Below, piece after piece: positions 1 through 64,000 of a stretch of DNA of 64,000 bases; position 1 is the stretch's first letter, and each line of letters starts with the position of its first letter. Position numbers and translations under genes: made by a program. Origin of the DNA: Cycloclasticus sp. (lineage in GTDB: Bacteria > Pseudomonadota > Gammaproteobacteria > Methylococcales > Cycloclasticaceae); the NCBI GenBank assembly GCA_002700385.1, contig PADC01000006.1, forward strand, positions 558,001 to 622,000, given 5' to 3'. The notes under the pieces were generated by a model. The model did not search any database. It was not told the DNA's origin and saw only the letters and a list, made by a program, of their open reading frames with translations.

Positions 1-446
1 ATCACACCGATCACACCTTTAGGCTTACGCACGGTGTAGTTCAGAGCGCCTGTACCATCAGGAGTTGGCATATGAAATGCCTCATCAGCCGCATTTTTAA
101 TCGTATCTGCAAAAATCTTAAAGTTAGCTGCACCACGAGGAATATCTATATGACTCGCTAAAGAGTAGGGCTTTCCTGTATCTAAACATTCAGCCTCCAA
201 AAATTCATCAAAGCGGGCGTTAATACCATCAGCAACTTTATATAAAATATCAACACGATCCTGGATTGAATAACCTGCCCAAGGACCTTTAAGTGCTTGA
301 CGGGCAGCCTCTACCGCTTCACCAACTTGCGCTTCGCTTGTTTTATGATATTGACAGACCAACTTACCGGTCGCCGGGGAATAGATATCACCAAAATTAC
401 CCGAGCTAACGAATTCGCCGTTAATAAATCCTTGTACTTCTCTCAT
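1..446 (-). CDS. dmpC: 2-hydroxymuconic semialdehyde dehydrogenase (N-terminal part, truncated by window edge)
   Basis: Reverse-strand reading from ATG at 446: MREVQGFINGEFVSSGNFGDIYSPATGKLVCQYHKTSEAQVGEAVEAARQALKGPWAGYSIQDRV..., an ALDH N-terminus; position downstream of dmpQ/B fits dmpC. Confidence 0.85.
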   Translation of the reverse strand, partial: MREVQGFINGEFVSSGNFGDIYSPATGKLVCQYHKTSEAQVGEAVEAARQALKGPWAGYSIQDRVDILYKVADGINARFDEFLEAECLDTGKPYSLASHIDIPRGAANFKIFADTIKNAADEAFHMPTPDGTGALNYTVRKPKGVIGV

Positions 447-473
447 AATTTTCAACCTTTTACTAAAATATAA

Positions 474-905
474 TTAAACCAATACCGTGTTAATAGCATC
501 TATACCCGCTTGAGCACAGAGGATATCTTCTTCCTCAGAGCCACCTGAAACGCCGATCGCACCAATGATTTCTTCACCCTCAATAATCGGCAAGCCACCG
601 CCAAAGGTGACCACATTTGGCCGCCCAACAATGCCTGCTTGCAATTGAGCATTACCTTGAAGCACATCACCCCATTGCATAGTAGGAAACCCGAAACCTG
701 CCGCTGTATATGCTTTATCTTTAGCAATACTCATTGATGGCAAAAATGAATTATTCATGCGCAAAAATGCAATTTCTGTTGCGCCACTATCAACAACCGA
801 GACATTGATACCAATACCTATTTCTTTAGCTTTTTCAACGGCAGCTTGCGCGGCGGCGCAAGCTGCTTCTGTTGAAATATTTTTCGTTACAATACTGTTA
901 GACAT
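474..905 (-). CDS. GlcG/HbpS (DUF336) family protein
   Basis: 143 aa ORF with GGGLPIIEGEEIIGAIGVSGGSEEEDILCAQAGIDA motif typical of the GlcG/HbpS family; lies in the catabolic operon. Confidence 0.85.
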   Translation of the reverse strand: MSNSIVTKNISTEAACAAAQAAVEKAKEIGIGINVSVVDSGATEIAFLRMNNSFLPSMSIAKDKAYTAAGFGFPTMQWGDVLQGNAQLQAGIVGRPNVVTFGGGLPIIEGEEIIGAIGVSGGSEEEDILCAQAGIDAINTVLV

Positions 906-910
906 AATAA

Positions 911-1831
911 TCAGGAGGTCACACCCATGAAACTATCCACTAACTGCCGTGAGTGGTAAAAAATAGCCTGGCCAATATTATCAGCCGTCCACGTCAATAC
1001 AGGAGAATCAGGGTAAACATAGCTGTCATCTGCAAACACTTCATTGCGATTACCCGATGGATCAAAGAAGTAAATAGTTTGACCACGCGTTAAACCATGG
1101 CGCGTTGGGCCTGTTTCTAATGGAATATCTTCCATAGAAATAATATCACCCGCTTTTAAAACACCTTCCCAAGAACCTAACAAGAATGATGCATGATGCA
1201 ATTTCCCTGACTCTTCATGACGAATAAAGGCGACATCATGCGCTTTAGTACTGCACGTTAAAAAGGCTGCTAGTCGTACATCGCCATCCATTATTTGCTC
1301 TGTTAATTGAAACTCTAACGCTTCGGTAAAGAACTTAAGATTTTCATCAAAATTATTGCCATATAACAAACAATGATCGAAACGAATCGGCTCCATTCCT
1401 TTCAACCCTCTTGGCCACGGCGCTGGATTAGTAGTGCCCACCATATTGCCCACTTGCTCTTTTTCAGCAAATAGATCAAACGTATGACCTGCTGGCCCAA
1501 CAAAACGTACTCTTTCGCCGCAACCATTTAATTCACCCGCTGGCACGCGTTTAGTTTCAATACCAAAATTTTTAACGTTTGACTCAAAGCGCCATAAGTC
1601 TTGTTCCGTTGCTACTTTAAACGCCATATGATCCATGCCTGAGCGATCTGAAGGCTCTAAAACAACTGAGAATTTATCCTGCTCATCCCAACATTTAAGA
1701 TAAACACGACCCTGATCATCACGGTCGGTTTCAATCAACCCTATGTTTTCACAATAATGATTTATTGCTTCTTCCATATCCAAAACTCTTAACTGAACGT
1801 GCCCTGGACGTAATATACCTGTCATAGCCAT
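911..1831 (-). CDS. dmpB: Catechol 2,3-dioxygenase (extradiol, vicinal oxygen chelate fold)
   Basis: Metal ligand contexts RFDHCLL, LHHASF and PSGNRNEVF; operon position. Confidence 0.92.
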
Positions 1832-1904
1832 GCTAACTCTCCTGCTTATAATTTATTTTAAAAACAACCAAACGCCTATTTTCAAACTAGGCCAACATTG
1901 AACT

Positions 1905-2207
1905 TTACCGCATTATAGCTTTTTGTAAATGGCCGATGACACTTAATTTAAGATCTGTTTGAGGAAACACGCGACAGGCCAACACAACACCTTGGCGCTC
2001 CTCATCCTCGGTCACATGATCTCGACTCATTTTTTTAGATATGTAGTCACCACTTAATACTTTAACTTTGCAGACACCGCAGCCGCCACTTCTACAACCT
2101 ACAGGGATACCTTTTTTACCGAGCTGAATCATACCTGCCAGCAGGTGTTTTGTTTCAGCACAAGGAAAAACATCACCCGTATCTTCAATGCTGATTTGAA
2201 CGCTCAC
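1905..2207 (-). CDS. dmpQ: 2Fe-2S ferredoxin, XylT/DmpQ-type (catechol 2,3-dioxygenase reactivation)
   Basis: CRSGGCGVCKVKVLSG...LACRVFP plant-type 2Fe-2S motif; located next to dmpB. Confidence 0.88.
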   Translation of the reverse strand: MSVQISIEDTGDVFPCAETKHLLAGMIQLGKKGIPVGCRSGGCGVCKVKVLSGDYISKKMSRDHVTEDEERQGVVLACRVFPQTDLKLSVIGHLQKAIMR

Positions 2208-2216
2208 AGAGCCAGC

Positions 2217-3284
2217 CTAAATATTTTTAAACAACGGGCTCTTTTTGCTTTCTGACTCTGCATCTGCGGCATTAAAGAATTTCTCCATGAACATATCTTT
2301 TTCGAATAATCTAGCACGCATTAACATCGTAATACAAGCGTCAATCATCATGGGTGGGCCACACAGATATGCGCGATACCCCTCAAACTTTCCCCCCATA
2401 TGCTCTTTAGCCACTTCATGAATATAGCCCACCGGCCCATCCCATTCCGGCTCTATGTCCGGCCCAGAAAGACCAGGAACATAGGTAAAGTTTTCGTACT
2501 GAGCCTCAAGAGACTCAAAAAGATCCCTGTAATAAAGCTCTTCGAGATTGCGCGCACCTTGATACAAAATAATCTCGCGCGAATCCCCTGATTCCAATAA
2601 ATCCAGCACCATAGATTTGGGACTGGCCAAGCCAGAGCCACCACCAAAAAACACCATCGGTTTCTTATCGGATGTTCTTAAAAAGAAATGCCCATACGGA
2701 GCAGATAATTCCAGTGTGTCACCAACTTTTAGCTCATTATGAATCCAGGTTGTGCCTTCGCCACCGGGAATCAACGCAATATCAAATTCCAGAACCGTCT
2801 TTTCATTAGGTGATTGCGCCATAGAAAAAGGCCTTGGCGTGTCCAGCCCAGGTATGTGTATATTGGCATATTGACCGGATTGAAATTCTACTTCATCACC
2901 TTCAATTTCAAGAAAAACACCGACTATTCTTGGGGTTAATCTTTCAATCTTAACCACTTTCCCAGTAAAGTCTCTAACTGGAATATTCGCTGCATCAGGC
3001 TCTTCTTCAACGTCTGCCTCAATGACTAAATCAGACGCCGGTTTAGTACAGCACGTTAAGCATTTACCTTCATCACGTTCAAAATCCAATAAGGCAAATG
3101 GAGAGGCTTCATCACCCACCTCAACATCACCCTCCAGCACATCAACTTTGCAGGTGCCACAAAGGCCATGCCCACAAGCATGAGGCAAGTAAACACCTTG
3201 CCTTAAAGCAGCATCCAAGATATTTTGATCCTCTTCTACCTCTATCGTCACGCCCAATGGTTCAATGGTCACCTCGTAACTCAT
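2217..3284 (-). CDS. dmpP: Phenol hydroxylase reductase component P5
   Basis: N-terminal 2Fe-2S domain (CGHGLCGTCKVDVLEG) plus FAD (RPFSMA) and NAD (CGPPMM) domains, 355 aa. Confidence 0.93.
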   Translation of the reverse strand: MSYEVTIEPLGVTIEVEEDQNILDAALRQGVYLPHACGHGLCGTCKVDVLEGDVEVGDEASPFALLDFERDEGKCLTCCTKPASDLVIEADVEEEPDAANIPVRDFTGKVVKIERLTPRIVGVFLEIEGDEVEFQSGQYANIHIPGLDTPRPFSMAQSPNEKTVLEFDIALIPGGEGTTWIHNELKVGDTLELSAPYGHFFLRTSDKKPMVFFGGGSGLASPKSMVLDLLESGDSREIILYQGARNLEELYYRDLFESLEAQYENFTYVPGLSGPDIEPEWDGPVGYIHEVAKEHMGGKFEGYRAYLCGPPMMIDACITMLMRARLFEKDMFMEKFFNAADAESESKKSPLFKNI

Positions 3285-3286
3285 GT

Positions 3287-3646
3287 TTACAACCTTAATC
3301 CATTAATACCCTTCAAACCCGGCGTTTTAAATCGAATCAGTGATTTATGACCGATCCCATTCTCTTTTAATGAAGCCTCCATAGCGGGTGAAAACGACTC
3401 TCCATCCAACACCCATTCAGCCCTTTCCCAATCAATTTTTTGGAAATCAGGGTGATCATTAAATACTGATGCCATTACTTCTGACACTAACGTTTGAAAA
3501 GGCATTTCAGGTGGCAACGGAAAAGCTTGTGCCGCTGAAAACAACAAATGATCATCCCAACCCACATATACCAATTGGTTGCCATGAAAATTTTCCACTC
3601 TATCTCTAACGAGATCTATGTACCCATCTTTTGCAATAACTGCCAT
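3287..3646 (-). CDS. dmpO: Phenol hydroxylase P4 component
   Basis: 119 aa; length and position between dmpN and dmpP. Confidence 0.85.
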   Translation of the reverse strand: MAVIAKDGYIDLVRDRVENFHGNQLVYVGWDDHLLFSAAQAFPLPPEMPFQTLVSEVMASVFNDHPDFQKIDWERAEWVLDGESFSPAMEASLKENGIGHKSLIRFKTPGLKGINGLRL

Positions 3647-3688
3647 TTTTTTATCTCCTAAGCTAATTGCTTGTATCTTAGTATCCTA

Positions 3689-5206
3689 CTAAGCCTGTTT
3701 TACTTCTTTATCTTCACCTGTCCATTCCTGCCAACGCGCATGATCTTGAGAACCTATATAGTTACCAATGTCTTCAGGCGTAAATTTATACCATTCAAGC
3801 ACTTCAGGAAGTGTCGGACCGCCACAATTACCTTGGTAAATCTGATGGACGGGCAACCAGGCTTGCACGTACTTCTCTGGTTCGTGTTCAAAAATATCTT
3901 TACAGCCATCTGAACAGAAATGATATTTATCACCACCATGCTCCGTTACACGGTAACTAATTTGCATTGGATCGGTTTGAACTTCAGTAAATACCATCGG
4001 TATTTGGCAAACTTGGCAAAGTTGAGGTAAACCTTTTTGGAATTCAAACGTGCCGTCTTTTTGCTGCTGATGCCAATATTCAAAACGTGGACGGTAATAC
4101 TGATCAAATGTATCTGGGTACTTTTCAGACAACCAAGCCATTTTTTCTTCAGTAGGCAGGAATGTATGAAACCCGGTAGCGTTGCCTAAAGAACAAAAAA
4201 CTGACCAAATTTGATGGCTAATATGATCAGCTTCTGCCGTGGCTAATTCATGATATTTAGGCATTTTCAATCCATAACGGGACAAATCTTCAAACAGCGC
4301 GCCGCCATTTTCAACAAAGTAAACATCCCAAGCCTCTTTCCAAGACATAGGACTGTTTGTCAACATATAGTCTTGCATGGCTGCCACTAAGGCGAGTAAG
4401 CGATAAGCACGCCAAAAATGCTTGTCCATCCAACGTTGCACAATCGGCAAATTATCTTCATGTTGTTCTAACATAAATTTAATGATTTCAAGCCCCAACG
4501 TCATGTGACGAGATTCATCCGACTGCGCAGAGAAACCAAAGGTCACCGTCGCCATATCACCGTTGTAAGCCGCTCCTGACATAAAAGGTACAAACAATAA
4601 ATTTGTCAGAACATATTCAAAGGCAAATGAAATGGAAGTAATAAATTCGAACGGGCCAGATGACAAAGCATCCTCAGAGAATGACTTAGGAACAGACAAA
4701 TACCACACACGATCAAATTGATGGAAAGGATCATGCAAGCCATTAAAGTGCTTATTGTAATGGCTGATCGTATGAACCTGAGTTTGCTGATGGCGTAATT
4801 CGTCAATCGCTTGCATCTGGCAGGCAATACGAGCACCATCGCCACGGAAATGACGCCCTAAGTGGGCAAAACCACGATGCGCGGCGTATTCAATCGGCGT
4901 AACACCGGTAATAAATAATTTAATCGCACTTAAATAACTCGCATCGGCTAGATTCGTTTGCCCATTATTTTGCGCAAAACTATCAATAACGGCATACAGT
5001 TTTTTCTCTTTCTCTGCCTGAAATTTCCAGTAGGCATCCATTGTTAAACGGAACGGGTCTTCCCACTTATCCCAATCAGTAATTTTAATTCCTTCAAATG
5101 AGTCGTACGGAAACACATCATCCATTTTTTGATGCGTTGTTTCCCAACCCATTCCTCGTGTTAACAACCCATAACGCTTACGTAAATTTAGTTTTTTTGC
5201 TGGCAT
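3689..5206 (-). CDS. dmpN: Phenol hydroxylase P3 large oxygenase subunit (di-iron, with YHS domain)
   Basis: ExxH di-iron motifs (IDELRHQQ, DESRHMTL) and C-terminal YHS CQVCQIPMVF...YHFCSDGCKDIFEHEPEKY. Confidence 0.95.
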   Translation of the reverse strand: MPAKKLNLRKRYGLLTRGMGWETTHQKMDDVFPYDSFEGIKITDWDKWEDPFRLTMDAYWKFQAEKEKKLYAVIDSFAQNNGQTNLADASYLSAIKLFITGVTPIEYAAHRGFAHLGRHFRGDGARIACQMQAIDELRHQQTQVHTISHYNKHFNGLHDPFHQFDRVWYLSVPKSFSEDALSSGPFEFITSISFAFEYVLTNLLFVPFMSGAAYNGDMATVTFGFSAQSDESRHMTLGLEIIKFMLEQHEDNLPIVQRWMDKHFWRAYRLLALVAAMQDYMLTNSPMSWKEAWDVYFVENGGALFEDLSRYGLKMPKYHELATAEADHISHQIWSVFCSLGNATGFHTFLPTEEKMAWLSEKYPDTFDQYYRPRFEYWHQQQKDGTFEFQKGLPQLCQVCQIPMVFTEVQTDPMQISYRVTEHGGDKYHFCSDGCKDIFEHEPEKYVQAWLPVHQIYQGNCGGPTLPEVLEWYKFTPEDIGNYIGSQDHARWQEWTGEDKEVKQA

Positions 5207-5239
5207 TTCTCTACTCCTCGTCTTTATTTGGCAACTTAT

Positions 5240-5518
5240 TTAATTCCAAGCCAACTCAAATTTTTCATCATCCTCATCAACATTTCCGGCGAGTGAAATT
5301 AAATTTAGGTGTAATTCTTGAACATCCCACTCCCGGCCTAAGTTCTCTTCAACAGTCTCACGATTGACAACCAATCGGCCAGCCGCTTCCATACGAACCA
5401 TACCGGGCTGATACTGAATAGTTGCTTCAGGATTATCCTGTTCAACTGATTCAATAATCGGCCTTGCATCATCGTTATCTTGCAAAATCAAAAAGACTGT
5501 ATTTTTTTTATCTGACAT
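5240..5518 (-). CDS. dmpM: Phenol hydroxylase P2 regulatory (coupling) protein
   Basis: 92 aa; MmoB/DmpM-like sequence and operon position. Confidence 0.9.
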   Translation of the reverse strand: MSDKKNTVFLILQDNDDARPIIESVEQDNPEATIQYQPGMVRMEAAGRLVVNRETVEENLGREWDVQELHLNLISLAGNVDEDDEKFELAWN

Positions 5519-5529
5519 TTTTATCTCCT

Positions 5530-6528
5530 TTAAACGGCAAGACCTTGCTTTGCTAAACGCGCCAGCAATGCCTGTTTTACTTCTGCAAGCTCATTGACTC
5601 CATTTTCACCAAAGGCCTTAGTGGCAATAGGCTCAATGGCGCTTGATAATCGATCGCCCCATTGAGTCACCCAAGAAGACAGCCGGTCTTGATTGTCTTT
5701 AGATTCTTTTGCCGTCACTTTAGCCAGCGCATTTGTCCAGCGCACTGTTTCTTTGTACCAGTCATCCATAAACTCAGTTAACATGGCGATTGTCGCCCCC
5801 CCTTCTGATGTCAACTTTTTCTCAAAACGATCGTACAAAAGCGGGAAAACCAAACCATCTAAGACAAAGTTTTGCGCAACCATTAACTCAAACCAATCAT
5901 CAAGAACAAACATGTCCTCTATAGCGTGACGCAATGGTTGCCAATGAGGTGCTTCCATCCAGGCTTTTTTCCCCGCGTCCAGTGACGTTGTTTCGTTACC
6001 ATCAAGCAATAAGCCCAATCGCGTTACATATTGCGCCATACCCAACCTGTCCATTGCATTAAACATGGCTAAGGCACTAAAATTTGCCCCGTAACATTCA
6101 TCCGTTATTTGGCAATTATTCATATTTGCGGCCCATTCGACGTGGCGCAAAGGCACTAAAATTTCACGCGCTGCCTGCTTCACAGCTTCAGGCATCACTT
6201 CAAGCAAATCTCGCTTATCAACAAACGCAAAATTATGTTCTGCAACATCCTGTTGTTTGGAACGCGCAATATTGTAAGTACCATAATAAAATTGGCGCGG
6301 ATCAGTGAAGCTATACCAATCTTCCATAACAATGGCTGTCCTTGACACATCGTAAAGCTCATGATCTTTATCCCACAGAGGACGATATTGAAAATTTGCG
6401 GTTGGCTGAACATCGTAAACCGCTTCTTGATAGCGGGATGAAGGCTTCTTACCGCCAAACCGCTCCTCTAAATTACCGTATGTCAATCTAACCGGCTGTA
6501 TGGATTTTGCCGAAATTTCAATACTCAT
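5530..6528 (-). CDS. dmpL: Phenol hydroxylase P1 beta subunit
   Basis: 332 aa di-iron monooxygenase beta-like sequence between dmpM and dmpK. Confidence 0.92.
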   Translation of the reverse strand: MSIEISAKSIQPVRLTYGNLEERFGGKKPSSRYQEAVYDVQPTANFQYRPLWDKDHELYDVSRTAIVMEDWYSFTDPRQFYYGTYNIARSKQQDVAEHNFAFVDKRDLLEVMPEAVKQAAREILVPLRHVEWAANMNNCQITDECYGANFSALAMFNAMDRLGMAQYVTRLGLLLDGNETTSLDAGKKAWMEAPHWQPLRHAIEDMFVLDDWFELMVAQNFVLDGLVFPLLYDRFEKKLTSEGGATIAMLTEFMDDWYKETVRWTNALAKVTAKESKDNQDRLSSWVTQWGDRLSSAIEPIATKAFGENGVNELAEVKQALLARLAKQGLAV

Positions 6529-6547
6529 TTATTTATCTCCTGAACGT

Positions 6548-6820
6548 TTAATTTTTCTTGTTATCTGCTTCATCAAACCCTGGGGCACCAAAACGCCACT
6601 TAAGCTTATCGTACTCAACTGCCGATTCTTGCTCGGGGCTTAAGTGCTTTACGTTATTGTCATCGCAGAATTTTTTGAAATGCTGGAAAGGCAAGACCAA
6701 CTCAACATGAATTGTCGGATCTTCAATAGAAAATTCAAACTCAACATATTTTTCTTGCACGACATTGACAACTCGAACGTAACGCTGCCCGTCAATACCC
6801 GATATTTTTTTGTTACTCAT
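6548..6820 (-). CDS. dmpK: Phenol hydroxylase P0 assembly protein
   Basis: RYVRVVNVVQEKYVEFEFSIEDPTIHVELVLPFQHF; the track ORF reaches 6880 but the internal Met at 6820 gives a typical ~90 aa DmpK. Confidence 0.8.
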   Translation of the reverse strand: MSNKKISGIDGQRYVRVVNVVQEKYVEFEFSIEDPTIHVELVLPFQHFKKFCDDNNVKHLSPEQESAVEYDKLKWRFGAPGFDEADNKKN

Positions 6821-6952
6821 GGTCATAACCGGAGAGATAGCAATCTTTGTGCCATCCGCCACGAGCCTGCTGAGTAACAAAATGAGCTGATTTAATGCGT
6901 ATTTTCTTGGGTGTTTTTAATCAAATGATAAAATCATTACGTCGCATTTAAC

Positions 6953-7058
6953 CCACAAAGAGGGTAAGGTTCGCTCAAACTTAAATCTGTTTGGCTCAAC
7001 TTTATCCACAAAGAGGATAAGGTTCGCTCAAACTTAAATCTGTTTGGCTCAACTTTAT
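6953..7058. repeat. Two-copy 53-bp tandem direct repeat
   Basis: Copy 1 at 6953-7005 and copy 2 at 7006-7058: ccacaaagag(g/a)gtaaggttcgctcaaacttaaatctgtttggctcaactttat region, differing at one base. Confidence 0.95.
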
Positions 7059-7774
7059 ATTTCAGGGGTATATAGGTCGGAGAAAAAATGGGCTGGGTTT
7101 AATTTCTTATTATCAATGAGCAAATCGGCAAGCGCTTTCACCATAGCCGGAGAGCCAGCAGAATATGCCTCCCATTCAGACATGTCATCAGGTAGAACAT
7201 TATTCACAACATCTGTCACCAAACCCGTATGTCCCTCCCAATCTTCTTGGTGAGATAGCGCTGGGTAAAAGTGAAAACCTCTATATTTTTCAGCCAAGGC
7301 ATGCATATAAGGCGACTCCATTAACTCATCTTCTTCACGGCAACCCAAAAAATAATGAATAATACGATGCTCTAACTGTTTAGATTCATCTAAAAAGTGA
7401 ATCATCGAGCGAATATAACTGGCTCCCGAGGCACCTGCTACAAAAATCAAATTGCGTTCACTGTCTTCACGTAAAAAAGCATCACCCATGGGAAGCTGCA
7501 TACGAACCTCGTCACCTTCCTTCAAAGAAAACAAATAACTAGCACCCACACCGAGCTTATCTTCTTTAACTAATAACTCTATTTCGCTTCTTTGATTAGG
7601 GGATGACGCAATAGAATAGTAAGCAACTTTTCCCGCATCAGGTATTAACACAGCCAAATATTGACCCGCCTTAAACTCAACTCGATTGGGAGCCGTCAAT
7701 TTTATTTTAAGTAGAATAACCCCTTTGCTCACCGGACCAGAATAGGTCACTTGGCCTGTGTGTGTTGCGTCCAT
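7055..7774 (-). CDS. FAD/NAD(P)-binding ferredoxin reductase-like protein without its own 2Fe-2S domain
   Basis: KAGQYLAVLIP, AYYSIASSPN, AGSPAMV motifs; 239 aa, FNR family. Confidence 0.8.
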   Translation of the reverse strand: MDATHTGQVTYSGPVSKGVILLKIKLTAPNRVEFKAGQYLAVLIPDAGKVAYYSIASSPNQRSEIELLVKEDKLGVGASYLFSLKEGDEVRMQLPMGDAFLREDSERNLIFVAGASGASYIRSMIHFLDESKQLEHRIIHYFLGCREEDELMESPYMHALAEKYRGFHFYPALSHQEDWEGHTGLVTDVVNNVLPDDMSEWEAYSAGSPAMVKALADLLIDNKKLNPAHFFSDLYTPEI

Positions 7775-8020
7775 TTGAATTCTCGCTTAGTAAATTTTCA
7801 GCTTTATAATCAATCAGTGGCACTTTTTTTGATAGGCGCTTATGAAGCCTCTATCAAAACTCTTTCTTTGCCGGTTGATTAATAAGAGAGGAAATTTAAC
7901 ACACACACCCTTTGTTATACAGCCTGTTATTTATTTTTTATCATTAGATTGATGTGTTTTAATGTTCAATTAAACACATCTCAACATACTTAACGAGATA
8001 GCAGCATTCAGTGCTTCCTT

Positions 8021-8965
8021 TTAGGTATAAACCGTTGTAAACGCCTCATTTAATTCACCGGTATGATAAAAAATACCACTCCCAATCTGATCTTCCGTCC
8101 ACGTCGTTACTGGCCTATCCCGTTGTGCCAAATACCCTAGCCCGCCAAAGGTCTCACACCTGTTTCCAGATGGGTCGAAGAAATAAATAGTATAGCCACG
8201 CGTCACACCATGGCGCTGCGGCGTTACATCAATTTTCACTTTATTTTTACCCATAACATCGGCCGCTTTAAGCACATCATCCCAACTATCCATAAAAAAT
8301 GCGATATGGTGCAAGCCATTAATGGGTCCTCCTACAAATGCGATATCGTGCGGCGTATTTGAAACAGATAACCAAGTGGCTAGCTGTTGATTACCCTCTG
8401 GCCCTACTAAAATCTGTTCTACGAGATAAAAATCGAGCACGTCCACCATAAATTTAGTGTTTTCTTCGACTTTATTCACCCCATTTTCTAAATCAAACTC
8501 TGACATGAGCAATGCATGATCCAACCAATGAACACCGGCGCCCACCAAACCATCTGGCCAGGGCTCTGGATTTACCGTCCCAACGTCCGTTCCAACATAG
8601 TCCTTCTCAGCATACAAATACATTTCATGCCCACTGGGAATATTAAATCTCAATGCGCGCCCAACAGAGTCAAGCGCACCACGTTCAATATCATCCACAT
8701 GAATCCCGTAATCTGAAATACGCTTTTTAAACCGATCCAGATCTTCATCACTTTCAACCTTATAGCCTATATGATTGATGCCTGCCTTATCGGCTTCGGT
8801 TAAAATAAGCGAATATTTATCCCATTCATCCCAGCACTTTAAGTAAACATTTCCTTGTTTATCCTCATGCACTTTTTTCATACCCACTACGTTAATGTAA
8901 TGATGTAAAGATGCCTCCATATCCAGCACCCTGATATTGACATGACTAATTCTTAAAACACCCAT
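8021..8965 (-). CDS. Second catechol 2,3-dioxygenase-like extradiol dioxygenase
   Basis: WLDHALL, LHHIAFF and [10 protein letters not shown] metal-ligand contexts; 314 aa. Confidence 0.9.
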
Positions 8966-9174
8966 TTCTCTCTCCTGATTATTATCATGAACTCACCGTT
9001 AGGCAACATAAGACCGCTGTCGGTTTATATGAGATCGTCACATAATCTCCTTTTGACGACACTGATTCAGATCAGATAAAGTGTTTTTAGGTTATTGAAA
9101 ATAAAGGGAAAGGATAAATTGAAAAAAATGGATACAGTATCCCTTATAGCGATGAATATTGACAAACGCTGTTA

Positions 9175-9471
9175 TTAAAACCTTTTCTGTAGTTTTCCTA
9201 TAACGTGCAAAGTGATATCGGTTTCTGGAAAAATGCGGCAGGCCAACGCATAACCCGCCTTTTCTTCATCTGCCGAAACATGGGCTCGACTCATTTTTTT
9301 TGACGAAAAAGCACCCTGGTTAATTTTTACTTTGCAAACACCACAGCCGCCGCCGTGACACCCCGATGGAATACCTTTTTTCCCCATCTTAGCCATGGCG
9401 GATAAAATATGTTGCCCTTCACTGCACCCAAAAACTTCATCGGTATTTTCTATTAAGACTTTAAATGTCAT
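9175..9471 (-). CDS. Second XylT/DmpQ-type 2Fe-2S ferredoxin
   Basis: CHGGGCGVCKVKINQG...LACRIFPE; parallel to dmpQ. Confidence 0.87.
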   Translation of the reverse strand: MTFKVLIENTDEVFGCSEGQHILSAMAKMGKKGIPSGCHGGGCGVCKVKINQGAFSSKKMSRAHVSADEEKAGYALACRIFPETDITLHVIGKLQKRF

Positions 9472-9497
9472 CTTCTTTGCAAACTATTTTTAGACAT

Positions 9498-9540
9498 AAA
9501 AAAATCCCACGCCTTTGTTTGATAAAGGGCGCGGGATTCT
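9498..9540 (-). terminator. Rho-independent terminator downstream of the ring-hydroxylating dioxygenase genes
   Basis: Minus strand AATCCCGCGCCCTTTATCAAACAAAGGCGTGGGATTTTTTT: GC-rich stem followed by a T run. Confidence 0.8.
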
Positions 9541-9560
9541 TCTTTTACACAGAAATCAAT

Positions 9561-10052
9561 CTAAACGTTATAAACGTCCAATACGGTATCCACCATGTCG
9601 TTATGCAAGGTGATTTTTCTATAGCAAATTTTTAGACCTTCTTCTGTTTTACGCAAACGATGCTCTTGAACACCGAACGCTTCTCGCGAAGTCTTCAAGC
9701 TGTAGCAATGTGTCACCCATGAAGAGTGAACAACTATTTCGCCTGCATCATTTTCAGAGACTCTAAAATTTGTATTAATGTGGCATGTTCTGGGTAACGG
9801 AGTCGTCGCAAAAGATAACTCGGTACGGATTCTAAAAATTCTATCCTCAATTCCAGAACGATCATTATAGTAAATCAGTGAGATTTCACGCGCAGGATCA
9901 TTCGTCAAATTATGTTCATCAACCCATGCAGGCATCCAATAGGTAGCATCTTCCGTATACAAATCAATCCACTCGTCCCACTGCCTATGATCTAAAGCAG
10001 CAGACTCATTAATAATGACATCTATCGCTTGGTCTTTTAATGCAACATCCAT
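9561..10052 (-). CDS. Aromatic ring-hydroxylating dioxygenase beta subunit (BenB/XylY-like)
   Basis: 163 aa; AALDHRQWDEWIDLYTEDATYWMPAW...RTCHINTNFRV. Confidence 0.9.
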   Translation of the reverse strand: MDVALKDQAIDVIINESAALDHRQWDEWIDLYTEDATYWMPAWVDEHNLTNDPAREISLIYYNDRSGIEDRIFRIRTELSFATTPLPRTCHINTNFRVSENDAGEIVVHSSWVTHCYSLKTSREAFGVQEHRLRKTEEGLKICYRKITLHNDMVDTVLDVYNV

Positions 10053-10053
10053 C

Positions 10054-11412
10054 TTACTTCTCCTCCGCTTGTGCCTTAGTCATCATTTCTGCCCATTGCC
10101 TGTGTTGCGCAATCATTAAACCTTCATCTTCTAGATTAATGCCACACTCATCAGGGTTTACGCCTACTTTTTTCGCAAAATCACTAGCACCTTCAACAAC
10201 ATTCTTAGCACCACGTGACATATCACTCCACTTAGCCTTTTCACCCATAAAACCTAACTGGCTGTTGTTAAAAGCCGTTAAATCATCCGGTGTCGCCATA
10301 CCGGTCGCGTTAAAGAAATCTTCATATTGACGAATACGACGCTCACGTGCCTCATCACTCTCTCCAACAGGCGCAATACAATAGGTCGTTACTTCTGTTT
10401 TATTCACGGCAACTGGACGGAAGTGACGAATTTGTGTGCTCATTTGATCCATGATAAAGACATTAGGATAGAGACATGTATTTCGTAAATAACTGCCCAT
10501 AAAGCTCGCTCTATTCGCACCGAACTTCTCAATCAATTCTGGCATTTTACCCCCCATATGGAGCGGTCGATCTTGTGGATTAGGCAACTCCCCGAAAAGA
10601 GTGACATGACCATTACCATAAGAGAAATAGCCCGCCGGCATTTCTGTTGTGCCACCTGCCAAATCACCCACGGCAACAGGTTTTACCTTATCAGCATCGC
10701 CTTTTAACTTGGCACGGTTAGCAATGGTCATCACATAGTTTCCGTGAATAGCTTCCAGGTGATAACCATCTACGCCATTTTCAGCTTGTAACTTCCAGTT
10801 ACCATCATAGGTATAGGTTGTCGTACCGGGCAAAATCTCCAGCCCCTCTTCCGATTGATCAACCAACAAATCAATCATTTGTTTTGCATCACGTAAGTAT
10901 TCTGCCAGCGTGCAGGCATTATCATCCAGCACGCCAAACACAAAGCCACGGTAGCTTTCGATGTTACCAATTTTTTTAAGACCCAAATCATCCTTACTGA
11001 AATCATCACTGTAACCGACATTTCCTTTGCTTTCACCACAATCCATTAGCGTGCCATCCGTACTAAAAGACCACATGTGGAAAGGGCATGTAAACGACCT
11101 TTTGTTACCACGAGCCGTATTAACAAGCTGTGCACCACGGTGAGTACACGCATTGATGAACCCATGGATTTCACCTTGTTTATCCCGAGTAATAATCACA
11201 GGTTGACGACCCATATAGGTCGTAAAGAAGTCACCTTTTTCTTTAATTTGACTCTCATGGCATAAGTACATCCAGTTCTTTTCAAAAATGTACTTCATTT
11301 CTAATTCAAAAAGCTCCGGATCTGTAAACACTTTTCTATCTGAGCGATAAATACCATGTTCTTTATCGTCCATCAGGTAGCTTGCAAAATCGATCTCACT
11401 CTGTTTGCCCAT
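10054..11412 (-). CDS. Aromatic ring-hydroxylating dioxygenase alpha subunit (BenA/XylX-like)
   Basis: Rieske CTHRGAQLVNTARGNKRSFTCPFHMWSF; mononuclear Fe motif NGVDGYHLEAIHG. Confidence 0.92.
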   Translation of the reverse strand: MGKQSEIDFASYLMDDKEHGIYRSDRKVFTDPELFELEMKYIFEKNWMYLCHESQIKEKGDFFTTYMGRQPVIITRDKQGEIHGFINACTHRGAQLVNTARGNKRSFTCPFHMWSFSTDGTLMDCGESKGNVGYSDDFSKDDLGLKKIGNIESYRGFVFGVLDDNACTLAEYLRDAKQMIDLLVDQSEEGLEILPGTTTYTYDGNWKLQAENGVDGYHLEAIHGNYVMTIANRAKLKGDADKVKPVAVGDLAGGTTEMPAGYFSYGNGHVTLFGELPNPQDRPLHMGGKMPELIEKFGANRASFMGSYLRNTCLYPNVFIMDQMSTQIRHFRPVAVNKTEVTTYCIAPVGESDEARERRIRQYEDFFNATGMATPDDLTAFNNSQLGFMGEKAKWSDMSRGAKNVVEGASDFAKKVGVNPDECGINLEDEGLMIAQHRQWAEMMTKAQAEEK

Positions 11413-11820
11413 TTTTTATTCTCCTTATCTCACCATTTTAATTTGGTTACATCATTAATTTTTCAGCATGCTTTGCTGCATGAGTGGGCAAACTATATCA
11501 ATAAAACCCTATCCAACCATGACTTACATCATTTACTTAGCAAATTCTAAAACATCAGAGTTTACTTATTTTTCATTTCAACGCCATTACCCTCGTACTG
11601 CAAGGCTATCTTCACCCATACCCATAAGCGCTACGACAACCCTTTCGAAACTCAGCACAGTATTTTCTATGTAAGCTCTTCTTAATACTCTACGGTAACA
11701 GTCAATATATCAAATTACAAATAACCAACTGGTACAGTATGTGCTTAATCCTAGCATCATATTATCCATAAAATAACTTTTGCCTCAAAAAAAACATCAT
11801 CAGGCTTAACCCATTCATTA

Positions 11821-11853
11821 TTTAGTCAACCTGTTTATAAAGAGTTAACTAAA
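11821..11853. promoter_or_regulatory. Inverted repeat, putative operator between divergent dioxygenase and ADH genes
   Basis: TTTAGTCAAC-N13-GTTAACTAAA (one mismatch), about 70 bp upstream of the ADH ATG. Confidence 0.4.
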
Positions 11854-11920
11854 TGATGATTTAACGCTCTAAAAAATTCATGTTACTGCCTTAATACTAA
11901 ACCAATAAAAGGAAAATCCT

Positions 11921-12983
11921 ATGAGAACAGCAATCTATTACGGCCCCCCAAGATATTCGTTGTGGCGAGAAACCCGAACCCGAAATTAATGAATCTCATC
12001 AAGTTTTAGTGGAGGTTGATGCAACGTCAATTTGTGGTTCTGACTTACATGTATACCGTGGCGCTCTAGATGCCATGTTAGAACCGGGCCATTCACAAAT
12101 AGGTCATGAATTAATAGCCCACGTTCGCGAAGTCGGCCGGGGCGTTGGTAAGTTTAAAGTCGGCGACCGAATTTCTATGGCTTATTCATGCTCTTGCGGT
12201 GAATGTTATATGTGCGAAGTCGGTCAAACTGCACATTGTGAAACCACCCAAAAAGCGGTGTATGGTTTCGGCGTACCCTTTGGTGACTTGAACGGCACAC
12301 ATACCGAAGCCCTTATTTTGCCCCACGCCGAAGGGCATGTCATAAAAGTACCTGACGCCATTGACGACGCCTCTGCGCTAACCCTGTCTTGCAACCTACC
12401 ATCGGCCATTATTGCTAATAAACTAGCTGATATTCAACCCGGCGAGAACGTCGCCATTATTGGTTGCGGCCCTACAGGTTTATTAACCATGGATATTGCC
12501 TTAGGCAAATCAGCCGGACAGGTCGTTTGTATTGATCAACTCGAGTATCGCCTTGCAGTAGCCGCCAAAAAAGGTGCTACAACCATCAACTCAAGCAAAG
12601 AAAGTTGGAAAGAACAAGCTCTCTCGTTAACCGATGGTCGAGGGTTTGATAAGGTGATTGAGGTCGTTGGCTACCCTGAAACGCTTCAAATGTGTTTGGA
12701 TATCATTCGCCCTGGTGGCACCATTGCGGCCATTGGTGTTTTTTGCGACCAAGAATTTAATTTAGTGTTAGCCGATGTGTTCTTGCGCGATATTAGCCTA
12801 CATATGAATGGCTTTGCTAATGTGCAACCTTACATGTGGGAAGGCATTCGTTTAATGGAACGCGGTGTTATTAACCCATCTGAATATTTTTCTCACACCT
12901 ATACACTCGACCATATCGATCAGGCGTTCAGCACGTTTTACGAAAAATCAGACCATGCACTTAAAATGTTTATTAAACCTTAA
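11921..12983 (+). pseudogene. Zinc-dependent MDR alcohol dehydrogenase, 5' end frameshifted (or GTG-initiated from 12009)
   Basis: ATG 11921 gives MRTAIYYGP then a stop. Removing one C from CCCCCC (11944-11949) restores MRTAIYYGPQDIRCGEKPEPEINESHQVLVEVDATSICGSDLHVY, continuous with the 12009-12983 ORF (GHE, CGECYMCEVGQTAHC zinc motifs). Confidence 0.75.
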
Positions 12984-13004
12984 CTAAGCACACTTAAACA
13001 CACA

Positions 13005-13034
13005 TAAAAAAGCCCCTTCAAAAGGGGCTTTTTT
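13005..13034. terminator. Bidirectional terminator
   Basis: TAAAAAAGCCCCTTCAAAAGGGGCTTTTTT between convergent genes. Confidence 0.88.
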
Positions 13035-13051
13035 ATAATTAACGTCTAACT

Positions 13052-13963
13052 TTACACTTGAGGCTCATACTTTGAATGATCAAAGTTTTTATGAGATTCA
13101 ATATTTTCAGGCACTAAACCAAACGCTGTTTGCTTACTTAAGTTTTGTGCATTTAACTCATCATATTTTATGTACCATGCTTTATGCATTTTATAAAACG
13201 GTATTTCTGGCCACAAATGATGAATGAGATGATAGTTTTGGTAAACCAATAAGGGTGTCAACAACCATTCCCAACCCATACGCATGGTTGTCGCCATGTA
13301 TTTATCTTCTGTTTGACTAACCGTTGCAGGGTAATGAGGCAATATAACAAATACAATCGCGATCAATAGCAAGGTAATACGAGAAGGGATAAACCACAAC
13401 ATAAACAACTCGTAACCAAATCCAAAATACAAAGCAGCAACAAATAGTAGCGCCAATGATGAATAATAACTAATCAACTGTACCATATGGCGTTGGATTA
13501 CTTTACCCCCATGTTTTAAGAAATAGTAAATGTACCACCCATCAAAAAATGACCATCTAAACGGCACCTGCCACCAGGGAGATTCGTGCTCGAAAAGGTC
13601 GGGATCTTTTGGCCCATTAGTATAGATATGATGTTGATTGTGCACCCATCTTAAGGCCACCATAGGGGCATATGGAAATAGAAAAAACAAACCTATCGCA
13701 CCGATTGTTTCATTTACAGGCTTAATACTCGAAAGGGAGTGATGTGACGCATCATGAATCACACTGAATAAGCCGTAGGTTAAAAGCCCATTAATGATAG
13801 CGCCTTGCCACATTGGAAGCACATCCGAGAGTGCATAGTACCAAACTGTACCTAAACCACCCATCACACCAATAAACAATAAAACTGTAGGCACAGCTAA
13901 TGTAGGAGCTCTTCTAAGTGATTCAAAGTATTCATCACTAGCTGTTGTGTCTTGTGAACTCAT
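13052..13963 (-). CDS. Membrane fatty acid desaturase/hydroxylase family protein
   Basis: Three His boxes HDASHH, HNQHH, HLIHH; multiple hydrophobic segments. Confidence 0.82.
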   Translation of the reverse strand: MSSQDTTASDEYFESLRRAPTLAVPTVLLFIGVMGGLGTVWYYALSDVLPMWQGAIINGLLTYGLFSVIHDASHHSLSSIKPVNETIGAIGLFFLFPYAPMVALRWVHNQHHIYTNGPKDPDLFEHESPWWQVPFRWSFFDGWYIYYFLKHGGKVIQRHMVQLISYYSSLALLFVAALYFGFGYELFMLWFIPSRITLLLIAIVFVILPHYPATVSQTEDKYMATTMRMGWEWLLTPLLVYQNYHLIHHLWPEIPFYKMHKAWYIKYDELNAQNLSKQTAFGLVPENIESHKNFDHSKYEPQV

Positions 13964-14103
13964 AATGTCTCCAATGTAATTGTTTTATATTTATACTAGT
14001 CATTCATTAGATCAAGTCTCAAATAAAAAAATAAGTGTCATTATTTGACACCGCCATGTCATTTTGTGACAATGCTACAACCTAATCAATACGAGAAGCA
14101 CTT

Positions 14104-15114
14104 GTGGCCCAGTCGATTATACTCCCTGTTAGCTATATACAAATAGCTATTCGGGAATTAGCTAATAAAGGCATTACTCCCGAACAAATTTTAGAGGGCA
14201 CTGGCCTGAGCACTCACGCATTACAAGAAGACGACCATGTTACTCTCGATCAATTTATAACCTGTATCCTAAATACAAAAAAACTAAGCCATAACCCGGC
14301 TATTGGCCTCTTACTTGGCTCATTTTTACACCCGTCAACCCACGGACCAGTTGGCTGGGCTGCTATCAACAGCCCTACTTTATCAGACGCCATCAGTATT
14401 TTTCAGCGTTACAGTCAAATTCGTACACCCTTTATTTTGTATACCCCCCTTACCCAAGGCGAACACTATATTATTCGTCTCACGCTGACCGATAACCTTA
14501 GAGCAGCACACATAATTTTTATTGAAGCCATGCTTATGTTGTTACAACATGTTATCGAATTTATCCTGGGGCGACCGATGAGAGAGGCCAGTTTATACAT
14601 GAACAGCTTCGCGCCAAGTTATGTTGACAGCTACCAACAGTATTTTCACTGCCCTATTTATTTCAATTCAGGCTACCTTGAAATTCGACTCCCCGTAGCA
14701 TTAAAAAACACGCCAAACCCTAATGCAGACAAACACATGTACCAAATCGCATTAGAGCAATGCCAGGAAGCGTACCACCAGCTCCAGCGTGACATAAACC
14801 TGGGCACTGAAATTTATGATTACCTATCAGCCAACCTAAGTTACTCTCCAACACTTGAACAAACTGCCAAGCAATTTAGCCTGACACCCCGAACACTTAT
14901 CCGGCGACTGAAAGATCAACAAACATCATTTCAAAAAATAAAAGATGATGTCTACGCATTTCAGGCCAGCAGTTATTTACGCAGAAGTGCCATTACAATA
15001 GACACCTTATCGGTTATTTTTGGCTACAGTGACCCAGCAAACTTTAGACGTAGTTTCAAGCGATGGTTCGGCGTGACCCCTCAACAATATCGAGATCAAC
15101 AAGTAAAACACTAA
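14104..15114 (+). CDS. AraC family transcriptional regulator (GTG start)
   Basis: C-terminal HTH LEQTAKQFSLTPRTLIRRLKDQQTSFQKIKDD...ISVIFGYSDPANFRRSFKRWFGVTPQQYR-like. Confidence 0.9.
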   Translation: MAQSIILPVSYIQIAIRELANKGITPEQILEGTGLSTHALQEDDHVTLDQFITCILNTKKLSHNPAIGLLLGSFLHPSTHGPVGWAAINSPTLSDAISIFQRYSQIRTPFILYTPLTQGEHYIIRLTLTDNLRAAHIIFIEAMLMLLQHVIEFILGRPMREASLYMNSFAPSYVDSYQQYFHCPIYFNSGYLEIRLPVALKNTPNPNADKHMYQIALEQCQEAYHQLQRDINLGTEIYDYLSANLSYSPTLEQTAKQFSLTPRTLIRRLKDQQTSFQKIKDDVYAFQASSYLRRSAITIDTLSVIFGYSDPANFRRSFKRWFGVTPQQYRDQQVKH

Positions 15115-15138
15115 AATAAAACGCCAGCCGCCAAGTCA

Positions 15139-16824
15139 TTATTTGTCTTCTTCAATTTTGCCAAGCCTGTACGCTAATTGAGGACGAGTCACCCCTAACT
15201 TTCTAGCCGCAGCAGACAAATTACCGTTTGACCTTTTAACGGCCTCTTTAAGAATCGTTTCTTCAATTTCAAACAAATTATTTTGAGTTTCAAAAAACAT
15301 ATCAACAAATTGCTTATGAATACCTTTTTTTAATGGTTTCAACTGACCACGCTCACTGACTGTTGCCTCAGATTTCTCATCAATATTCATCATCGCAAAC
15401 AAATGTTCTAACTCAATATAACCCCCATTTTCGCAAAGCAAAACACCCCGCTCTATGACATTTTCAAGCTCACGAATATTTCCTGGCCATTCGTACCGCT
15501 CTAGTTGGACCATGGCATGATCAGTGACCCCCTTTACCTCTTTATGATATTTAACTTTATATTGATCAATGAAACTCTCAATCAATAAAGGGATATCTCC
15601 CTGCCTTTCTTTTAAACAGGGAATGGTAATAGGGTACACATTTAAGCGATAAAATAAATCCCGCCTAAAATCACCTGATTCAACTTTATTAAATAAATTA
15701 TCATGTGTAGCGGCAACAACCCGAACATCAACTGAAATAACATGAGTTCGCCCAACCCGTTCTAACTCACCCTCCTGCAACACTCGAAGCAATTTAGCCT
15801 GTGCCGAATAAGATAAATCACCTATTTCATCTAAAAACAAGGTGCCGCCATTGGCACGTTCAAAACGTCCTTTACGCGATTCGTGCGCGCCTGTATAAGC
15901 CCCTTTTTCAACCCCAAACAACTCTGCCTCTAACAAATCATCCGGTATCGCAGCACAATTAACGGCAATAAACGCTTGATCGTGTCGGTTACTTTTACGA
16001 TGCAGTGACCGAGCAAACAATTCCTTTCCCACACCCGTTTCGCCCAACAATAAAACGGTAACCGGGCCTTGAACAGCCTTATTTAATAACGCATAAGCAT
16101 CACGAAATGCTTTAGAACGACCGATGATATCTTGTTGTTCAAGATCAATACCCTCTATCGTCGACCGCAAGCTGTCAACCTCATCACGCAAATTGAGGAT
16201 CTGATCGACAATGCTTTCTGATTTATAATATTTCGCTAACGCTTCAGGGTTTTCCCATTCAGCAATCGGCTTCCCAACCACCAGACAATGTTCAGCCCCT
16301 GAACCACTGCATGTTTGCTCGACAAATAATATAGATTGCCCTGTAAATTCTGAGGTATAGCCACTGGCATACCCTATTTCCATCCAACAAACTGGTTCAT
16401 CAGAGAAACCATACGCCTTTTTATGCGCCTCACTTTCATAGGAATGCTCCCAGACAAGCTCCATATAAAATTGCTTATTTTCTATATTAATATCAATTTT
16501 ATTTACTTTAACTCGCACCAAACCTTCCAACTGGTGAAGTTCAGGGCCCACAAAAAATTGCTCCATTTCAGATGCATTGGGTCGTAATTTTTTTGCCAAT
16601 CGCGCATCAGCCTGGCCCGCTTGAAAACCCGTCCGCATCAAAATGCCTTTAGCCAGTTCGATACCCAGCGTTTCAATGAGCTCCTTACGCATTGAGCCGA
16701 TAGCTTCCGTATGTAATAACAACATACGTTGCTCACCTAGCCAAATGTGCCCCGTCTCAAAGGAAAAACGAATGCGGTCTTTTAAATCATCGCTGGGTAA
16801 CAAATCACTATTATTAAGTTGCAT
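15139..16824 (-). CDS. Sigma54-dependent activator, XylR/DmpR type (N-terminal XylR_N/V4R sensor domain)
   Basis: GETGVGKELFARSLH, GAFTGA-equivalent GAYTGA, FLDEIGDLS; C-terminal Fis-like HTH; N-terminal V4R-like domain. Confidence 0.93.
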   Translation of the reverse strand: MQLNNSDLLPSDDLKDRIRFSFETGHIWLGEQRMLLLHTEAIGSMRKELIETLGIELAKGILMRTGFQAGQADARLAKKLRPNASEMEQFFVGPELHQLEGLVRVKVNKIDINIENKQFYMELVWEHSYESEAHKKAYGFSDEPVCWMEIGYASGYTSEFTGQSILFVEQTCSGSGAEHCLVVGKPIAEWENPEALAKYYKSESIVDQILNLRDEVDSLRSTIEGIDLEQQDIIGRSKAFRDAYALLNKAVQGPVTVLLLGETGVGKELFARSLHRKSNRHDQAFIAVNCAAIPDDLLEAELFGVEKGAYTGAHESRKGRFERANGGTLFLDEIGDLSYSAQAKLLRVLQEGELERVGRTHVISVDVRVVAATHDNLFNKVESGDFRRDLFYRLNVYPITIPCLKERQGDIPLLIESFIDQYKVKYHKEVKGVTDHAMVQLERYEWPGNIRELENVIERGVLLCENGGYIELEHLFAMMNIDEKSEATVSERGQLKPLKKGIHKQFVDMFFETQNNLFEIEETILKEAVKRSNGNLSAAARKLGVTRPQLAYRLGKIEEDK

Positions 16825-16912
16825 CGAAATGAGGGTTAATTATGGTAAGAGCGCAGTCATCATAAACGATCTATTTTATCATTTAATAAAAATTGATGAT
16901 TTAAACAAACAC

Positions 16913-17146
16913 TTATTTAAACCATTCATCTAGCTCATCTCCTTTAAGCTCTTTTATGGCGTACTCATTAAAATCTTTATACGTCTTCCAGTCCTGTATT
17001 TTTTGGGCCGCAGAACGACTTAGCTCTTCATCAGATAATTGCTTTTGGTACTTATCAAGCATCGACTCACTGTATTCATTACATTGTTTTAAAAAAGTAA
17101 CGACGATGTCTTTTTTATCCGCTAACGAAAGGGTGCCTTTGGTCAT
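16913..17146 (-). CDS. Hypothetical small protein
   Basis: 77 aa ORF, 5' RBS-like context, no recognised domain. Confidence 0.55.
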   Translation of the reverse strand: MTKGTLSLADKKDIVVTFLKQCNEYSESMLDKYQKQLSDEELSRSAAQKIQDWKTYKDFNEYAIKELKGDELDEWFK

Positions 17147-17162
17147 ATTATCCTCACTTAAT

Positions 17163-17187
17163 ATTGACGATTAATTTAATTGACGAT
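17163..17187. promoter_or_regulatory. Direct repeat ATTGACGAT-N7-ATTGACGAT upstream of the ubiX-like gene
   Basis: Copies at 17163-17171 and 17179-17187, 16-bp period, in the divergent intergenic region. Confidence 0.3.
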
Positions 17188-17220
17188 AGTGTCATTGGAT
17201 CTAAAAATAATAAAGATCAC

Positions 17221-17802
17221 ATGAAAAAAAGAATTATTATCGCCATCACCGGTGCCACCGGGTCCATTTACGGTACCCGTTTACTTGAAATTCTGCAAAC
17301 CGTTGATGAAGTTGAAACACACCTGATCCTCTCTAATGCTGGCGCCCTGACAGCGCAGTATGAACTCAACATGGACAAACAAGCCATAACCAATCTGGCC
17401 GACTTTACACATAACCCAAAAGATATTGGTGCCACCCTGTCAAGCGGATCATTTATCACCCACGGCATGGTCATTGCGCCTTGTTCTATGAAAACATTGG
17501 GCTGTATCGCCAATGGCATTGCTGACAACTTAGTGTCTAGAGCGGCTGATGTTATTTTAAAAGAACGCCGCAAACTGATTGTTATGGCAAGAGAAACCCC
17601 GCTGAACCTCGTTCACTTAAGGAACATGACCACCTTATCTGAAATGGGTGCCATTATCGCCCCACCGGTTCCTGCGTTTTACACATTGCCAGAATCCATT
17701 GATGATTTAATTAACCATACGGTTGGAAGAATACTAGACACATTAGATATATCTAATGTAGATTATGTAAAACGCTGGCAGGGGATCAAAGACAGCGCCT
17801 AA
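17221..17802 (+). CDS. UbiX/Pad1/BsdB-type flavin prenyltransferase
   Basis: MKKRIIIAITGATGSIYGTRLLEIL, PCSMKTLG, RETPLNLVHLRNM; ATG at 17221 preferred over the track start at 17164. Confidence 0.92.
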   Translation: MKKRIIIAITGATGSIYGTRLLEILQTVDEVETHLILSNAGALTAQYELNMDKQAITNLADFTHNPKDIGATLSSGSFITHGMVIAPCSMKTLGCIANGIADNLVSRAADVILKERRKLIVMARETPLNLVHLRNMTTLSEMGAIIAPPVPAFYTLPESIDDLINHTVGRILDTLDISNVDYVKRWQGIKDSA

Positions 17803-17880
17803 AGTTTGATTTAATCAAACAACTGACAGCGTTTATAAAAATAACGTATCCGCACCGGATAGCTAAACAAAGGAGAGAAC

Positions 17881-18459
17881 GTGTTAACCAGACGAACCTT
17901 TATTAAGTCCTCATTGGCAACTAACTTGGCGATAGCTGCACAACCTGGCTTGGCATTAGGCCTTAGCCAATATGCTCAAGAAGACCATTCATTGCTTATT
18001 TTTTCAGATGAAACATCAGCACAAGCTCAGCAGTTCGCTGGCCAGTTAAACACACCACACTCAAACATTGAAAAAGATGTCGGGCTGCATTTCGATACCT
18101 TCAACCGGTTTCATAGAGAACAACCAACCGGCTGGATCACTGGTTTAACACGCGACTCTGATTTCTTTATCCTTGAACAAATGGCTGCGACCAAAGGTTA
18201 CCGAACAGTTTTTTCTGCCATTCATGAAACGAACAATAACACGGTAACTCACCAAGTCAGCAGCAGCGTGGATAAAGCCCATTTAATTGCGGATTCCCTT
18301 GCCCAATCATTGGAAAACTGGCCTTCCTGGTTAGCAAATAACATCACCTCTTTAGCACACCATGAATTAGCCACCGCTCAGGCTAACAGTCAAGCTGGCA
18401 GCTCAACAAATAATGAGTATCTGGTTTCTTGGCTCCTTATCCCTTCAACTTCAGCTTAA
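17881..18459 (+). CDS. Tat-signal protein of unknown function (possible PchX-like)
   Basis: N-terminus MLTRRTFIKSSLATNLAIAAQ fits the Tat motif; lies directly upstream of the 4-cresol dehydrogenase-like flavoprotein. Confidence 0.65.
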   Translation: MLTRRTFIKSSLATNLAIAAQPGLALGLSQYAQEDHSLLIFSDETSAQAQQFAGQLNTPHSNIEKDVGLHFDTFNRFHREQPTGWITGLTRDSDFFILEQMAATKGYRTVFSAIHETNNNTVTHQVSSSVDKAHLIADSLAQSLENWPSWLANNITSLAHHELATAQANSQAGSSTNNEYLVSWLLIPSTSA

Positions 18460-18468
18460 TACATTGAC

Positions 18469-20037
18469 ATGACTAAACCACTCCCTCCAGGCATTAGCCT
18501 TGAACAATTTAATAGCGCAATTTCCGAAATGGAAAAAGTTGTTGGTAAAGCGTTCGTTTTTATAGACGATGTTAACGAACTGCGTAGCTATCGCGACCCA
18601 TACAACACGACGAATGATGCTGACTTTGCGCCTTCTGCCGCCGTCGCACCGCATAATGTCGAGCAAATTCAAAAAATTCTCGCCATTGTTAATCAATATA
18701 AAATCCCGGTGTGGACAATTTCTACCGGCAAAAACTTTGCTTATGGTGGCCCAGCCCCTCGTAAACCGGGGTATATCGTTCTTGATTTAAAACTCATGAA
18801 CAGAATTCTCGAGGTTAATGAAAAACACGGCTATGCCATCGTTGAACCCGGCGTGAGTTACTACGACTTATATAACTACCTTCAAGAAAAAGGCATCAAA
18901 CTTTGGATTGACTGTGCTGCTCCTGCCTGGGGTGGCATTGTCGGCAATACCTCAGACCATGGTGCTGGCTACACGCCTTATGGTGATCACCTGTTAATGC
19001 AATGTGGTATGCAGGTCGTCCTGGCAGATGGCACCGTTGTTGAAACAGGCATGGATACCACATCCAATAGTAAAACAGGCGGTTTGTATAAATACGGTCA
19101 AGGTGCGGGTATTGATGGCTTATTTACTCAGTCAAACTTCGGTGTTATTACGCGCATGGGTATCTGGCTAATGCCGGAACCTCCCGGTTATACACCGTTT
19201 ATGATCACGCTAGAAAATGAGCAGGATTTAGAAACTGTTACCGATCTAACGCTACCGCTTCGGCTCAATCAGGTTATTCATAATGCACCCATGACAGCAG
19301 ATTTACTCTGGGAAGCCGCAATGTCTGTTAGCCGACGCGAGTATTACACCGGCACAGGTCCAATGCCGGAAAGCCATCGTAAAAAAATGGCCAAAGATCT
19401 ACATCTTGGAATCTGGAACTATTATGCGGCAGTGTATGGCCCAGAGCCCATGATGAAAAACAACATGGAATTAATTCAAGATGCCTTTGGCAGTATTCCC
19501 GGTGCCAAATTTTACTTCGATGAGACGCGAAAAGGCGACCCGGGCTGGGACTATCGAGTAAAACTCATGAAAGGTGAACCTAATATGACCGAATTCAGCC
19601 TGTTAAACTGGATTGGCGGCGGTGGTCATATTAACTTCTCTCCCATTTCAGCTGCTGATGGGAAAGATGCCATGAAACAATACAAAATGATCGAGAAACG
19701 CGCCCATGAATATGGTTTCGACTACATTGGCGAATTCTTGATTGGCTGGCGAGATCAACACCATATTTTTATGCTGATGTTTAACCGCATGAGTGAAGAA
19801 GAGAAAAAGCGCGCACACGATCTCTTTGCCATTCTGGTTGATGATGCTGCGGCGATGGGGTATGGCGAATATCGCACGCATTTATCGTTTATGGATCAAA
19901 TTGCCAACACCTATTCTTGGAACAATAACTCACTTTGGGACGCGCATCATGCCATTAAAGATGAGCTTGATCCTAATGGCGTTCTTTCTCCAGGAAAAAT
20001 GGGTATATGGCCAAAAAATTTAAGAGGTAAGGCATGA
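18469..20037 (+). CDS. pchF: 4-cresol dehydrogenase (hydroxylating) flavoprotein subunit-like (VAO/PCMH family)
   Basis: 522 aa; FAD PP-loop region STGKNFAYGG, GVSYYDLYNYLQ, MGYGEYRTHLSFMD. Confidence 0.88.
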   Translation: MTKPLPPGISLEQFNSAISEMEKVVGKAFVFIDDVNELRSYRDPYNTTNDADFAPSAAVAPHNVEQIQKILAIVNQYKIPVWTISTGKNFAYGGPAPRKPGYIVLDLKLMNRILEVNEKHGYAIVEPGVSYYDLYNYLQEKGIKLWIDCAAPAWGGIVGNTSDHGAGYTPYGDHLLMQCGMQVVLADGTVVETGMDTTSNSKTGGLYKYGQGAGIDGLFTQSNFGVITRMGIWLMPEPPGYTPFMITLENEQDLETVTDLTLPLRLNQVIHNAPMTADLLWEAAMSVSRREYYTGTGPMPESHRKKMAKDLHLGIWNYYAAVYGPEPMMKNNMELIQDAFGSIPGAKFYFDETRKGDPGWDYRVKLMKGEPNMTEFSLLNWIGGGGHINFSPISAADGKDAMKQYKMIEKRAHEYGFDYIGEFLIGWRDQHHIFMLMFNRMSEEEKKRAHDLFAILVDDAAAMGYGEYRTHLSFMDQIANTYSWNNNSLWDAHHAIKDELDPNGVLSPGKMGIWPKNLRGKA

Positions 20038-20471
20038 AAAAATTACTAACGATAGCCCTAAGCCTTTTGGCACTCACCGCGTGTGATCAACAACCTGAGG
20101 CAAAAAAAGTAACTGAAAGTGATGCAAACAAACCCTTGCCTGAGGTAACGAGCGAAACACCTCCAGCAACCGATAACAAGTTAAGCCAACGCTCAGGAAA
20201 GGTCATTTTTGAACTGCATTGCGCGGGCTGTCATGACCCCGGGGATGCTTATGCTGCCACAAAACAGCTGGCTCTCGTTCGTGGTAAAGACTTGGCCGTC
20301 ATTCTGCAACGTACTGACTTAGTCCCTGATTACATCAAATATGTCGTCAGAGATGGCTTATTAGAAATGCCCCCATTCCGCCCGACTGATATTAATGATG
20401 CTGAATTGGACAATTTGGCTACATATATTATCGATAGCGCTAAAGCCTACAAAGCTAAGGAATCAAAATAA
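20034..20471 (+). CDS. pchC: c-type cytochrome, lipoprotein signal (PchC-like electron acceptor)
   Basis: CAGCHD haem motif, GLLEMPPF axial Met; lipobox LTAC at the signal peptide end; ATGA overlap with the flavoprotein gene. Confidence 0.82.
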   Translation: MKKLLTIALSLLALTACDQQPEAKKVTESDANKPLPEVTSETPPATDNKLSQRSGKVIFELHCAGCHDPGDAYAATKQLALVRGKDLAVILQRTDLVPDYIKYVVRDGLLEMPPFRPTDINDAELDNLATYIIDSAKAYKAKESK

Positions 20472-21952
20472 TGACTGAAAATAAAAAGCCTTTATCAGAC
20501 AGAGCAAAAGAGGTGGGTAAACGTATTGGCTCTTTAAGAGACTTTCTTGAGTTTCTCGAAGAAAATGGCCAATGTATTACTTGGAGTGATGATGTTCTGC
20601 CCGAGCCAGATATTCGCAACATAGCTGTTGCCGCTGGTAGAGACTCCATGAATGGCCCCGCTGTGATCTTTAACAATATGGCCGGTTACCCCGGAAAAAA
20701 ACTAGTCATCGGCGTCCATGGCAGCTTCACTAATTTAGCCTTGCTCTTGGGCCACCCAAAAGGCACAACCATTAAAGAGTTGTTTTACGACATTATTTCC
20801 CGCTGGGGAGATGACAAGCCCTTACTTGATTTCATTGAACCCGATGAAGCACCCGTCAATGAAAATCGTATTACAGAAAACTTTAACCTATACGACCTGT
20901 TGCCTTTATATCGTATCAATGAATATGACGGTGGTTTTTATATCGGTAAAGCAAATGTAGTTAGCCGTGACCCTACTGATCCTGATAATTTCGGCAAACA
21001 AAATGTAGGGATTTACCGCATTCAAGTGCAGGCACCTGGCGAATTCACCCTGCTATCAATCCCCGCTCATGATATGGGCCGCCATATTATGGCCGCTGAG
21101 AAAAACAATGTGCCTTTAAAAATTTCAGTCATGCTTGGCAATCACCCGGCCATGTGTATGTTCGCTGCGACACCTGTCGGTTATGAAGAATCTGAATTTG
21201 CTTATGCTTCTCAAATGATGGGAAGCCCGCTTCGTTTAACCAAATCGGGCAATGGCATGGATATCTTAGCCGATTCCGAAATCGTCATTGAAGCTGAACT
21301 GATGAATGGAGTTCGTACCTTTGAAGGCCCTTTTGGTGAATTCCCGGGCAGTTATAGTGGCGTTAGAAAAATTCCCCGTTTTAAAGTCACCGCGATTTCT
21401 CACCGAAATGACCCCATTTTTGAAAACATTTATATCGGTCGAGGTTGGACAGAGCACGATACATTAATCGGGCTAAATACCTCAGCCCCTATCTATGCAC
21501 AACTAAAAAAAGACTTCCCAGAAGTAGTGGCAGTCAACGCGCTTTATCAACATGGTCTTACCGGCGTTATTTCCGTCAAAAACAGATTTGCCGGCTTCGC
21601 AAAATCTGTCGCCATGCGGGCATTGGGCACGCCGCATGGAACGATGTACCTTAAAAATCTGATCATGGTAGATGACGACGTTGACCCGTTTGATCTAAAC
21701 GAGGTGATGTGGGCGCTTTCAACACGTACACGTGCGGATGATACGATTGTTATTCCTAATATGCCCTTGATTCCAATAGACCCCGCTGCGGAAATTGCAG
21801 GTAAAGGCCATCGTTTAATTATTGATGCAACGAGCTTCATGCCACCCGATAAATTGGGTTCAGATTCAAAAATCGTGACCCCACCCGCTGGTCCAGAAAT
21901 TGATGAAATAGCAAAAATGATTCAAGTGCTACAGAATGGAGAAAACTCATGA
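20471..21952 (+). CDS. UbiD family decarboxylase (BsdC/VdcC-like)
   Basis: ENRITENFNLYDLLPLYRINEYDGGFYIGKANVVSRDP..., FPGSYSG, 493 aa. Confidence 0.92.
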   Translation: MTENKKPLSDRAKEVGKRIGSLRDFLEFLEENGQCITWSDDVLPEPDIRNIAVAAGRDSMNGPAVIFNNMAGYPGKKLVIGVHGSFTNLALLLGHPKGTTIKELFYDIISRWGDDKPLLDFIEPDEAPVNENRITENFNLYDLLPLYRINEYDGGFYIGKANVVSRDPTDPDNFGKQNVGIYRIQVQAPGEFTLLSIPAHDMGRHIMAAEKNNVPLKISVMLGNHPAMCMFAATPVGYEESEFAYASQMMGSPLRLTKSGNGMDILADSEIVIEAELMNGVRTFEGPFGEFPGSYSGVRKIPRFKVTAISHRNDPIFENIYIGRGWTEHDTLIGLNTSAPIYAQLKKDFPEVVAVNALYQHGLTGVISVKNRFAGFAKSVAMRALGTPHGTMYLKNLIMVDDDVDPFDLNEVMWALSTRTRADDTIVIPNMPLIPIDPAAEIAGKGHRLIIDATSFMPPDKLGSDSKIVTPPAGPEIDEIAKMIQVLQNGENS

Positions 21953-22182
21953 TTTCTTGCCCTCGCTGCCAAGCAGCACAAGATAAAATACGCAACGAAC
22001 ATCAAGGTCATGATGCGCAAGGTGATCTTGTTTGGACTATTTATCACTGTAACGCCTGCGAGTTTACATGGCGCGATAGTGAACCGGCTACGTCCATCGA
22101 TTACGACACACGTGAAGCATTTTTTAGAGTCGACCCTGAAAAACCCTACCCTGTCATCATGCCACCGGCTCAATATAAATAG
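21949..22182 (+). CDS. Small subunit of non-oxidative hydroxyarylic acid decarboxylase (BsdD/VdcD-like)
   Basis: CPRCQ...CNACEFTWRDSEP zinc-ribbon-like; overlaps the ubiD-like gene end. Confidence 0.8.
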   Translation: MISCPRCQAAQDKIRNEHQGHDAQGDLVWTIYHCNACEFTWRDSEPATSIDYDTREAFFRVDPEKPYPVIMPPAQYK

Positions 22183-22191
22183 GCCAACAAA

Positions 22192-23625
22192 ATGAATATT
22201 TTAGAAAACCTGAAAACCCTTCTAACGCCATCAAACGTCATCGCTTTTAAAGAAGCCAACAATGGTGAATATCAATTCCTTGCGGACAGGATTAACAATA
22301 ACGAACGCAATGTCATTGCTGTTGTTACACCGGATAATTTAGATCAATTAAGAGAATTAATTCTTTTTTCAGCAGACAAAGCGTTTTCCCTATTTAATCT
22401 ATTAAGTCCGGGGGAAATCAACACCGCACCTATTCCTGGTAATGGCGCCATCGTTGTCATTGATCTAAAAAAACTAAACGCTATTATCGAAGTGGATACA
22501 AAAGCGGCCTATGCTTTAGTCGAACCGGGTGTAAACTTTGAACAACTCAACGCGTATTTAGAAAACAACGATATTCCCTTCATTGTTGATTTCGAAAAAA
22601 ATTCAAAGCAGTCCGTTTCTGGCAGCATCAGTAACCGGCATTATGGCTATACACCCTATGGCGATCAACTGATGATGCAATGTGGCATGGAAGTGATGCT
22701 GGCCAATGGTAACCTCATTAGAACGGGTATGGGCGCTATGCCGGGTAGTAACTCATGGCAATTATTTAAGTACGGTTATGGCCCTTATGTCGATGCTACA
22801 TTTACCCAATCCAATAACGGCATAATTACAAAAGTAGGCATTTGGCTCATGCCCAAACCACCTGGTTACAAGCCCTTTACTGTCCAATTACCTAACGAAG
22901 CCGCATTAAATCAAGCAGTTGAAATAATGCGTAACTTTAAAATTAATATGCTGGTGCCTAACACCGTTGCTATCTCATCTGCGCAGTCTGACGCACTTCA
23001 ATTTGCTGACGAAGACATCACTTCAAGCAGTGATGAAGCAATGGCAGAAAAACATCAATTAGGTCACTGGAATGTTTATGGTGCTCTTTATAATCTTCCA
23101 GCTAATGTTGACTTTTTATGGCAAGCGGTCAGCGGTGCCCTTGGCCAAATTGAAGGCGCTAAAATCCTTTCTGACGAGGCAACAGCAACCCACCCGATTT
23201 GGGCGCAACGCGAAAAGAGAATGAAGGGCCAATTCAACTCAATTAATAAACATTTAGCTGATTTTTCCTCAATAAACGTGCACTTTGCCAGCCCTATTGA
23301 TGGCGATGACGCGATTAAAATGGCCAATTTACTGAAAAACACAAGCAACCCTAATCAACTCAACATGATCAGTCAGTTTGCATTGACTTGGCGTACGATG
23401 ATGAATCAAGTGCAAGTGTTATACCCGACAGGCAACCCTGAAAAACTGGCTCAGGCACGTGAGTTAACGCAGCAATTAATCAACACCTTCTCTGAACAAG
23501 GCTACCCAGTTTGTTTAGTCGATGCTGATATGCAAGAAGCCGTTGATCAAGTCACATTAGGTGGTCTGCAAACACTAAAAAAACGAGTGAAAAAAGCGCT
23601 CGATCCACAACGTGTTTTCGGCTAA
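22192..23625 (+). CDS. Divergent paralog of the 4-cresol dehydrogenase-like flavoprotein
   Basis: Shared VEPGV, YTPYGDQLMMQCGMEVMLANG, FTQSNNGIITKVGIWLMPKPPGYKPF with the 18469 product; lacks several active-site motifs. Confidence 0.85.
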   Translation: MNILENLKTLLTPSNVIAFKEANNGEYQFLADRINNNERNVIAVVTPDNLDQLRELILFSADKAFSLFNLLSPGEINTAPIPGNGAIVVIDLKKLNAIIEVDTKAAYALVEPGVNFEQLNAYLENNDIPFIVDFEKNSKQSVSGSISNRHYGYTPYGDQLMMQCGMEVMLANGNLIRTGMGAMPGSNSWQLFKYGYGPYVDATFTQSNNGIITKVGIWLMPKPPGYKPFTVQLPNEAALNQAVEIMRNFKINMLVPNTVAISSAQSDALQFADEDITSSSDEAMAEKHQLGHWNVYGALYNLPANVDFLWQAVSGALGQIEGAKILSDEATATHPIWAQREKRMKGQFNSINKHLADFSSINVHFASPIDGDDAIKMANLLKNTSNPNQLNMISQFALTWRTMMNQVQVLYPTGNPEKLAQARELTQQLINTFSEQGYPVCLVDADMQEAVDQVTLGGLQTLKKRVKKALDPQRVFG

Positions 23626-23672
23626 TAACTATCTGATTAAAAAGTAGTTTTAGTTATTTAAGATCTAAACAA

Positions 23673-23711
23673 CCGACCCCAAAACAAGCCCTCAGCTCGT
23701 TTTGAGGTCGG
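23673..23711. terminator. Strong hairpin between decarboxylase cluster and ALDH genes
   Basis: CCGACCCCAAAAC-aagccctcagctc-GTTTTGAGGTCGG; T run is weak. Confidence 0.6.
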
Positions 23712-23805
23712 CAAAATTACAATAAGAATTATTTAATCTGGTCGCTAGCCATCGGCTTTTATTAAAGACTATGTAAAGTGCCAATCAAGTTGAAGGAGAA
23801 AAAAA

Positions 23806-25251
23806 ATGACGCAACAATACGACCTCTGGATTAATGGGCAAGATACAAAACCCAGTTCCGGACAATATTTTGACGTGCTGAACCCTTTAGATGACAGCGT
23901 ATTTTGTACAGCCGCTGAATCCAATGAAACCGATATCAACCTGGCGGTTGAAGCCGCACACACCTGTTTTAAAAGTTTTGGCAAAAGCCTCGCAAAAGAT
24001 CGTGAAGCCATGCTTTGTAAAGCAGCGGATTTACTCGAGCGCGACCGAGAAGAGTTTTTAACACTCCTTATTGATGAAGTCGGTTCACCCATCAATAAAG
24101 CACAATTTGAAGTCAATCAGGCCATTGGGCAACTACGTGCAGCCTCGGGGGCTGCTCGCCGTGTCACAGGACAAACCATCCCCTCAGACACACCCGGCCG
24201 TTTGAGCATGAGTGTGCGTAAACCATTAGGCGTTGTTGCCGCCATTACCCCCTTTAACGTGCCGTTATTAAAAGCTGCAAAATTAGTCGCTTCGCCTTTA
24301 GCAACGGGCAACACCGTTGTTCTTCTTACTTCTGAAGAAGCACCCGCCGTCTCCTTTCGATTTGCAAAACTGATGCAGGAGGCGGGTTTTCCCGCAGGCA
24401 GTTTAAACGTTGTATCGGGCTTTGGTGTCGATGTTGGAGATTTTTTAACCGGCCATGACTTGGTAAAAGCGGTCATGTTCACCGGTTCCAGCGTGGTTGG
24501 CAAACACATCAGTGAAATTTGTGGTCGGAACATGAAGCCTTGTGTGCTTGAGTTGGGTGGGAAAAGCCCCTACATCGTCTTAGCCGATGCCGACCTTGGC
24601 CTTGCTGTTCAAAATGCCATTATGGGTATGTTTTTCTATCAAGGCCAAGCATGCATTGCTTCTAGCCGTATTATTGTGGAAGCCTCTGTTTATGATCAAT
24701 TTGTTGACATGTATAGCGCAGCGGCTAAACAGTTATCAATGGGCGACCTCCGCGACATGTCAACCATCTTAGGCCCCATTATTTCGCCTCGTCAACGCAA
24801 CCGAGTCCGTACTCACATTGAAGATGCGGTTGCAAAGGGTGCAACGCTTGTGACGGGTGGCGAATGGGAAGGTCACCGTTGTCAACCCACTATTTTGACC
24901 AACGTAACAGAAGACATGACCGTCTGCCGAGAAGAAACATTCGGACCCGTAACATCCATCTACTCTGTCAACAGTGTCGAAGAAGCTCTAACGCTTGCAA
25001 ATGACACGCATTATGGCCTCAGTGGAGCTATTCATACCAATGACCTTAATAAAGCCTTAACGCTGGCCCATGACGTTGAAACCGGCATGATACATGTCAA
25101 TGCTCCCAGTGTTTATGATGAACCCAATGTTCCCTTCGGCGGTATCAGAGACAGTGGTTTTGGCCGCGAGGGCGTTGATGTCGATATCGACGCATTAACG
25201 CAGTGGAAATGGATTACCATCCAATTACCTGGCCACGATCAGCACCACTAA
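23806..25251 (+). CDS. Aldehyde dehydrogenase (aromatic aldehyde type), copy 1
   Basis: ITPFNVPL, FTGSSVVGKHI, LELGGKSP, GQACIASSR; 481 aa. Confidence 0.9.
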   Translation: MTQQYDLWINGQDTKPSSGQYFDVLNPLDDSVFCTAAESNETDINLAVEAAHTCFKSFGKSLAKDREAMLCKAADLLERDREEFLTLLIDEVGSPINKAQFEVNQAIGQLRAASGAARRVTGQTIPSDTPGRLSMSVRKPLGVVAAITPFNVPLLKAAKLVASPLATGNTVVLLTSEEAPAVSFRFAKLMQEAGFPAGSLNVVSGFGVDVGDFLTGHDLVKAVMFTGSSVVGKHISEICGRNMKPCVLELGGKSPYIVLADADLGLAVQNAIMGMFFYQGQACIASSRIIVEASVYDQFVDMYSAAAKQLSMGDLRDMSTILGPIISPRQRNRVRTHIEDAVAKGATLVTGGEWEGHRCQPTILTNVTEDMTVCREETFGPVTSIYSVNSVEEALTLANDTHYGLSGAIHTNDLNKALTLAHDVETGMIHVNAPSVYDEPNVPFGGIRDSGFGREGVDVDIDALTQWKWITIQLPGHDQHH

Positions 25252-25301
25252 CCCTTGGTTTTACCCATCAGTATACACTTCACTAATTCAAAGGACACAC
25301 C

Positions 25302-26747
25302 ATGACAAAGCAACATGAACTATGGATAAATGGCGAACACACCAAGCCAGAAAGCGGACAATATTTTGATGTTTTAAACCCGTTAGATGATTCAATTTAT
25401 TGCCAAGCAGCCGAATCAAATCATGCTGACATCAATAAAGCGGTTGAAGCGGCGCATGATTGTTTTCAGACTTATCGAAAAACACTGGCAAAAGATATTG
25501 AAGCCATGTTGTGTAAAGCCGCCGATTTAATGGAAAGAGATCGTGCCGACTTTGCGGATATTTTGATTGACGAAATCGGCTCGCCGGCAAATAAAGCGAA
25601 CTTTGAGATTCAATATGCCATTTCACATTTGCGTGCAGCAGCGGGCGTTGCACGTCGTGTCACAGGGCAAACCATGCCGTCTGACACCCCGGGTCGCCTC
25701 AGCATGAGTGTACGCAAGCCGATAGGCGTCGTTGCTGCCATCACCCCGTTTAATGTCCCGCTCATAAAAGCAGCAAAGTTGGTCGCTTCTCCTCTCGCAA
25801 CGGGTAATACGGTTGTTTTATTGCCATCAGAAGAAGCACCAACGCTTTCATTCCGATTTGCCCAACTACTCCATGAAGCCGGTTTTCCGCCAGGTTCAGT
25901 TAATGTGGTTTCTGGTTTTGGTGTTGATGTGGGTGATACATTAAACAGCCACCCATTAGTTAAAACTGTCATGTTCACCGGCTCTAGCCGTGTGGGTAAG
26001 CACATTGGTGAAATTTGCGGCAAACAAATGAAACATGCCGTATTGGAACTGGGCGGCAAAAGCCCACTGGTGATCCTAAATGATGCCGACCTTAAACTGG
26101 CTGTGAGAACAGCTGTGTTCGGCATGTTTCTATACCAAGGCCAAGCATGTATGGCATCAAGTCGTATCATTGTTGAAGAAGGTATTTATGATAAATTCAT
26201 CGCGGCATACAAAGCCGCTGCAAGCCAGCTATCCATGGGCGATTTACGTGATATGTCTACTATTCTTGGCCCCATTATTTCTCCGCGCCAGCGTGATCGT
26301 GTGCGCAGGCATATCGACAACGCAGTAAAAAATGGTGCCACTATCGAAACCGGTGGTAACTGGCATGAAAACCGATGTGAGCCCACCATTCTTACGGGTA
26401 TTACACAAGCAATGGATGTCTGCTACGAAGAAACCTTTGGTCCGGTCACTTCTGTCTATTCAGTCAAGGATTATGACGCTGCGCTTGCAATGGCGAATGA
26501 CACGCCCTATGGCCTCAGCTCCGCCATCATTACCAACGACTTAAATAAAGCCATGGATTTTGCAGAAAATATTGATGCGGGCATGGTTCATATCAATGCG
26601 CCAACTTTATACGATGAACCTCATGTCCCCTTTGGCGGTACGGGTGACAGTGGTTTTGGCCGCGAAGGAGTGGAAGTCGATGTGGATGCACTGACCGAGT
26701 GGAAATGGATCACCATTCAATTACCGAGCACTGAACTGCCTCACTAA
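25302..26747 (+). CDS. Aldehyde dehydrogenase (aromatic aldehyde type), copy 2
   Basis: 481 aa, closely similar to the preceding ORF; LELGGKSP, GQACMASSR. Confidence 0.9.
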   Translation: MTKQHELWINGEHTKPESGQYFDVLNPLDDSIYCQAAESNHADINKAVEAAHDCFQTYRKTLAKDIEAMLCKAADLMERDRADFADILIDEIGSPANKANFEIQYAISHLRAAAGVARRVTGQTMPSDTPGRLSMSVRKPIGVVAAITPFNVPLIKAAKLVASPLATGNTVVLLPSEEAPTLSFRFAQLLHEAGFPPGSVNVVSGFGVDVGDTLNSHPLVKTVMFTGSSRVGKHIGEICGKQMKHAVLELGGKSPLVILNDADLKLAVRTAVFGMFLYQGQACMASSRIIVEEGIYDKFIAAYKAAASQLSMGDLRDMSTILGPIISPRQRDRVRRHIDNAVKNGATIETGGNWHENRCEPTILTGITQAMDVCYEETFGPVTSVYSVKDYDAALAMANDTPYGLSSAIITNDLNKAMDFAENIDAGMVHINAPTLYDEPHVPFGGTGDSGFGREGVEVDVDALTEWKWITIQLPSTELPH

Positions 26748-26794
26748 CTTACGCTAAGCAATCGACATTTGTTAGAGTGATTCAGGAGAAAATA

Positions 26795-27145
26795 ATGATT
26801 AAATCAGCCAGTGATTTTATAGCCGAAGCTCGACAAATTTGTCGTTGTCTTGACATAACTGATGCTAAACAACTTGCGGACACTGCGGAAAACGTCATTA
26901 TTTTAGATGTCCGCGAACCTCACGAAGCTGCCGAGTCTAAACTTGAAGCGTCCATTAATATTCCGCGGGGTCTGTTAGAAATGAAAGTTCAAAATCATTG
27001 CTGCGAACCTGATTCATTGATACTCATCCATTGTGCTGCTGGTGGACGAGCCACTCTTGCCACAGCCAGATTACAAGAAATGGGCTATACCAATGTACAC
27101 GCGATTACGGCGAAGTTTGAAGATATAAAAAAGGCATTTGGATAA
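26795..27145 (+). CDS. Rhodanese-like domain protein
   Basis: ILDVREPHEAAESK...ILIHCAAGGRATLA; start ATG 26795 after AGGAG. Confidence 0.87.
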   Translation: MIKSASDFIAEARQICRCLDITDAKQLADTAENVIILDVREPHEAAESKLEASINIPRGLLEMKVQNHCCEPDSLILIHCAAGGRATLATARLQEMGYTNVHAITAKFEDIKKAFG

Positions 27146-27158
27146 AACGCCCCTTCTT

Positions 27159-27193
27159 AACGAGCTATAAAGCACCCTACTTTATAGCTCGTT
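27159..27193. terminator. Bidirectional terminator at convergent gene ends
   Basis: AACGAGCTATAAAG-caccccta-like loop-CTTTATAGCTCGTTTTATT. Confidence 0.75.
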
Positions 27194-28856
27194 TTATTTG
27201 TTCGTAATACCGTCTGGCATAATTTTGTAAGACCCGCTCCCGTTCTTGATCATCAACATTAATTGCAGATAAACCCATCCGAGCCAATTCGAGACTGGCT
27301 TCTATATTTTCAGACACCACTTCCGTTGCGCCCAAGGTTTGGAGCTCTATGCACTCTGCAGAATTATGCCCACGCACATAGATTGAAAGGGTAGGATTAG
27401 CGGCCCTTAGCGTTGAAACAATCAGTTTAGTCGCCTCCAAATCATCCAAGGTAATGATAATAACGCTCGCTTCTTTCGCCCCTATAGAATCCAATAACGA
27501 TTGGTTACATACATCCCCATAAAAAACAGGCAGCCCATCCGAACGTGCTTGATCAACGATTGCTGCATCAACATCAATGCCTACAAATGATTGCCCAGCT
27601 TGATTTAATATTTCACCAATTCGGTGCCCTACTCGGCCAAAACCTGCGATGACAATGGCGCTTTTAGGTACTTTTTCAACAGGCACATCATCGTCAGATT
27701 TATTTTTAGCCAAAATCGAGTTCGCCCAATTTGATAAAACAGGCGTAATAAGCAAACTGATAAGAATAACCAACAATAATTGCTGATGAACAGCCGCGGT
27801 AATAATCTCCGACTCTGAAGCCATCGCAAAGAGCACCAAACCAAACTCACCACTTTGTGCCAAAATAATTGAAACAGCAAAACTCTTTCTTTTTTCTAAA
27901 CCAAACAAACAAACTAATGGGAAGAGAATCACTACTTTTAAAATAACTAGCGAAAGCACCAGCCCCAATGTTAGCCATGGCTTTTCAAATAACAAATTAA
28001 GGTTTAAAGACATTCCCATGGACATAAAAAACAAGCCCAACAACAAGCCCCGGAATGGTTTAATTTCAGAAACAACTTGGTGCTTATAGGAAGAATCAGA
28101 CATCAGCATGCCGGCCATAAAAGCCCCCATCGCCATCGACAAATTAATATGCTCTGCCACCAGAGACACGCCTAGCACTATTAAAATGGCCGAGGCTGTA
28201 AACACTTCGGGGATCTTTGTCTGTGCGATACGGTGAAGAATTGGGTGAAAAAAATAACGGCCGGTTAAAATAACCAGTATCAAAATAATTAAGGCCTCAA
28301 CGAGTGCGAATCCTATGTCACCCCCTAGGTTTAGCGATGGCATTTCCATTAAGGAGACTAGAGCCAATAAAGGAACCACCGCTAAATCTTGCAACAAGAG
28401 TATAGAGAACGAAGTGCGGCCATAAGTAGACCTGAGCAAACGCTGCTCACTGAGCAATTGTAAAACAAAGGCTGTGGATGATAGCGCCAAAGCAGGCCCT
28501 ATGATTAACACTGCACGGGAAGGCAGGTCAAAAACATAATACGCAATGGCTGTAAACACCATGCCTGTCAACAACACCTGAAGTGAACCCAAACCAAAAA
28601 CCAGTCTTTTCATTTGCCAAAGACGCGAAGGTTTTAATTCAATTCCAATGACAAATAATAAAAAAGCGATGCCAATTTCAGCTAAATGGCGAATTTCAGT
28701 TAAATTATCAATTAAACCGAGTCCGGCAGGCCCGACCATCAACCCCGCAATTAAAAACCCTGGAACAGCCCCTAACTTGACGACTTGACAGGCCGGAACA
28801 ACAATAACAGCGGCCGCTAATAAAACAATTAAATCAACAAGGTAATCTGATGTCAC
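27177..28856 (-). CDS. Monovalent cation:proton antiporter-2 (KefB-like) with TrkA-N domain
   Basis: Multi-TM N-terminus and Rossmann AIVIAGFGRVGHRIGEIL. Confidence 0.88.
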   Translation of the reverse strand: MTSDYLVDLIVLLAAAVIVVPACQVVKLGAVPGFLIAGLMVGPAGLGLIDNLTEIRHLAEIGIAFLLFVIGIELKPSRLWQMKRLVFGLGSLQVLLTGMVFTAIAYYVFDLPSRAVLIIGPALALSSTAFVLQLLSEQRLLRSTYGRTSFSILLLQDLAVVPLLALVSLMEMPSLNLGGDIGFALVEALIILILVILTGRYFFHPILHRIAQTKIPEVFTASAILIVLGVSLVAEHINLSMAMGAFMAGMLMSDSSYKHQVVSEIKPFRGLLLGLFFMSMGMSLNLNLLFEKPWLTLGLVLSLVILKVVILFPLVCLFGLEKRKSFAVSIILAQSGEFGLVLFAMASESEIITAAVHQQLLLVILISLLITPVLSNWANSILAKNKSDDDVPVEKVPKSAIVIAGFGRVGHRIGEILNQAGQSFVGIDVDAAIVDQARSDGLPVFYGDVCNQSLLDSIGAKEASVIIITLDDLEATKLIVSTLRAANPTLSIYVRGHNSAECIELQTLGATEVVSENIEASLELARMGLSAINVDDQERERVLQNYARRYYEQIKRAIK

Positions 28857-28872
28857 TGGCTATTCAAACGCC

Positions 28873-30078
28873 CTATGCTGATGAGTTTTTGCAATACCGA
28901 AGAATTAGATAACCACCAATACCCGATGCAAAAGACGCCAGCAGAATAGCAAGTCGGTCAGTATAGTGAAAAATACTTCCATCAGTAAATGCCAAAGAAA
29001 CAATAAACAAACTCATGGTAAACCCGATCCCTGTCAAAATAGACACACCATATAACTGCACCCAATTGCTTTCATCAGGCAGGCTTGCCAGCTTCAATTT
29101 AATAGCCAGCCAACTAAACCCAAACACACCAAGCTGCTTACCCAAAAACAAACCAAGAAACACACCTAGGGGTACCGAGCCCGACATTTGCTCTAATGAA
29201 ATATCTCTGACATCAACCCCGGCATTTACAAAAGCAAAGATTGGCAAAATATAAAAAGCCACCCAAAAATGTAACCCGTGTTCGACTTCTTTCAAAGGTG
29301 AAAACCAATGACCATTTTCAGCTTTACCTTTCAGCGGTATTGTAAAAGCCAACGCAACGCCCGCTAAAGTAGCATGAACGCCTGATTTAAGCACACTCAC
29401 CCAAAGTATCGCCCCAACAATGAAATAAGCACTTTTTTTAGCAATGCCCAGCCTATTCATTGCAATGAGTACCGTGAGCGATATTGCGGCAACGGTAATC
29501 GAAAGGGTTGATAGGTCCGCTGTATAAAATAATGCAATAATGACAATAGCACCTAAATCGTCAATAATCGCCAAGGCCATTAAGAACACTTTTAATGAAA
29601 CTGGAACCCGTTTACCAAGCAAAGATAATATCCCCAGCGCAAAGGCAATATCGGTAGCCGTTGGTATCGCCCAGCCATCGAGTGCAGTCGGGTTATCCTG
29701 ATTGATGACGTAATAAAATGCAGCAGGAACAACCATCCCTCCAACAGCAGCAATGCCGGGTAAGGCAATCTGTCTTATGGATGACAAATGCCCTTCCAAA
29801 ATTTCCCGCTTAACCTCCAACCCCACCAATAAAAAGAAAATCGCCATCAAGCCGTCATTGACCCAATGATGCAACGATTTATCGATATCTAAAGAACCCA
29901 CCCTAATTTCAACATGAATATGTAAAAAGTACTCATAAACTGGAGACATAAAGGTATTACTTAAAATAAGCGCTAACACCGTGGCTAACACCAATAAAAT
30001 TCCACCTGATGATTCCTTTTTTATAAACTCCTCTAAAAACGAGCCATTCGCTTTCATTCCTTTTACGCCCATACTCAT
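28873..30078 (-). CDS. nhaA: Na+/H+ antiporter NhaA
   Basis: DGLMAIFFLLVGLEVKREILEG, PTATDIAFALG, LAIIDDLGAI. Confidence 0.95.
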   Translation of the reverse strand: MSMGVKGMKANGSFLEEFIKKESSGGILLVLATVLALILSNTFMSPVYEYFLHIHVEIRVGSLDIDKSLHHWVNDGLMAIFFLLVGLEVKREILEGHLSSIRQIALPGIAAVGGMVVPAAFYYVINQDNPTALDGWAIPTATDIAFALGILSLLGKRVPVSLKVFLMALAIIDDLGAIVIIALFYTADLSTLSITVAAISLTVLIAMNRLGIAKKSAYFIVGAILWVSVLKSGVHATLAGVALAFTIPLKGKAENGHWFSPLKEVEHGLHFWVAFYILPIFAFVNAGVDVRDISLEQMSGSVPLGVFLGLFLGKQLGVFGFSWLAIKLKLASLPDESNWVQLYGVSILTGIGFTMSLFIVSLAFTDGSIFHYTDRLAILLASFASGIGGYLILRYCKNSSA

Positions 30079-30546
30079 TTGTCCCCAACTAAAAATTTAC
30101 GAATTATATTAAGCTTAAATATTAAGCTGCTTATAAAGACGGTACCAAAAAATATTACACTGCATAATTAGTTTGCCTAATTTTCTGTTATTCCTCAAGC
30201 GAGTCTTTAATGTGTAACAATCTGCCTTCAAAATTAAAAACCGAATGATTCCTCTTTACTCTTAACTTAAACACCCAACAGTATAGTACAGATTTTTGCC
30301 CCCACTCATCTGGGTTAACAAAAATCAGGCACTTAAGTATATTGTACGGAACGGGTAGAAAAAGTCGTTTTCGGTATGTGTTAATTTTTGCCTTATACAA
30401 TCAAGGTTAATGGCGAAAATTAAGGAAGGGGAAGCAAGATAGGCCAAGTTAACACAATAAGGCCATTGGTTTTTTAACTATAATGGAAAGTACTTTTAAG
30501 CCTTGTGCTGGCGAGTTATTTAGCATAAGAAAGCATTGAAAATACA

Positions 30547-30583
30547 GTCCAGTTTTGCCCTCTTTACCAGGGCAAAACTGGAC
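30547..30583 (-). terminator. Hairpin terminator downstream of porin gene
   Basis: Perfect 14-bp stem GTCCAGTTTTGCCC...GGGCAAAACTGGAC. Confidence 0.75.
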
Positions 30584-30592
30584 AATACCGGA

Positions 30593-31789
30593 TTAGAACT
30601 TCATTTCAGCTTGAATCCAGAACTTATCTTTATCTGACTTGCCGCTCGCTACATCACCACGACTATAAGTTGCATACTTAGCTAATACAGTTAGCTGACT
30701 GTTAATCTTTTTAACCGCAACAAAATCTAACTCATCACCATAATCAATACTGCTGTCTTCAGCATCAAACTCATGATAAATCAAAGCCAGCTTAACACCC
30801 GCTACTTTTGTGCTTAGCGTCACAAACGTGTCTTCAAGACCATCGCCAGGTGTTCCTAAGAATTGATCAGCCCAGCCATTAAACGCATGATTTGTACCTA
30901 ATGGTGTTTTGAAAGAAGCACCGTTACTGCCCTCTTGCACTTCATGTGAGATTTTTGCCGTAATGCCCGCAAATGACAACCCACCTTCCAGGAAGTAATA
31001 ATCGACTTCCTCGTCACTTAAGGTGGCTCTATCAATCTCTTGTTGCGCGTATTCAGCGGTATAAAGCACTTTTACACTATCCGAAACCGCCGTTGCGCCT
31101 TTGAAGCGCAGGCCAATGGTATCTCTGTCACTTGTTGCAGAAGCATCATAATCAATAAAGTAACCGTAAGCACTCAAATCACCAAAAGGTAAGCCACTAT
31201 ATTTAATATTAACCAAGGGGATATCCGCCTCAACATTTGTGCCTAAAATTGTCTTAATCGTATCAATATAACCCACTACAATTTTAGTATCCTGCAAGGA
31301 CGTATTAGCAAGAGTTAACGCATCAAAAGTCTGCTCATTCTGGCGCCATCCAACATTACCGATAAAACGCGCATTATCTAAAATGATACGTTGTCGGCCG
31401 AATTTAATCAGCGTATCTTCAAACCCTGAATACGAGATCCAACCCCGATTCAATTCATTATTATCAGGATCAGCAATGACTGAATAGCCAGCGCCATGGC
31501 CTCTTAAATCGTTGTACTCACGATCGCCTAAAGGAATCGTCGATTCAAGTTCGGCAAACGCTTTAAACCCTGCAAAATCTGGCGTCAAATAACCCAAGCG
31601 TGCTCTTAGCGTAAAAGCATCCGCATCTTTTGCGGCAGAATCATCATCAACATCTTCATAACGAAGTCGCGTATCCAGGGTGAGCTTGCCATATTCGGGA
31701 GCGATTAACGGCGAACTGTCCGCGTAGCTTAATGGTGCAGCAACAGATAAAGCAATCGCAGAACTGATGGCTATTTTTTTGAACTTCAT
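30593..31789 (-). CDS. Outer-membrane porin (alginate-export-like beta-barrel)
   Basis: Signal peptide, repeated beta-strand pattern, C-terminal Phe (IQAEMKF). Confidence 0.8.
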   Translation of the reverse strand: MKFKKIAISSAIALSVAAPLSYADSSPLIAPEYGKLTLDTRLRYEDVDDDSAAKDADAFTLRARLGYLTPDFAGFKAFAELESTIPLGDREYNDLRGHGAGYSVIADPDNNELNRGWISYSGFEDTLIKFGRQRIILDNARFIGNVGWRQNEQTFDALTLANTSLQDTKIVVGYIDTIKTILGTNVEADIPLVNIKYSGLPFGDLSAYGYFIDYDASATSDRDTIGLRFKGATAVSDSVKVLYTAEYAQQEIDRATLSDEEVDYYFLEGGLSFAGITAKISHEVQEGSNGASFKTPLGTNHAFNGWADQFLGTPGDGLEDTFVTLSTKVAGVKLALIYHEFDAEDSSIDYGDELDFVAVKKINSQLTVLAKYATYSRGDVASGKSDKDKFWIQAEMKF

Positions 31790-32366
31790 ATTTATTCCTA
31801 TCTCTGTTAATAAATTGTTATTTACTCATCTAAAAATGATATTCCGCCGCTAAAACTGACTAAATACCCTTATCATAATTTTTCGATAAGCGATAATCAT
31901 GCCAATAATTCTTTCCTGATCGGTAATTGTGTGTTTTTGTATATGACTTTCAACCTGTTACAAATCGAAACCGGTTAAAACCTTAAATTTTTTTTAAGCT
32001 GCATCTTAAAATCGAAAGCCGTTATAAGCTAACTAGAAGGACTGCCGTTAGCTCTATGAGGGCCGTTCGGAAGAATCGTATCTCCGTTAAATAAAGCACT
32101 TTGACTTAAATAATACTCCGGATGTTGTCAAAATCTAACACGACACGTAAGACCTTAAAAAAAACAAGCCAAACCATTCTAAAACCGTGCTTTGCACTGA
32201 AATAAAGCATTTCGCGCTCATTAACTGGTTTTAATGCTTATCGTGGTGCGAAACCTTTATAAATAAACAAAGTTCCAATTCAACTCTATGTTTTTTATTG
32301 AGTTTTTAAATCAGGCATGTATGTTGCTGGGTCGATAATTCATTTAACAACGTTAGGAGAGTCGTA

Positions 32367-33179
32367 ATGGCATACTTAGAGCCAAGTGAATTTGCAACCA
32401 AAATGGTTGATGCTGGGGAACAAAAGATCTTCATGTCCACTAAAGATACGCTAGTACGGGCTTTTATGGCGGGCGCAATATTGGCTTTAGCCGCTTTTTT
32501 TGCGATTACGGTAATTGTTAAAACAGGCAGCCCTTTAGTCGGTTCCCTACTTTTTCCGGTAGGTTTCATTATGCTTTATCTTATGAAGTTTGACCTGTTA
32601 ACCGGTGTATTTACCTTGGTTCCGTTAACAATTCTTGATAAAAGGCCGGGTTGTACCGTCAAACAAATGCTTAGAAATTGGTGGTTAGTTTTTGTAGGAA
32701 ATTTCGCTGGGGCTTTAACCGTTGCTTTCTTTGCCTCGTTTATTTTAACTTATGGCTATAACACTGATGGAGGCGCGTTAGCTGCTAAAGTAAGCACCAT
32801 TGGTGAATCTAGAACCTTAGGCTATCAATCTCATGGTGCTGACGGATGGTTTACTATTTTTATCCGAGGCATGTTGTGTAACTGGATGGTATCAATGGGT
32901 GTTGTAGGTGCGATGATTTCAACATCGGCCACCAGTAAAATCATGGCCATGTGGATGCCGATCATGCTCTTCTTTTTTATGGGGTTTGAGCACTCTATTG
33001 TTAACATGTTCTTATTCCCATTTTCTATGATCATGGGCGGAGAATTTACCATTGTGGACTACTTTGTTTGGAACGAAATTCCAACGGCCTTAGGTAATTT
33101 GGTTGGCGGTTTCTTATTAGTTGGACTCCCACTATACTGGACGCATGTTAGAACAAACCCTGAGCGAAAAATTAACTAA
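32367..33179 (+). CDS. Formate/nitrite transporter family protein (FocA/NirC)
   Basis: MAGAILALAAFFAI, FVGNFAGAL, GFEHSIVNMFLFP motifs. Confidence 0.9.
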   Translation: MAYLEPSEFATKMVDAGEQKIFMSTKDTLVRAFMAGAILALAAFFAITVIVKTGSPLVGSLLFPVGFIMLYLMKFDLLTGVFTLVPLTILDKRPGCTVKQMLRNWWLVFVGNFAGALTVAFFASFILTYGYNTDGGALAAKVSTIGESRTLGYQSHGADGWFTIFIRGMLCNWMVSMGVVGAMISTSATSKIMAMWMPIMLFFFMGFEHSIVNMFLFPFSMIMGGEFTIVDYFVWNEIPTALGNLVGGFLLVGLPLYWTHVRTNPERKIN

Positions 33180-33212
33180 GCTAGACTCGGTTTTTTTAGG
33201 TAATCAACCGAC

Positions 33213-33246
33213 AAAACCCGTGCTTTTTAAGCACGGGTTTCTTTTT
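33213..33246 (+). terminator. Rho-independent terminator/attenuator between FNT and PP2C-kinase genes
   Basis: AAACCCGTGCtttttaaGCACGGGTTTCTTTTT. Confidence 0.85.
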
Positions 33247-33248
33247 AT

Positions 33249-34961
33249 ATGAAAAAGCATTTACACGTTTCTATTGGCCAATTCACTCACCCAGGCGCCA
33301 AAGAAATTAATCAAGACTTCCACGGTGCGGTGACTCCGGGAGAACCTCTACTCAGTTCAAAAGGTATTACGGCTGCCATTGCAGATGGAATAAGCAGTAG
33401 CCGTGTTAGCCAAATTGCAAGTCAAACGGCTATAAACAGCTTCTTGCAAGATTATTATTCCACCTCTGAATCCTGGTCTGTCAAGAAATCTGCACAAACT
33501 GTTCTAAAGGCCATTAACTCTTGGCTTTATGCGCAAACGCAAAGCAGCGCTTACCGTTTTGAAAAAGACAAAGGTTATATTTGCACGTTTAGCGGCATTA
33601 TCTTTAAATCTCATCAGGCTCACCTATTTCATACAGGTGATTCCAGAATTTTCCAACTCATCGATTCACAGCTCAATCAATTAACATCTGATCATCGTCG
33701 CGTGATTGATGAACAAACCAGCTACCTTACACGTGCCATGGGCGTTCATGATTACGCTGAACTGGATTACCGACAAGTGCCTATTAGCGTTGGCGACATT
33801 TTTATTCTAGCGACCGATGGCGTCTATGAGCACATAAAAGATCATCACATCAGCGATATTATTCGCCAAGAGAGTCATCTTCAGCTGGCAGCAAAGCGTA
33901 TTGTGGAGGAAGCGTACGATGCCGGCAGTCAAGATAACCTCACTATCCAAATCATCAAAATAGAACAATTACCCGAACGAAACTTGAATGAAGTTCATCA
34001 GCAAGCGAGCTTACTACCCGCTGCGCCTCCAATACAGCCACGCATGGATTTTGAAGGGCATACCATTTTACGTGAAATTTACATCAGTAGCCGTAGTCAC
34101 GTTTACCTCGCGCAGAACAACGCCACTCAAGAAAAAGTTGTTATTAAAACCCCCTCTGCTGAAATGCGAAATGATGAAGCTTACCTTGAGAACTTCCTCA
34201 TGGAAGAATGGATTGCTAACCGCATCAATAACCCCCATGTCTTAAAGGCTATCGAATCCAAGCAAAAACGCCACTATCTCTACACCGCTACGGAATACAT
34301 AGAAGGTAAAACACTGGCTCAATGGATGATTGATAACCCTTATCCAAATATTGATACGGTACGCGGTATCGTCGAACAAATCGCCAAGGGATTACAGGCC
34401 TTTCACCGGCAAGAAATGGTTCATCAAGATTTAAGACCCAATAACATCATGATTGATAATATGGGTACGGTAAAAATTATTGATTTTGGCGCCACAAAAA
34501 TAGCTGGGGTGTCAGAAATTACTCAAAACAACGAAGGCATTATGGGCACAGCCCAATATACAGCGCCCGAATATTTCTTAGGGGAATCAGGAACAAACCG
34601 GTCAGATATTTTCTCTTTGGGTATTATTACGTATCAAATGCTGTCTGGCCAGCTGCCGTACGGCAACGCCGTATCAAAAGTCAGGAACCAAACAGCGTTG
34701 AGGCGGCTGTCATATACCCCCTTAAGAAACAGTGATAATAACATACAAGAATGGTTGGACTTGGCTATCAGCAAAGCCATACACCCAGAACCTTCAAAAC
34801 GTTATCAGGAAGTATCCGAGTTTATTCACGAACTAAAACGACCCAGTCAGCAATTTTTAAATCAGAAAAAGCCACCTTTAATGCAAAGAAACCCTGTTCT
34901 TTTTTGGCAGAGCACCTCAGCCGTTTTGTTTTTCCTATTACTGTGGGTGTTAGCTAAGTAA
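33249..34961 (+). CDS. Fused PP2C-type phosphatase / Ser-Thr protein kinase with C-terminal membrane anchor
   Basis: PP2C AAIADGISSS, FHTGDSRIF, LATDGVYEH; kinase VHQDLRPNNIMID, KIIDFGATK, GTAQYTAPEYF; C-terminal hydrophobic tail. Confidence 0.92.
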   Translation: MKKHLHVSIGQFTHPGAKEINQDFHGAVTPGEPLLSSKGITAAIADGISSSRVSQIASQTAINSFLQDYYSTSESWSVKKSAQTVLKAINSWLYAQTQSSAYRFEKDKGYICTFSGIIFKSHQAHLFHTGDSRIFQLIDSQLNQLTSDHRRVIDEQTSYLTRAMGVHDYAELDYRQVPISVGDIFILATDGVYEHIKDHHISDIIRQESHLQLAAKRIVEEAYDAGSQDNLTIQIIKIEQLPERNLNEVHQQASLLPAAPPIQPRMDFEGHTILREIYISSRSHVYLAQNNATQEKVVIKTPSAEMRNDEAYLENFLMEEWIANRINNPHVLKAIESKQKRHYLYTATEYIEGKTLAQWMIDNPYPNIDTVRGIVEQIAKGLQAFHRQEMVHQDLRPNNIMIDNMGTVKIIDFGATKIAGVSEITQNNEGIMGTAQYTAPEYFLGESGTNRSDIFSLGIITYQMLSGQLPYGNAVSKVRNQTALRRLSYTPLRNSDNNIQEWLDLAISKAIHPEPSKRYQEVSEFIHELKRPSQQFLNQKKPPLMQRNPVLFWQSTSAVLFFLLLWVLAK

Positions 34962-35012
34962 AGCACTATGCCAGCATAAACCGACATAGTGCATTGGCTT
35001 TACGTTCAGTCA

Positions 35013-35453
35013 TTACCACGTTTTATAAGGTAAGAATTTACCATTCATCGTCAACAAAACACGATCACCTTTAGGATCTTCTACTTTTTCAACATCCATC
35101 GTAAAATCAATGGCGCTCATAATGCCATCACCAAATTTTTCCTGGATCACTTCTTTTAGTGTATCACCGTAGACACCGACGACTTCATACAAACGATAGA
35201 TCAGAGGATCTTGAGGTACTGCATTCTCCCAACTCTTTGTGGGGTATTCCATTAAGGCTTCTTTTGCCCCAGTAGGAAGGTTGAGTAGTTGGCACAGTTT
35301 AGCGGCGGGCTCTTCTGGCATACTATTCATCCCTAAACAAGCCGATGTCACAAAGACAGTACCCAGCCCCAATTCGCTGGCAATCCCCTCCCAGGATAAG
35401 CCCTTAGCCTTTTTAGTAAGAACTATTTCTTCAACAGCCTCTTCTTTTTTCAT
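35013..35453 (-). CDS. cynS: Cyanate hydratase (cyanase)
   Basis: 146 aa; VPQDPLIYRLYEVVGVYGDTLKEVIQEKFGDGIMSAIDF. Confidence 0.95.
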   Translation of the reverse strand: MKKEEAVEEIVLTKKAKGLSWEGIASELGLGTVFVTSACLGMNSMPEEPAAKLCQLLNLPTGAKEALMEYPTKSWENAVPQDPLIYRLYEVVGVYGDTLKEVIQEKFGDGIMSAIDFTMDVEKVEDPKGDRVLLTMNGKFLPYKTW

Positions 35454-36279
35454 CTTAGTACCCTCTTTTAATCAACATACTTTACTCAAGAGCAATTTAC
35501 ATACCAGTAAGAAGGATGATTAAAAACTTTTTATAATCAGGCAAATAGAAAAAGGGGATGTAAATCGGTTCTTAAACAAACAACTCAAATTGCACAAACA
35601 TGATGCGTAACAGATTTATGTGTGCATTGTTAGGTCAATAACATCAGCGTGCAACCAAACGCACCCCCACCACCTATACAAGGCCTTTAAACCTATTATC
35701 AAAAGATAATATTCGGCATTCGCCCTACCAGAGCTTGAATTTTATTTATACCGGGATCAAACATTTGATTATATTTTTTTCGCTGAAATACCATCACAAC
35801 AGACTTAACAAACCTTTCAACTTGCTAGGTTTTAAGACCAGTAGTCAAAACTGATCGTGCTGATAAATAATATTAAAACTGACTCAGACCCGATGGGTTT
35901 CTTATTAATGTTATGGCACGAAATGTCTAGGTAGGTTAATACAATAAAGCGTGTCATCTAGATCATGCTTGTTGTGATCACACCACAATAATTTAGACTT
36001 AAATAATAAATAACACGTTAGTTGAACCTAGCGACGATATCCTAAGCTACTAACCTTGCGGTGGTCATCATGTCTAAAAAATATTAAGTTGGCAATACAA
36101 GGGCATTCCCGTCTGGCGTGTTATAAAATATAAAAACACCAAGGCATTATAAACACCTATAAAAGACACGAATTAGCGATATTAAAGACACTGATTCCAA
36201 TTATCAGCTAAGCGCTCGAAGATTTTCTATATTGATATAAAAAGCGAAAAAAATTGGCTTATTATATGAATAACTTAAT

Positions 36280-36355
36280 TGGTGGGTCGTGCGCGATTCG
36301 AACGCGCGACCATCGCATTAAAAGTGCGGTGCTCTACCAGCTGAGCTAACGACCC
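36280..36355 (-). tRNA. tRNA-Lys (anticodon TTT)
   Basis: GGGTCGTTAGCTCAGCTGGTAGAGCACCGCACTTTTAATGCGATGGTCGCGCGTTCGAATCGCGCACGACCCACCA, 76 nt with encoded CCA. Confidence 0.97.
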
Positions 36356-36411
36356 TCCAAGAGGCGAGAATGATACCCGATTGGCGCAAAAAGGCAAGTC
36401 GAATATATGCT

Positions 36412-37116
36412 TTAAATGTGGAATTTTGTTCCATCCGATGTTTCGCGTTGATATCGAGTAGGGTCTTCAATCGTTGCTTTTTCAAAACCTTGTTGGCGTA
36501 GGCGACACGACTCACATTTTCCGCAAGCCTCGCCTTTATTATTAGCTTGGTAGCATGAAACTGTTGCACTGTAGTCAACTTTTAATGCGTTGCCTTTTTG
36601 AATGATCTCTGCTTTGCTCAGATTAATTAGAGGAGTATGTATTTTAAAGCCACCTTCTTCCACACCGGCTTTGGTTGCTAAATTAGCAAGGTTCTCAAAG
36701 GCGCTAATAAATTCAGGACGGCAATCGGGATAGCCTGAATAGTCCACCGCATTCACCCCTATGAATATATCTTTGGATTCAAGTACTTCTGCCCATCCGA
36801 GTGCTATTGATAGAAACACGGTATTTCTGGCTGGTACGTAGGTAACAGGAATGCCCGATGCTTTCTCGGTTGGTACGTTTATCCCTTCATCTGTTAATGC
36901 TGAACCGCCAAATTCTCCCATCCCCAATTGAATAATTTTATGTTCTTTCACATCATAAATTTTGGCAAGCCGATTGGCCGCTTCTAATTCAGAATTATGG
37001 CGCTGCCCATAATCAAAACTAAGCGCATAGCATTCATACCCCTGATCGTTAGCAATTGCTAGAACAGTAGCCGAATCTAACCCGCCTGATACCAAAATCA
37101 CTGCTTTTTTTGTCAT
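36412..37116 (-). CDS. queC: 7-cyano-7-deazaguanine synthase
   Basis: [14 protein letters not shown]; zinc [17 protein letters not shown]. Confidence 0.96.
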
Positions 37117-37128
37117 CTTGAATTACTG

Positions 37129-37776
37129 TTATTTACCAGGCGCATCGCCCCATAAATGTTTATGTAGTTGAATCTGAAACCTTACTGGTAATTTATCCTT
37201 GATGACCCAATCAGCCAATTCTGTTGCGGGCAATTTATCTTGGACAGGGGAAAAGAGAACGTCACACTTTTTATTTAATTGATTGTCCAGCATATGCTCT
37301 GCCGACCACTGATAATCTGCGTGATCGCATATCACGTATTTGACTTGATCTTGTTTTGTTAGATACTGAAAGTTATCCATCCGGTTTTTATCCACCTCAC
37401 CTGAAGCGGGCGTTTTAACATCTAAAACTTTAAAAACACGTGGATCAACAGTTGAGACATCCAGAGCCCCGCTGGTTTCTAAAAAAACATGATAACCCGC
37501 ATCACACAATTGTTTCATCAAATCATGGACACGTTGTTGCGCTAACGGCTCCCCACCTGTTACGTTAATATAATGCGCACCTAATTGACCGACCTCTTGC
37601 AGAATATCATCAATACGCCAAGTTTCACCTCCATGAAATGCGTATTCGGTATCGCAATAGCCGCACCGTAAAGGGCACCCGGTTAAGCGGATAAACGTTG
37701 TTGGAAGGCCTGTGGTTTTCCCTTCACCCTGAAGTGAATAAAAAATTTCGGTAATCCGCAAAGTGTCTTTCAACAT
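37129..37776 (-). CDS. queE: 7-carboxy-7-deazaguanine synthase (radical SAM)
   Basis: FYSLQGEGKTTGLPTTFIRLTGCPLRCGYCDTEYAF. Confidence 0.96.
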   Translation of the reverse strand: MLKDTLRITEIFYSLQGEGKTTGLPTTFIRLTGCPLRCGYCDTEYAFHGGETWRIDDILQEVGQLGAHYINVTGGEPLAQQRVHDLMKQLCDAGYHVFLETSGALDVSTVDPRVFKVLDVKTPASGEVDKNRMDNFQYLTKQDQVKYVICDHADYQWSAEHMLDNQLNKKCDVLFSPVQDKLPATELADWVIKDKLPVRFQIQLHKHLWGDAPGK

Positions 37777-37802
37777 ATTAACGCGACAACTGGGGTAAGG
37801 GT

Positions 37803-38588
37803 CTATCGGTTTTCTTGACGCATCAGGTCAAGCCTTTTTTTTGCGAGGGTGGCAACAGTTGAATTAGGGTAGGAGGTGGTCACTTTTTCTAATGTTTCGC
37901 GTGCGGCTTGCCATTGCTTATTCTCATATTGAATAAAGCCTATTTTTAACATCGCATCCTTAGCTTTTGAGTGCTCAGGGTATAGCGAAACGACTTTATT
38001 AAACTCTTCATCAGCTCGCTGAAAATCACGGTTAACGTAACTGGCTTCTCCCAACCAGTAAAAAGCATTGGGAATATAAACGCTGTTTGGGTACTGCGCA
38101 ACAAACTCGGAAAAATCAGTAATCGACTGTTGATACTGGCCTGCCTTTAAGCTTGAGAATGCTTTTTCATATGCCAGTCTATCCTGCTCACCCGGCGCTT
38201 TATTCAGGGCAACGGAAGGTTGAGAACCTTCTGAAGCATCGCTACTTGTAGCGATTGAAGGTGATGTTCCTGAGACCGACAGATCTATTTTACCTGATTC
38301 TAATTGAACAAGCCGTCTGTCTGTATCCAAATACAAATCACGCTGACGTTTTTTTAAGGATTCAATAAGATAATGCTGCTCTTCGATCTGCCCCTGCAAT
38401 TGTTGAACTTCACGTTGCAGTTGTTCAAGGCGGTTATACATGCCTAACAAATTGGTAGGCGCTGATTGTTGTGCTGGTGCAGAGGTAACACGCCCAGTTC
38501 CATCAACAACGGGAGGAAGGGCTGCCGAAGCAGCCCCACCAACAATCATTAAGGCAACAAAATACCTTATGGAGTTTTTACTCATCAA
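37803..38588 (-). CDS. cpoB: Tol-Pal system coordinator CpoB/YbgF
   Basis: Coiled-coil N-terminus plus TPR-like repeats; operon position. Confidence 0.92.
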   Translation of the reverse strand: MMSKNSIRYFVALMIVGGAASAALPPVVDGTGRVTSAPAQQSAPTNLLGMYNRLEQLQREVQQLQGQIEEQHYLIESLKKRQRDLYLDTDRRLVQLESGKIDLSVSGTSPSIATSSDASEGSQPSVALNKAPGEQDRLAYEKAFSSLKAGQYQQSITDFSEFVAQYPNSVYIPNAFYWLGEASYVNRDFQRADEEFNKVVSLYPEHSKAKDAMLKIGFIQYENKQWQAARETLEKVTTSYPNSTVATLAKKRLDLMRQENR

Positions 38589-39118
38589 TGCGCTGGATAA
38601 ATAAGCTCAACACGACGATTTAAACGCCAAGCTGATTCATCATGTCCCATCGCCACCGGTTTTTCTTCACCTAAGGCAACCACTTCTGTTTGATTACTGG
38701 CTGCTCCTTGAAGTGATAATAAATTTTGCACTGTTTTTGCACGCTTTTCACTCAGCGCAACGTTATATTCACGGGTACCACGCTCATCCGCATGCCCCTC
38801 GAGAATCACAGAAACACTTGGATTGGCCGCTAAATATGCACCATGAGCAGCTAAAACAGCTTCATATTGTGCTTCTACAACACTGCTATCAAATGCAAAA
38901 TAAATAACCTTTGTAGATAAAGGGCTAGATGGGTTATCTAAAGGATGACCTGAAAAACTGCTGCCATCACTAACGCCACTTGTACTTGCACCACCAGCCA
39001 CACTACCACTGCTACTGCCTTCAGAACTCGCACTCTTATCATCGCCACCCAACATACTACAACCTGCTAAAGCTGTTGAAAGCAAAAGACCCATTACTAA
39101 ATTTTGATACATTTTCAT
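38585..39118 (-). CDS. pal: Peptidoglycan-associated lipoprotein Pal
   Basis: Lipobox LAGC; OmpA-like VILEGHADERGTREYNVALSEKRA. Confidence 0.96.
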   Translation of the reverse strand: MKMYQNLVMGLLLSTALAGCSMLGGDDKSASSEGSSSGSVAGGASTSGVSDGSSFSGHPLDNPSSPLSTKVIYFAFDSSVVEAQYEAVLAAHGAYLAANPSVSVILEGHADERGTREYNVALSEKRAKTVQNLLSLQGAASNQTEVVALGEEKPVAMGHDESAWRLNRRVELIYPAH

Positions 39119-39133
39119 TACTTTTCCTCTATA

Positions 39134-40441
39134 TTACTGTTTAAAAGGTGACCACGCTGGCTCTCTCACCTCACCGCCTTGCAAGCGGAGCTTTTGTCGA
39201 ACTTTACCATCAGATGATACCGCAGCCAAAATGGATTTCAAGCCATCATTGGTTGAATATAAAATCATGCTGCCATTAGGTGCATAGCTGGGTGATTCAT
39301 CTAATTTTCCATCCGTAAGGATATTGGTGAACCCTGTTTTTAAATCTAACGTTGCTATTCGATACTGACCGTTCACTCTGTGCACCATTGTGATATATTT
39401 TCCATCAGGTGAATAGCTAGCCCGCGCATTATACGACCCTTCAAATGTTAGCCGAGCCGCTTGGCCCCCATTGGCAGATATTTTATAAATTTGCGGTTTC
39501 CCACCGCGATCAGACGTAAAAATAATTTGACGACCATCCGGTGACCAATCCGGCTCCGTGTCGATAGCATAACTTCTTGTTAAACGCCTAAACGAGCGCG
39601 TAATCACATTATAAACATAAATATCAGCACTGCCATCTTTTGAGAGCGTTAACGCCAGCTGAGTGCCATCTGGTGACCAGGAAGGCGCGCCATTAATTCC
39701 CTTGAACGAACGTAACTTTTCACGCTGACCGGTTCTGAGTGTTTGTGTGTAAATAGAAGAACGTCGCCCTTCATACGACACATAAGAAATTTTATCGCCG
39801 TTGGGTGACCATGCAGGTGACATGAGTGGTTCAGACGAAGTGACGATTGTTTTTGCCCCAAAACCATCTGCATCGGCGACCTGAATTTTATATTCTAACT
39901 GACCATTAATACCGAGCTTGGACGTGACATACGCCATACGAGTGCTGAACGCACCTTTTTGACCCGTGAGTTTTTCATAGATCAAATCACTGATTCGGTG
40001 TGCTACGCCTCGCAGGTCTGAGCGATTAGCGGAAATACTAAACCCGGTTAGCTGCTCCCCTCTATATACATCGAATAATTGAAATTGCACTGTGACCATC
40101 CCGTTGGCCGCTGAGCTCACTCGCCCAATCGCCAAATTATCCTGCCCAAGTGATTGCCAATTACGAAAATTAACGTGCTCAGCCGAGGTTGGTTTATTCA
40201 ACATATCTGTACGCGGCAAAGGCTTAAAACGACCACTTCGCGCCAAATCATCACTGACAATTTGCGCAATATCAATAGCTAAACCGCCCGCCACTTGCGT
40301 CGTTGAAAATGGCACAATAGCAATGGGCTGTGCAGATGAAACACCCTGCGTTATTTCAATTCTTAATGCTTCGCTCATCGCAGAGAAACTCAACAACGTG
40401 CACAATAGCAAGACGGTTTTCATCGTTCTTTTCATGCTCAC
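39134..40441 (-). CDS. tolB: TolB
   Basis: Beta-propeller repeats PAWSPNGDKISYVS, PSWSPDGTQLALT, PDWSPDGRQIIFTSD. Confidence 0.97.
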   Translation of the reverse strand: MSMKRTMKTVLLLCTLLSFSAMSEALRIEITQGVSSAQPIAIVPFSTTQVAGGLAIDIAQIVSDDLARSGRFKPLPRTDMLNKPTSAEHVNFRNWQSLGQDNLAIGRVSSAANGMVTVQFQLFDVYRGEQLTGFSISANRSDLRGVAHRISDLIYEKLTGQKGAFSTRMAYVTSKLGINGQLEYKIQVADADGFGAKTIVTSSEPLMSPAWSPNGDKISYVSYEGRRSSIYTQTLRTGQREKLRSFKGINGAPSWSPDGTQLALTLSKDGSADIYVYNVITRSFRRLTRSYAIDTEPDWSPDGRQIIFTSDRGGKPQIYKISANGGQAARLTFEGSYNARASYSPDGKYITMVHRVNGQYRIATLDLKTGFTNILTDGKLDESPSYAPNGSMILYSTNDGLKSILAAVSSDGKVRQKLRLQGGEVREPAWSPFKQ

Positions 40442-41316
40442 TGGCCTCCGGGCCTAAAGACAAATTCAAGGATTCTAAAATAACTGGCCAAACGAGGATC
40501 ATCCGGCAAAGGTAAAGGAGCGGCCTTTCTTGTGGCTCGCTCAACAGAGCGATCAAACACTGCATTCCCACTGGACTGAATCACTTGCGCATCAATAACA
40601 TCACCCCCAGGCATGATGCGTACACGCACAACACAATTCAATCCCGCAATCTCTCCAGGCGGTTGTATCCAATTTCGTTCTACTTTTTGTTTAATCAGAT
40701 CTCTATAACTAGCTACTGCCTTTTCGGCAAGTCTTTTTTGGTTTTCTTGCTCTTCTTTTTCCAACTGCTCCCTTAAGGCTTGCTCTCGTTCTGCTTGTTC
40801 CTTAGCTGCTTTGGCGTCGGCGGCAGCCTTAATTTTAGCCACTTTTTCTTTTGCTAAACGTTCCTTTTCTTTTTTTGCCTGAGCCAATTTTTTCTTTTTA
40901 GCTTCAGCTTCAGCTTCAGCCTCTTTCTTTCTTTTTAACGCCTGTTGTTGTTTCAACTTTGCTTGCTTTGCCGCTTCCTCAGCTTTTTGTTGAGCCAACT
41001 TTTTCTTTTGCTCAGCGTGTTGTTTTTTAAGATCGGCTATTTTCTTTTCTTCTGCCAACCTTTTCTCTTTAATATCTTCTAAACGTTTCTTTTCTTGTAA
41101 TTTTTTTTTCTTTTCCAGTTCTTTGAGCTTTTTGGCCTCGGCCTTTACCTTGGATTCATCGATCACTGTTGCCTTAACAACATTAACGGTCGGTTTTGAT
41201 TCAATTTTTTTCTCATTAAACAGCTCGGCACCAAAAACAAAGAAAATAACCAGGGCCAAATGGAAGATAACAGACAACATAACCGCTATTGGGTGCTTTT
41301 TAAATAAATCCATCAT
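40438..41316 (-). CDS. tolA: TolA
   Basis: TM N-terminus, long K/E/A coiled coil, C-terminal TonB-like domain. Confidence 0.95.
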   Translation of the reverse strand: MMDLFKKHPIAVMLSVIFHLALVIFFVFGAELFNEKKIESKPTVNVVKATVIDESKVKAEAKKLKELEKKKKLQEKKRLEDIKEKRLAEEKKIADLKKQHAEQKKKLAQQKAEEAAKQAKLKQQQALKRKKEAEAEAEAKKKKLAQAKKEKERLAKEKVAKIKAAADAKAAKEQAEREQALREQLEKEEQENQKRLAEKAVASYRDLIKQKVERNWIQPPGEIAGLNCVVRVRIMPGGDVIDAQVIQSSGNAVFDRSVERATRKAAPLPLPDDPRLASYFRILEFVFRPGGQ

Positions 41317-41331
41317 CGCTCTGTTGAATGA

Positions 41332-41748
41332 TTAACTGGGGTCGGTTAATAAACCGATACTGGGCACACCAACTGCTTGCAAGGTCGTCATTGCTTGAAC
41401 GACCTCTCCATACACCACATCTTTATCGCCTCGAATCATCACCGGCGTTTTCGGTTTATTGCGTAATACAGCGGCCACTTTAAGTTGTAATGTCTCTGTA
41501 GAAATTGGTTCATCGGTGTTTTCACCCACATCCAAATAATACTGCCCCTGTTGATCTACCGTCACCACCAAAGGCTGAATATTTTGCTCATCAACCTGTT
41601 CAGCATCGGCTTGGGGCAAATCAATCTCTACACCTTGTTGAATCAGCGGTGCAGTAATCATAAATATAATAAGCAAGACCAACATAACGTCGATATAGGG
41701 CACCACGTTTATCTCTGCCATCGGCCGCCGTTTTGAACTACGCGCCAC
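41332..41748 (-). CDS. tolR: TolR
   Basis: RRPMAEINVVPYIDVMLVLLIIFMITAPL; likely GTG start at 41748, since the track ORF extends too far upstream into tolQ. Confidence 0.93.
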   Translation of the reverse strand: MARSSKRRPMAEINVVPYIDVMLVLLIIFMITAPLIQQGVEIDLPQADAEQVDEQNIQPLVVTVDQQGQYYLDVGENTDEPISTETLQLKVAAVLRNKPKTPVMIRGDKDVVYGEVVQAMTTLQAVGVPSIGLLTDPS

Positions 41749-42439
41749 TTTTTTTCTCGTTATGGCTGATATGTGCTTGCCGTTGTAGCACCGTTGTAAA
41801 ATCGTCCATGAATGTTTCGTAGCGAGTTGCCAGGCGATCAGCATGGGTTGAAAAACGGTTATATGCCACAACGGCTGGTATGGCCGCAAATAAGCCCATT
41901 GCGGTGGCGACGAGTGCTTCTGAAATACCGGGAGCTACCAAAGCCAAGGTTGCTTGTTTCATATTTCCAAGCGCTTGAAATGAGCTCATAATACCCCAGA
42001 CCGTGCCAAACAAACCTATATATGGACTGGTTGAACCCACCGTGGCCAGGAAGGGCAAGTGATTATCCAGCAGATCCATTTCTCGCGTATATTGGGCCTG
42101 CATTGCTCTGCGCGCTCCTTCAACGATATGCATTGGCTCCATGCCTTTTTGGACATGCAGGCGCCTGTATTCTTGAAAGCCCATATGAAAAATATTTTCC
42201 ATACCATTTTTATCGTAATGATCTGCCCCAATTTGTCGAGACAATTCATTCAAATCAATCCCTGACCAAAACCGTTTTTCAAAGGTATCGGTTGCTTTAA
42301 GCGCTGATTGCAATTCTTTATGCTTTGCAAAAATAAATGTCCAAGAAATAACCGATGCCAATACCAGCATTAACATCACGAGTTTTACAACGGGCCCTGC
42401 CTGCGTTATCAGGTGAACAATAGATAAATCGGTTGTCAT
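41738..42439 (-). CDS. tolQ: TolQ
   Basis: LATVGSTSPYIGLFGTVWGIMSSF. Confidence 0.96.
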   Translation of the reverse strand: MTTDLSIVHLITQAGPVVKLVMLMLVLASVISWTFIFAKHKELQSALKATDTFEKRFWSGIDLNELSRQIGADHYDKNGMENIFHMGFQEYRRLHVQKGMEPMHIVEGARRAMQAQYTREMDLLDNHLPFLATVGSTSPYIGLFGTVWGIMSSFQALGNMKQATLALVAPGISEALVATAMGLFAAIPAVVAYNRFSTHADRLATRYETFMDDFTTVLQRQAHISHNEKKSGA

Positions 42440-42846
42440 TTTAACTGTATACTCATTTGTTTTGGAATCGCTTTTACTTTCATCTTCAGCGCCTCAAGGC
42501 AGGCAACTTTTATTTTGGCTTTATTGATTATTTCACGGTTTTTATCCGCTCGCACAATGGTTTGTTGAAAAATTATTGAAGCACGTTTTATTTCATAAAT
42601 CTCGGTCTTTACAATTAATTTATCATTAAATTGTGCCGGTTTTAGATAATCCATCTGAACAGCTCTCACGGCAAATACGACACCTTGCTCATCAATAAGT
42701 TCATCTTGCTCAAACCCTTTGCTACGTAAAAATTCAGTTCGCGCCCTTTCTAAATATTTTAAGTAATTTGCATAGTACACGATGCCTTGCATATCGGTGT
42801 CTTCGTAATAAATCCGTACAGGCCATTCATGAGGCTGTTGCATCAT
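42436..42846 (-). CDS. ybgC: Acyl-CoA thioesterase YbgC
   Basis: YYEDTDMQGIVYYANYLKYLERARTEFLR. Confidence 0.95.
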   Translation of the reverse strand: MMQQPHEWPVRIYYEDTDMQGIVYYANYLKYLERARTEFLRSKGFEQDELIDEQGVVFAVRAVQMDYLKPAQFNDKLIVKTEIYEIKRASIIFQQTIVRADKNREIINKAKIKVACLEALKMKVKAIPKQMSIQLK

Positions 42847-42870
42847 AAGATGGGCTACCGTGCTGGATGC

Positions 42871-43914
42871 TTATTCAGCATCAGAAAACAGGTCTTCCGA
42901 AGACGGGTGATGGCCAGGTGCCTTTAAGCCTAAGTGCTCATACGCATGTCGTGTTGCCATACGGCCACGTGGTGTTCTTACAATGTAACCTTTTTGAATA
43001 AGGTAAGGTTCCAGCACATCTTCAACTGTTCCACGTTCTTCACTTAATGCAGCCGCCAAACTATCTACACCTACCGGGCCACCATCAAAGGTTTCAATTA
43101 AGGTACTCAATAAACGACGGTCCAATTTATCAAAACCGCTTTTATCAACTTCTAACATGGATAAGGCCTTGTTCGCAATGTCGGCTGTAATAATGCCATT
43201 CCCTTTTACGTCAGCATAATCCCTTACTCTTCTTAGTAAACGGTTCGCAATTCTTGGCGTACCACGCGATCGAACAGCAATTTCTCTGGCTCCTTCGGTT
43301 TCTGATTTCAACGCCAAAATATCCATTGAACGCTGCACTATGTCTGATAAATCTACATCGTTATAAAACTCTAACCGTTGTGTAATGCCAAATCGGTCGC
43401 GTAATGGCGAGGTAAGTAATCCGGCTCGTGTGGTAGCACCTACCAAGGTAAAGCGCGGCAAATCTAATTTGATTGAGCGAGCTGCCGGGCCCTCGCCAAT
43501 CATGATATCCAACTGATAATCCTCCATTGCAGGATATAAAACTTCTTCCACAACAGGGCTCAAGCGATGAATTTCATCTATAAATAAAACATCCCTGTCT
43601 TCAAGATTCGTTAATAATGCTGCTAAATCGCCGGCTTTTTCCAACACAGGACCGGAGGTTTGGTGTAATTTAACCCCCATTTCATTCGCAATAATGTGTG
43701 ACAGCGTGGTTTTGCCTAGACCCGGTGGGCCAAAAATCAGCACATGATCCAAAGCCTCCGAACGCGCTCTGGCTGCCGACATAAAAATGCCCATTTGCTC
43801 ACGAATCGCAGGCTGGCCAATGTAATCTTCCAAAGCTTTTGGCCGAATAGCTCGATCGATCGCCTCATCGTCCAGCACATTATCAGAACTTATCAGTCGG
43901 TCACTTTCTATCAT
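42871..43914 (-). CDS. ruvB: Holliday junction helicase RuvB
   Basis: [26 protein letters not shown]. Confidence 0.98.
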
Positions 43915-43926
43915 TTAATTTACGTC

Positions 43927-44526
43927 TTACTTCTTTACAGCAGATTGTAAAGCAGATCGAATAATTTGTTCACTGCTGGCCTCATCATTCGCCACCGCTC
44001 GCGCCCGTTTTTCAGCATCTTGTGGCTTATAACCTAATGCCACTAAGGCACTAATCGCCTCATCAACAGCGGATGTTTTTTGTGCCCACGCACCGCCTGT
44101 TGCTTTTGTTGCTCCCTTAGTTTGCTCAGGCAATCGATCACGCATTTCAATCATTAACCTTTCAGCCGTTTTCTTGCCAATACCGGGCAAACGCACAAGT
44201 GCTGCCACATTATTATCGCTAACGCATAGGCAAAAATCTTCAACACTCACCCCTGATAAAATACCTAACGCCACCTTCGGCCCCACACCATTGACTTTAA
44301 TTAAGCTTCTAAATAACGCACGTTCTTGTTCTGTTAAAAAGCCGTACAAGATATGTGCATCTTCTCGCACCACGAGGTGAGTACGGATAAACACTTTTTC
44401 GCCCGAGGCAGGTAAATTAAAGAAGCTCGACATCGGTGTCTCCACATCATAACCCACACCATTCACTTCAATCACAACATGAGGCGCCTGCTTTTCACCC
44501 ACAATACCTCGCAAACAACCAATCAT
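43927..44526 (-). CDS. ruvA: Holliday junction helicase RuvA
   Basis: [12 protein letters not shown]...; internal Met at 44526 is the usual start. Confidence 0.95.
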
Positions 44527-45017
44527 GCCAACAACCCCTTTGTTGACTGCGTTATCTGTTCTGTATGGAAGTGACACAAAGCCACTGCTAACGCATCACT
44601 TGCATCCATTTGTGGATCTCCTTGAAGTTTTAATAGAACCTTAACCATGTGTTGAACTTGTGTTTTATCAGCACTGCCTTTACCAACCAGCGCTTGTTTA
44701 ATCTGTCGAGCAGCATACTCAAAAACGTTAATATCATGTTCAAAACCCGCACAGATAGCCGATGCTCTTGCTTGCCCCAGCTTTAGCGCGGAATCTGCAT
44801 TTCGTCCCATAAAAACTTGCTCTACCGCCATTTCTTGTGGGTTGTAATGTTCTATTATTTCACGCACACCCTGATAAATCTTTTTCAATCTGTCCGGAAG
44901 GTCACCGCTCCCTGTTCGTATGCAGCCGCTATCAACATATTTAACATTCCGAGCCACGATCTCTACAACACCGTAACCGGTGACTCTTGAACCTGGATCA
45001 ATGCCTAATATACGCAT
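44523..45017 (-). CDS. ruvC: Holliday junction resolvase RuvC
   Basis: [17 protein letters not shown]. Confidence 0.98.
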
Positions 45018-45024
45018 TTATACC

Positions 45025-45771
45025 TTACTCTGCATCTTTCATAGCGAGTGTTGAAAAATCAGCATTTGAATAGACATTTTGCACATCATCCAACTCGTCC
45101 AATGCATCCAATAAGCGCAATATTTTTTCTGCGTCACTCTCACTCACTGGGGATAAATTATCCGCTCTTAAAGTCACTTCAGCCTGTTCATGCGTAAATT
45201 CTAATTCAACTAATCTGTCACGGATGACCATAAATTCTTCAGGCTGCGTTAGAACCTCAAATGAACCATCAGCGTGTGCAATAATGTCATCTGCACCTGC
45301 GTCTAATGCGGCTTCCATTAACGCGTCTTTATTCACCTCCTTAGAAAAATTAATCACCCCCAATTTTTGGAACATATAATCTACCGAACCGCTGGTACCC
45401 AAATTACCACCCGCTTTACTAAAAGCATGCCGCACTTCAGCTACCGTTCTGTTTTTATTATCGGTCAGGCAATCGACGATCACTGCGGTCCCAGCAGGCC
45501 CATAGCCTTCATAGCGAATTTCATCAAAATTTTCTGAATCAGTTGCGCCACTGCCTTTTTTAACAGCCGTTTCAATGGTGTCGCGCTTCATATTGTTAGA
45601 CAGCCCTTTGTCAATGGCTGCTCTTAACCGAGGATTGTTGTCTGGATCAGGCCCGCCCGCTTTTGTTGCTACAGTGATTTCACGGATCAACTTGGTGAAT
45701 AGTTTCCCCCTTTTCGCATCCTGCGCACCTTTACGGAAACGTATATTCGCCCACTTACTATGACCCGCCAT
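45025..45771 (-). CDS. yebC: YebC/PmpR family protein
   Basis: MAGHSKWANIRFRKGAQDAKRGK. Confidence 0.97.
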   Translation of the reverse strand: MAGHSKWANIRFRKGAQDAKRGKLFTKLIREITVATKAGGPDPDNNPRLRAAIDKGLSNNMKRDTIETAVKKGSGATDSENFDEIRYEGYGPAGTAVIVDCLTDNKNRTVAEVRHAFSKAGGNLGTSGSVDYMFQKLGVINFSKEVNKDALMEAALDAGADDIIAHADGSFEVLTQPEEFMVIRDRLVELEFTHEQAEVTLRADNLSPVSESDAEKILRLLDALDELDDVQNVYSNADFSTLAMKDAE

Positions 45772-45850
45772 GCACCGACCTCTTCATATCATACTTAACA
45801 TGAAGAGTGTATCACTACCGTATATTTTGATTAAGTGAAACTATGATCAA

Positions 45851-46186
45851 TTACCTTGAAACCCGGATGCGCGTACCATGAGCTAAAGACAGCGATATTT
45901 CTTCGGGCGTGATATTAGCTGGGAAATAAACACCGCTTATTTTTGCGTTAAAGAAACTACAACCCTCTAATTCACAATCTCGTAGATCCATCCCTCTTAA
46001 ATCGGCATTTTTGAAATAGGCCCCCGATAGATTAAGGCCATTTAAATTAGCGCCTTTTAAATCAAATGCCCGAAATTTTGCATTTGTTAGATCAACCTTT
46101 TTTCCTTCTTCTCGAGCCTTATTAAATTCCTCGACCCTATCACTCTGTAACAAGTCATACATTTCACTTTGCTTTTCTTCCAACAT
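45851..46186 (-). CDS. Pentapeptide repeat protein
   Basis: A(N/D)LxG-type repeats: LKGANLNGLNLSGAYFKNADLRGMDLRDCELEG. Confidence 0.88.
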   Translation of the reverse strand: MLEEKQSEMYDLLQSDRVEEFNKAREEGKKVDLTNAKFRAFDLKGANLNGLNLSGAYFKNADLRGMDLRDCELEGCSFFNAKISGVYFPANITPEEISLSLAHGTRIRVSR

Positions 46187-46267
46187 TATTCATTACCCTT
46201 ATTGCTCACCTAATTTACAACAAGTGTAGTCCATCAAGCCAAAATCACCGTATTTAGCTTTCACACA

Positions 46268-46302
46268 TAAAAAAACCCCGCATAAAGCGAGGTTTTTTTG
46301 AA
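46268..46302 (-). terminator. groEL terminator
   Basis: Minus strand AAAAAAACCTCGCTTTATGCGGGGTTTTTTT. Confidence 0.88.
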
Positions 46303-46319
46303 TCCAAAGACGTGGATGT

Positions 46320-47993
<1,674 letters not shown>

Positions 47994-47998
47994 TTAAA

Positions 47999-48286
47999 TT
48001 ATTCAACAACTGCAATGATGTCGCCTTCGCTCATCACCAATAATTCTTCACCGCCTACTTCAACTTCAGTACCGGAATATTTGCCAAACATCACGTTATC
48101 GCCAACCTTTACAGACATCGGCTGAACATCACCTTTACTATTGATAGCACCATTACCCACAGCAACAATGTTGCCTTGACTTGGTTTTTCTTTTGCCGAA
48201 TCTGGAAGCACGATACCGCCTGCACTAACCGCTTCTTCTTCAACGCGTTTAATAATGACGCGATCACCTAATGGACGTAAGTTCAT
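47999..48286 (-). CDS. groS: Co-chaperonin GroES
   Basis: [38 protein letters not shown]. Confidence 0.99.
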
Positions 48287-48566
48287 TTATTGAATCTCCT
48301 ATTGTTTAATATTGATATAGCCATTATGGCTAGCCCCATAGATATGGGGTGATGTTCAACTAAATCAACCCCATAATATGAAAAATTTTATGGCTTTTTT
48401 AAAAGTTTGAAGACTGCAGCATAAAAATGCTTAACTACTGTCGCCTCAGCCTACCTGCTGAACCAACAAATAAGCGTCTTTTGCTTATCTTCTACGAAAC
48501 TTATGCTTAATAATCATAAAACTCAGTTACCATAATTATTGGCAACAATAACCTACACAACTGACC

Positions 48567-49313
48567 ATGAATGACGAACAACTTCTTAGATACAGCCGAC
48601 AAATCATGCTGCCTTCAATTGATATTGAAGGGCAACAAGCTTTATTGGATGCACGAGTCCTTATCATCGGCATGGGCGGTCTCGGTAGCCCAGTTGGGCT
48701 TTACCTTGCTGCCGCTGGCATCGGTCACATGGTCATTAGTGACTTTGACGAAGTAGACCTATCTAATTTACAACGCCAAATCGCCCACACTACTAAGCAC
48801 ATTGGTCAACCAAAGGTTGAGTCAGCAAAACAGTCCTTTCACCAAATCAATCCCATGATTGAAATCACCGCCATCAATAAAAAGTTAGAAGGCGATGAGT
48901 TATTAGCACAAGTTAAACTCGCTGATATTGTTGTCGATTGCTGTGACAATTTTGAAACCCGCTTTGCCATTAACGATGCCTGTGTTGCCACTAAAACGCC
49001 TTTAGTCTCTGGCGCGGCAATTCGGTTTGAGGGGCAAGTTTCCGTCTTTGATACACGCGATGCAACCTGCCCATGCTATAACTGCCTCTACCCACGTGAC
49101 GGATCGGTTGCTCAAAACTGTTCAGAAAATGGCGTCATCGCACCCATTACTGGCATCATAGGTAGTACACAAGCGCTTGAAACCATTAAAGTACTCACAG
49201 GTGCCGGCCAATCCTTACAAGGCCGCGTTTTATTGCTTGATGCGCTATCAATGCAGTGGCAGAGCATGCAGCTACCTCGCAATCCAAATTGCCCTACCTG
49301 CTCAAATTCTTAA
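48567..49313 (+). CDS. ThiF/MoeB/HesA family adenylyltransferase
   Basis: RYSRQIMLPSIDIEGQQALLDARVLIIGMGGLGSPVGLYLAAAGIG; CPTC zinc motif. Confidence 0.93.
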   Translation: MNDEQLLRYSRQIMLPSIDIEGQQALLDARVLIIGMGGLGSPVGLYLAAAGIGHMVISDFDEVDLSNLQRQIAHTTKHIGQPKVESAKQSFHQINPMIEITAINKKLEGDELLAQVKLADIVVDCCDNFETRFAINDACVATKTPLVSGAAIRFEGQVSVFDTRDATCPCYNCLYPRDGSVAQNCSENGVIAPITGIIGSTQALETIKVLTGAGQSLQGRVLLLDALSMQWQSMQLPRNPNCPTCSNS

Positions 49314-49574
49314 AGCTAATCTATTGCTTATTAAAAACATTAACATAACCAATGACATTTCATTAGCCCTTTTATAGCCTAAGACGCATAAAACAACGGC
49401 ACGCCTATCACATCGACTCAAATTGCTTTATTATTTAAACCGTACACATACTATATGGATAAAGCGGCTTAATACGACTAACGATTGTCCACTGAGCGAC
49501 AATGGTTGTTAGACACGTAAAACAAATAAGATTGGGCCGTTAAGTTAACTAAATTTTTGAATTGAGGTTATAAA

Positions 49575-49736
49575 ATGGATAACAAAATCGTACAAATAAT
49601 TTTGGCTATATTCCTTCCCCCCATCGCTGTATTCCTTAAAAAGGGTGCCGGCAAAGACCTTATTATCAATATCCTGCTGTGTTTAGTGTTTTATATTCCT
49701 GGTGTTGCTCATGCTTTATGGCTTGTAACAAAATAG
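49575..49736 (+). CDS. Pmp3/UPF0057-like small membrane protein (absent from ORF track)
   Basis: MDNKIVQIILAIFLPPIAVFLKKGAGKDLIINILLCLVFYIPGVAHALWLVTK, 53 aa. Confidence 0.85.
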   Translation: MDNKIVQIILAIFLPPIAVFLKKGAGKDLIINILLCLVFYIPGVAHALWLVTK

Positions 49737-50047
49737 GCTAATACCCGCGTCTAACAACTAGCAAAAAAGTAAGGCGCAGCTCTATGCCCCTGTCCTAAAT
49801 CATGAGCTAGCGCGATAAAAGCATCTTTACTCGCCGATTCCAGTGAGCAATCAGCGTAGTGCCCAGCTACCTCATAACGCTTGAGCAGGTGGCAAGCGTT
49901 TTAAGTGATAAAAACAAGCGCGGTAATGCTTTACAGCAAGGAAATACAAGCACTTGCATTCAGCCGCAGAAAACTTATACTTAGATTCATTCAGCGCACC
50001 ATTAATTATAATAAATATTAAAAAAATATAACCGCAGGAGATCCAAC

Positions 50048-50122
50048 ATGAAGTGGGAAACACCAACATACAAAGACTTACGTTTCGGTTTTGAAGTAAC
50101 GATGTACATTTATAACCGATAA
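50048..50122 (+). CDS. pqqA: PQQ precursor peptide PqqA (absent from ORF track)
   Basis: MKWETPTYKDLRFGFEVTMYIYNR, with the E-x3-Y core EVTMY used for PQQ; GGAG RBS upstream. Confidence 0.95.
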   Translation: MKWETPTYKDLRFGFEVTMYIYNR

Positions 50123-50137
50123 ATACAGACAGGCATT

Positions 50138-50165
50138 AAAAAGGGTCCTTATAAGAGCCCTTTAT
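50138..50165. terminator. Hairpin terminator/attenuator immediately after pqqA
   Basis: AAAGGGtcCTTATAAGagCCCTTT with A/T-rich flanks; also faces the convergent PP2C gene. Confidence 0.6.
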
Positions 50166-50395
50166 AATGCTATAAATTCAATAACCTTGAGGATGAAAGG
50201 CTTTAAAGTCATATTAACAGCCTCAGACTAGTAGGCCCAGTGTTCAGTCACAGATAGAGATTTTGGTAGGCTAATTTGCCCCCCCTTCCTAATAAACAAG
50301 CTCTCAATGCTTAACCTTCAGGGACAACTGATTTCAACATCTCGAAGGTTTTAATACTCTAACAACATTATTAAATTTAGCACTTCACCTTGTAG

Positions 50396-51166
50396 CTAAA
50401 ACCAAAAGCCTTTACTTAATGAAACAACAACAACCGAAGCATTATCTTGGTTAGGTGCTTTAGCAAACTCAACGGCAGTTAAGAGTTTTGATGAAATAAA
50501 GTCTGGTGATTTATTTTTATTCTTATCTATTATAGTTTCAATGTCTTTTAACGTTATAGTATCTAAGCCATCTGAAGCTAAAACCAACTTATCTTTAGAA
50601 GATAAATAATTTAGTTTACTTTGAATATCGACTAAAGGAATATCATCAACCGAAACGTAGCTTCTTAGAGCACTCCGCTGCGGATCAGATAAAGCCTCTT
50701 CTGTTTCTAAACGACCAATTTCAACTAGGCCATCAAGCACAGCAGCCATAGAATGGTCTTCATTTAGTTTTATAACCTCCCCTTTTCGATATAAATAAAG
50801 GTGGGAATCACCCACACTTAACCAATGTAAATCACTATCACTAACATAAATAGCCACGAGTGTTGTGCCCATATCAGGGGGTGCAGCGTTATCATTTACC
50901 TCAGCTTTGATGGCAAGCTGGGCCTCTGATAATGACTTTGCCAAGGCATCTGATGGCGTAAGCTTGGTCGAGGTAATAAATTCATTTACAAAAGCCGTAA
51001 CGACGATATGGCTGGCAAGCGCTCCTCCACTATGCCCCCCCATACCATCACACAAAACAACCAAACAACTATTCAAGCCTTTGAACTGCTCGGTACATAT
51101 CTCATAGTAATCTTCTTGGTAGTCTCGACTTCCTTGAATCATATTACCCTGTATTTTTAATTCCAT
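50396..51166 (-). CDS. PP2C-family protein phosphatase
   Basis: SRDYQEDYYEI, VVLCDGMGGHSGG, VGDSHLYLYR, LASDGLDTI, QDNASVVVV. Confidence 0.93.
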   Translation of the reverse strand: MELKIQGNMIQGSRDYQEDYYEICTEQFKGLNSCLVVLCDGMGGHSGGALASHIVVTAFVNEFITSTKLTPSDALAKSLSEAQLAIKAEVNDNAAPPDMGTTLVAIYVSDSDLHWLSVGDSHLYLYRKGEVIKLNEDHSMAAVLDGLVEIGRLETEEALSDPQRSALRSYVSVDDIPLVDIQSKLNYLSSKDKLVLASDGLDTITLKDIETIIDKNKNKSPDFISSKLLTAVEFAKAPNQDNASVVVVSLSKGFWF

Positions 51167-51176
51167 GCTGCTTTGC

Positions 51177-51776
51177 CTAACTTAACTCCCAATCAAAAGC
51201 ATCATCACACAACTGTACAAATTTAAGTGTGGTGCTACCAACTGAGATAGTCATATTATTATTCAGCTCACAAGATGATAAGACAGGTTGGTCTTCTAAA
51301 TAGGTTAGGTTTTGACCGCCACCATGCTGGATATAAAACTTTTTATTCTTATGGTCATAAGCTATTTGACAGTGGGCATTTCTAGAAATCTCTTCATCAC
51401 CAAAATCAAGTTTTACGCCCGCTTTTTCACCACGCCCAATAGAGTTCAGCCCATACCCAAGTGGTAAACTCATCCCTCTTCCCGGTCCTTTCACTACTAC
51501 AAGCCAGCCCACAACAAACTCTGGATGATAACGATTAGCGCTGTTAGTAAGTGTGCTTTCTGATGCTACTTCGTTATTCGAAGTCGTCGGTCGCACTCTT
51601 CTTGTTACAGGATTAGTATCCGAGCTTTTAATACCCTGTGAAGCATCATCTGTATCGGCCGGGAGGCTCTCCGATGCTCCACCTTTCTTAATAGTTGCAA
51701 ATGCCCCTGCTTCACTCCCAACTCTCCGAGTTGGGTTATTAAAAAAACCACCTTTTGTACTATCATCATTTGACAT
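51177..51776 (-). CDS. FHA domain protein
   Basis: LPLGYGLNSIGRGEKAGVKLDFGDEEISRNAHCQIAYD. Confidence 0.87.
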   Translation of the reverse strand: MSNDDSTKGGFFNNPTRRVGSEAGAFATIKKGGASESLPADTDDASQGIKSSDTNPVTRRVRPTTSNNEVASESTLTNSANRYHPEFVVGWLVVVKGPGRGMSLPLGYGLNSIGRGEKAGVKLDFGDEEISRNAHCQIAYDHKNKKFYIQHGGGQNLTYLEDQPVLSSCELNNNMTISVGSTTLKFVQLCDDAFDWELS

Positions 51777-51796
51777 AATTTTCTCCTATACTGTCA

Positions 51797-53188
51797 TCAG
51801 CGTCGCGTTGCGATTGTTTTCCGATATCTACTATTCGGATACAGTCTTGTATAAATTGTAAACGCCTCATCGGTATTGATCTTAGAGGCTACCGTAAAAT
51901 CCCTTTTTTCTTGCTCAGATGAAAATTTGTTAGGTTGTTCAGAAGGGGCTTGGGCTACTTTATTAGGAACAACCGAATTACCCCTTGAGTCACTGTTTAA
52001 CTCTCTAACTTTTTGCTCGACCTTCGGCTTAATAGACGGAGCATTAACTAGTTGCTCATTGCTCTTTTTACTTCCAATATTGCTTGCCATATAGACCATT
52101 ATTAGACCAACGCAGACTCCAATGATCGCAATAACCGCGTTCATATTAAAACTCTTTTCAATATTGGCAGGTTTAGCCTTACTTTTTACCTCTCTATGCT
52201 GGTGTTTAACTAATTCTTTTTTATCTAATTTCTTTGTTGCCTGACTCTCTTTACCCTGTGAAGATTGAGTTAAACCAACACCTTTTTTTATTACATCTAA
52301 CCATTCATTAACTGTTTGCGGTCTATCTATTTCTTCTGGTGATAAGGCCCAGTCTAAAGCAGAAAGAAACCCCTTATCTTCATCTTCCAAGCGATCTACA
52401 AGCGTTGGCAATGTATCGTTTCGTATGCGTTCGGTCGCTTCAAAATGCGATAAGTTTTCACCGGTTAAACACACATAAGATACGGCTGCTAGAGCATAAA
52501 TATCAGTCCACGGTCCTTGATTTCCTCGTGTTGAATATTGTTCAATGGGCGCGTAACCAGGTGTCAGTATTGTAGAAATTGACTGTGAACGAACACCAAT
52601 TGCTTGCCGAGCTGCACCAAAATCAATCAAGACAGCGCTTCCATTATCTTTAACACGTATATTTCCAGGCTTTATGTCGCGATGAAGCATGCCAGCCGAA
52701 TGAACAAAAACCAGCCCCTCAGCAATTGGTACAATTATTTTTTTTACTTCAGCAACTGATAGTAGACCATCTTTTTGAATCACATCAGAGACATCACGGC
52801 CATCTGCAAAATCCATGATGATATAAGCTGTATTGTTTCTCTCTATAAAACGAATAACACGAATAATACTTGCATGTTCAAAAAGAGCTAATGTTCTAGC
52901 CTCTTGAATAAACCGACTCAAGCCCCAACTATATTCATCAACATCTTCAAGAACACGTGTTTTGGGAGAAACATGCATGGCATGGTCTCGAGCAGCTAAA
53001 TTAAAAGGAAAGTACTCCTTTATAGCTACATACCGATTCAATTGCTGATCAAATGCCTTATAAGTAATCCCAAAACCTCCCGAGCCGATTTCATTCTCAA
53101 TAATATAATCGTCTAGTTGGTAGCCTTTAGGAAGTACTTGCGTTGGCGATACGGCTTCATTATTTTGAATGCGGTCTTGGTTATCCAT
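51797..53188 (-). CDS. Membrane Ser/Thr protein kinase with TM and C-terminal extracytoplasmic tail
   Basis: IGSGGFGITYKAFD, VAIKEYFP, LHRDIKPGNIRV, LIDFGAAR; TM MNAVIAIIGVCVGLIMVYMA. Confidence 0.95.
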   Translation of the reverse strand: MDNQDRIQNNEAVSPTQVLPKGYQLDDYIIENEIGSGGFGITYKAFDQQLNRYVAIKEYFPFNLAARDHAMHVSPKTRVLEDVDEYSWGLSRFIQEARTLALFEHASIIRVIRFIERNNTAYIIMDFADGRDVSDVIQKDGLLSVAEVKKIIVPIAEGLVFVHSAGMLHRDIKPGNIRVKDNGSAVLIDFGAARQAIGVRSQSISTILTPGYAPIEQYSTRGNQGPWTDIYALAAVSYVCLTGENLSHFEATERIRNDTLPTLVDRLEDEDKGFLSALDWALSPEEIDRPQTVNEWLDVIKKGVGLTQSSQGKESQATKKLDKKELVKHQHREVKSKAKPANIEKSFNMNAVIAIIGVCVGLIMVYMASNIGSKKSNEQLVNAPSIKPKVEQKVRELNSDSRGNSVVPNKVAQAPSEQPNKFSSEQEKRDFTVASKINTDEAFTIYTRLYPNSRYRKTIATRR

Positions 53189-53209
53189 TATGTGTCAGAA
53201 TTTCATATG

Positions 53210-53602
53210 TTATTTTGGTTTTGCAAATAAGCCTATTATTTTCCAGTTCCAGCCTTTTTCACTGGCTCCCGCAAAATAAAGCTTCTTATTTACCGTTCCT
53301 TTGACAGTAATTCGTCTAATAGATGGGCAGTCGATACTGACAACCGCACGAAGTTGCCCAATTAATCGCTGCAACTCTACTCTATCCCCATCAAAAACCC
53401 TTGGGTCTTGTGATTGAATATCGAATTTTGCTTCATAAGCTGACCGGCAATCTATGTTCAGTAAATAGGCATTCATTCCTAAATGAGACATAACTGGTGT
53501 AGCAGAAAAAGCATTTAAACTCATAGTGGAGAGGATCAAAAAGAAAAAGCATGATCGCCACTTTAAGGAATAAAAATGCAATATTTTATTCAATTTAAAC
53601 AC
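53210..53602 (-). CDS. Hypothetical exported protein
   Basis: 130 aa, hydrophobic N-terminus with AFSA signal-like cleavage site, two Cys in the mature part. Confidence 0.65.
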   Translation of the reverse strand: MFKLNKILHFYSLKWRSCFFFLILSTMSLNAFSATPVMSHLGMNAYLLNIDCRSAYEAKFDIQSQDPRVFDGDRVELQRLIGQLRAVVSIDCPSIRRITVKGTVNKKLYFAGASEKGWNWKIIGLFAKPK

Positions 53603-53620
53603 CCATATTATTTAAGTTAA

Positions 53621-54430
53621 CTAAGCTAACTTCCAAATTCCATTTCCTTGCTGGCATACTCTAATATCTTCTGTAAGCACGCCTTTTGATGTCGTCACCT
53701 CTTGACGCACAGTTTTACAAACACCGCTTGCTTGTACATTTACTTCGGACACGGAGCTAGTAGATGTTTGCGTATAGTTTACTGGTTCATTAGAAGGGTG
53801 CATTAAAGGGCTATAAACATAACCACTAGCGGTGCCATCTGGTAACTGAGAAATTAAAAACCACTTTTTATCTGGTAGCGCCTCGCCTATTACTTGTACA
53901 GATTCATTTCCCGATAATTTAGCAACGGTTTTATAGTCTGTTCCCGGACCACTACGCACATTAATTCGAGAGTTAGGGCTATAAGCTGCGCCGACTAACT
54001 TTAATGGAGGGGTTTTTTCAACTCTATCTTTTAAAACCCTAACTTTGACATTTTTATCTTGCCTTGTTTCTGGCACACTATCGACGACTCTAACTTGCCC
54101 TGTAACGCCCTGCTCACCTGAGAAAGCCACCGGTCTTCCACTTGCTGCTGATTGTTGCTGGGCTGCAAATAGCTTTTTTTGATCTTCTGAACTCAAAACC
54201 TTAGCAAATTGATCGCCAATATAGGTCCCCGCTGCTGCCCCAGCCATAACAATCGCTGCACGAACCAAAGGGTTGTCAACATTCTCTGCAAGCTTGGCGG
54301 CAAGAACACCACCACCTAAACCACCAACAACTTTGCTTATGCTCGACTTTTGTTCTTCTGTCATCCCCGCACAACCACTGAGTACAACGATTATCGACAA
54401 AATGAGATACAGCGATCTATTAAATTTCAT
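53621..54430 (-). CDS. Lipoprotein with glycine-zipper and SH3 domain
   Basis: Lipobox VLSGC; GGLGGGVLAAKL; SH3 RINVRSGPGTDYKTVAKLSGNESVQVIGE. Confidence 0.85.
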   Translation of the reverse strand: MKFNRSLYLILSIIVVLSGCAGMTEEQKSSISKVVGGLGGGVLAAKLAENVDNPLVRAAIVMAGAAAGTYIGDQFAKVLSSEDQKKLFAAQQQSAASGRPVAFSGEQGVTGQVRVVDSVPETRQDKNVKVRVLKDRVEKTPPLKLVGAAYSPNSRINVRSGPGTDYKTVAKLSGNESVQVIGEALPDKKWFLISQLPDGTASGYVYSPLMHPSNEPVNYTQTSTSSVSEVNVQASGVCKTVRQEVTTSKGVLTEDIRVCQQGNGIWKLA

Positions 54431-54466
54431 TTATTACTCTCCATTTATTAATAAATATAAAACCCA

Positions 54467-55876
54467 TTAACCAGCTATCACTTTAAACGAAACCGATCCC
54501 AATTTAACATTCGCACCATTATTGAGAGCGACACTTTCTTTAGCGGTTAGCTGCCGTCCGTTTACGTATGTACCATTAGTCGATTCCATATCTCGAATAA
54601 ATAAATCATTTCCTTGGGCGTAAAATACACAATGTTGCCTTGATATACTGTCATCATCTATCGCATATTTCCTATTGCTAGGGTCTCGGCCAACAATAAC
54701 TTCACCTTTGTATAACTCATCAACATTAATTACTATTCTATATCGTCGATTATCATCACCATAACCATCAAGAATTAAACTAGCTTTTGATTTTGATACA
54801 TCGGCACTATAGTTATTCGCTTTTTGAGTAGCCTCAGCTTTTTTTGAACTAGATGAAGGTATAGACCTAGAATATGTTTCGATGACACGAGCAACCTTTT
54901 TTTTGCCTGATGGGCTTCGCATTGCATAAAGCACCAGTAAACTCATCATCACAAAGCCTATTGCAGCTATAATAAAACCTTCTTTAATTACCCCGCTCAG
55001 CTTTTCGTCAGAGCTTAGACACTCATCGTCATCAAGCGTGTAAGTTATATTCCTTCCACTCAGAATTTTTACCAACTCACGAACATCGGTTGCATAATAA
55101 AAACCGGCCGCAAAAGTTCCACCCGTTTTACGGCCTTTATTATCATATACAGTATCAAATGCACCCTGAGTATTGATACCTATCACTCTCTGACAACCAT
55201 CAATTAATGGTCCACCGCTATTTCCTTTATTTATAAATGCACTATGCTGAACTAGCCTTAAAGGCGCGCCTCCTTTCCTCCAAACACCATTTTCTATAAG
55301 TCGCCCTAGCACACCAGAACTAAATGTTGATTCAGCAACAATATCAGAGGTTCTTATTGTTTTTGAGTCCGCAACGCCAGGGAACCCAACAGCACGAACA
55401 GCTTTACCTTTTTCTGGCAAATTGCTTGTTAACGTAATTGGTGATAACTGCAATGATCTCAATGCATCTTTTTTAATCAATAAAATAGCTAAGTCCAGAT
55501 CAGAAGAGCTCCAAATAACCTCAGCATTGGGCCTTTTTATAATGCTTTCCAACCCAAGGGATTGTCCATCTGGCACGACAGAAAATAAAGCTCCACCCTG
55601 AACCACATGATTGTTAGTAACAACATAACCACCATTATTTATTACAAACCCAGTTCCATGCCCTGTGCCCGATACTTTGCCTTTACGAAAAGATACTGTA
55701 TGCACTTTAACAATCGATGTTGTAAAAGCTTTACTCTCCGCGAATGCATATGAAGGATATGCGTAAATGGGTATTAGTAATATAACTAGACTTATTAGCT
55801 TTAATTGCCAGCGATTTAAAGCATACATCAATGGAATCAAGCGCATTAAATACCTCCTAAGATACTCAACGTACAT
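54467..55876 (-). CDS. Trypsin-like serine protease - TM - FHA protein (intact catalytic triad)
   Basis: H in VTNNHVV, D in SSDLDLAIL, S in NKGNSGGPLID; TM; FHA VGRDPSNRKYAIDDDSISRQHCVFY...NGTYVNG. Confidence 0.9.
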   Translation of the reverse strand: MYVEYLRRYLMRLIPLMYALNRWQLKLISLVILLIPIYAYPSYAFAESKAFTTSIVKVHTVSFRKGKVSGTGHGTGFVINNGGYVVTNNHVVQGGALFSVVPDGQSLGLESIIKRPNAEVIWSSSDLDLAILLIKKDALRSLQLSPITLTSNLPEKGKAVRAVGFPGVADSKTIRTSDIVAESTFSSGVLGRLIENGVWRKGGAPLRLVQHSAFINKGNSGGPLIDGCQRVIGINTQGAFDTVYDNKGRKTGGTFAAGFYYATDVRELVKILSGRNITYTLDDDECLSSDEKLSGVIKEGFIIAAIGFVMMSLLVLYAMRSPSGKKKVARVIETYSRSIPSSSSKKAEATQKANNYSADVSKSKASLILDGYGDDNRRYRIVINVDELYKGEVIVGRDPSNRKYAIDDDSISRQHCVFYAQGNDLFIRDMESTNGTYVNGRQLTAKESVALNNGANVKLGSVSFKVIAG

Positions 55877-57315
55877 CGCACTTCACCAAACTCTACTATA
55901 TCTCCAGCGATAATAATTAAACCCTCAGGCCCAACCGGTTGCTTATTTACTTGTGTTCCACCAGTAGAGCCCAGGTCGATAATATTTAAACGGTTGTCTT
56001 TAACAAATAACCGAGCATGTTCTCGACTGACAGTGTCATCTGCAATCACTACCTGGGAAAGATCAGGATTTCTGCCAACAACTAGACCCTTTTTTCGTTG
56101 CATTAAGTCCTTTCCTAAAACAATAAAAGCCACCGGTGCACCTGAAGAATCAACCCCCTCAAACCGACAGTCGCCAAAGCTAGCTGTTGCTGCTTTCAAT
56201 TCTTCTTTTGCTAGCCGTGAGCTTTTTTTCTTATTAATCAGTAGCAATAAAATGATAAAAATGGCAACGGCTATTGCGCCGACAACAGACCAAAAAAGAA
56301 TTTTATTATCTTCTTTTATTTCGATATTTTCTGTGCCTAAACTTTCTGCTTTTGTGTTTATATTAGAAACAATCTCAGTGATATCACTACGACCTTTTTC
56401 CGCCTCTTTCCTGGCCTGTTTTTCTTTCTCAACTTGCTTTTCCGCCTCTTTTATTTTTTTCTTAGCCTTATTTATTTGTGCCTGTTGTTTTATTTGTGCC
56501 TGTGCTTGTTGCTCTATAGCACTTAAACAAGGCTTATCTGCAACTTTTGTTACTATGTTTGATGCCGATAATTCTGCAGTGAGTATGCTGATATCAATCA
56601 CCTCAACACCTGTTGGCAGATGAGGTTTCCAAAGTTGCTTTAAAGTCATCTCTCTCTTTGGGCTCACGATTCCAAGCAACTCACCACACCGATTAACTAC
56701 CGGTGCGCCATACCCTCCTCTACCAATAGAAGCAATCAAACTATAGCGCCCATCAATAGCACCAGACCCGTTTAAAAGGGCCTTAGCGAAACTTTTATTA
56801 TGGAGCTCCGAAGCAACAAACTTAGGCCGCTTAGAAAAGCTAAAGAACGACCCTCTTGCCCTTTCTATTGACAAGCTCCAGTAGCCTGCAATTTCTAATG
56901 AATCATTATTTGATACAGAGTTTAAAGCAATTTTTACAGGCTCCTGCTGTAAAGTACTTGAGCGAAGTATTGCTAAATCAGTAACCTCATTTTTGGAAAT
57001 AATAGCTGCGCTTTTATTTAGACTGTCATCACCTTGAAGAACAACTCGATCCGCATACGCTAATAAATGCGCGCTCGTTATCACTACGCCATCTGTTGTG
57101 ACGACGACTCCGCTACCTTGATTCAATAATTGATCGCCTTTATAGGCAAGAACTTGGACTACGCTATCAGCCCATTGCTTAACCGGCTGGTCAGTAGTTT
57201 TTGTAGGATTGTTGGCAAAAGCCGATGACACAGAAAACAAGAGAGAAAATAACAAACAAAACAAGCATTTATTAAGCTGTACGCAAAAATAAAATACTTT
57301 ATTAGACGTAACCAT
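55846..57315 (-). CDS. Trypsin-like pseudoprotease - coiled coil - TM - FHA protein
   Basis: H in VITSAHLL and D in VTDLAIL retained; Ser motif is GRGGYGAPVV; TM IKEDNKILFWSVVGAIAVAIFIILLLLI; FHA VVGRNPDLSQVVIADDTVSREHARLF...GSTGGTQVN. Confidence 0.88.
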   Translation of the reverse strand: MVTSNKVFYFCVQLNKCLFCLLFSLLFSVSSAFANNPTKTTDQPVKQWADSVVQVLAYKGDQLLNQGSGVVVTTDGVVITSAHLLAYADRVVLQGDDSLNKSAAIISKNEVTDLAILRSSTLQQEPVKIALNSVSNNDSLEIAGYWSLSIERARGSFFSFSKRPKFVASELHNKSFAKALLNGSGAIDGRYSLIASIGRGGYGAPVVNRCGELLGIVSPKREMTLKQLWKPHLPTGVEVIDISILTAELSASNIVTKVADKPCLSAIEQQAQAQIKQQAQINKAKKKIKEAEKQVEKEKQARKEAEKGRSDITEIVSNINTKAESLGTENIEIKEDNKILFWSVVGAIAVAIFIILLLLINKKKSSRLAKEELKAATASFGDCRFEGVDSSGAPVAFIVLGKDLMQRKKGLVVGRNPDLSQVVIADDTVSREHARLFVKDNRLNIIDLGSTGGTQVNKQPVGPEGLIIIAGDIVEFGEVRCTLSILGGI

Positions 57316-57696
57316 AGATAAAATCCTTTTTAACTAAACAAACTCACTGTATTAACTTTTTGTAACTCAAAAGTTTTTAAAAGCATAACTGAAAAAAAGA
57401 ATACAGTTATTTATTAGAACTAACAATATGTAATACGTAGATTAACTACAAGTAACCATTTCGGTTATTTAAAAATGAATGCAACCACCCGACACAAACA
57501 AGGCAATTTAAAGCTCTTAATATCTACACTTCTTAAAATAAAAAACTCTTATCTTCGGACTGATTAATACATTGTTTACTATTTATCAGGCTTATGACTG
57601 CAAACAGATCTTTCATGTGAATCTAGAAATATTCATTGACTCGTTACCCCCATATCTCATTATTATTGCGTTTTTTTTCGGCAGTTCTTCAAAGAA

Positions 57697-58788
57697 TTAA
57701 CTCAAACTACTGACCCGAACCAATGGAAACTGCAAAGAAACTTTAAACCCTGGTCTCGTATTTTCGATGTGTAATTTTGCTCCATGCCGAATAGCTACAG
57801 CTTGCACAAACCTTAGTCCAAACCCATATCCGGCAACTTTCCCTTGTTGCGCTTGTTGTAAAATTGTATTTAAATCATCTGAATCAGCACCTCTCCCTGA
57901 GTCTGAAACAGCAACTACAGCCCTACCATTATCTATAAAGACGTCAATAGCCACTTGACTGTTAGCAGGTGCATACTTCAATGCATTATTAAGTAGATTT
58001 GTGATGGCATTGATTAACAAATTCTCCTGCCCAAGTATTTTCGCGGAATTTTCAGGCTTAACGAGCTCCAGTTGAGCATCATCGAAAGCATCTTGATATA
58101 GCTTTGCTGCTGTTAAGGCTATTTCGCATAAGTCCACCTCACGCATTACACTATCCGTACTAGACTCAATCTTCGAAAGCTCTAAAATTTCTCGTAATAG
58201 AATAAGAAGAGCTTTCGCTGAGTCAGCCATTTCAAGTTGATCTTTTTTAGTAGCCAACTCGTGAAGGTGACTAAGTTCTTTATTTATTTCGTGTGCAGCC
58301 ATTTGACTTACTGCCTCAAGCCCCATCATCAGCCGCGTATTTTCATCCAACGCTCTATTTATATACCGCGCTAACTCAGCGAGCTCATCTTTTTTATTGA
58401 TCTCTTTCTCCGCAATTCTTTTGTTAAACATTCCACTTTGAACCTTAGATAGCACCTTATTCATTTGCTCAACTCTGCGGCTAAATTGCCTATTAACAAA
58501 AAGAACAAGTAATGTTAGTACTCCCGCAACAATTCCTATCGTTGTCGCAATATTAGAGAATACTTCCTTACTTTTAAGCAAATACGCTTGTTCAAGCTCA
58601 TAGTAAAAATACTTTTTTTTATCAGGAGAGAGAGAAACCGTATTTTTTTGCAGCTCACTTTTGACAATATTATCCGTCAACACTTTAAGACTAAAAACTG
58701 TTATCAACGTTGTTAGTAACACCAAGGTCACTAATAAAAGGTGAATTGCCCGAAACATTCGTTTAGGTTTTTTTGAAATATTAATCAC
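57697..58788 (-). CDS. Sensor histidine kinase
   Basis: Two TMs, HAMP-like region, H box MAAHEINKELSHL, N box LLNNALKYAP, DSGRGAD. Confidence 0.87.
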   Translation of the reverse strand: MINISKKPKRMFRAIHLLLVTLVLLTTLITVFSLKVLTDNIVKSELQKNTVSLSPDKKKYFYYELEQAYLLKSKEVFSNIATTIGIVAGVLTLLVLFVNRQFSRRVEQMNKVLSKVQSGMFNKRIAEKEINKKDELAELARYINRALDENTRLMMGLEAVSQMAAHEINKELSHLHELATKKDQLEMADSAKALLILLREILELSKIESSTDSVMREVDLCEIALTAAKLYQDAFDDAQLELVKPENSAKILGQENLLINAITNLLNNALKYAPANSQVAIDVFIDNGRAVVAVSDSGRGADSDDLNTILQQAQQGKVAGYGFGLRFVQAVAIRHGAKLHIENTRPGFKVSLQFPLVRVSSLS

Positions 58789-59525
58789 TCCTGGTTATCT
58801 GCTTTTTTAAGCGTTAAGCGATACCCTAAGCGATTATTAATAATTAAGGGCGCATCCGGGAGTACTGATAAATTCCCTCGAAGTCTACTTAGCGCTGTGT
58901 TAATCACCGTTTCTTGAGGTGGCAAGCTCTTATAGCTTTCCCATACTGATCGCCATAAAACATCTCGGCTTATATATTCGCCTTTTAGTGAGACTAATAC
59001 TTTTAAAATTTCGAAAGATTGAGGTCGTAAAGAGATTGCTTCTCCATGCCAAAGAGCTGTGCGATTTATCGTACGAATTTCCATACCTTCCCAAACCTCA
59101 ACTGACTCTGGAACACGCTTACCCCGCACCCTTCTTGCTACAGCACGGAGACGCGCATTAAGTTCTTCAAGATCATAAGGTTTATTTATATAGTCATCGG
59201 CACCTAGATCTAGTGCTAAGATATGATCATGAGTAGCGCCTAAACGACTAGCAACTAAAATGCCTGGCGCTTTAGTTTCTAGCTCATTGAACCATCTTAT
59301 TAAAGCCAAACCATCTTCCGAATCGCCAAGCATACGATCAAGAATAACCAAGTCAAAAGCAACCTTGGCAAACTGTGCTCGTGCAGCTCTAACAGTTCCT
59401 ACAATGACAAACTCCCAGCCTAAACTAGTTACTTCTCGTTTCACTTGGTTTGCAAGTAGGTCATCGTCTTCTACAATCAATACTTTTAAATTTGCTATAT
59501 TTTTTTCCATTGATTTTAATTCCAT
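58785..59525 (-). CDS. OmpR/PhoB-type response regulator
   Basis: VLIVEDDDLLANQ, LVILDRMLGD, winged-helix C-terminus; overlaps the HK gene. Confidence 0.92.
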   Translation of the reverse strand: MELKSMEKNIANLKVLIVEDDDLLANQVKREVTSLGWEFVIVGTVRAARAQFAKVAFDLVILDRMLGDSEDGLALIRWFNELETKAPGILVASRLGATHDHILALDLGADDYINKPYDLEELNARLRAVARRVRGKRVPESVEVWEGMEIRTINRTALWHGEAISLRPQSFEILKVLVSLKGEYISRDVLWRSVWESYKSLPPQETVINTALSRLRGNLSVLPDAPLIINNRLGYRLTLKKADNQE

Positions 59526-59930
59526 TACCTATTTTTAAATCAAGCTTAAAGAACAGAAAAGTTCAAAAAAAAGGAATGAGCTTTATAAAAAACATCTCTA
59601 TCTATGTCTCTTAAACTAATCGTTAACTTTTGTTTATCACAAGGTAATTCAAAATTTGTTTTAAATCAGCTTACCATTACGGTTATTTAAAGCATTTTGC
59701 ATTATAAAAAACTAGATACTTAGTTCTGCATCTATCAAGTTAATAGTGGAAAATTAGCACCCCGTCTGAAGAAAAAGGATATCCGAGTAGCCGATTAAAT
59801 ATTCATTCAAACATATGTATAAATATGCCACTTCACAGTAACGGCATCAATCTCGGCAAGCAATATCAAATTATTACCTCAATGGTTACTGGCAAAAATC
59901 TCGAATGACTATTACCTTGTCATAGTAAAA

Positions 59931-62729
59931 TTGATAACATCAAATGGAGTTGTAATGAAAATCCAACATCGTTTCTTTCTACTTTTCATGCTAATGCTAT
60001 CCGCTGCAGCCAGTGCACAAATAGATAACTTAACACCTCTCTATGAACAAGATAAATATGCTATTTATCCTTCTTCTCCATATTGGTGCTCAACTAGCAA
60101 CACAAAGTATAGCGATAACATTGAACTTAATATTCTTTATGATGTGGAGAATGATAAAAGAGATACATTAATCTTTGGAGGAAACACAAATCAAGACTAC
60201 ATCCGCTTTTTTAACAAAGTAATATCTCCTATTATTGCAAACCATTGCCCTCACTATAGTGGTTTTAGTCCTAGTGCAAATTTACGATTTAACAATAAAG
60301 AAGATTGGAAAAAACATAATGGCAGATACTGGGATAGACTAACGTTTTCCTATGTTATTCGTAAAAAAAGTCAGGCTGGCAAAATTGCTGTCAGCTATAA
60401 AGGACAACTTACAGGGCGTTACTTAAGTGCTGAAGCTTTAGCCAAACAAAAACAAGACAAAAATTTGATCGCCACTCAGGCCGCTGAAAATCGAAGTGAA
60501 GCAAAAAAGCAAGGGCATCCTTTCAAAGCATTAGCCGGAGGTGGATATTTAGATACTATCTATACAGGTGATTTTATCGCCCAAAATGAAGTTGCTTGGT
60601 ACTATCTTTCAAAAATAAAAAAAAGCAATCAAAATGATGCCGCAATGGGTGTCTTTCTCTCAATGCTTGGTTCGACATTTTCAACAACCAAAAAGGACAT
60701 GACGGTTTTAGAGGAAATCAGCATGTATTATTTGGCTCGCTCAGGCGAACGACGACCTAGTGATTGCTTTGACCCGGGCGCTATCAAACGCACATTTACA
60801 TATAATTACCCTGAAATAGTCTATGAAGATGGCTATAGAATTCCAGCCTCTCAACTAAAATCAGAATACACGATAAACCCTCAATTCATTCCACTTTGTG
60901 ACAGATTATGCGAAAAACAAGGCGTACTTTACGCTGTGGCAAATGGTATTAATGCCGGCATGAAGAGACTAGAGATTGCGGATCTTTATCGGGGTATTGA
61001 CGAAATGATCCAACATTATTCTTGTAGGAGCCCAGAAATTAAAAGATTCGAAGCCAACCTTATTAAATATAATGAAAAAGAGCTAAATCAGCCTTCAAAT
61101 ATTAGACGCAATACATTTAAAACAGTGCTTGAAGCGCCAGAGTCAACTTATATCCCTTATGCTCTTCAGCCTCATTCAGCCATTGCAGATAAATTTATGG
61201 CTGACAATGCTAAAAACCCAAATGTCGTCACTACACTTAGTGGTTTGCAATACATTATGCTAACGCAAGGGCATGGTAGGCAACCAAGTCCTGGCGATAT
61301 CGTCAATATCTATTATAAAGGCACTTTGGAAAACGGGAGAGTTATTGCAAAAAAATACGCCACAGGCACACCTTCAACTATATCCACCAACGGCTTAATT
61401 AAAGGCATGTCTGAAGCGGTATTATTGTTAAAACCTGGTGGTAGAATTAAAGTTTTTGTACCACCTCATCTTGGTTTTGGAGACAGCGCTAATGGAGTTA
61501 TTAATAAAGACTCCATTTTAATTTACGAAATAGAATTAGCCCCCTCTATAAACTCCCCTTCTCATATTTCGGAGCCGGCAAGAATAGTCCCCACCAAAAC
61601 CTTAAAGAAACTCACTGGCAATACCCGAAAACGAACATCGTTTACAACACAACCACAACAAAAACCACCTTCTCAAGTTAGAAAACCGGTTTCCGCTATC
61701 ATTCAATCTGCTAAAAACACTCAACCTGACAAAAAAACGCTGTATCTAGCATCAGAAGATCTCGAGATTACTAATAATTTTAAGTTCCCTGTAGACATTA
61801 CCTTAAATAGCGTCTTGGTTGATTTTTTGGCTGTTAAATTAGCGTCAGATCAGCTTGATAATAACAGCTGGTGGACAATGCTATCATCACGTTGGCGTTA
61901 TGAAAAATCCGAACTATCACCCATGGGTGGACATTTTTTTCATCCGACCGCTCAACAATTTTCCAATGATGATCTTGAAAATACTCTCATACATTTTAAA
62001 AATTGGATGTTAGAACAAAGTAATAAGTTACCAGAGATTATCTACATACCTGCGTCTGTAATGGTTGCTAAAGTTGGCAATACTACTCATGCAGTCCCTG
62101 CTGACGGTTGTGCGATTTTGGATGACAAAAAAAACCTTAGACCTCACCAATCCAAACTAACTAAGGCTCTATCACAATCACTTTTACCTAAGATGCAGAG
62201 CTGTCAGCAACGAATTAAGACTAACAGCGACGACTTAATGAGTTGTGTAATGGCACACCAAAGCGACCCAAGTTTTTGTGGACAACAAATAAAAAATAAA
62301 CTGACAAAATGTTTAGCTGAATCACCTCAAAACCACACCGATACATGGAACAAAATAAACGTCAAATGGGTTCAAAGTAATTTTAGTATAGCCCAATGTA
62401 ATGCTTATTTAAGACATGAAAAATTACGCACCTCGAAAAGGTTTCCAACAGACAACGGTTCTCTTCAATTTAAACCATCACAAATTACTGCTCGATTCAA
62501 TTTTGGCCAATCATTTAGCTTACCCTCTATAAAGGATAAACCCTTCAATTTAGAAAGGCCGCTAGAACAAGCGATATTAATGTTTAAAGTTAAAATACTT
62601 TCAGGAAAATTATCTTCTGTGCTTACAAAGAAAGGGCCTACCCTTCAGGTAAAAACAAAGATTATTAGCACAAAATACACTAAAGGAACTACTTACGGGT
62701 TAAAACCTATTCGGGGGGCGTCAAGCTGA
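59931..62729 (+). CDS. Large exported protein with central FKBP-like PPIase domain
   Basis: Signal peptide; residues around SPGDIVNIYYKGTLENGRVIAKKY...IKGMSEAVLLLKPGGRIKVFVPPHLGFGDSANGVINKDSILIYEIEL; likely start ATG 59955 (MKIQHRFFLLF). Confidence 0.83.
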   Translation: MITSNGVVMKIQHRFFLLFMLMLSAAASAQIDNLTPLYEQDKYAIYPSSPYWCSTSNTKYSDNIELNILYDVENDKRDTLIFGGNTNQDYIRFFNKVISPIIANHCPHYSGFSPSANLRFNNKEDWKKHNGRYWDRLTFSYVIRKKSQAGKIAVSYKGQLTGRYLSAEALAKQKQDKNLIATQAAENRSEAKKQGHPFKALAGGGYLDTIYTGDFIAQNEVAWYYLSKIKKSNQNDAAMGVFLSMLGSTFSTTKKDMTVLEEISMYYLARSGERRPSDCFDPGAIKRTFTYNYPEIVYEDGYRIPASQLKSEYTINPQFIPLCDRLCEKQGVLYAVANGINAGMKRLEIADLYRGIDEMIQHYSCRSPEIKRFEANLIKYNEKELNQPSNIRRNTFKTVLEAPESTYIPYALQPHSAIADKFMADNAKNPNVVTTLSGLQYIMLTQGHGRQPSPGDIVNIYYKGTLENGRVIAKKYATGTPSTISTNGLIKGMSEAVLLLKPGGRIKVFVPPHLGFGDSANGVINKDSILIYEIELAPSINSPSHISEPARIVPTKTLKKLTGNTRKRTSFTTQPQQKPPSQVRKPVSAIIQSAKNTQPDKKTLYLASEDLEITNNFKFPVDITLNSVLVDFLAVKLASDQLDNNSWWTMLSSRWRYEKSELSPMGGHFFHPTAQQFSNDDLENTLIHFKNWMLEQSNKLPEIIYIPASVMVAKVGNTTHAVPADGCAILDDKKNLRPHQSKLTKALSQSLLPKMQSCQQRIKTNSDDLMSCVMAHQSDPSFCGQQIKNKLTKCLAESPQNHTDTWNKINVKWVQSNFSIAQCNAYLRHEKLRTSKRFPTDNGSLQFKPSQITARFNFGQSFSLPSIKDKPFNLERPLEQAILMFKVKILSGKLSSVLTKKGPTLQVKTKIISTKYTKGTTYGLKPIRGASS

Positions 62730-62951
62730 TATTTCTCAATATATAAAACGAGTTAACTAAAACCCTGCCCTCCCATATCGACATACAAGATCAGGTTTCA
62801 GCACAAAACTGCAACCTAATGAAGCCTTTATTCTTTATTGTAAAGTTAGAACAATCACTCTCCGACTTTGTAGCGTTTATCTTTAGAAATGGTATTTACT
62901 CGCTACTCCTAGCAGTGTTGCTATAAAGGGTAATTTTGCCGAACAATTAAT

Positions 62952-63008
62952 AATGACCCCCTATATCAGACGATACGATAGAATACTATCGTATGCCTAA
63001 CGGTCATT
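62952..63008. repeat. Long imperfect palindrome upstream of pqqB
   Basis: AATGACC...ATACGATAG-aata-CTATCGTAT...GGTCATT; the inner 9-bp arms are perfect. Confidence 0.85.
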
Positions 63009-63158
63009 CTTAGAATCTGAATGATAGCGCAGCATTTTAATTAGCTTACTCATTTAACTAGGTTTTTTCTTTATTACGAAAAAAAATTTCAATACCCGTT
63101 TAATTAACTTTTACCATAAAATCGATTAGAACTCTAACTGACTCCTCTTATTAAATTT

Positions 63159-64000
63159 ATGCAAATTCGTGTTTTAGGCTCAGGTGCTGGCGGCGGCTTT
63201 CCACAATGGAATTGTAGCTGCCCTAATTGCAAAGCTGTACGCGCAGGAACGATTAAAACCTCTACTCGCAACCAGTCATCCATTGCCGTTTCATCGGATG
63301 GCGAGCACTGGGTTTTATTTAACGCGTCGCCTGACGTTCGCGCTCAATTAGAGAGCTTTCCTGAAATACACCCAAAAAATAAAGTACGTGGCACCGGTAT
63401 TGAAGCCATTGTGATGTTTGATTCTCAAATTGATCACGCTACAGGGTTATTGATTTTACGCGAAGGCGACCCATTAACCATTTATTGTACCGAGATGGTA
63501 AAGCAAGACCTAACAACCGGTTTTCCAATTTTTAACATTTTGGAACACTTTTGTGGTGTGAATGAGCATGCTATTCCACTGGATGGTCATGCCTTTACTA
63601 TCCCCAATATTAATGATTTAGAATTTATGGCGTTACCGCTAAAAAGCAAGGCACCGCCCTATTCACCTCACCGTAACGACCCGCATGAAGGAGACAATAT
63701 TGGGATGGTTATTCGCCAGTGTTCAACGGGCAAAACGATGTTCTACGCACCAGGCCTGGGTGAAATCGAGCCACATGTTGAAAAAGCCATGTGCGAAGCT
63801 GATTGTGTACTGGTAGACGGTACCTTCTGGACAGACGATGAGCTTGCTTCAGTGGGCCGCCCTTTATCAGCTAGAAAAATTGGTCACTTACCACAATCCG
63901 GTAAAGGCGGCATGATTGAGTTTTTAGATACCCTCAAAAAACCTCGAAAAATCTTGATTCACATCAATAACACCAATCCCATACTCAATGAAAATTCTAA
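63159..64000 (+). CDS. pqqB: PQQ biosynthesis protein PqqB (truncated by window end; absent from ORF track)
   Basis: ATG 63159: [64 protein letters not shown]; open to 64000. Confidence 0.96.

Follow-up and report, generated by a model that had tools for sequence, protein, structure and literature searches.

Bacterial envelope proteases are usually viewed as sensors which carry information from the outside of the cell to the inside, and in DegS the PDZ domain is the part that senses misfolded porins. Among the described systems closest to the locus considered here are the magnetosome proteins MamE and MamO and the threonine phosphorylation pathway of type VI secretion (T6SS). In the magnetosome system MamE is activated by MamO, a trypsin homologue that is itself catalytically dead (PMC4794232), and in the T6SS pathway Fha reads TssL that has been phosphorylated by PpkA (PMC3953482). 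We analysed a 64-kb stretch of DNA (the window) from a gammaproteobacterial genome containing an island in which a membrane Ser/Thr kinase, a PP2C phosphatase and an FHA protein are encoded together, as in the T6SS pathway. Our main reading, to which we assign a probability of roughly 45%, is that the island encodes a module for envelope response which regulates itself and uses threonine phosphorylation in the cytoplasm to control how a periplasmic protease assembles with a pseudoprotease partner.

All ten open reading frames of the island were verified at the coordinates and strands of Table 1, and Pfam searches confirmed the genes and domains set out in an earlier note on this DNA. A tightly packed operon of seven genes runs from 57315 down to 50396 in the order TrypB-TM-FHA, TrypA-TM-FHA, SH3 lipoprotein, small exported protein (U130), membrane Ser/Thr kinase, FHA adaptor (FHA199) and PP2C. 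U130 had no family match in the Pfam or curated-model searches, and the SH3 lipoprotein also carries a glycine zipper and a C-terminal Cys pair. The H-box of the histidine kinase is degenerate (AAHEINKEL). Matches to the FKBP protein within the genus are limited to the FKBP domain, except for a copy on the suspect G001 contig discussed below.

Table 1. Coordinates of the island, its genes and the candidate operator sites in the window.
Feature	Position	Strand	Description
Island with all ten genes	50165..63150		~13 kb, edges approximate
PP2C-type Ser/Thr phosphatase	50396..51166	-	256 aa, cytoplasmic; PF13672 1.4e-12
FHA199, GarA/OdhI-like FHA adaptor	51177..51776	-	199 aa; PF00498 7.5e-8
Membrane Ser/Thr kinase	51797..53188	-	PF00069 5e-35; TM ~351-369 and short periplasmic tail (hydropathy)
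U130, small exported protein	53210..53602	-	signal-like N-terminus
SH3 lipoprotein	53621..54430	-	PF08239 (SH3_3) 3.4e-9; lipobox LSGC
TrypA	54467..55846	-	HtrA-type protease domain without PDZ, TM ~293-319, cytoplasmic FHA (predicted)
TrypB	55846..57315	-	pseudoprotease, coiled coil 266-325, TM ~342-360, cytoplasmic FHA (predicted)
Operator TTTAAATAACCGAAATGGTTA	57453..57473	-	upstream of seven-gene operon; dyad TAACC-N5-GGTTA
Histidine kinase (HK)	57697..58788	-	two TM, HAMP, HATPase_c (Pfam)
OmpR/PhoB-family response regulator (RR)	58785..59525	-	PF00072 9.1e-16, PF00486 1.4e-9
Operator, second copy TTTAAATAACCGTAATGGTAA	59671..59691	-	upstream of RR-HK operon
Shorter dyad TAACCATTGAGGTAA	59874..59888	-	possible third site, 43-57 bp upstream of FKBP gene
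Exported FKBP protein	59931..62729	+	932 aa; PF00254 7.2e-18, domain ~416-537

Two trypsin-TM-FHA proteins had been claimed, and in both a trypsin fold is indeed fused through a TM segment to an FHA domain (Pfam Trypsin_2 1.6e-21 and FHA 1.2e-18 for TrypA; 5.6e-11 and 1.1e-14 for TrypB), but one of the two is a pseudoprotease and their pairing is conserved. TrypA has the trypsin fold and His-Asp-Ser triad of an HtrA-type (S1C) protease, with all three residues intact (H90, D128 and S220 in 469-aa numbering). Its AlphaFold2 model (pLDDT 80.6) matches Deg1, DegS and MarP in Foldseek, and its protease domain is predicted to be periplasmic and its FHA domain cytoplasmic. The start of TrypA is very probably 55846 rather than the listed 55876, since the ATG at this position overlaps the TrypB stop (TAATG) and is preceded by AGGAGG. 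The TrypB model (pLDDT 81.9) is most similar in Foldseek to the DegS protease domain, and its nucleophile is replaced by Tyr202 (GGYGAP versus GNSGGP in active enzymes). TrypB thus combines a trypsin fold, supported by AlphaFold2 and Foldseek, with loss of the catalytic Ser, and the pair therefore consists of one protease and one pseudoprotease. The FHA domain of the window TrypB reads STGGT where others read STNGT, and may bind phosphothreonine more weakly.

The TrypB-TrypA order is conserved in five loci (the window, L065, L075, L078, which is from a Sphingobium, and L240). The Ser loop is kept in 16/16 TrypA rows examined and the Ser is absent from all five TrypB, which form one clade (97/94) and have a single origin. 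Retention of the TrypA triad across very deep divergence, together with a single decay of TrypB, points to selection on catalysis. Most Tryp-TM-FHA loci lack TrypB, which is therefore not essential to the wider family.

Three FHA readers had also been proposed; the FHA domains are confirmed, but the 199-aa protein is a GarA/OdhI-like adaptor with candidate phosphosites and not merely a third reader. Its nearest solved structures are GarA and OdhI, and it scores 23.8 bits against the OdhI model (cut-off 200). The N-terminus is Thr-rich and disordered, with candidate phosphothreonines at T16 (NPTRRV) and T58 (NPVTRRV). Motifs of the TRx[IV] type occur 24 times in FHA199 N-termini versus 4.1 expected (shuffle maximum 12, n=2000), in a test that treats the sequences without regard to their relatedness, and Ser-based and offset control versions were flat. 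These T-R-x-[I/V] motifs are plausible phosphothreonine ligands. The kinase motifs VAIK, HRDIKPGN and DFG are all intact; a search of the island kinase for PASTA repeats gave no match, and the PknB PASTA kinase model scored 131.9 bits versus a cut-off of 450. The phosphatase carries DGMGG and NQDN motifs and matches an Stp1/IreP-like model at 7.2e-40, under its equivalog cut-off.

The ten genes form one island, an insertion between pqqA and pqqB. In four congeners (G014, G007, G012 and G004) the counterparts of window positions ~50125-50163 and ~63148-63158 are ~20-80 bp apart, and the site between the two genes is empty of island genes. GC content is 0.382 in the island and 0.424 and 0.432 in the flanks; the sole match in a search for att-type repeats at both ends was a 12-bp, AT-rich and unconvincing one. 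A convincing host was found in one genome of the genus only. G001 was rejected as a second: its 13,228-bp contig covers the island with both the pqqA and the pqqB edge and shares 99.99% identity with the window, and G001 has a separate pqqB of its own elsewhere (~80% DNA identity), so the copy is probably mis-binned. The island is lineage-restricted, at a variable site.

Two operator matches occur in the window versus 0.03 expected, and the 2.5-Mb genome contains exactly two copies of the 19-bp operator core, one upstream of each operon. The short dyad TAACC-N5-GGTWA was rejected as a genome-wide regulon, with no enrichment versus a reversed-pattern control; the distinctive form is the long 19-bp version only. 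Island boundaries and shared operator sites together link the RR-HK operon and the gene for the FKBP protein to the seven-gene operon, which agrees with their earlier assignment to one system.

The neighbourhood comparison that had been suggested for trypsin-TM-FHA with kinase and PP2C was carried out. Trypsin-side searches gave 15 full-length Tryp-TM-FHA loci, with PP2C and kinase both nearby in nine and at least one of them in 12 (two of the remaining three lie at contig ends), versus none of the trypsin-only control loci (0/74 and 0/7). Among 399 Pseudomonadota genomes PP2C lies near 12 of 13 FHA199-profile loci; the thirteenth, L189, is truncated by a contig end and shows the start of a kinase. 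U130, HK/RR and FKBP genes vary between relatives, some of which have integrase or transposase genes nearby; a plasmid-borne system was rejected on a single plasmid case (Azospirillum AZO_p4). This variation and the mobility of the island would suit unrelated genes delivered together by chance, which we nevertheless consider highly improbable given the co-occurrence (9/15 versus 0/81), the constant TrypB-TrypA order in five loci and the shared operator, which the genome has upstream of these two operons and nowhere else. Since the set recurs in distant genomes it is more than a chance grouping, and this recurrence argues against chance for the core (Tryp-TM-FHA, FHA199, kinase and PP2C); U130 and FKBP may still be chance neighbours. 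Lineage restriction, the variable site and neighbouring integrase or transposase genes could also indicate a defence or competition module. PADLOC, however, returned only generic matches (kinase, trypsin), on which a known anti-phage system was rejected, the island carries no nuclease, toxin or NTPase effector, and its own two-component control suggests regulation, so that a role in conflict appears very unlikely.

The triad of kinase, FHA protein and PP2C serves as a reusable core and in other bacteria is coupled to dynamin-like GTPases. MotA/TolQ-like and vWA membrane proteins, absent from the island, occur in many relatives, so proteolysis may not have been the only ancestral function. The clusters of relatives include vWA-TM-FHA and RDD-TM-FHA proteins and MotA/vWA genes. 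These associations would be expected if phosphothreonine clustered FHA-tailed membrane proteins into an envelope complex, with the protease incidental or serving to process the complex, but the selection on TrypA catalysis makes such a scaffold without proteolytic control distinctly unlikely. The protease could instead act in the opposite direction, as in DegS: envelope damage would activate TrypA, which would cut the kinase tail, TrypB or the FKBP/SH3 proteins and thereby alter FHA/kinase complexes and phosphorylation state, with TrypB sensing or shielding the substrate. The grouping of both protease domains with DegS/Deg1 in Foldseek, the short or peptidoglycan-binding periplasmic kinase tails and the linked HK/RR are consistent with this outside-in route; TrypA nonetheless lacks the sensory PDZ, and FHA is a reader that acts without proteolysis. 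We regard it as unlikely.

Under the preferred reading, in which phosphorylation inside the cell controls the periplasmic assembly, the membrane kinase, opposed by PP2C, would phosphorylate the T-R-x-[I/V] threonines in the N-terminus of FHA199 and might also phosphorylate itself. Binding of these phosphothreonines by the FHA domains on the cytoplasmic side of TrypA and TrypB would draw the two proteins together in the membrane, and TrypB might activate TrypA allosterically or present substrate to it, by analogy with MamO for MamE. At least one envelope substrate would then be cut by TrypA. The lipoprotein with its SH3 domain and glycine zipper, like the periplasmic kinase tail, probably serves for input or docking. 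Envelope inputs are supported by partner kinases elsewhere that bear peptidoglycan-binding and FGE-type domains, and by a homologue of the lipoprotein with the same layout adjoining the Sphingobium cluster (26% identity, E 3e-4). HK/RR would turn the island on through the TAACC-N5-GGTTA operators. A more specific claim, that kinase-generated phosphothreonine, read by FHA tails pairing a periplasmic protease with its dedicated pseudoprotease, directly switches extracytoplasmic proteolysis as a distinct bacterial mode of transmembrane signalling, is doubtful.

Literature searches, with subscription journals mostly outside their coverage, found no description of trypsin-TM-FHA with kinase and PP2C. 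The gene set recurs in distant bacteria and matched no characterised system, in keeping with the earlier note's view of a candidate undescribed system; neither absence elsewhere nor identity with a characterised one, the two outcomes named as refuting it, was found. Recurrence and the lack of a description together suggest that the set may let the cell control proteolysis outside from inside. If true, a protease and pseudoprotease that are paired and carry phosphothreonine readers in the cytoplasm would provide a control route from inside to outside, and also a defined output for the kinase/PP2C/FHA clusters of proteobacteria, a large group of which most are orphans. The TrypB-TrypA tandem yields specific testable predictions for pairing, phosphosites and activation.

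Several known systems share parts of this arrangement. TrypA resembles DegS/HtrA and MarP in its membrane-anchored, periplasmic HtrA-type fold but differs in its C-terminal TM and FHA, Pfam and curated models detecting no PDZ domain; it falls under every equivalog cut-off, and the MarP model scores 50.2 and 53.5 bits versus a cut-off of 250. FHA199 resembles GarA/OdhI, which act with PknG (PMC8546545), as a small FHA protein with a candidate N-terminal phosphorylatable Thr motif, but the similarity is at profile level only and the motif is TRx[I/V], not ETTSVF. The vWA/MoxR and NucA-trypsin conflict systems mix trypsin-like domains, kinases, PP2C, vWA and FHA in varied ways; in the accessible part of that survey FHA is sporadic and trypsin-TM-FHA with kinase and PP2C is not described (PMC7159879). 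The T6SS PpkA/PppA/Fha pathway likewise brings a membrane Ser/Thr kinase, PP2C and an FHA reader together on membrane proteins (PMC3953482). A profile search of the genome for the sheath protein VipB (PF05943), which recovers the E. coli control, found none, in line with the lack of T6SS structural genes reported earlier, and a T6SS regulator was rejected; the island readers differ in being fused to periplasmic protease folds. MamE/MamO models match the island proteins weakly, far under cut-off. The likeness to MamE/MamO is that of an active HtrA-type protease with a degenerate trypsin activator, and the island adds the kinase, PP2C and FHA partners, none of which is described in the passages of that account that were consulted (PMC4794232).

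The ten open reading frames described in the earlier note, with their domains, were all recovered by an ORF check and a domain search of the window, and the seven-gene run is tightly packed as claimed, with intergenic gaps of 10-36 bp. None of the seven proteins of the run reached a curated equivalog cut-off of NCBIfam. The start of TrypA, the trypsin-TM-FHA protein with a catalytic triad, is most likely the ATG at 55846, 30 bp into the ORF as listed; this ATG is preceded by AGGAGG and shares bases with the stop codon of TrypB (TAATG). The window has a further Ser/Thr phosphorylation locus, a PP2C-kinase fusion beside a formate/nitrite transporter.

Positions of the features discussed, with gene order in the seven-gene run
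Feature	Position	Remarks
Formate/nitrite transporter	32367-33179	
PP2C-kinase fusion protein	33249-34961	
pqqA	50048-50122	left of island; PqqA confirmed by NCBIfam
Seven-gene run	57315-50396 (-)	
TrypB-TM-FHA	first in run	489 aa
TrypA-TM-FHA	second in run	469 aa as listed
SH3/glycine-zipper lipoprotein	third in run	269 aa
U130	fourth in run	exported
Kinase	fifth in run	463 aa, one TM
FHA199	sixth in run	199 aa
PP2C	seventh in run	256 aa
pqqB	from 63159	right of island; PqqB confirmed by NCBIfam

Both trypsin folds of the earlier note are present, but one belongs to a pseudoprotease: TrypB has GGYGAP at the position of GNSGGP in active enzymes, while TrypA retains His90, Asp128 and Ser220, residues also kept in a wider alignment of 11 sequences, one of which is truncated before the His. 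Adjacent TrypB-TrypA tandems also occur in another gammaproteobacterial family (G095, L065), Robiginitomaculum (L075), Sphingobium fluviale (L078) and a genome of the class of G775, most likely Alphaproteobacteria (G849, L240). The Ser is absent from all five TrypB proteins, several of which also lack the His or Asp; as read off the alignments, Tyr, Phe, Tyr, Glu and Leu occupy its position or one close by. The Ser loop is kept in 16 of 16 TrypA rows examined. The five TrypB form a single group (support 97/94) in a 21-row tree with long branches. AlphaFold2 models (pLDDT 82 for TrypB, 81 for TrypA) have a double barrel, a TM helix and an FHA domain at the terminus, plus a 60-residue coiled coil in TrypB, and their Foldseek matches are DegS/Deg1-type protease domains. 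Two cysteines conserved in the periplasmic part of both families may form a disulfide.

The noted combination of kinase, PP2C, FHA and trypsin-TM-FHA genes was confirmed and shown to recur in other genomes. Using the window kinase, PP2C, FHA and trypsin proteins as phmmer queries, FHA, PP2C and kinase genes were found beside trypsin-TM-FHA genes in several genomes, among them Burkholderiaceae, Robiginitomaculum, Akkermansiaceae (Verrucomicrobiota), Sphingobium and a Clostridiales MAG; an Azospirillum plasmid shows this arrangement too. Trypsin-side searches, with profiles built partly from the loci counted (the phmmer queries were not), reached 15 loci (L064-L067, L074-L078, L102, L238-L242), of which nine have both PP2C and kinase nearby and 12 at least one, compared with 0/74 and 0/7 trypsin-only control loci drawn from those searches; of the other three, L066 and L067 run into contig ends and L239 is a true orphan. 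Full-length trypsin-TM-FHA proteins are rare (5/385 genomes in the class of G775). Several cluster relatives encode a MotA/TolQ/ExbB-like protein and a single-TM vWA protein (L065 5494-6249 and 10625-11446; L076; L238), neither found in the window cluster, and exported Ppx/GppA-like proteins adjoin two (L078 14060-15394, L064 19441-20574).

The profile of FHA199, the 199-aa FHA adaptor, matches 12 of 399 Pseudomonadota genomes. PP2C is present at 12 of 13 non-window loci, the thirteenth (L189) being cut by a contig end and showing a kinase start. TrypA adjoins FHA199 at only two of the 13, so kinase, FHA199 and PP2C form a core coupled to different outputs. At L192, L193 and L195, in other Pseudomonadota, this triad neighbours dynamin-like or other GTPases, a separate pairing that looks undescribed.

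Among some 20 distinct FHA199 sequences, T-[RKQ]-x-[hydrophobic] occurs 24 times in the N-terminal regions against 4.1 expected; 12 was never exceeded in 2000 shuffles, which ignore kinship among sequences. Controls on the same termini were flat (Ser replacing Thr, 3 versus 4.5 expected; one-residue offset, 5 versus 4.1). FHA domains often favour a hydrophobic +3 residue, so these motifs, two of which (T16, T58) lie in the window protein, are reasonable candidate FHA ligands. The best solved relatives of the profile, GarA and OdhI, carry instead a phosphorylatable N-terminal ETTS motif (PMC8546545).

The sequence TAAATAACCGWAATGGTWA, a putative operator, has exactly two copies in the 2.5-Mb genome. 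One lies upstream of TrypB and the other upstream of the response regulator gene, at a distance of 140-165 bp, and we infer that this regulator binds the sequence. A shorter dyad (TAACC-N5-GGTWA) also precedes the FKBP gene; it is not enriched across the genome, which leaves FKBP with the weakest claim to belong to the proposed regulon. The Sphingobium cluster likewise has an OmpR-type regulator and a histidine kinase-like gene.

The genes lie on a 13-kb insert between pqqA and pqqB, since its flanking sequences nearly adjoin (20-80 bp apart) in four congeners; its GC is below that of the flanks, and it enters downstream of the pqqA terminator. An identical 13.2-kb contig in congener G001 (C50, L071) is probably mis-binned, and the island is therefore counted in one genome only. 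Congener G017 carries a different 7.5-kb insert at this position (L205 3848-11392), with CsgG-like and LpoB-like lipoprotein genes, which suggests a hot spot for insertion.

In the best-supported reading, threonine phosphorylation of FHA199 would be controlled jointly by the kinase and PP2C, and TrypA and TrypB would read it through their FHA tails; this reading would pair protease with pseudoprotease, so that TrypB activates or feeds TrypA. The main rival is an outside-in, DegS-like scheme. Partner kinases elsewhere bear peptidoglycan-binding and FGE-type domains, which would suit an envelope input under both alike. Kinase/PP2C/FHA signalling is already known, and what is distinctive here is the predicted TrypA/TrypB output pair. 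For the proposed phosphorylation-dependent pairing there are published precedents for each half: MamO, a dead trypsin, activates its HtrA partner MamE (PMC4794232), and an Fha protein recognises a phosphothreonine that a kinase has placed on a membrane protein (PMC3953482). The joining of the two is new in the literature searched.
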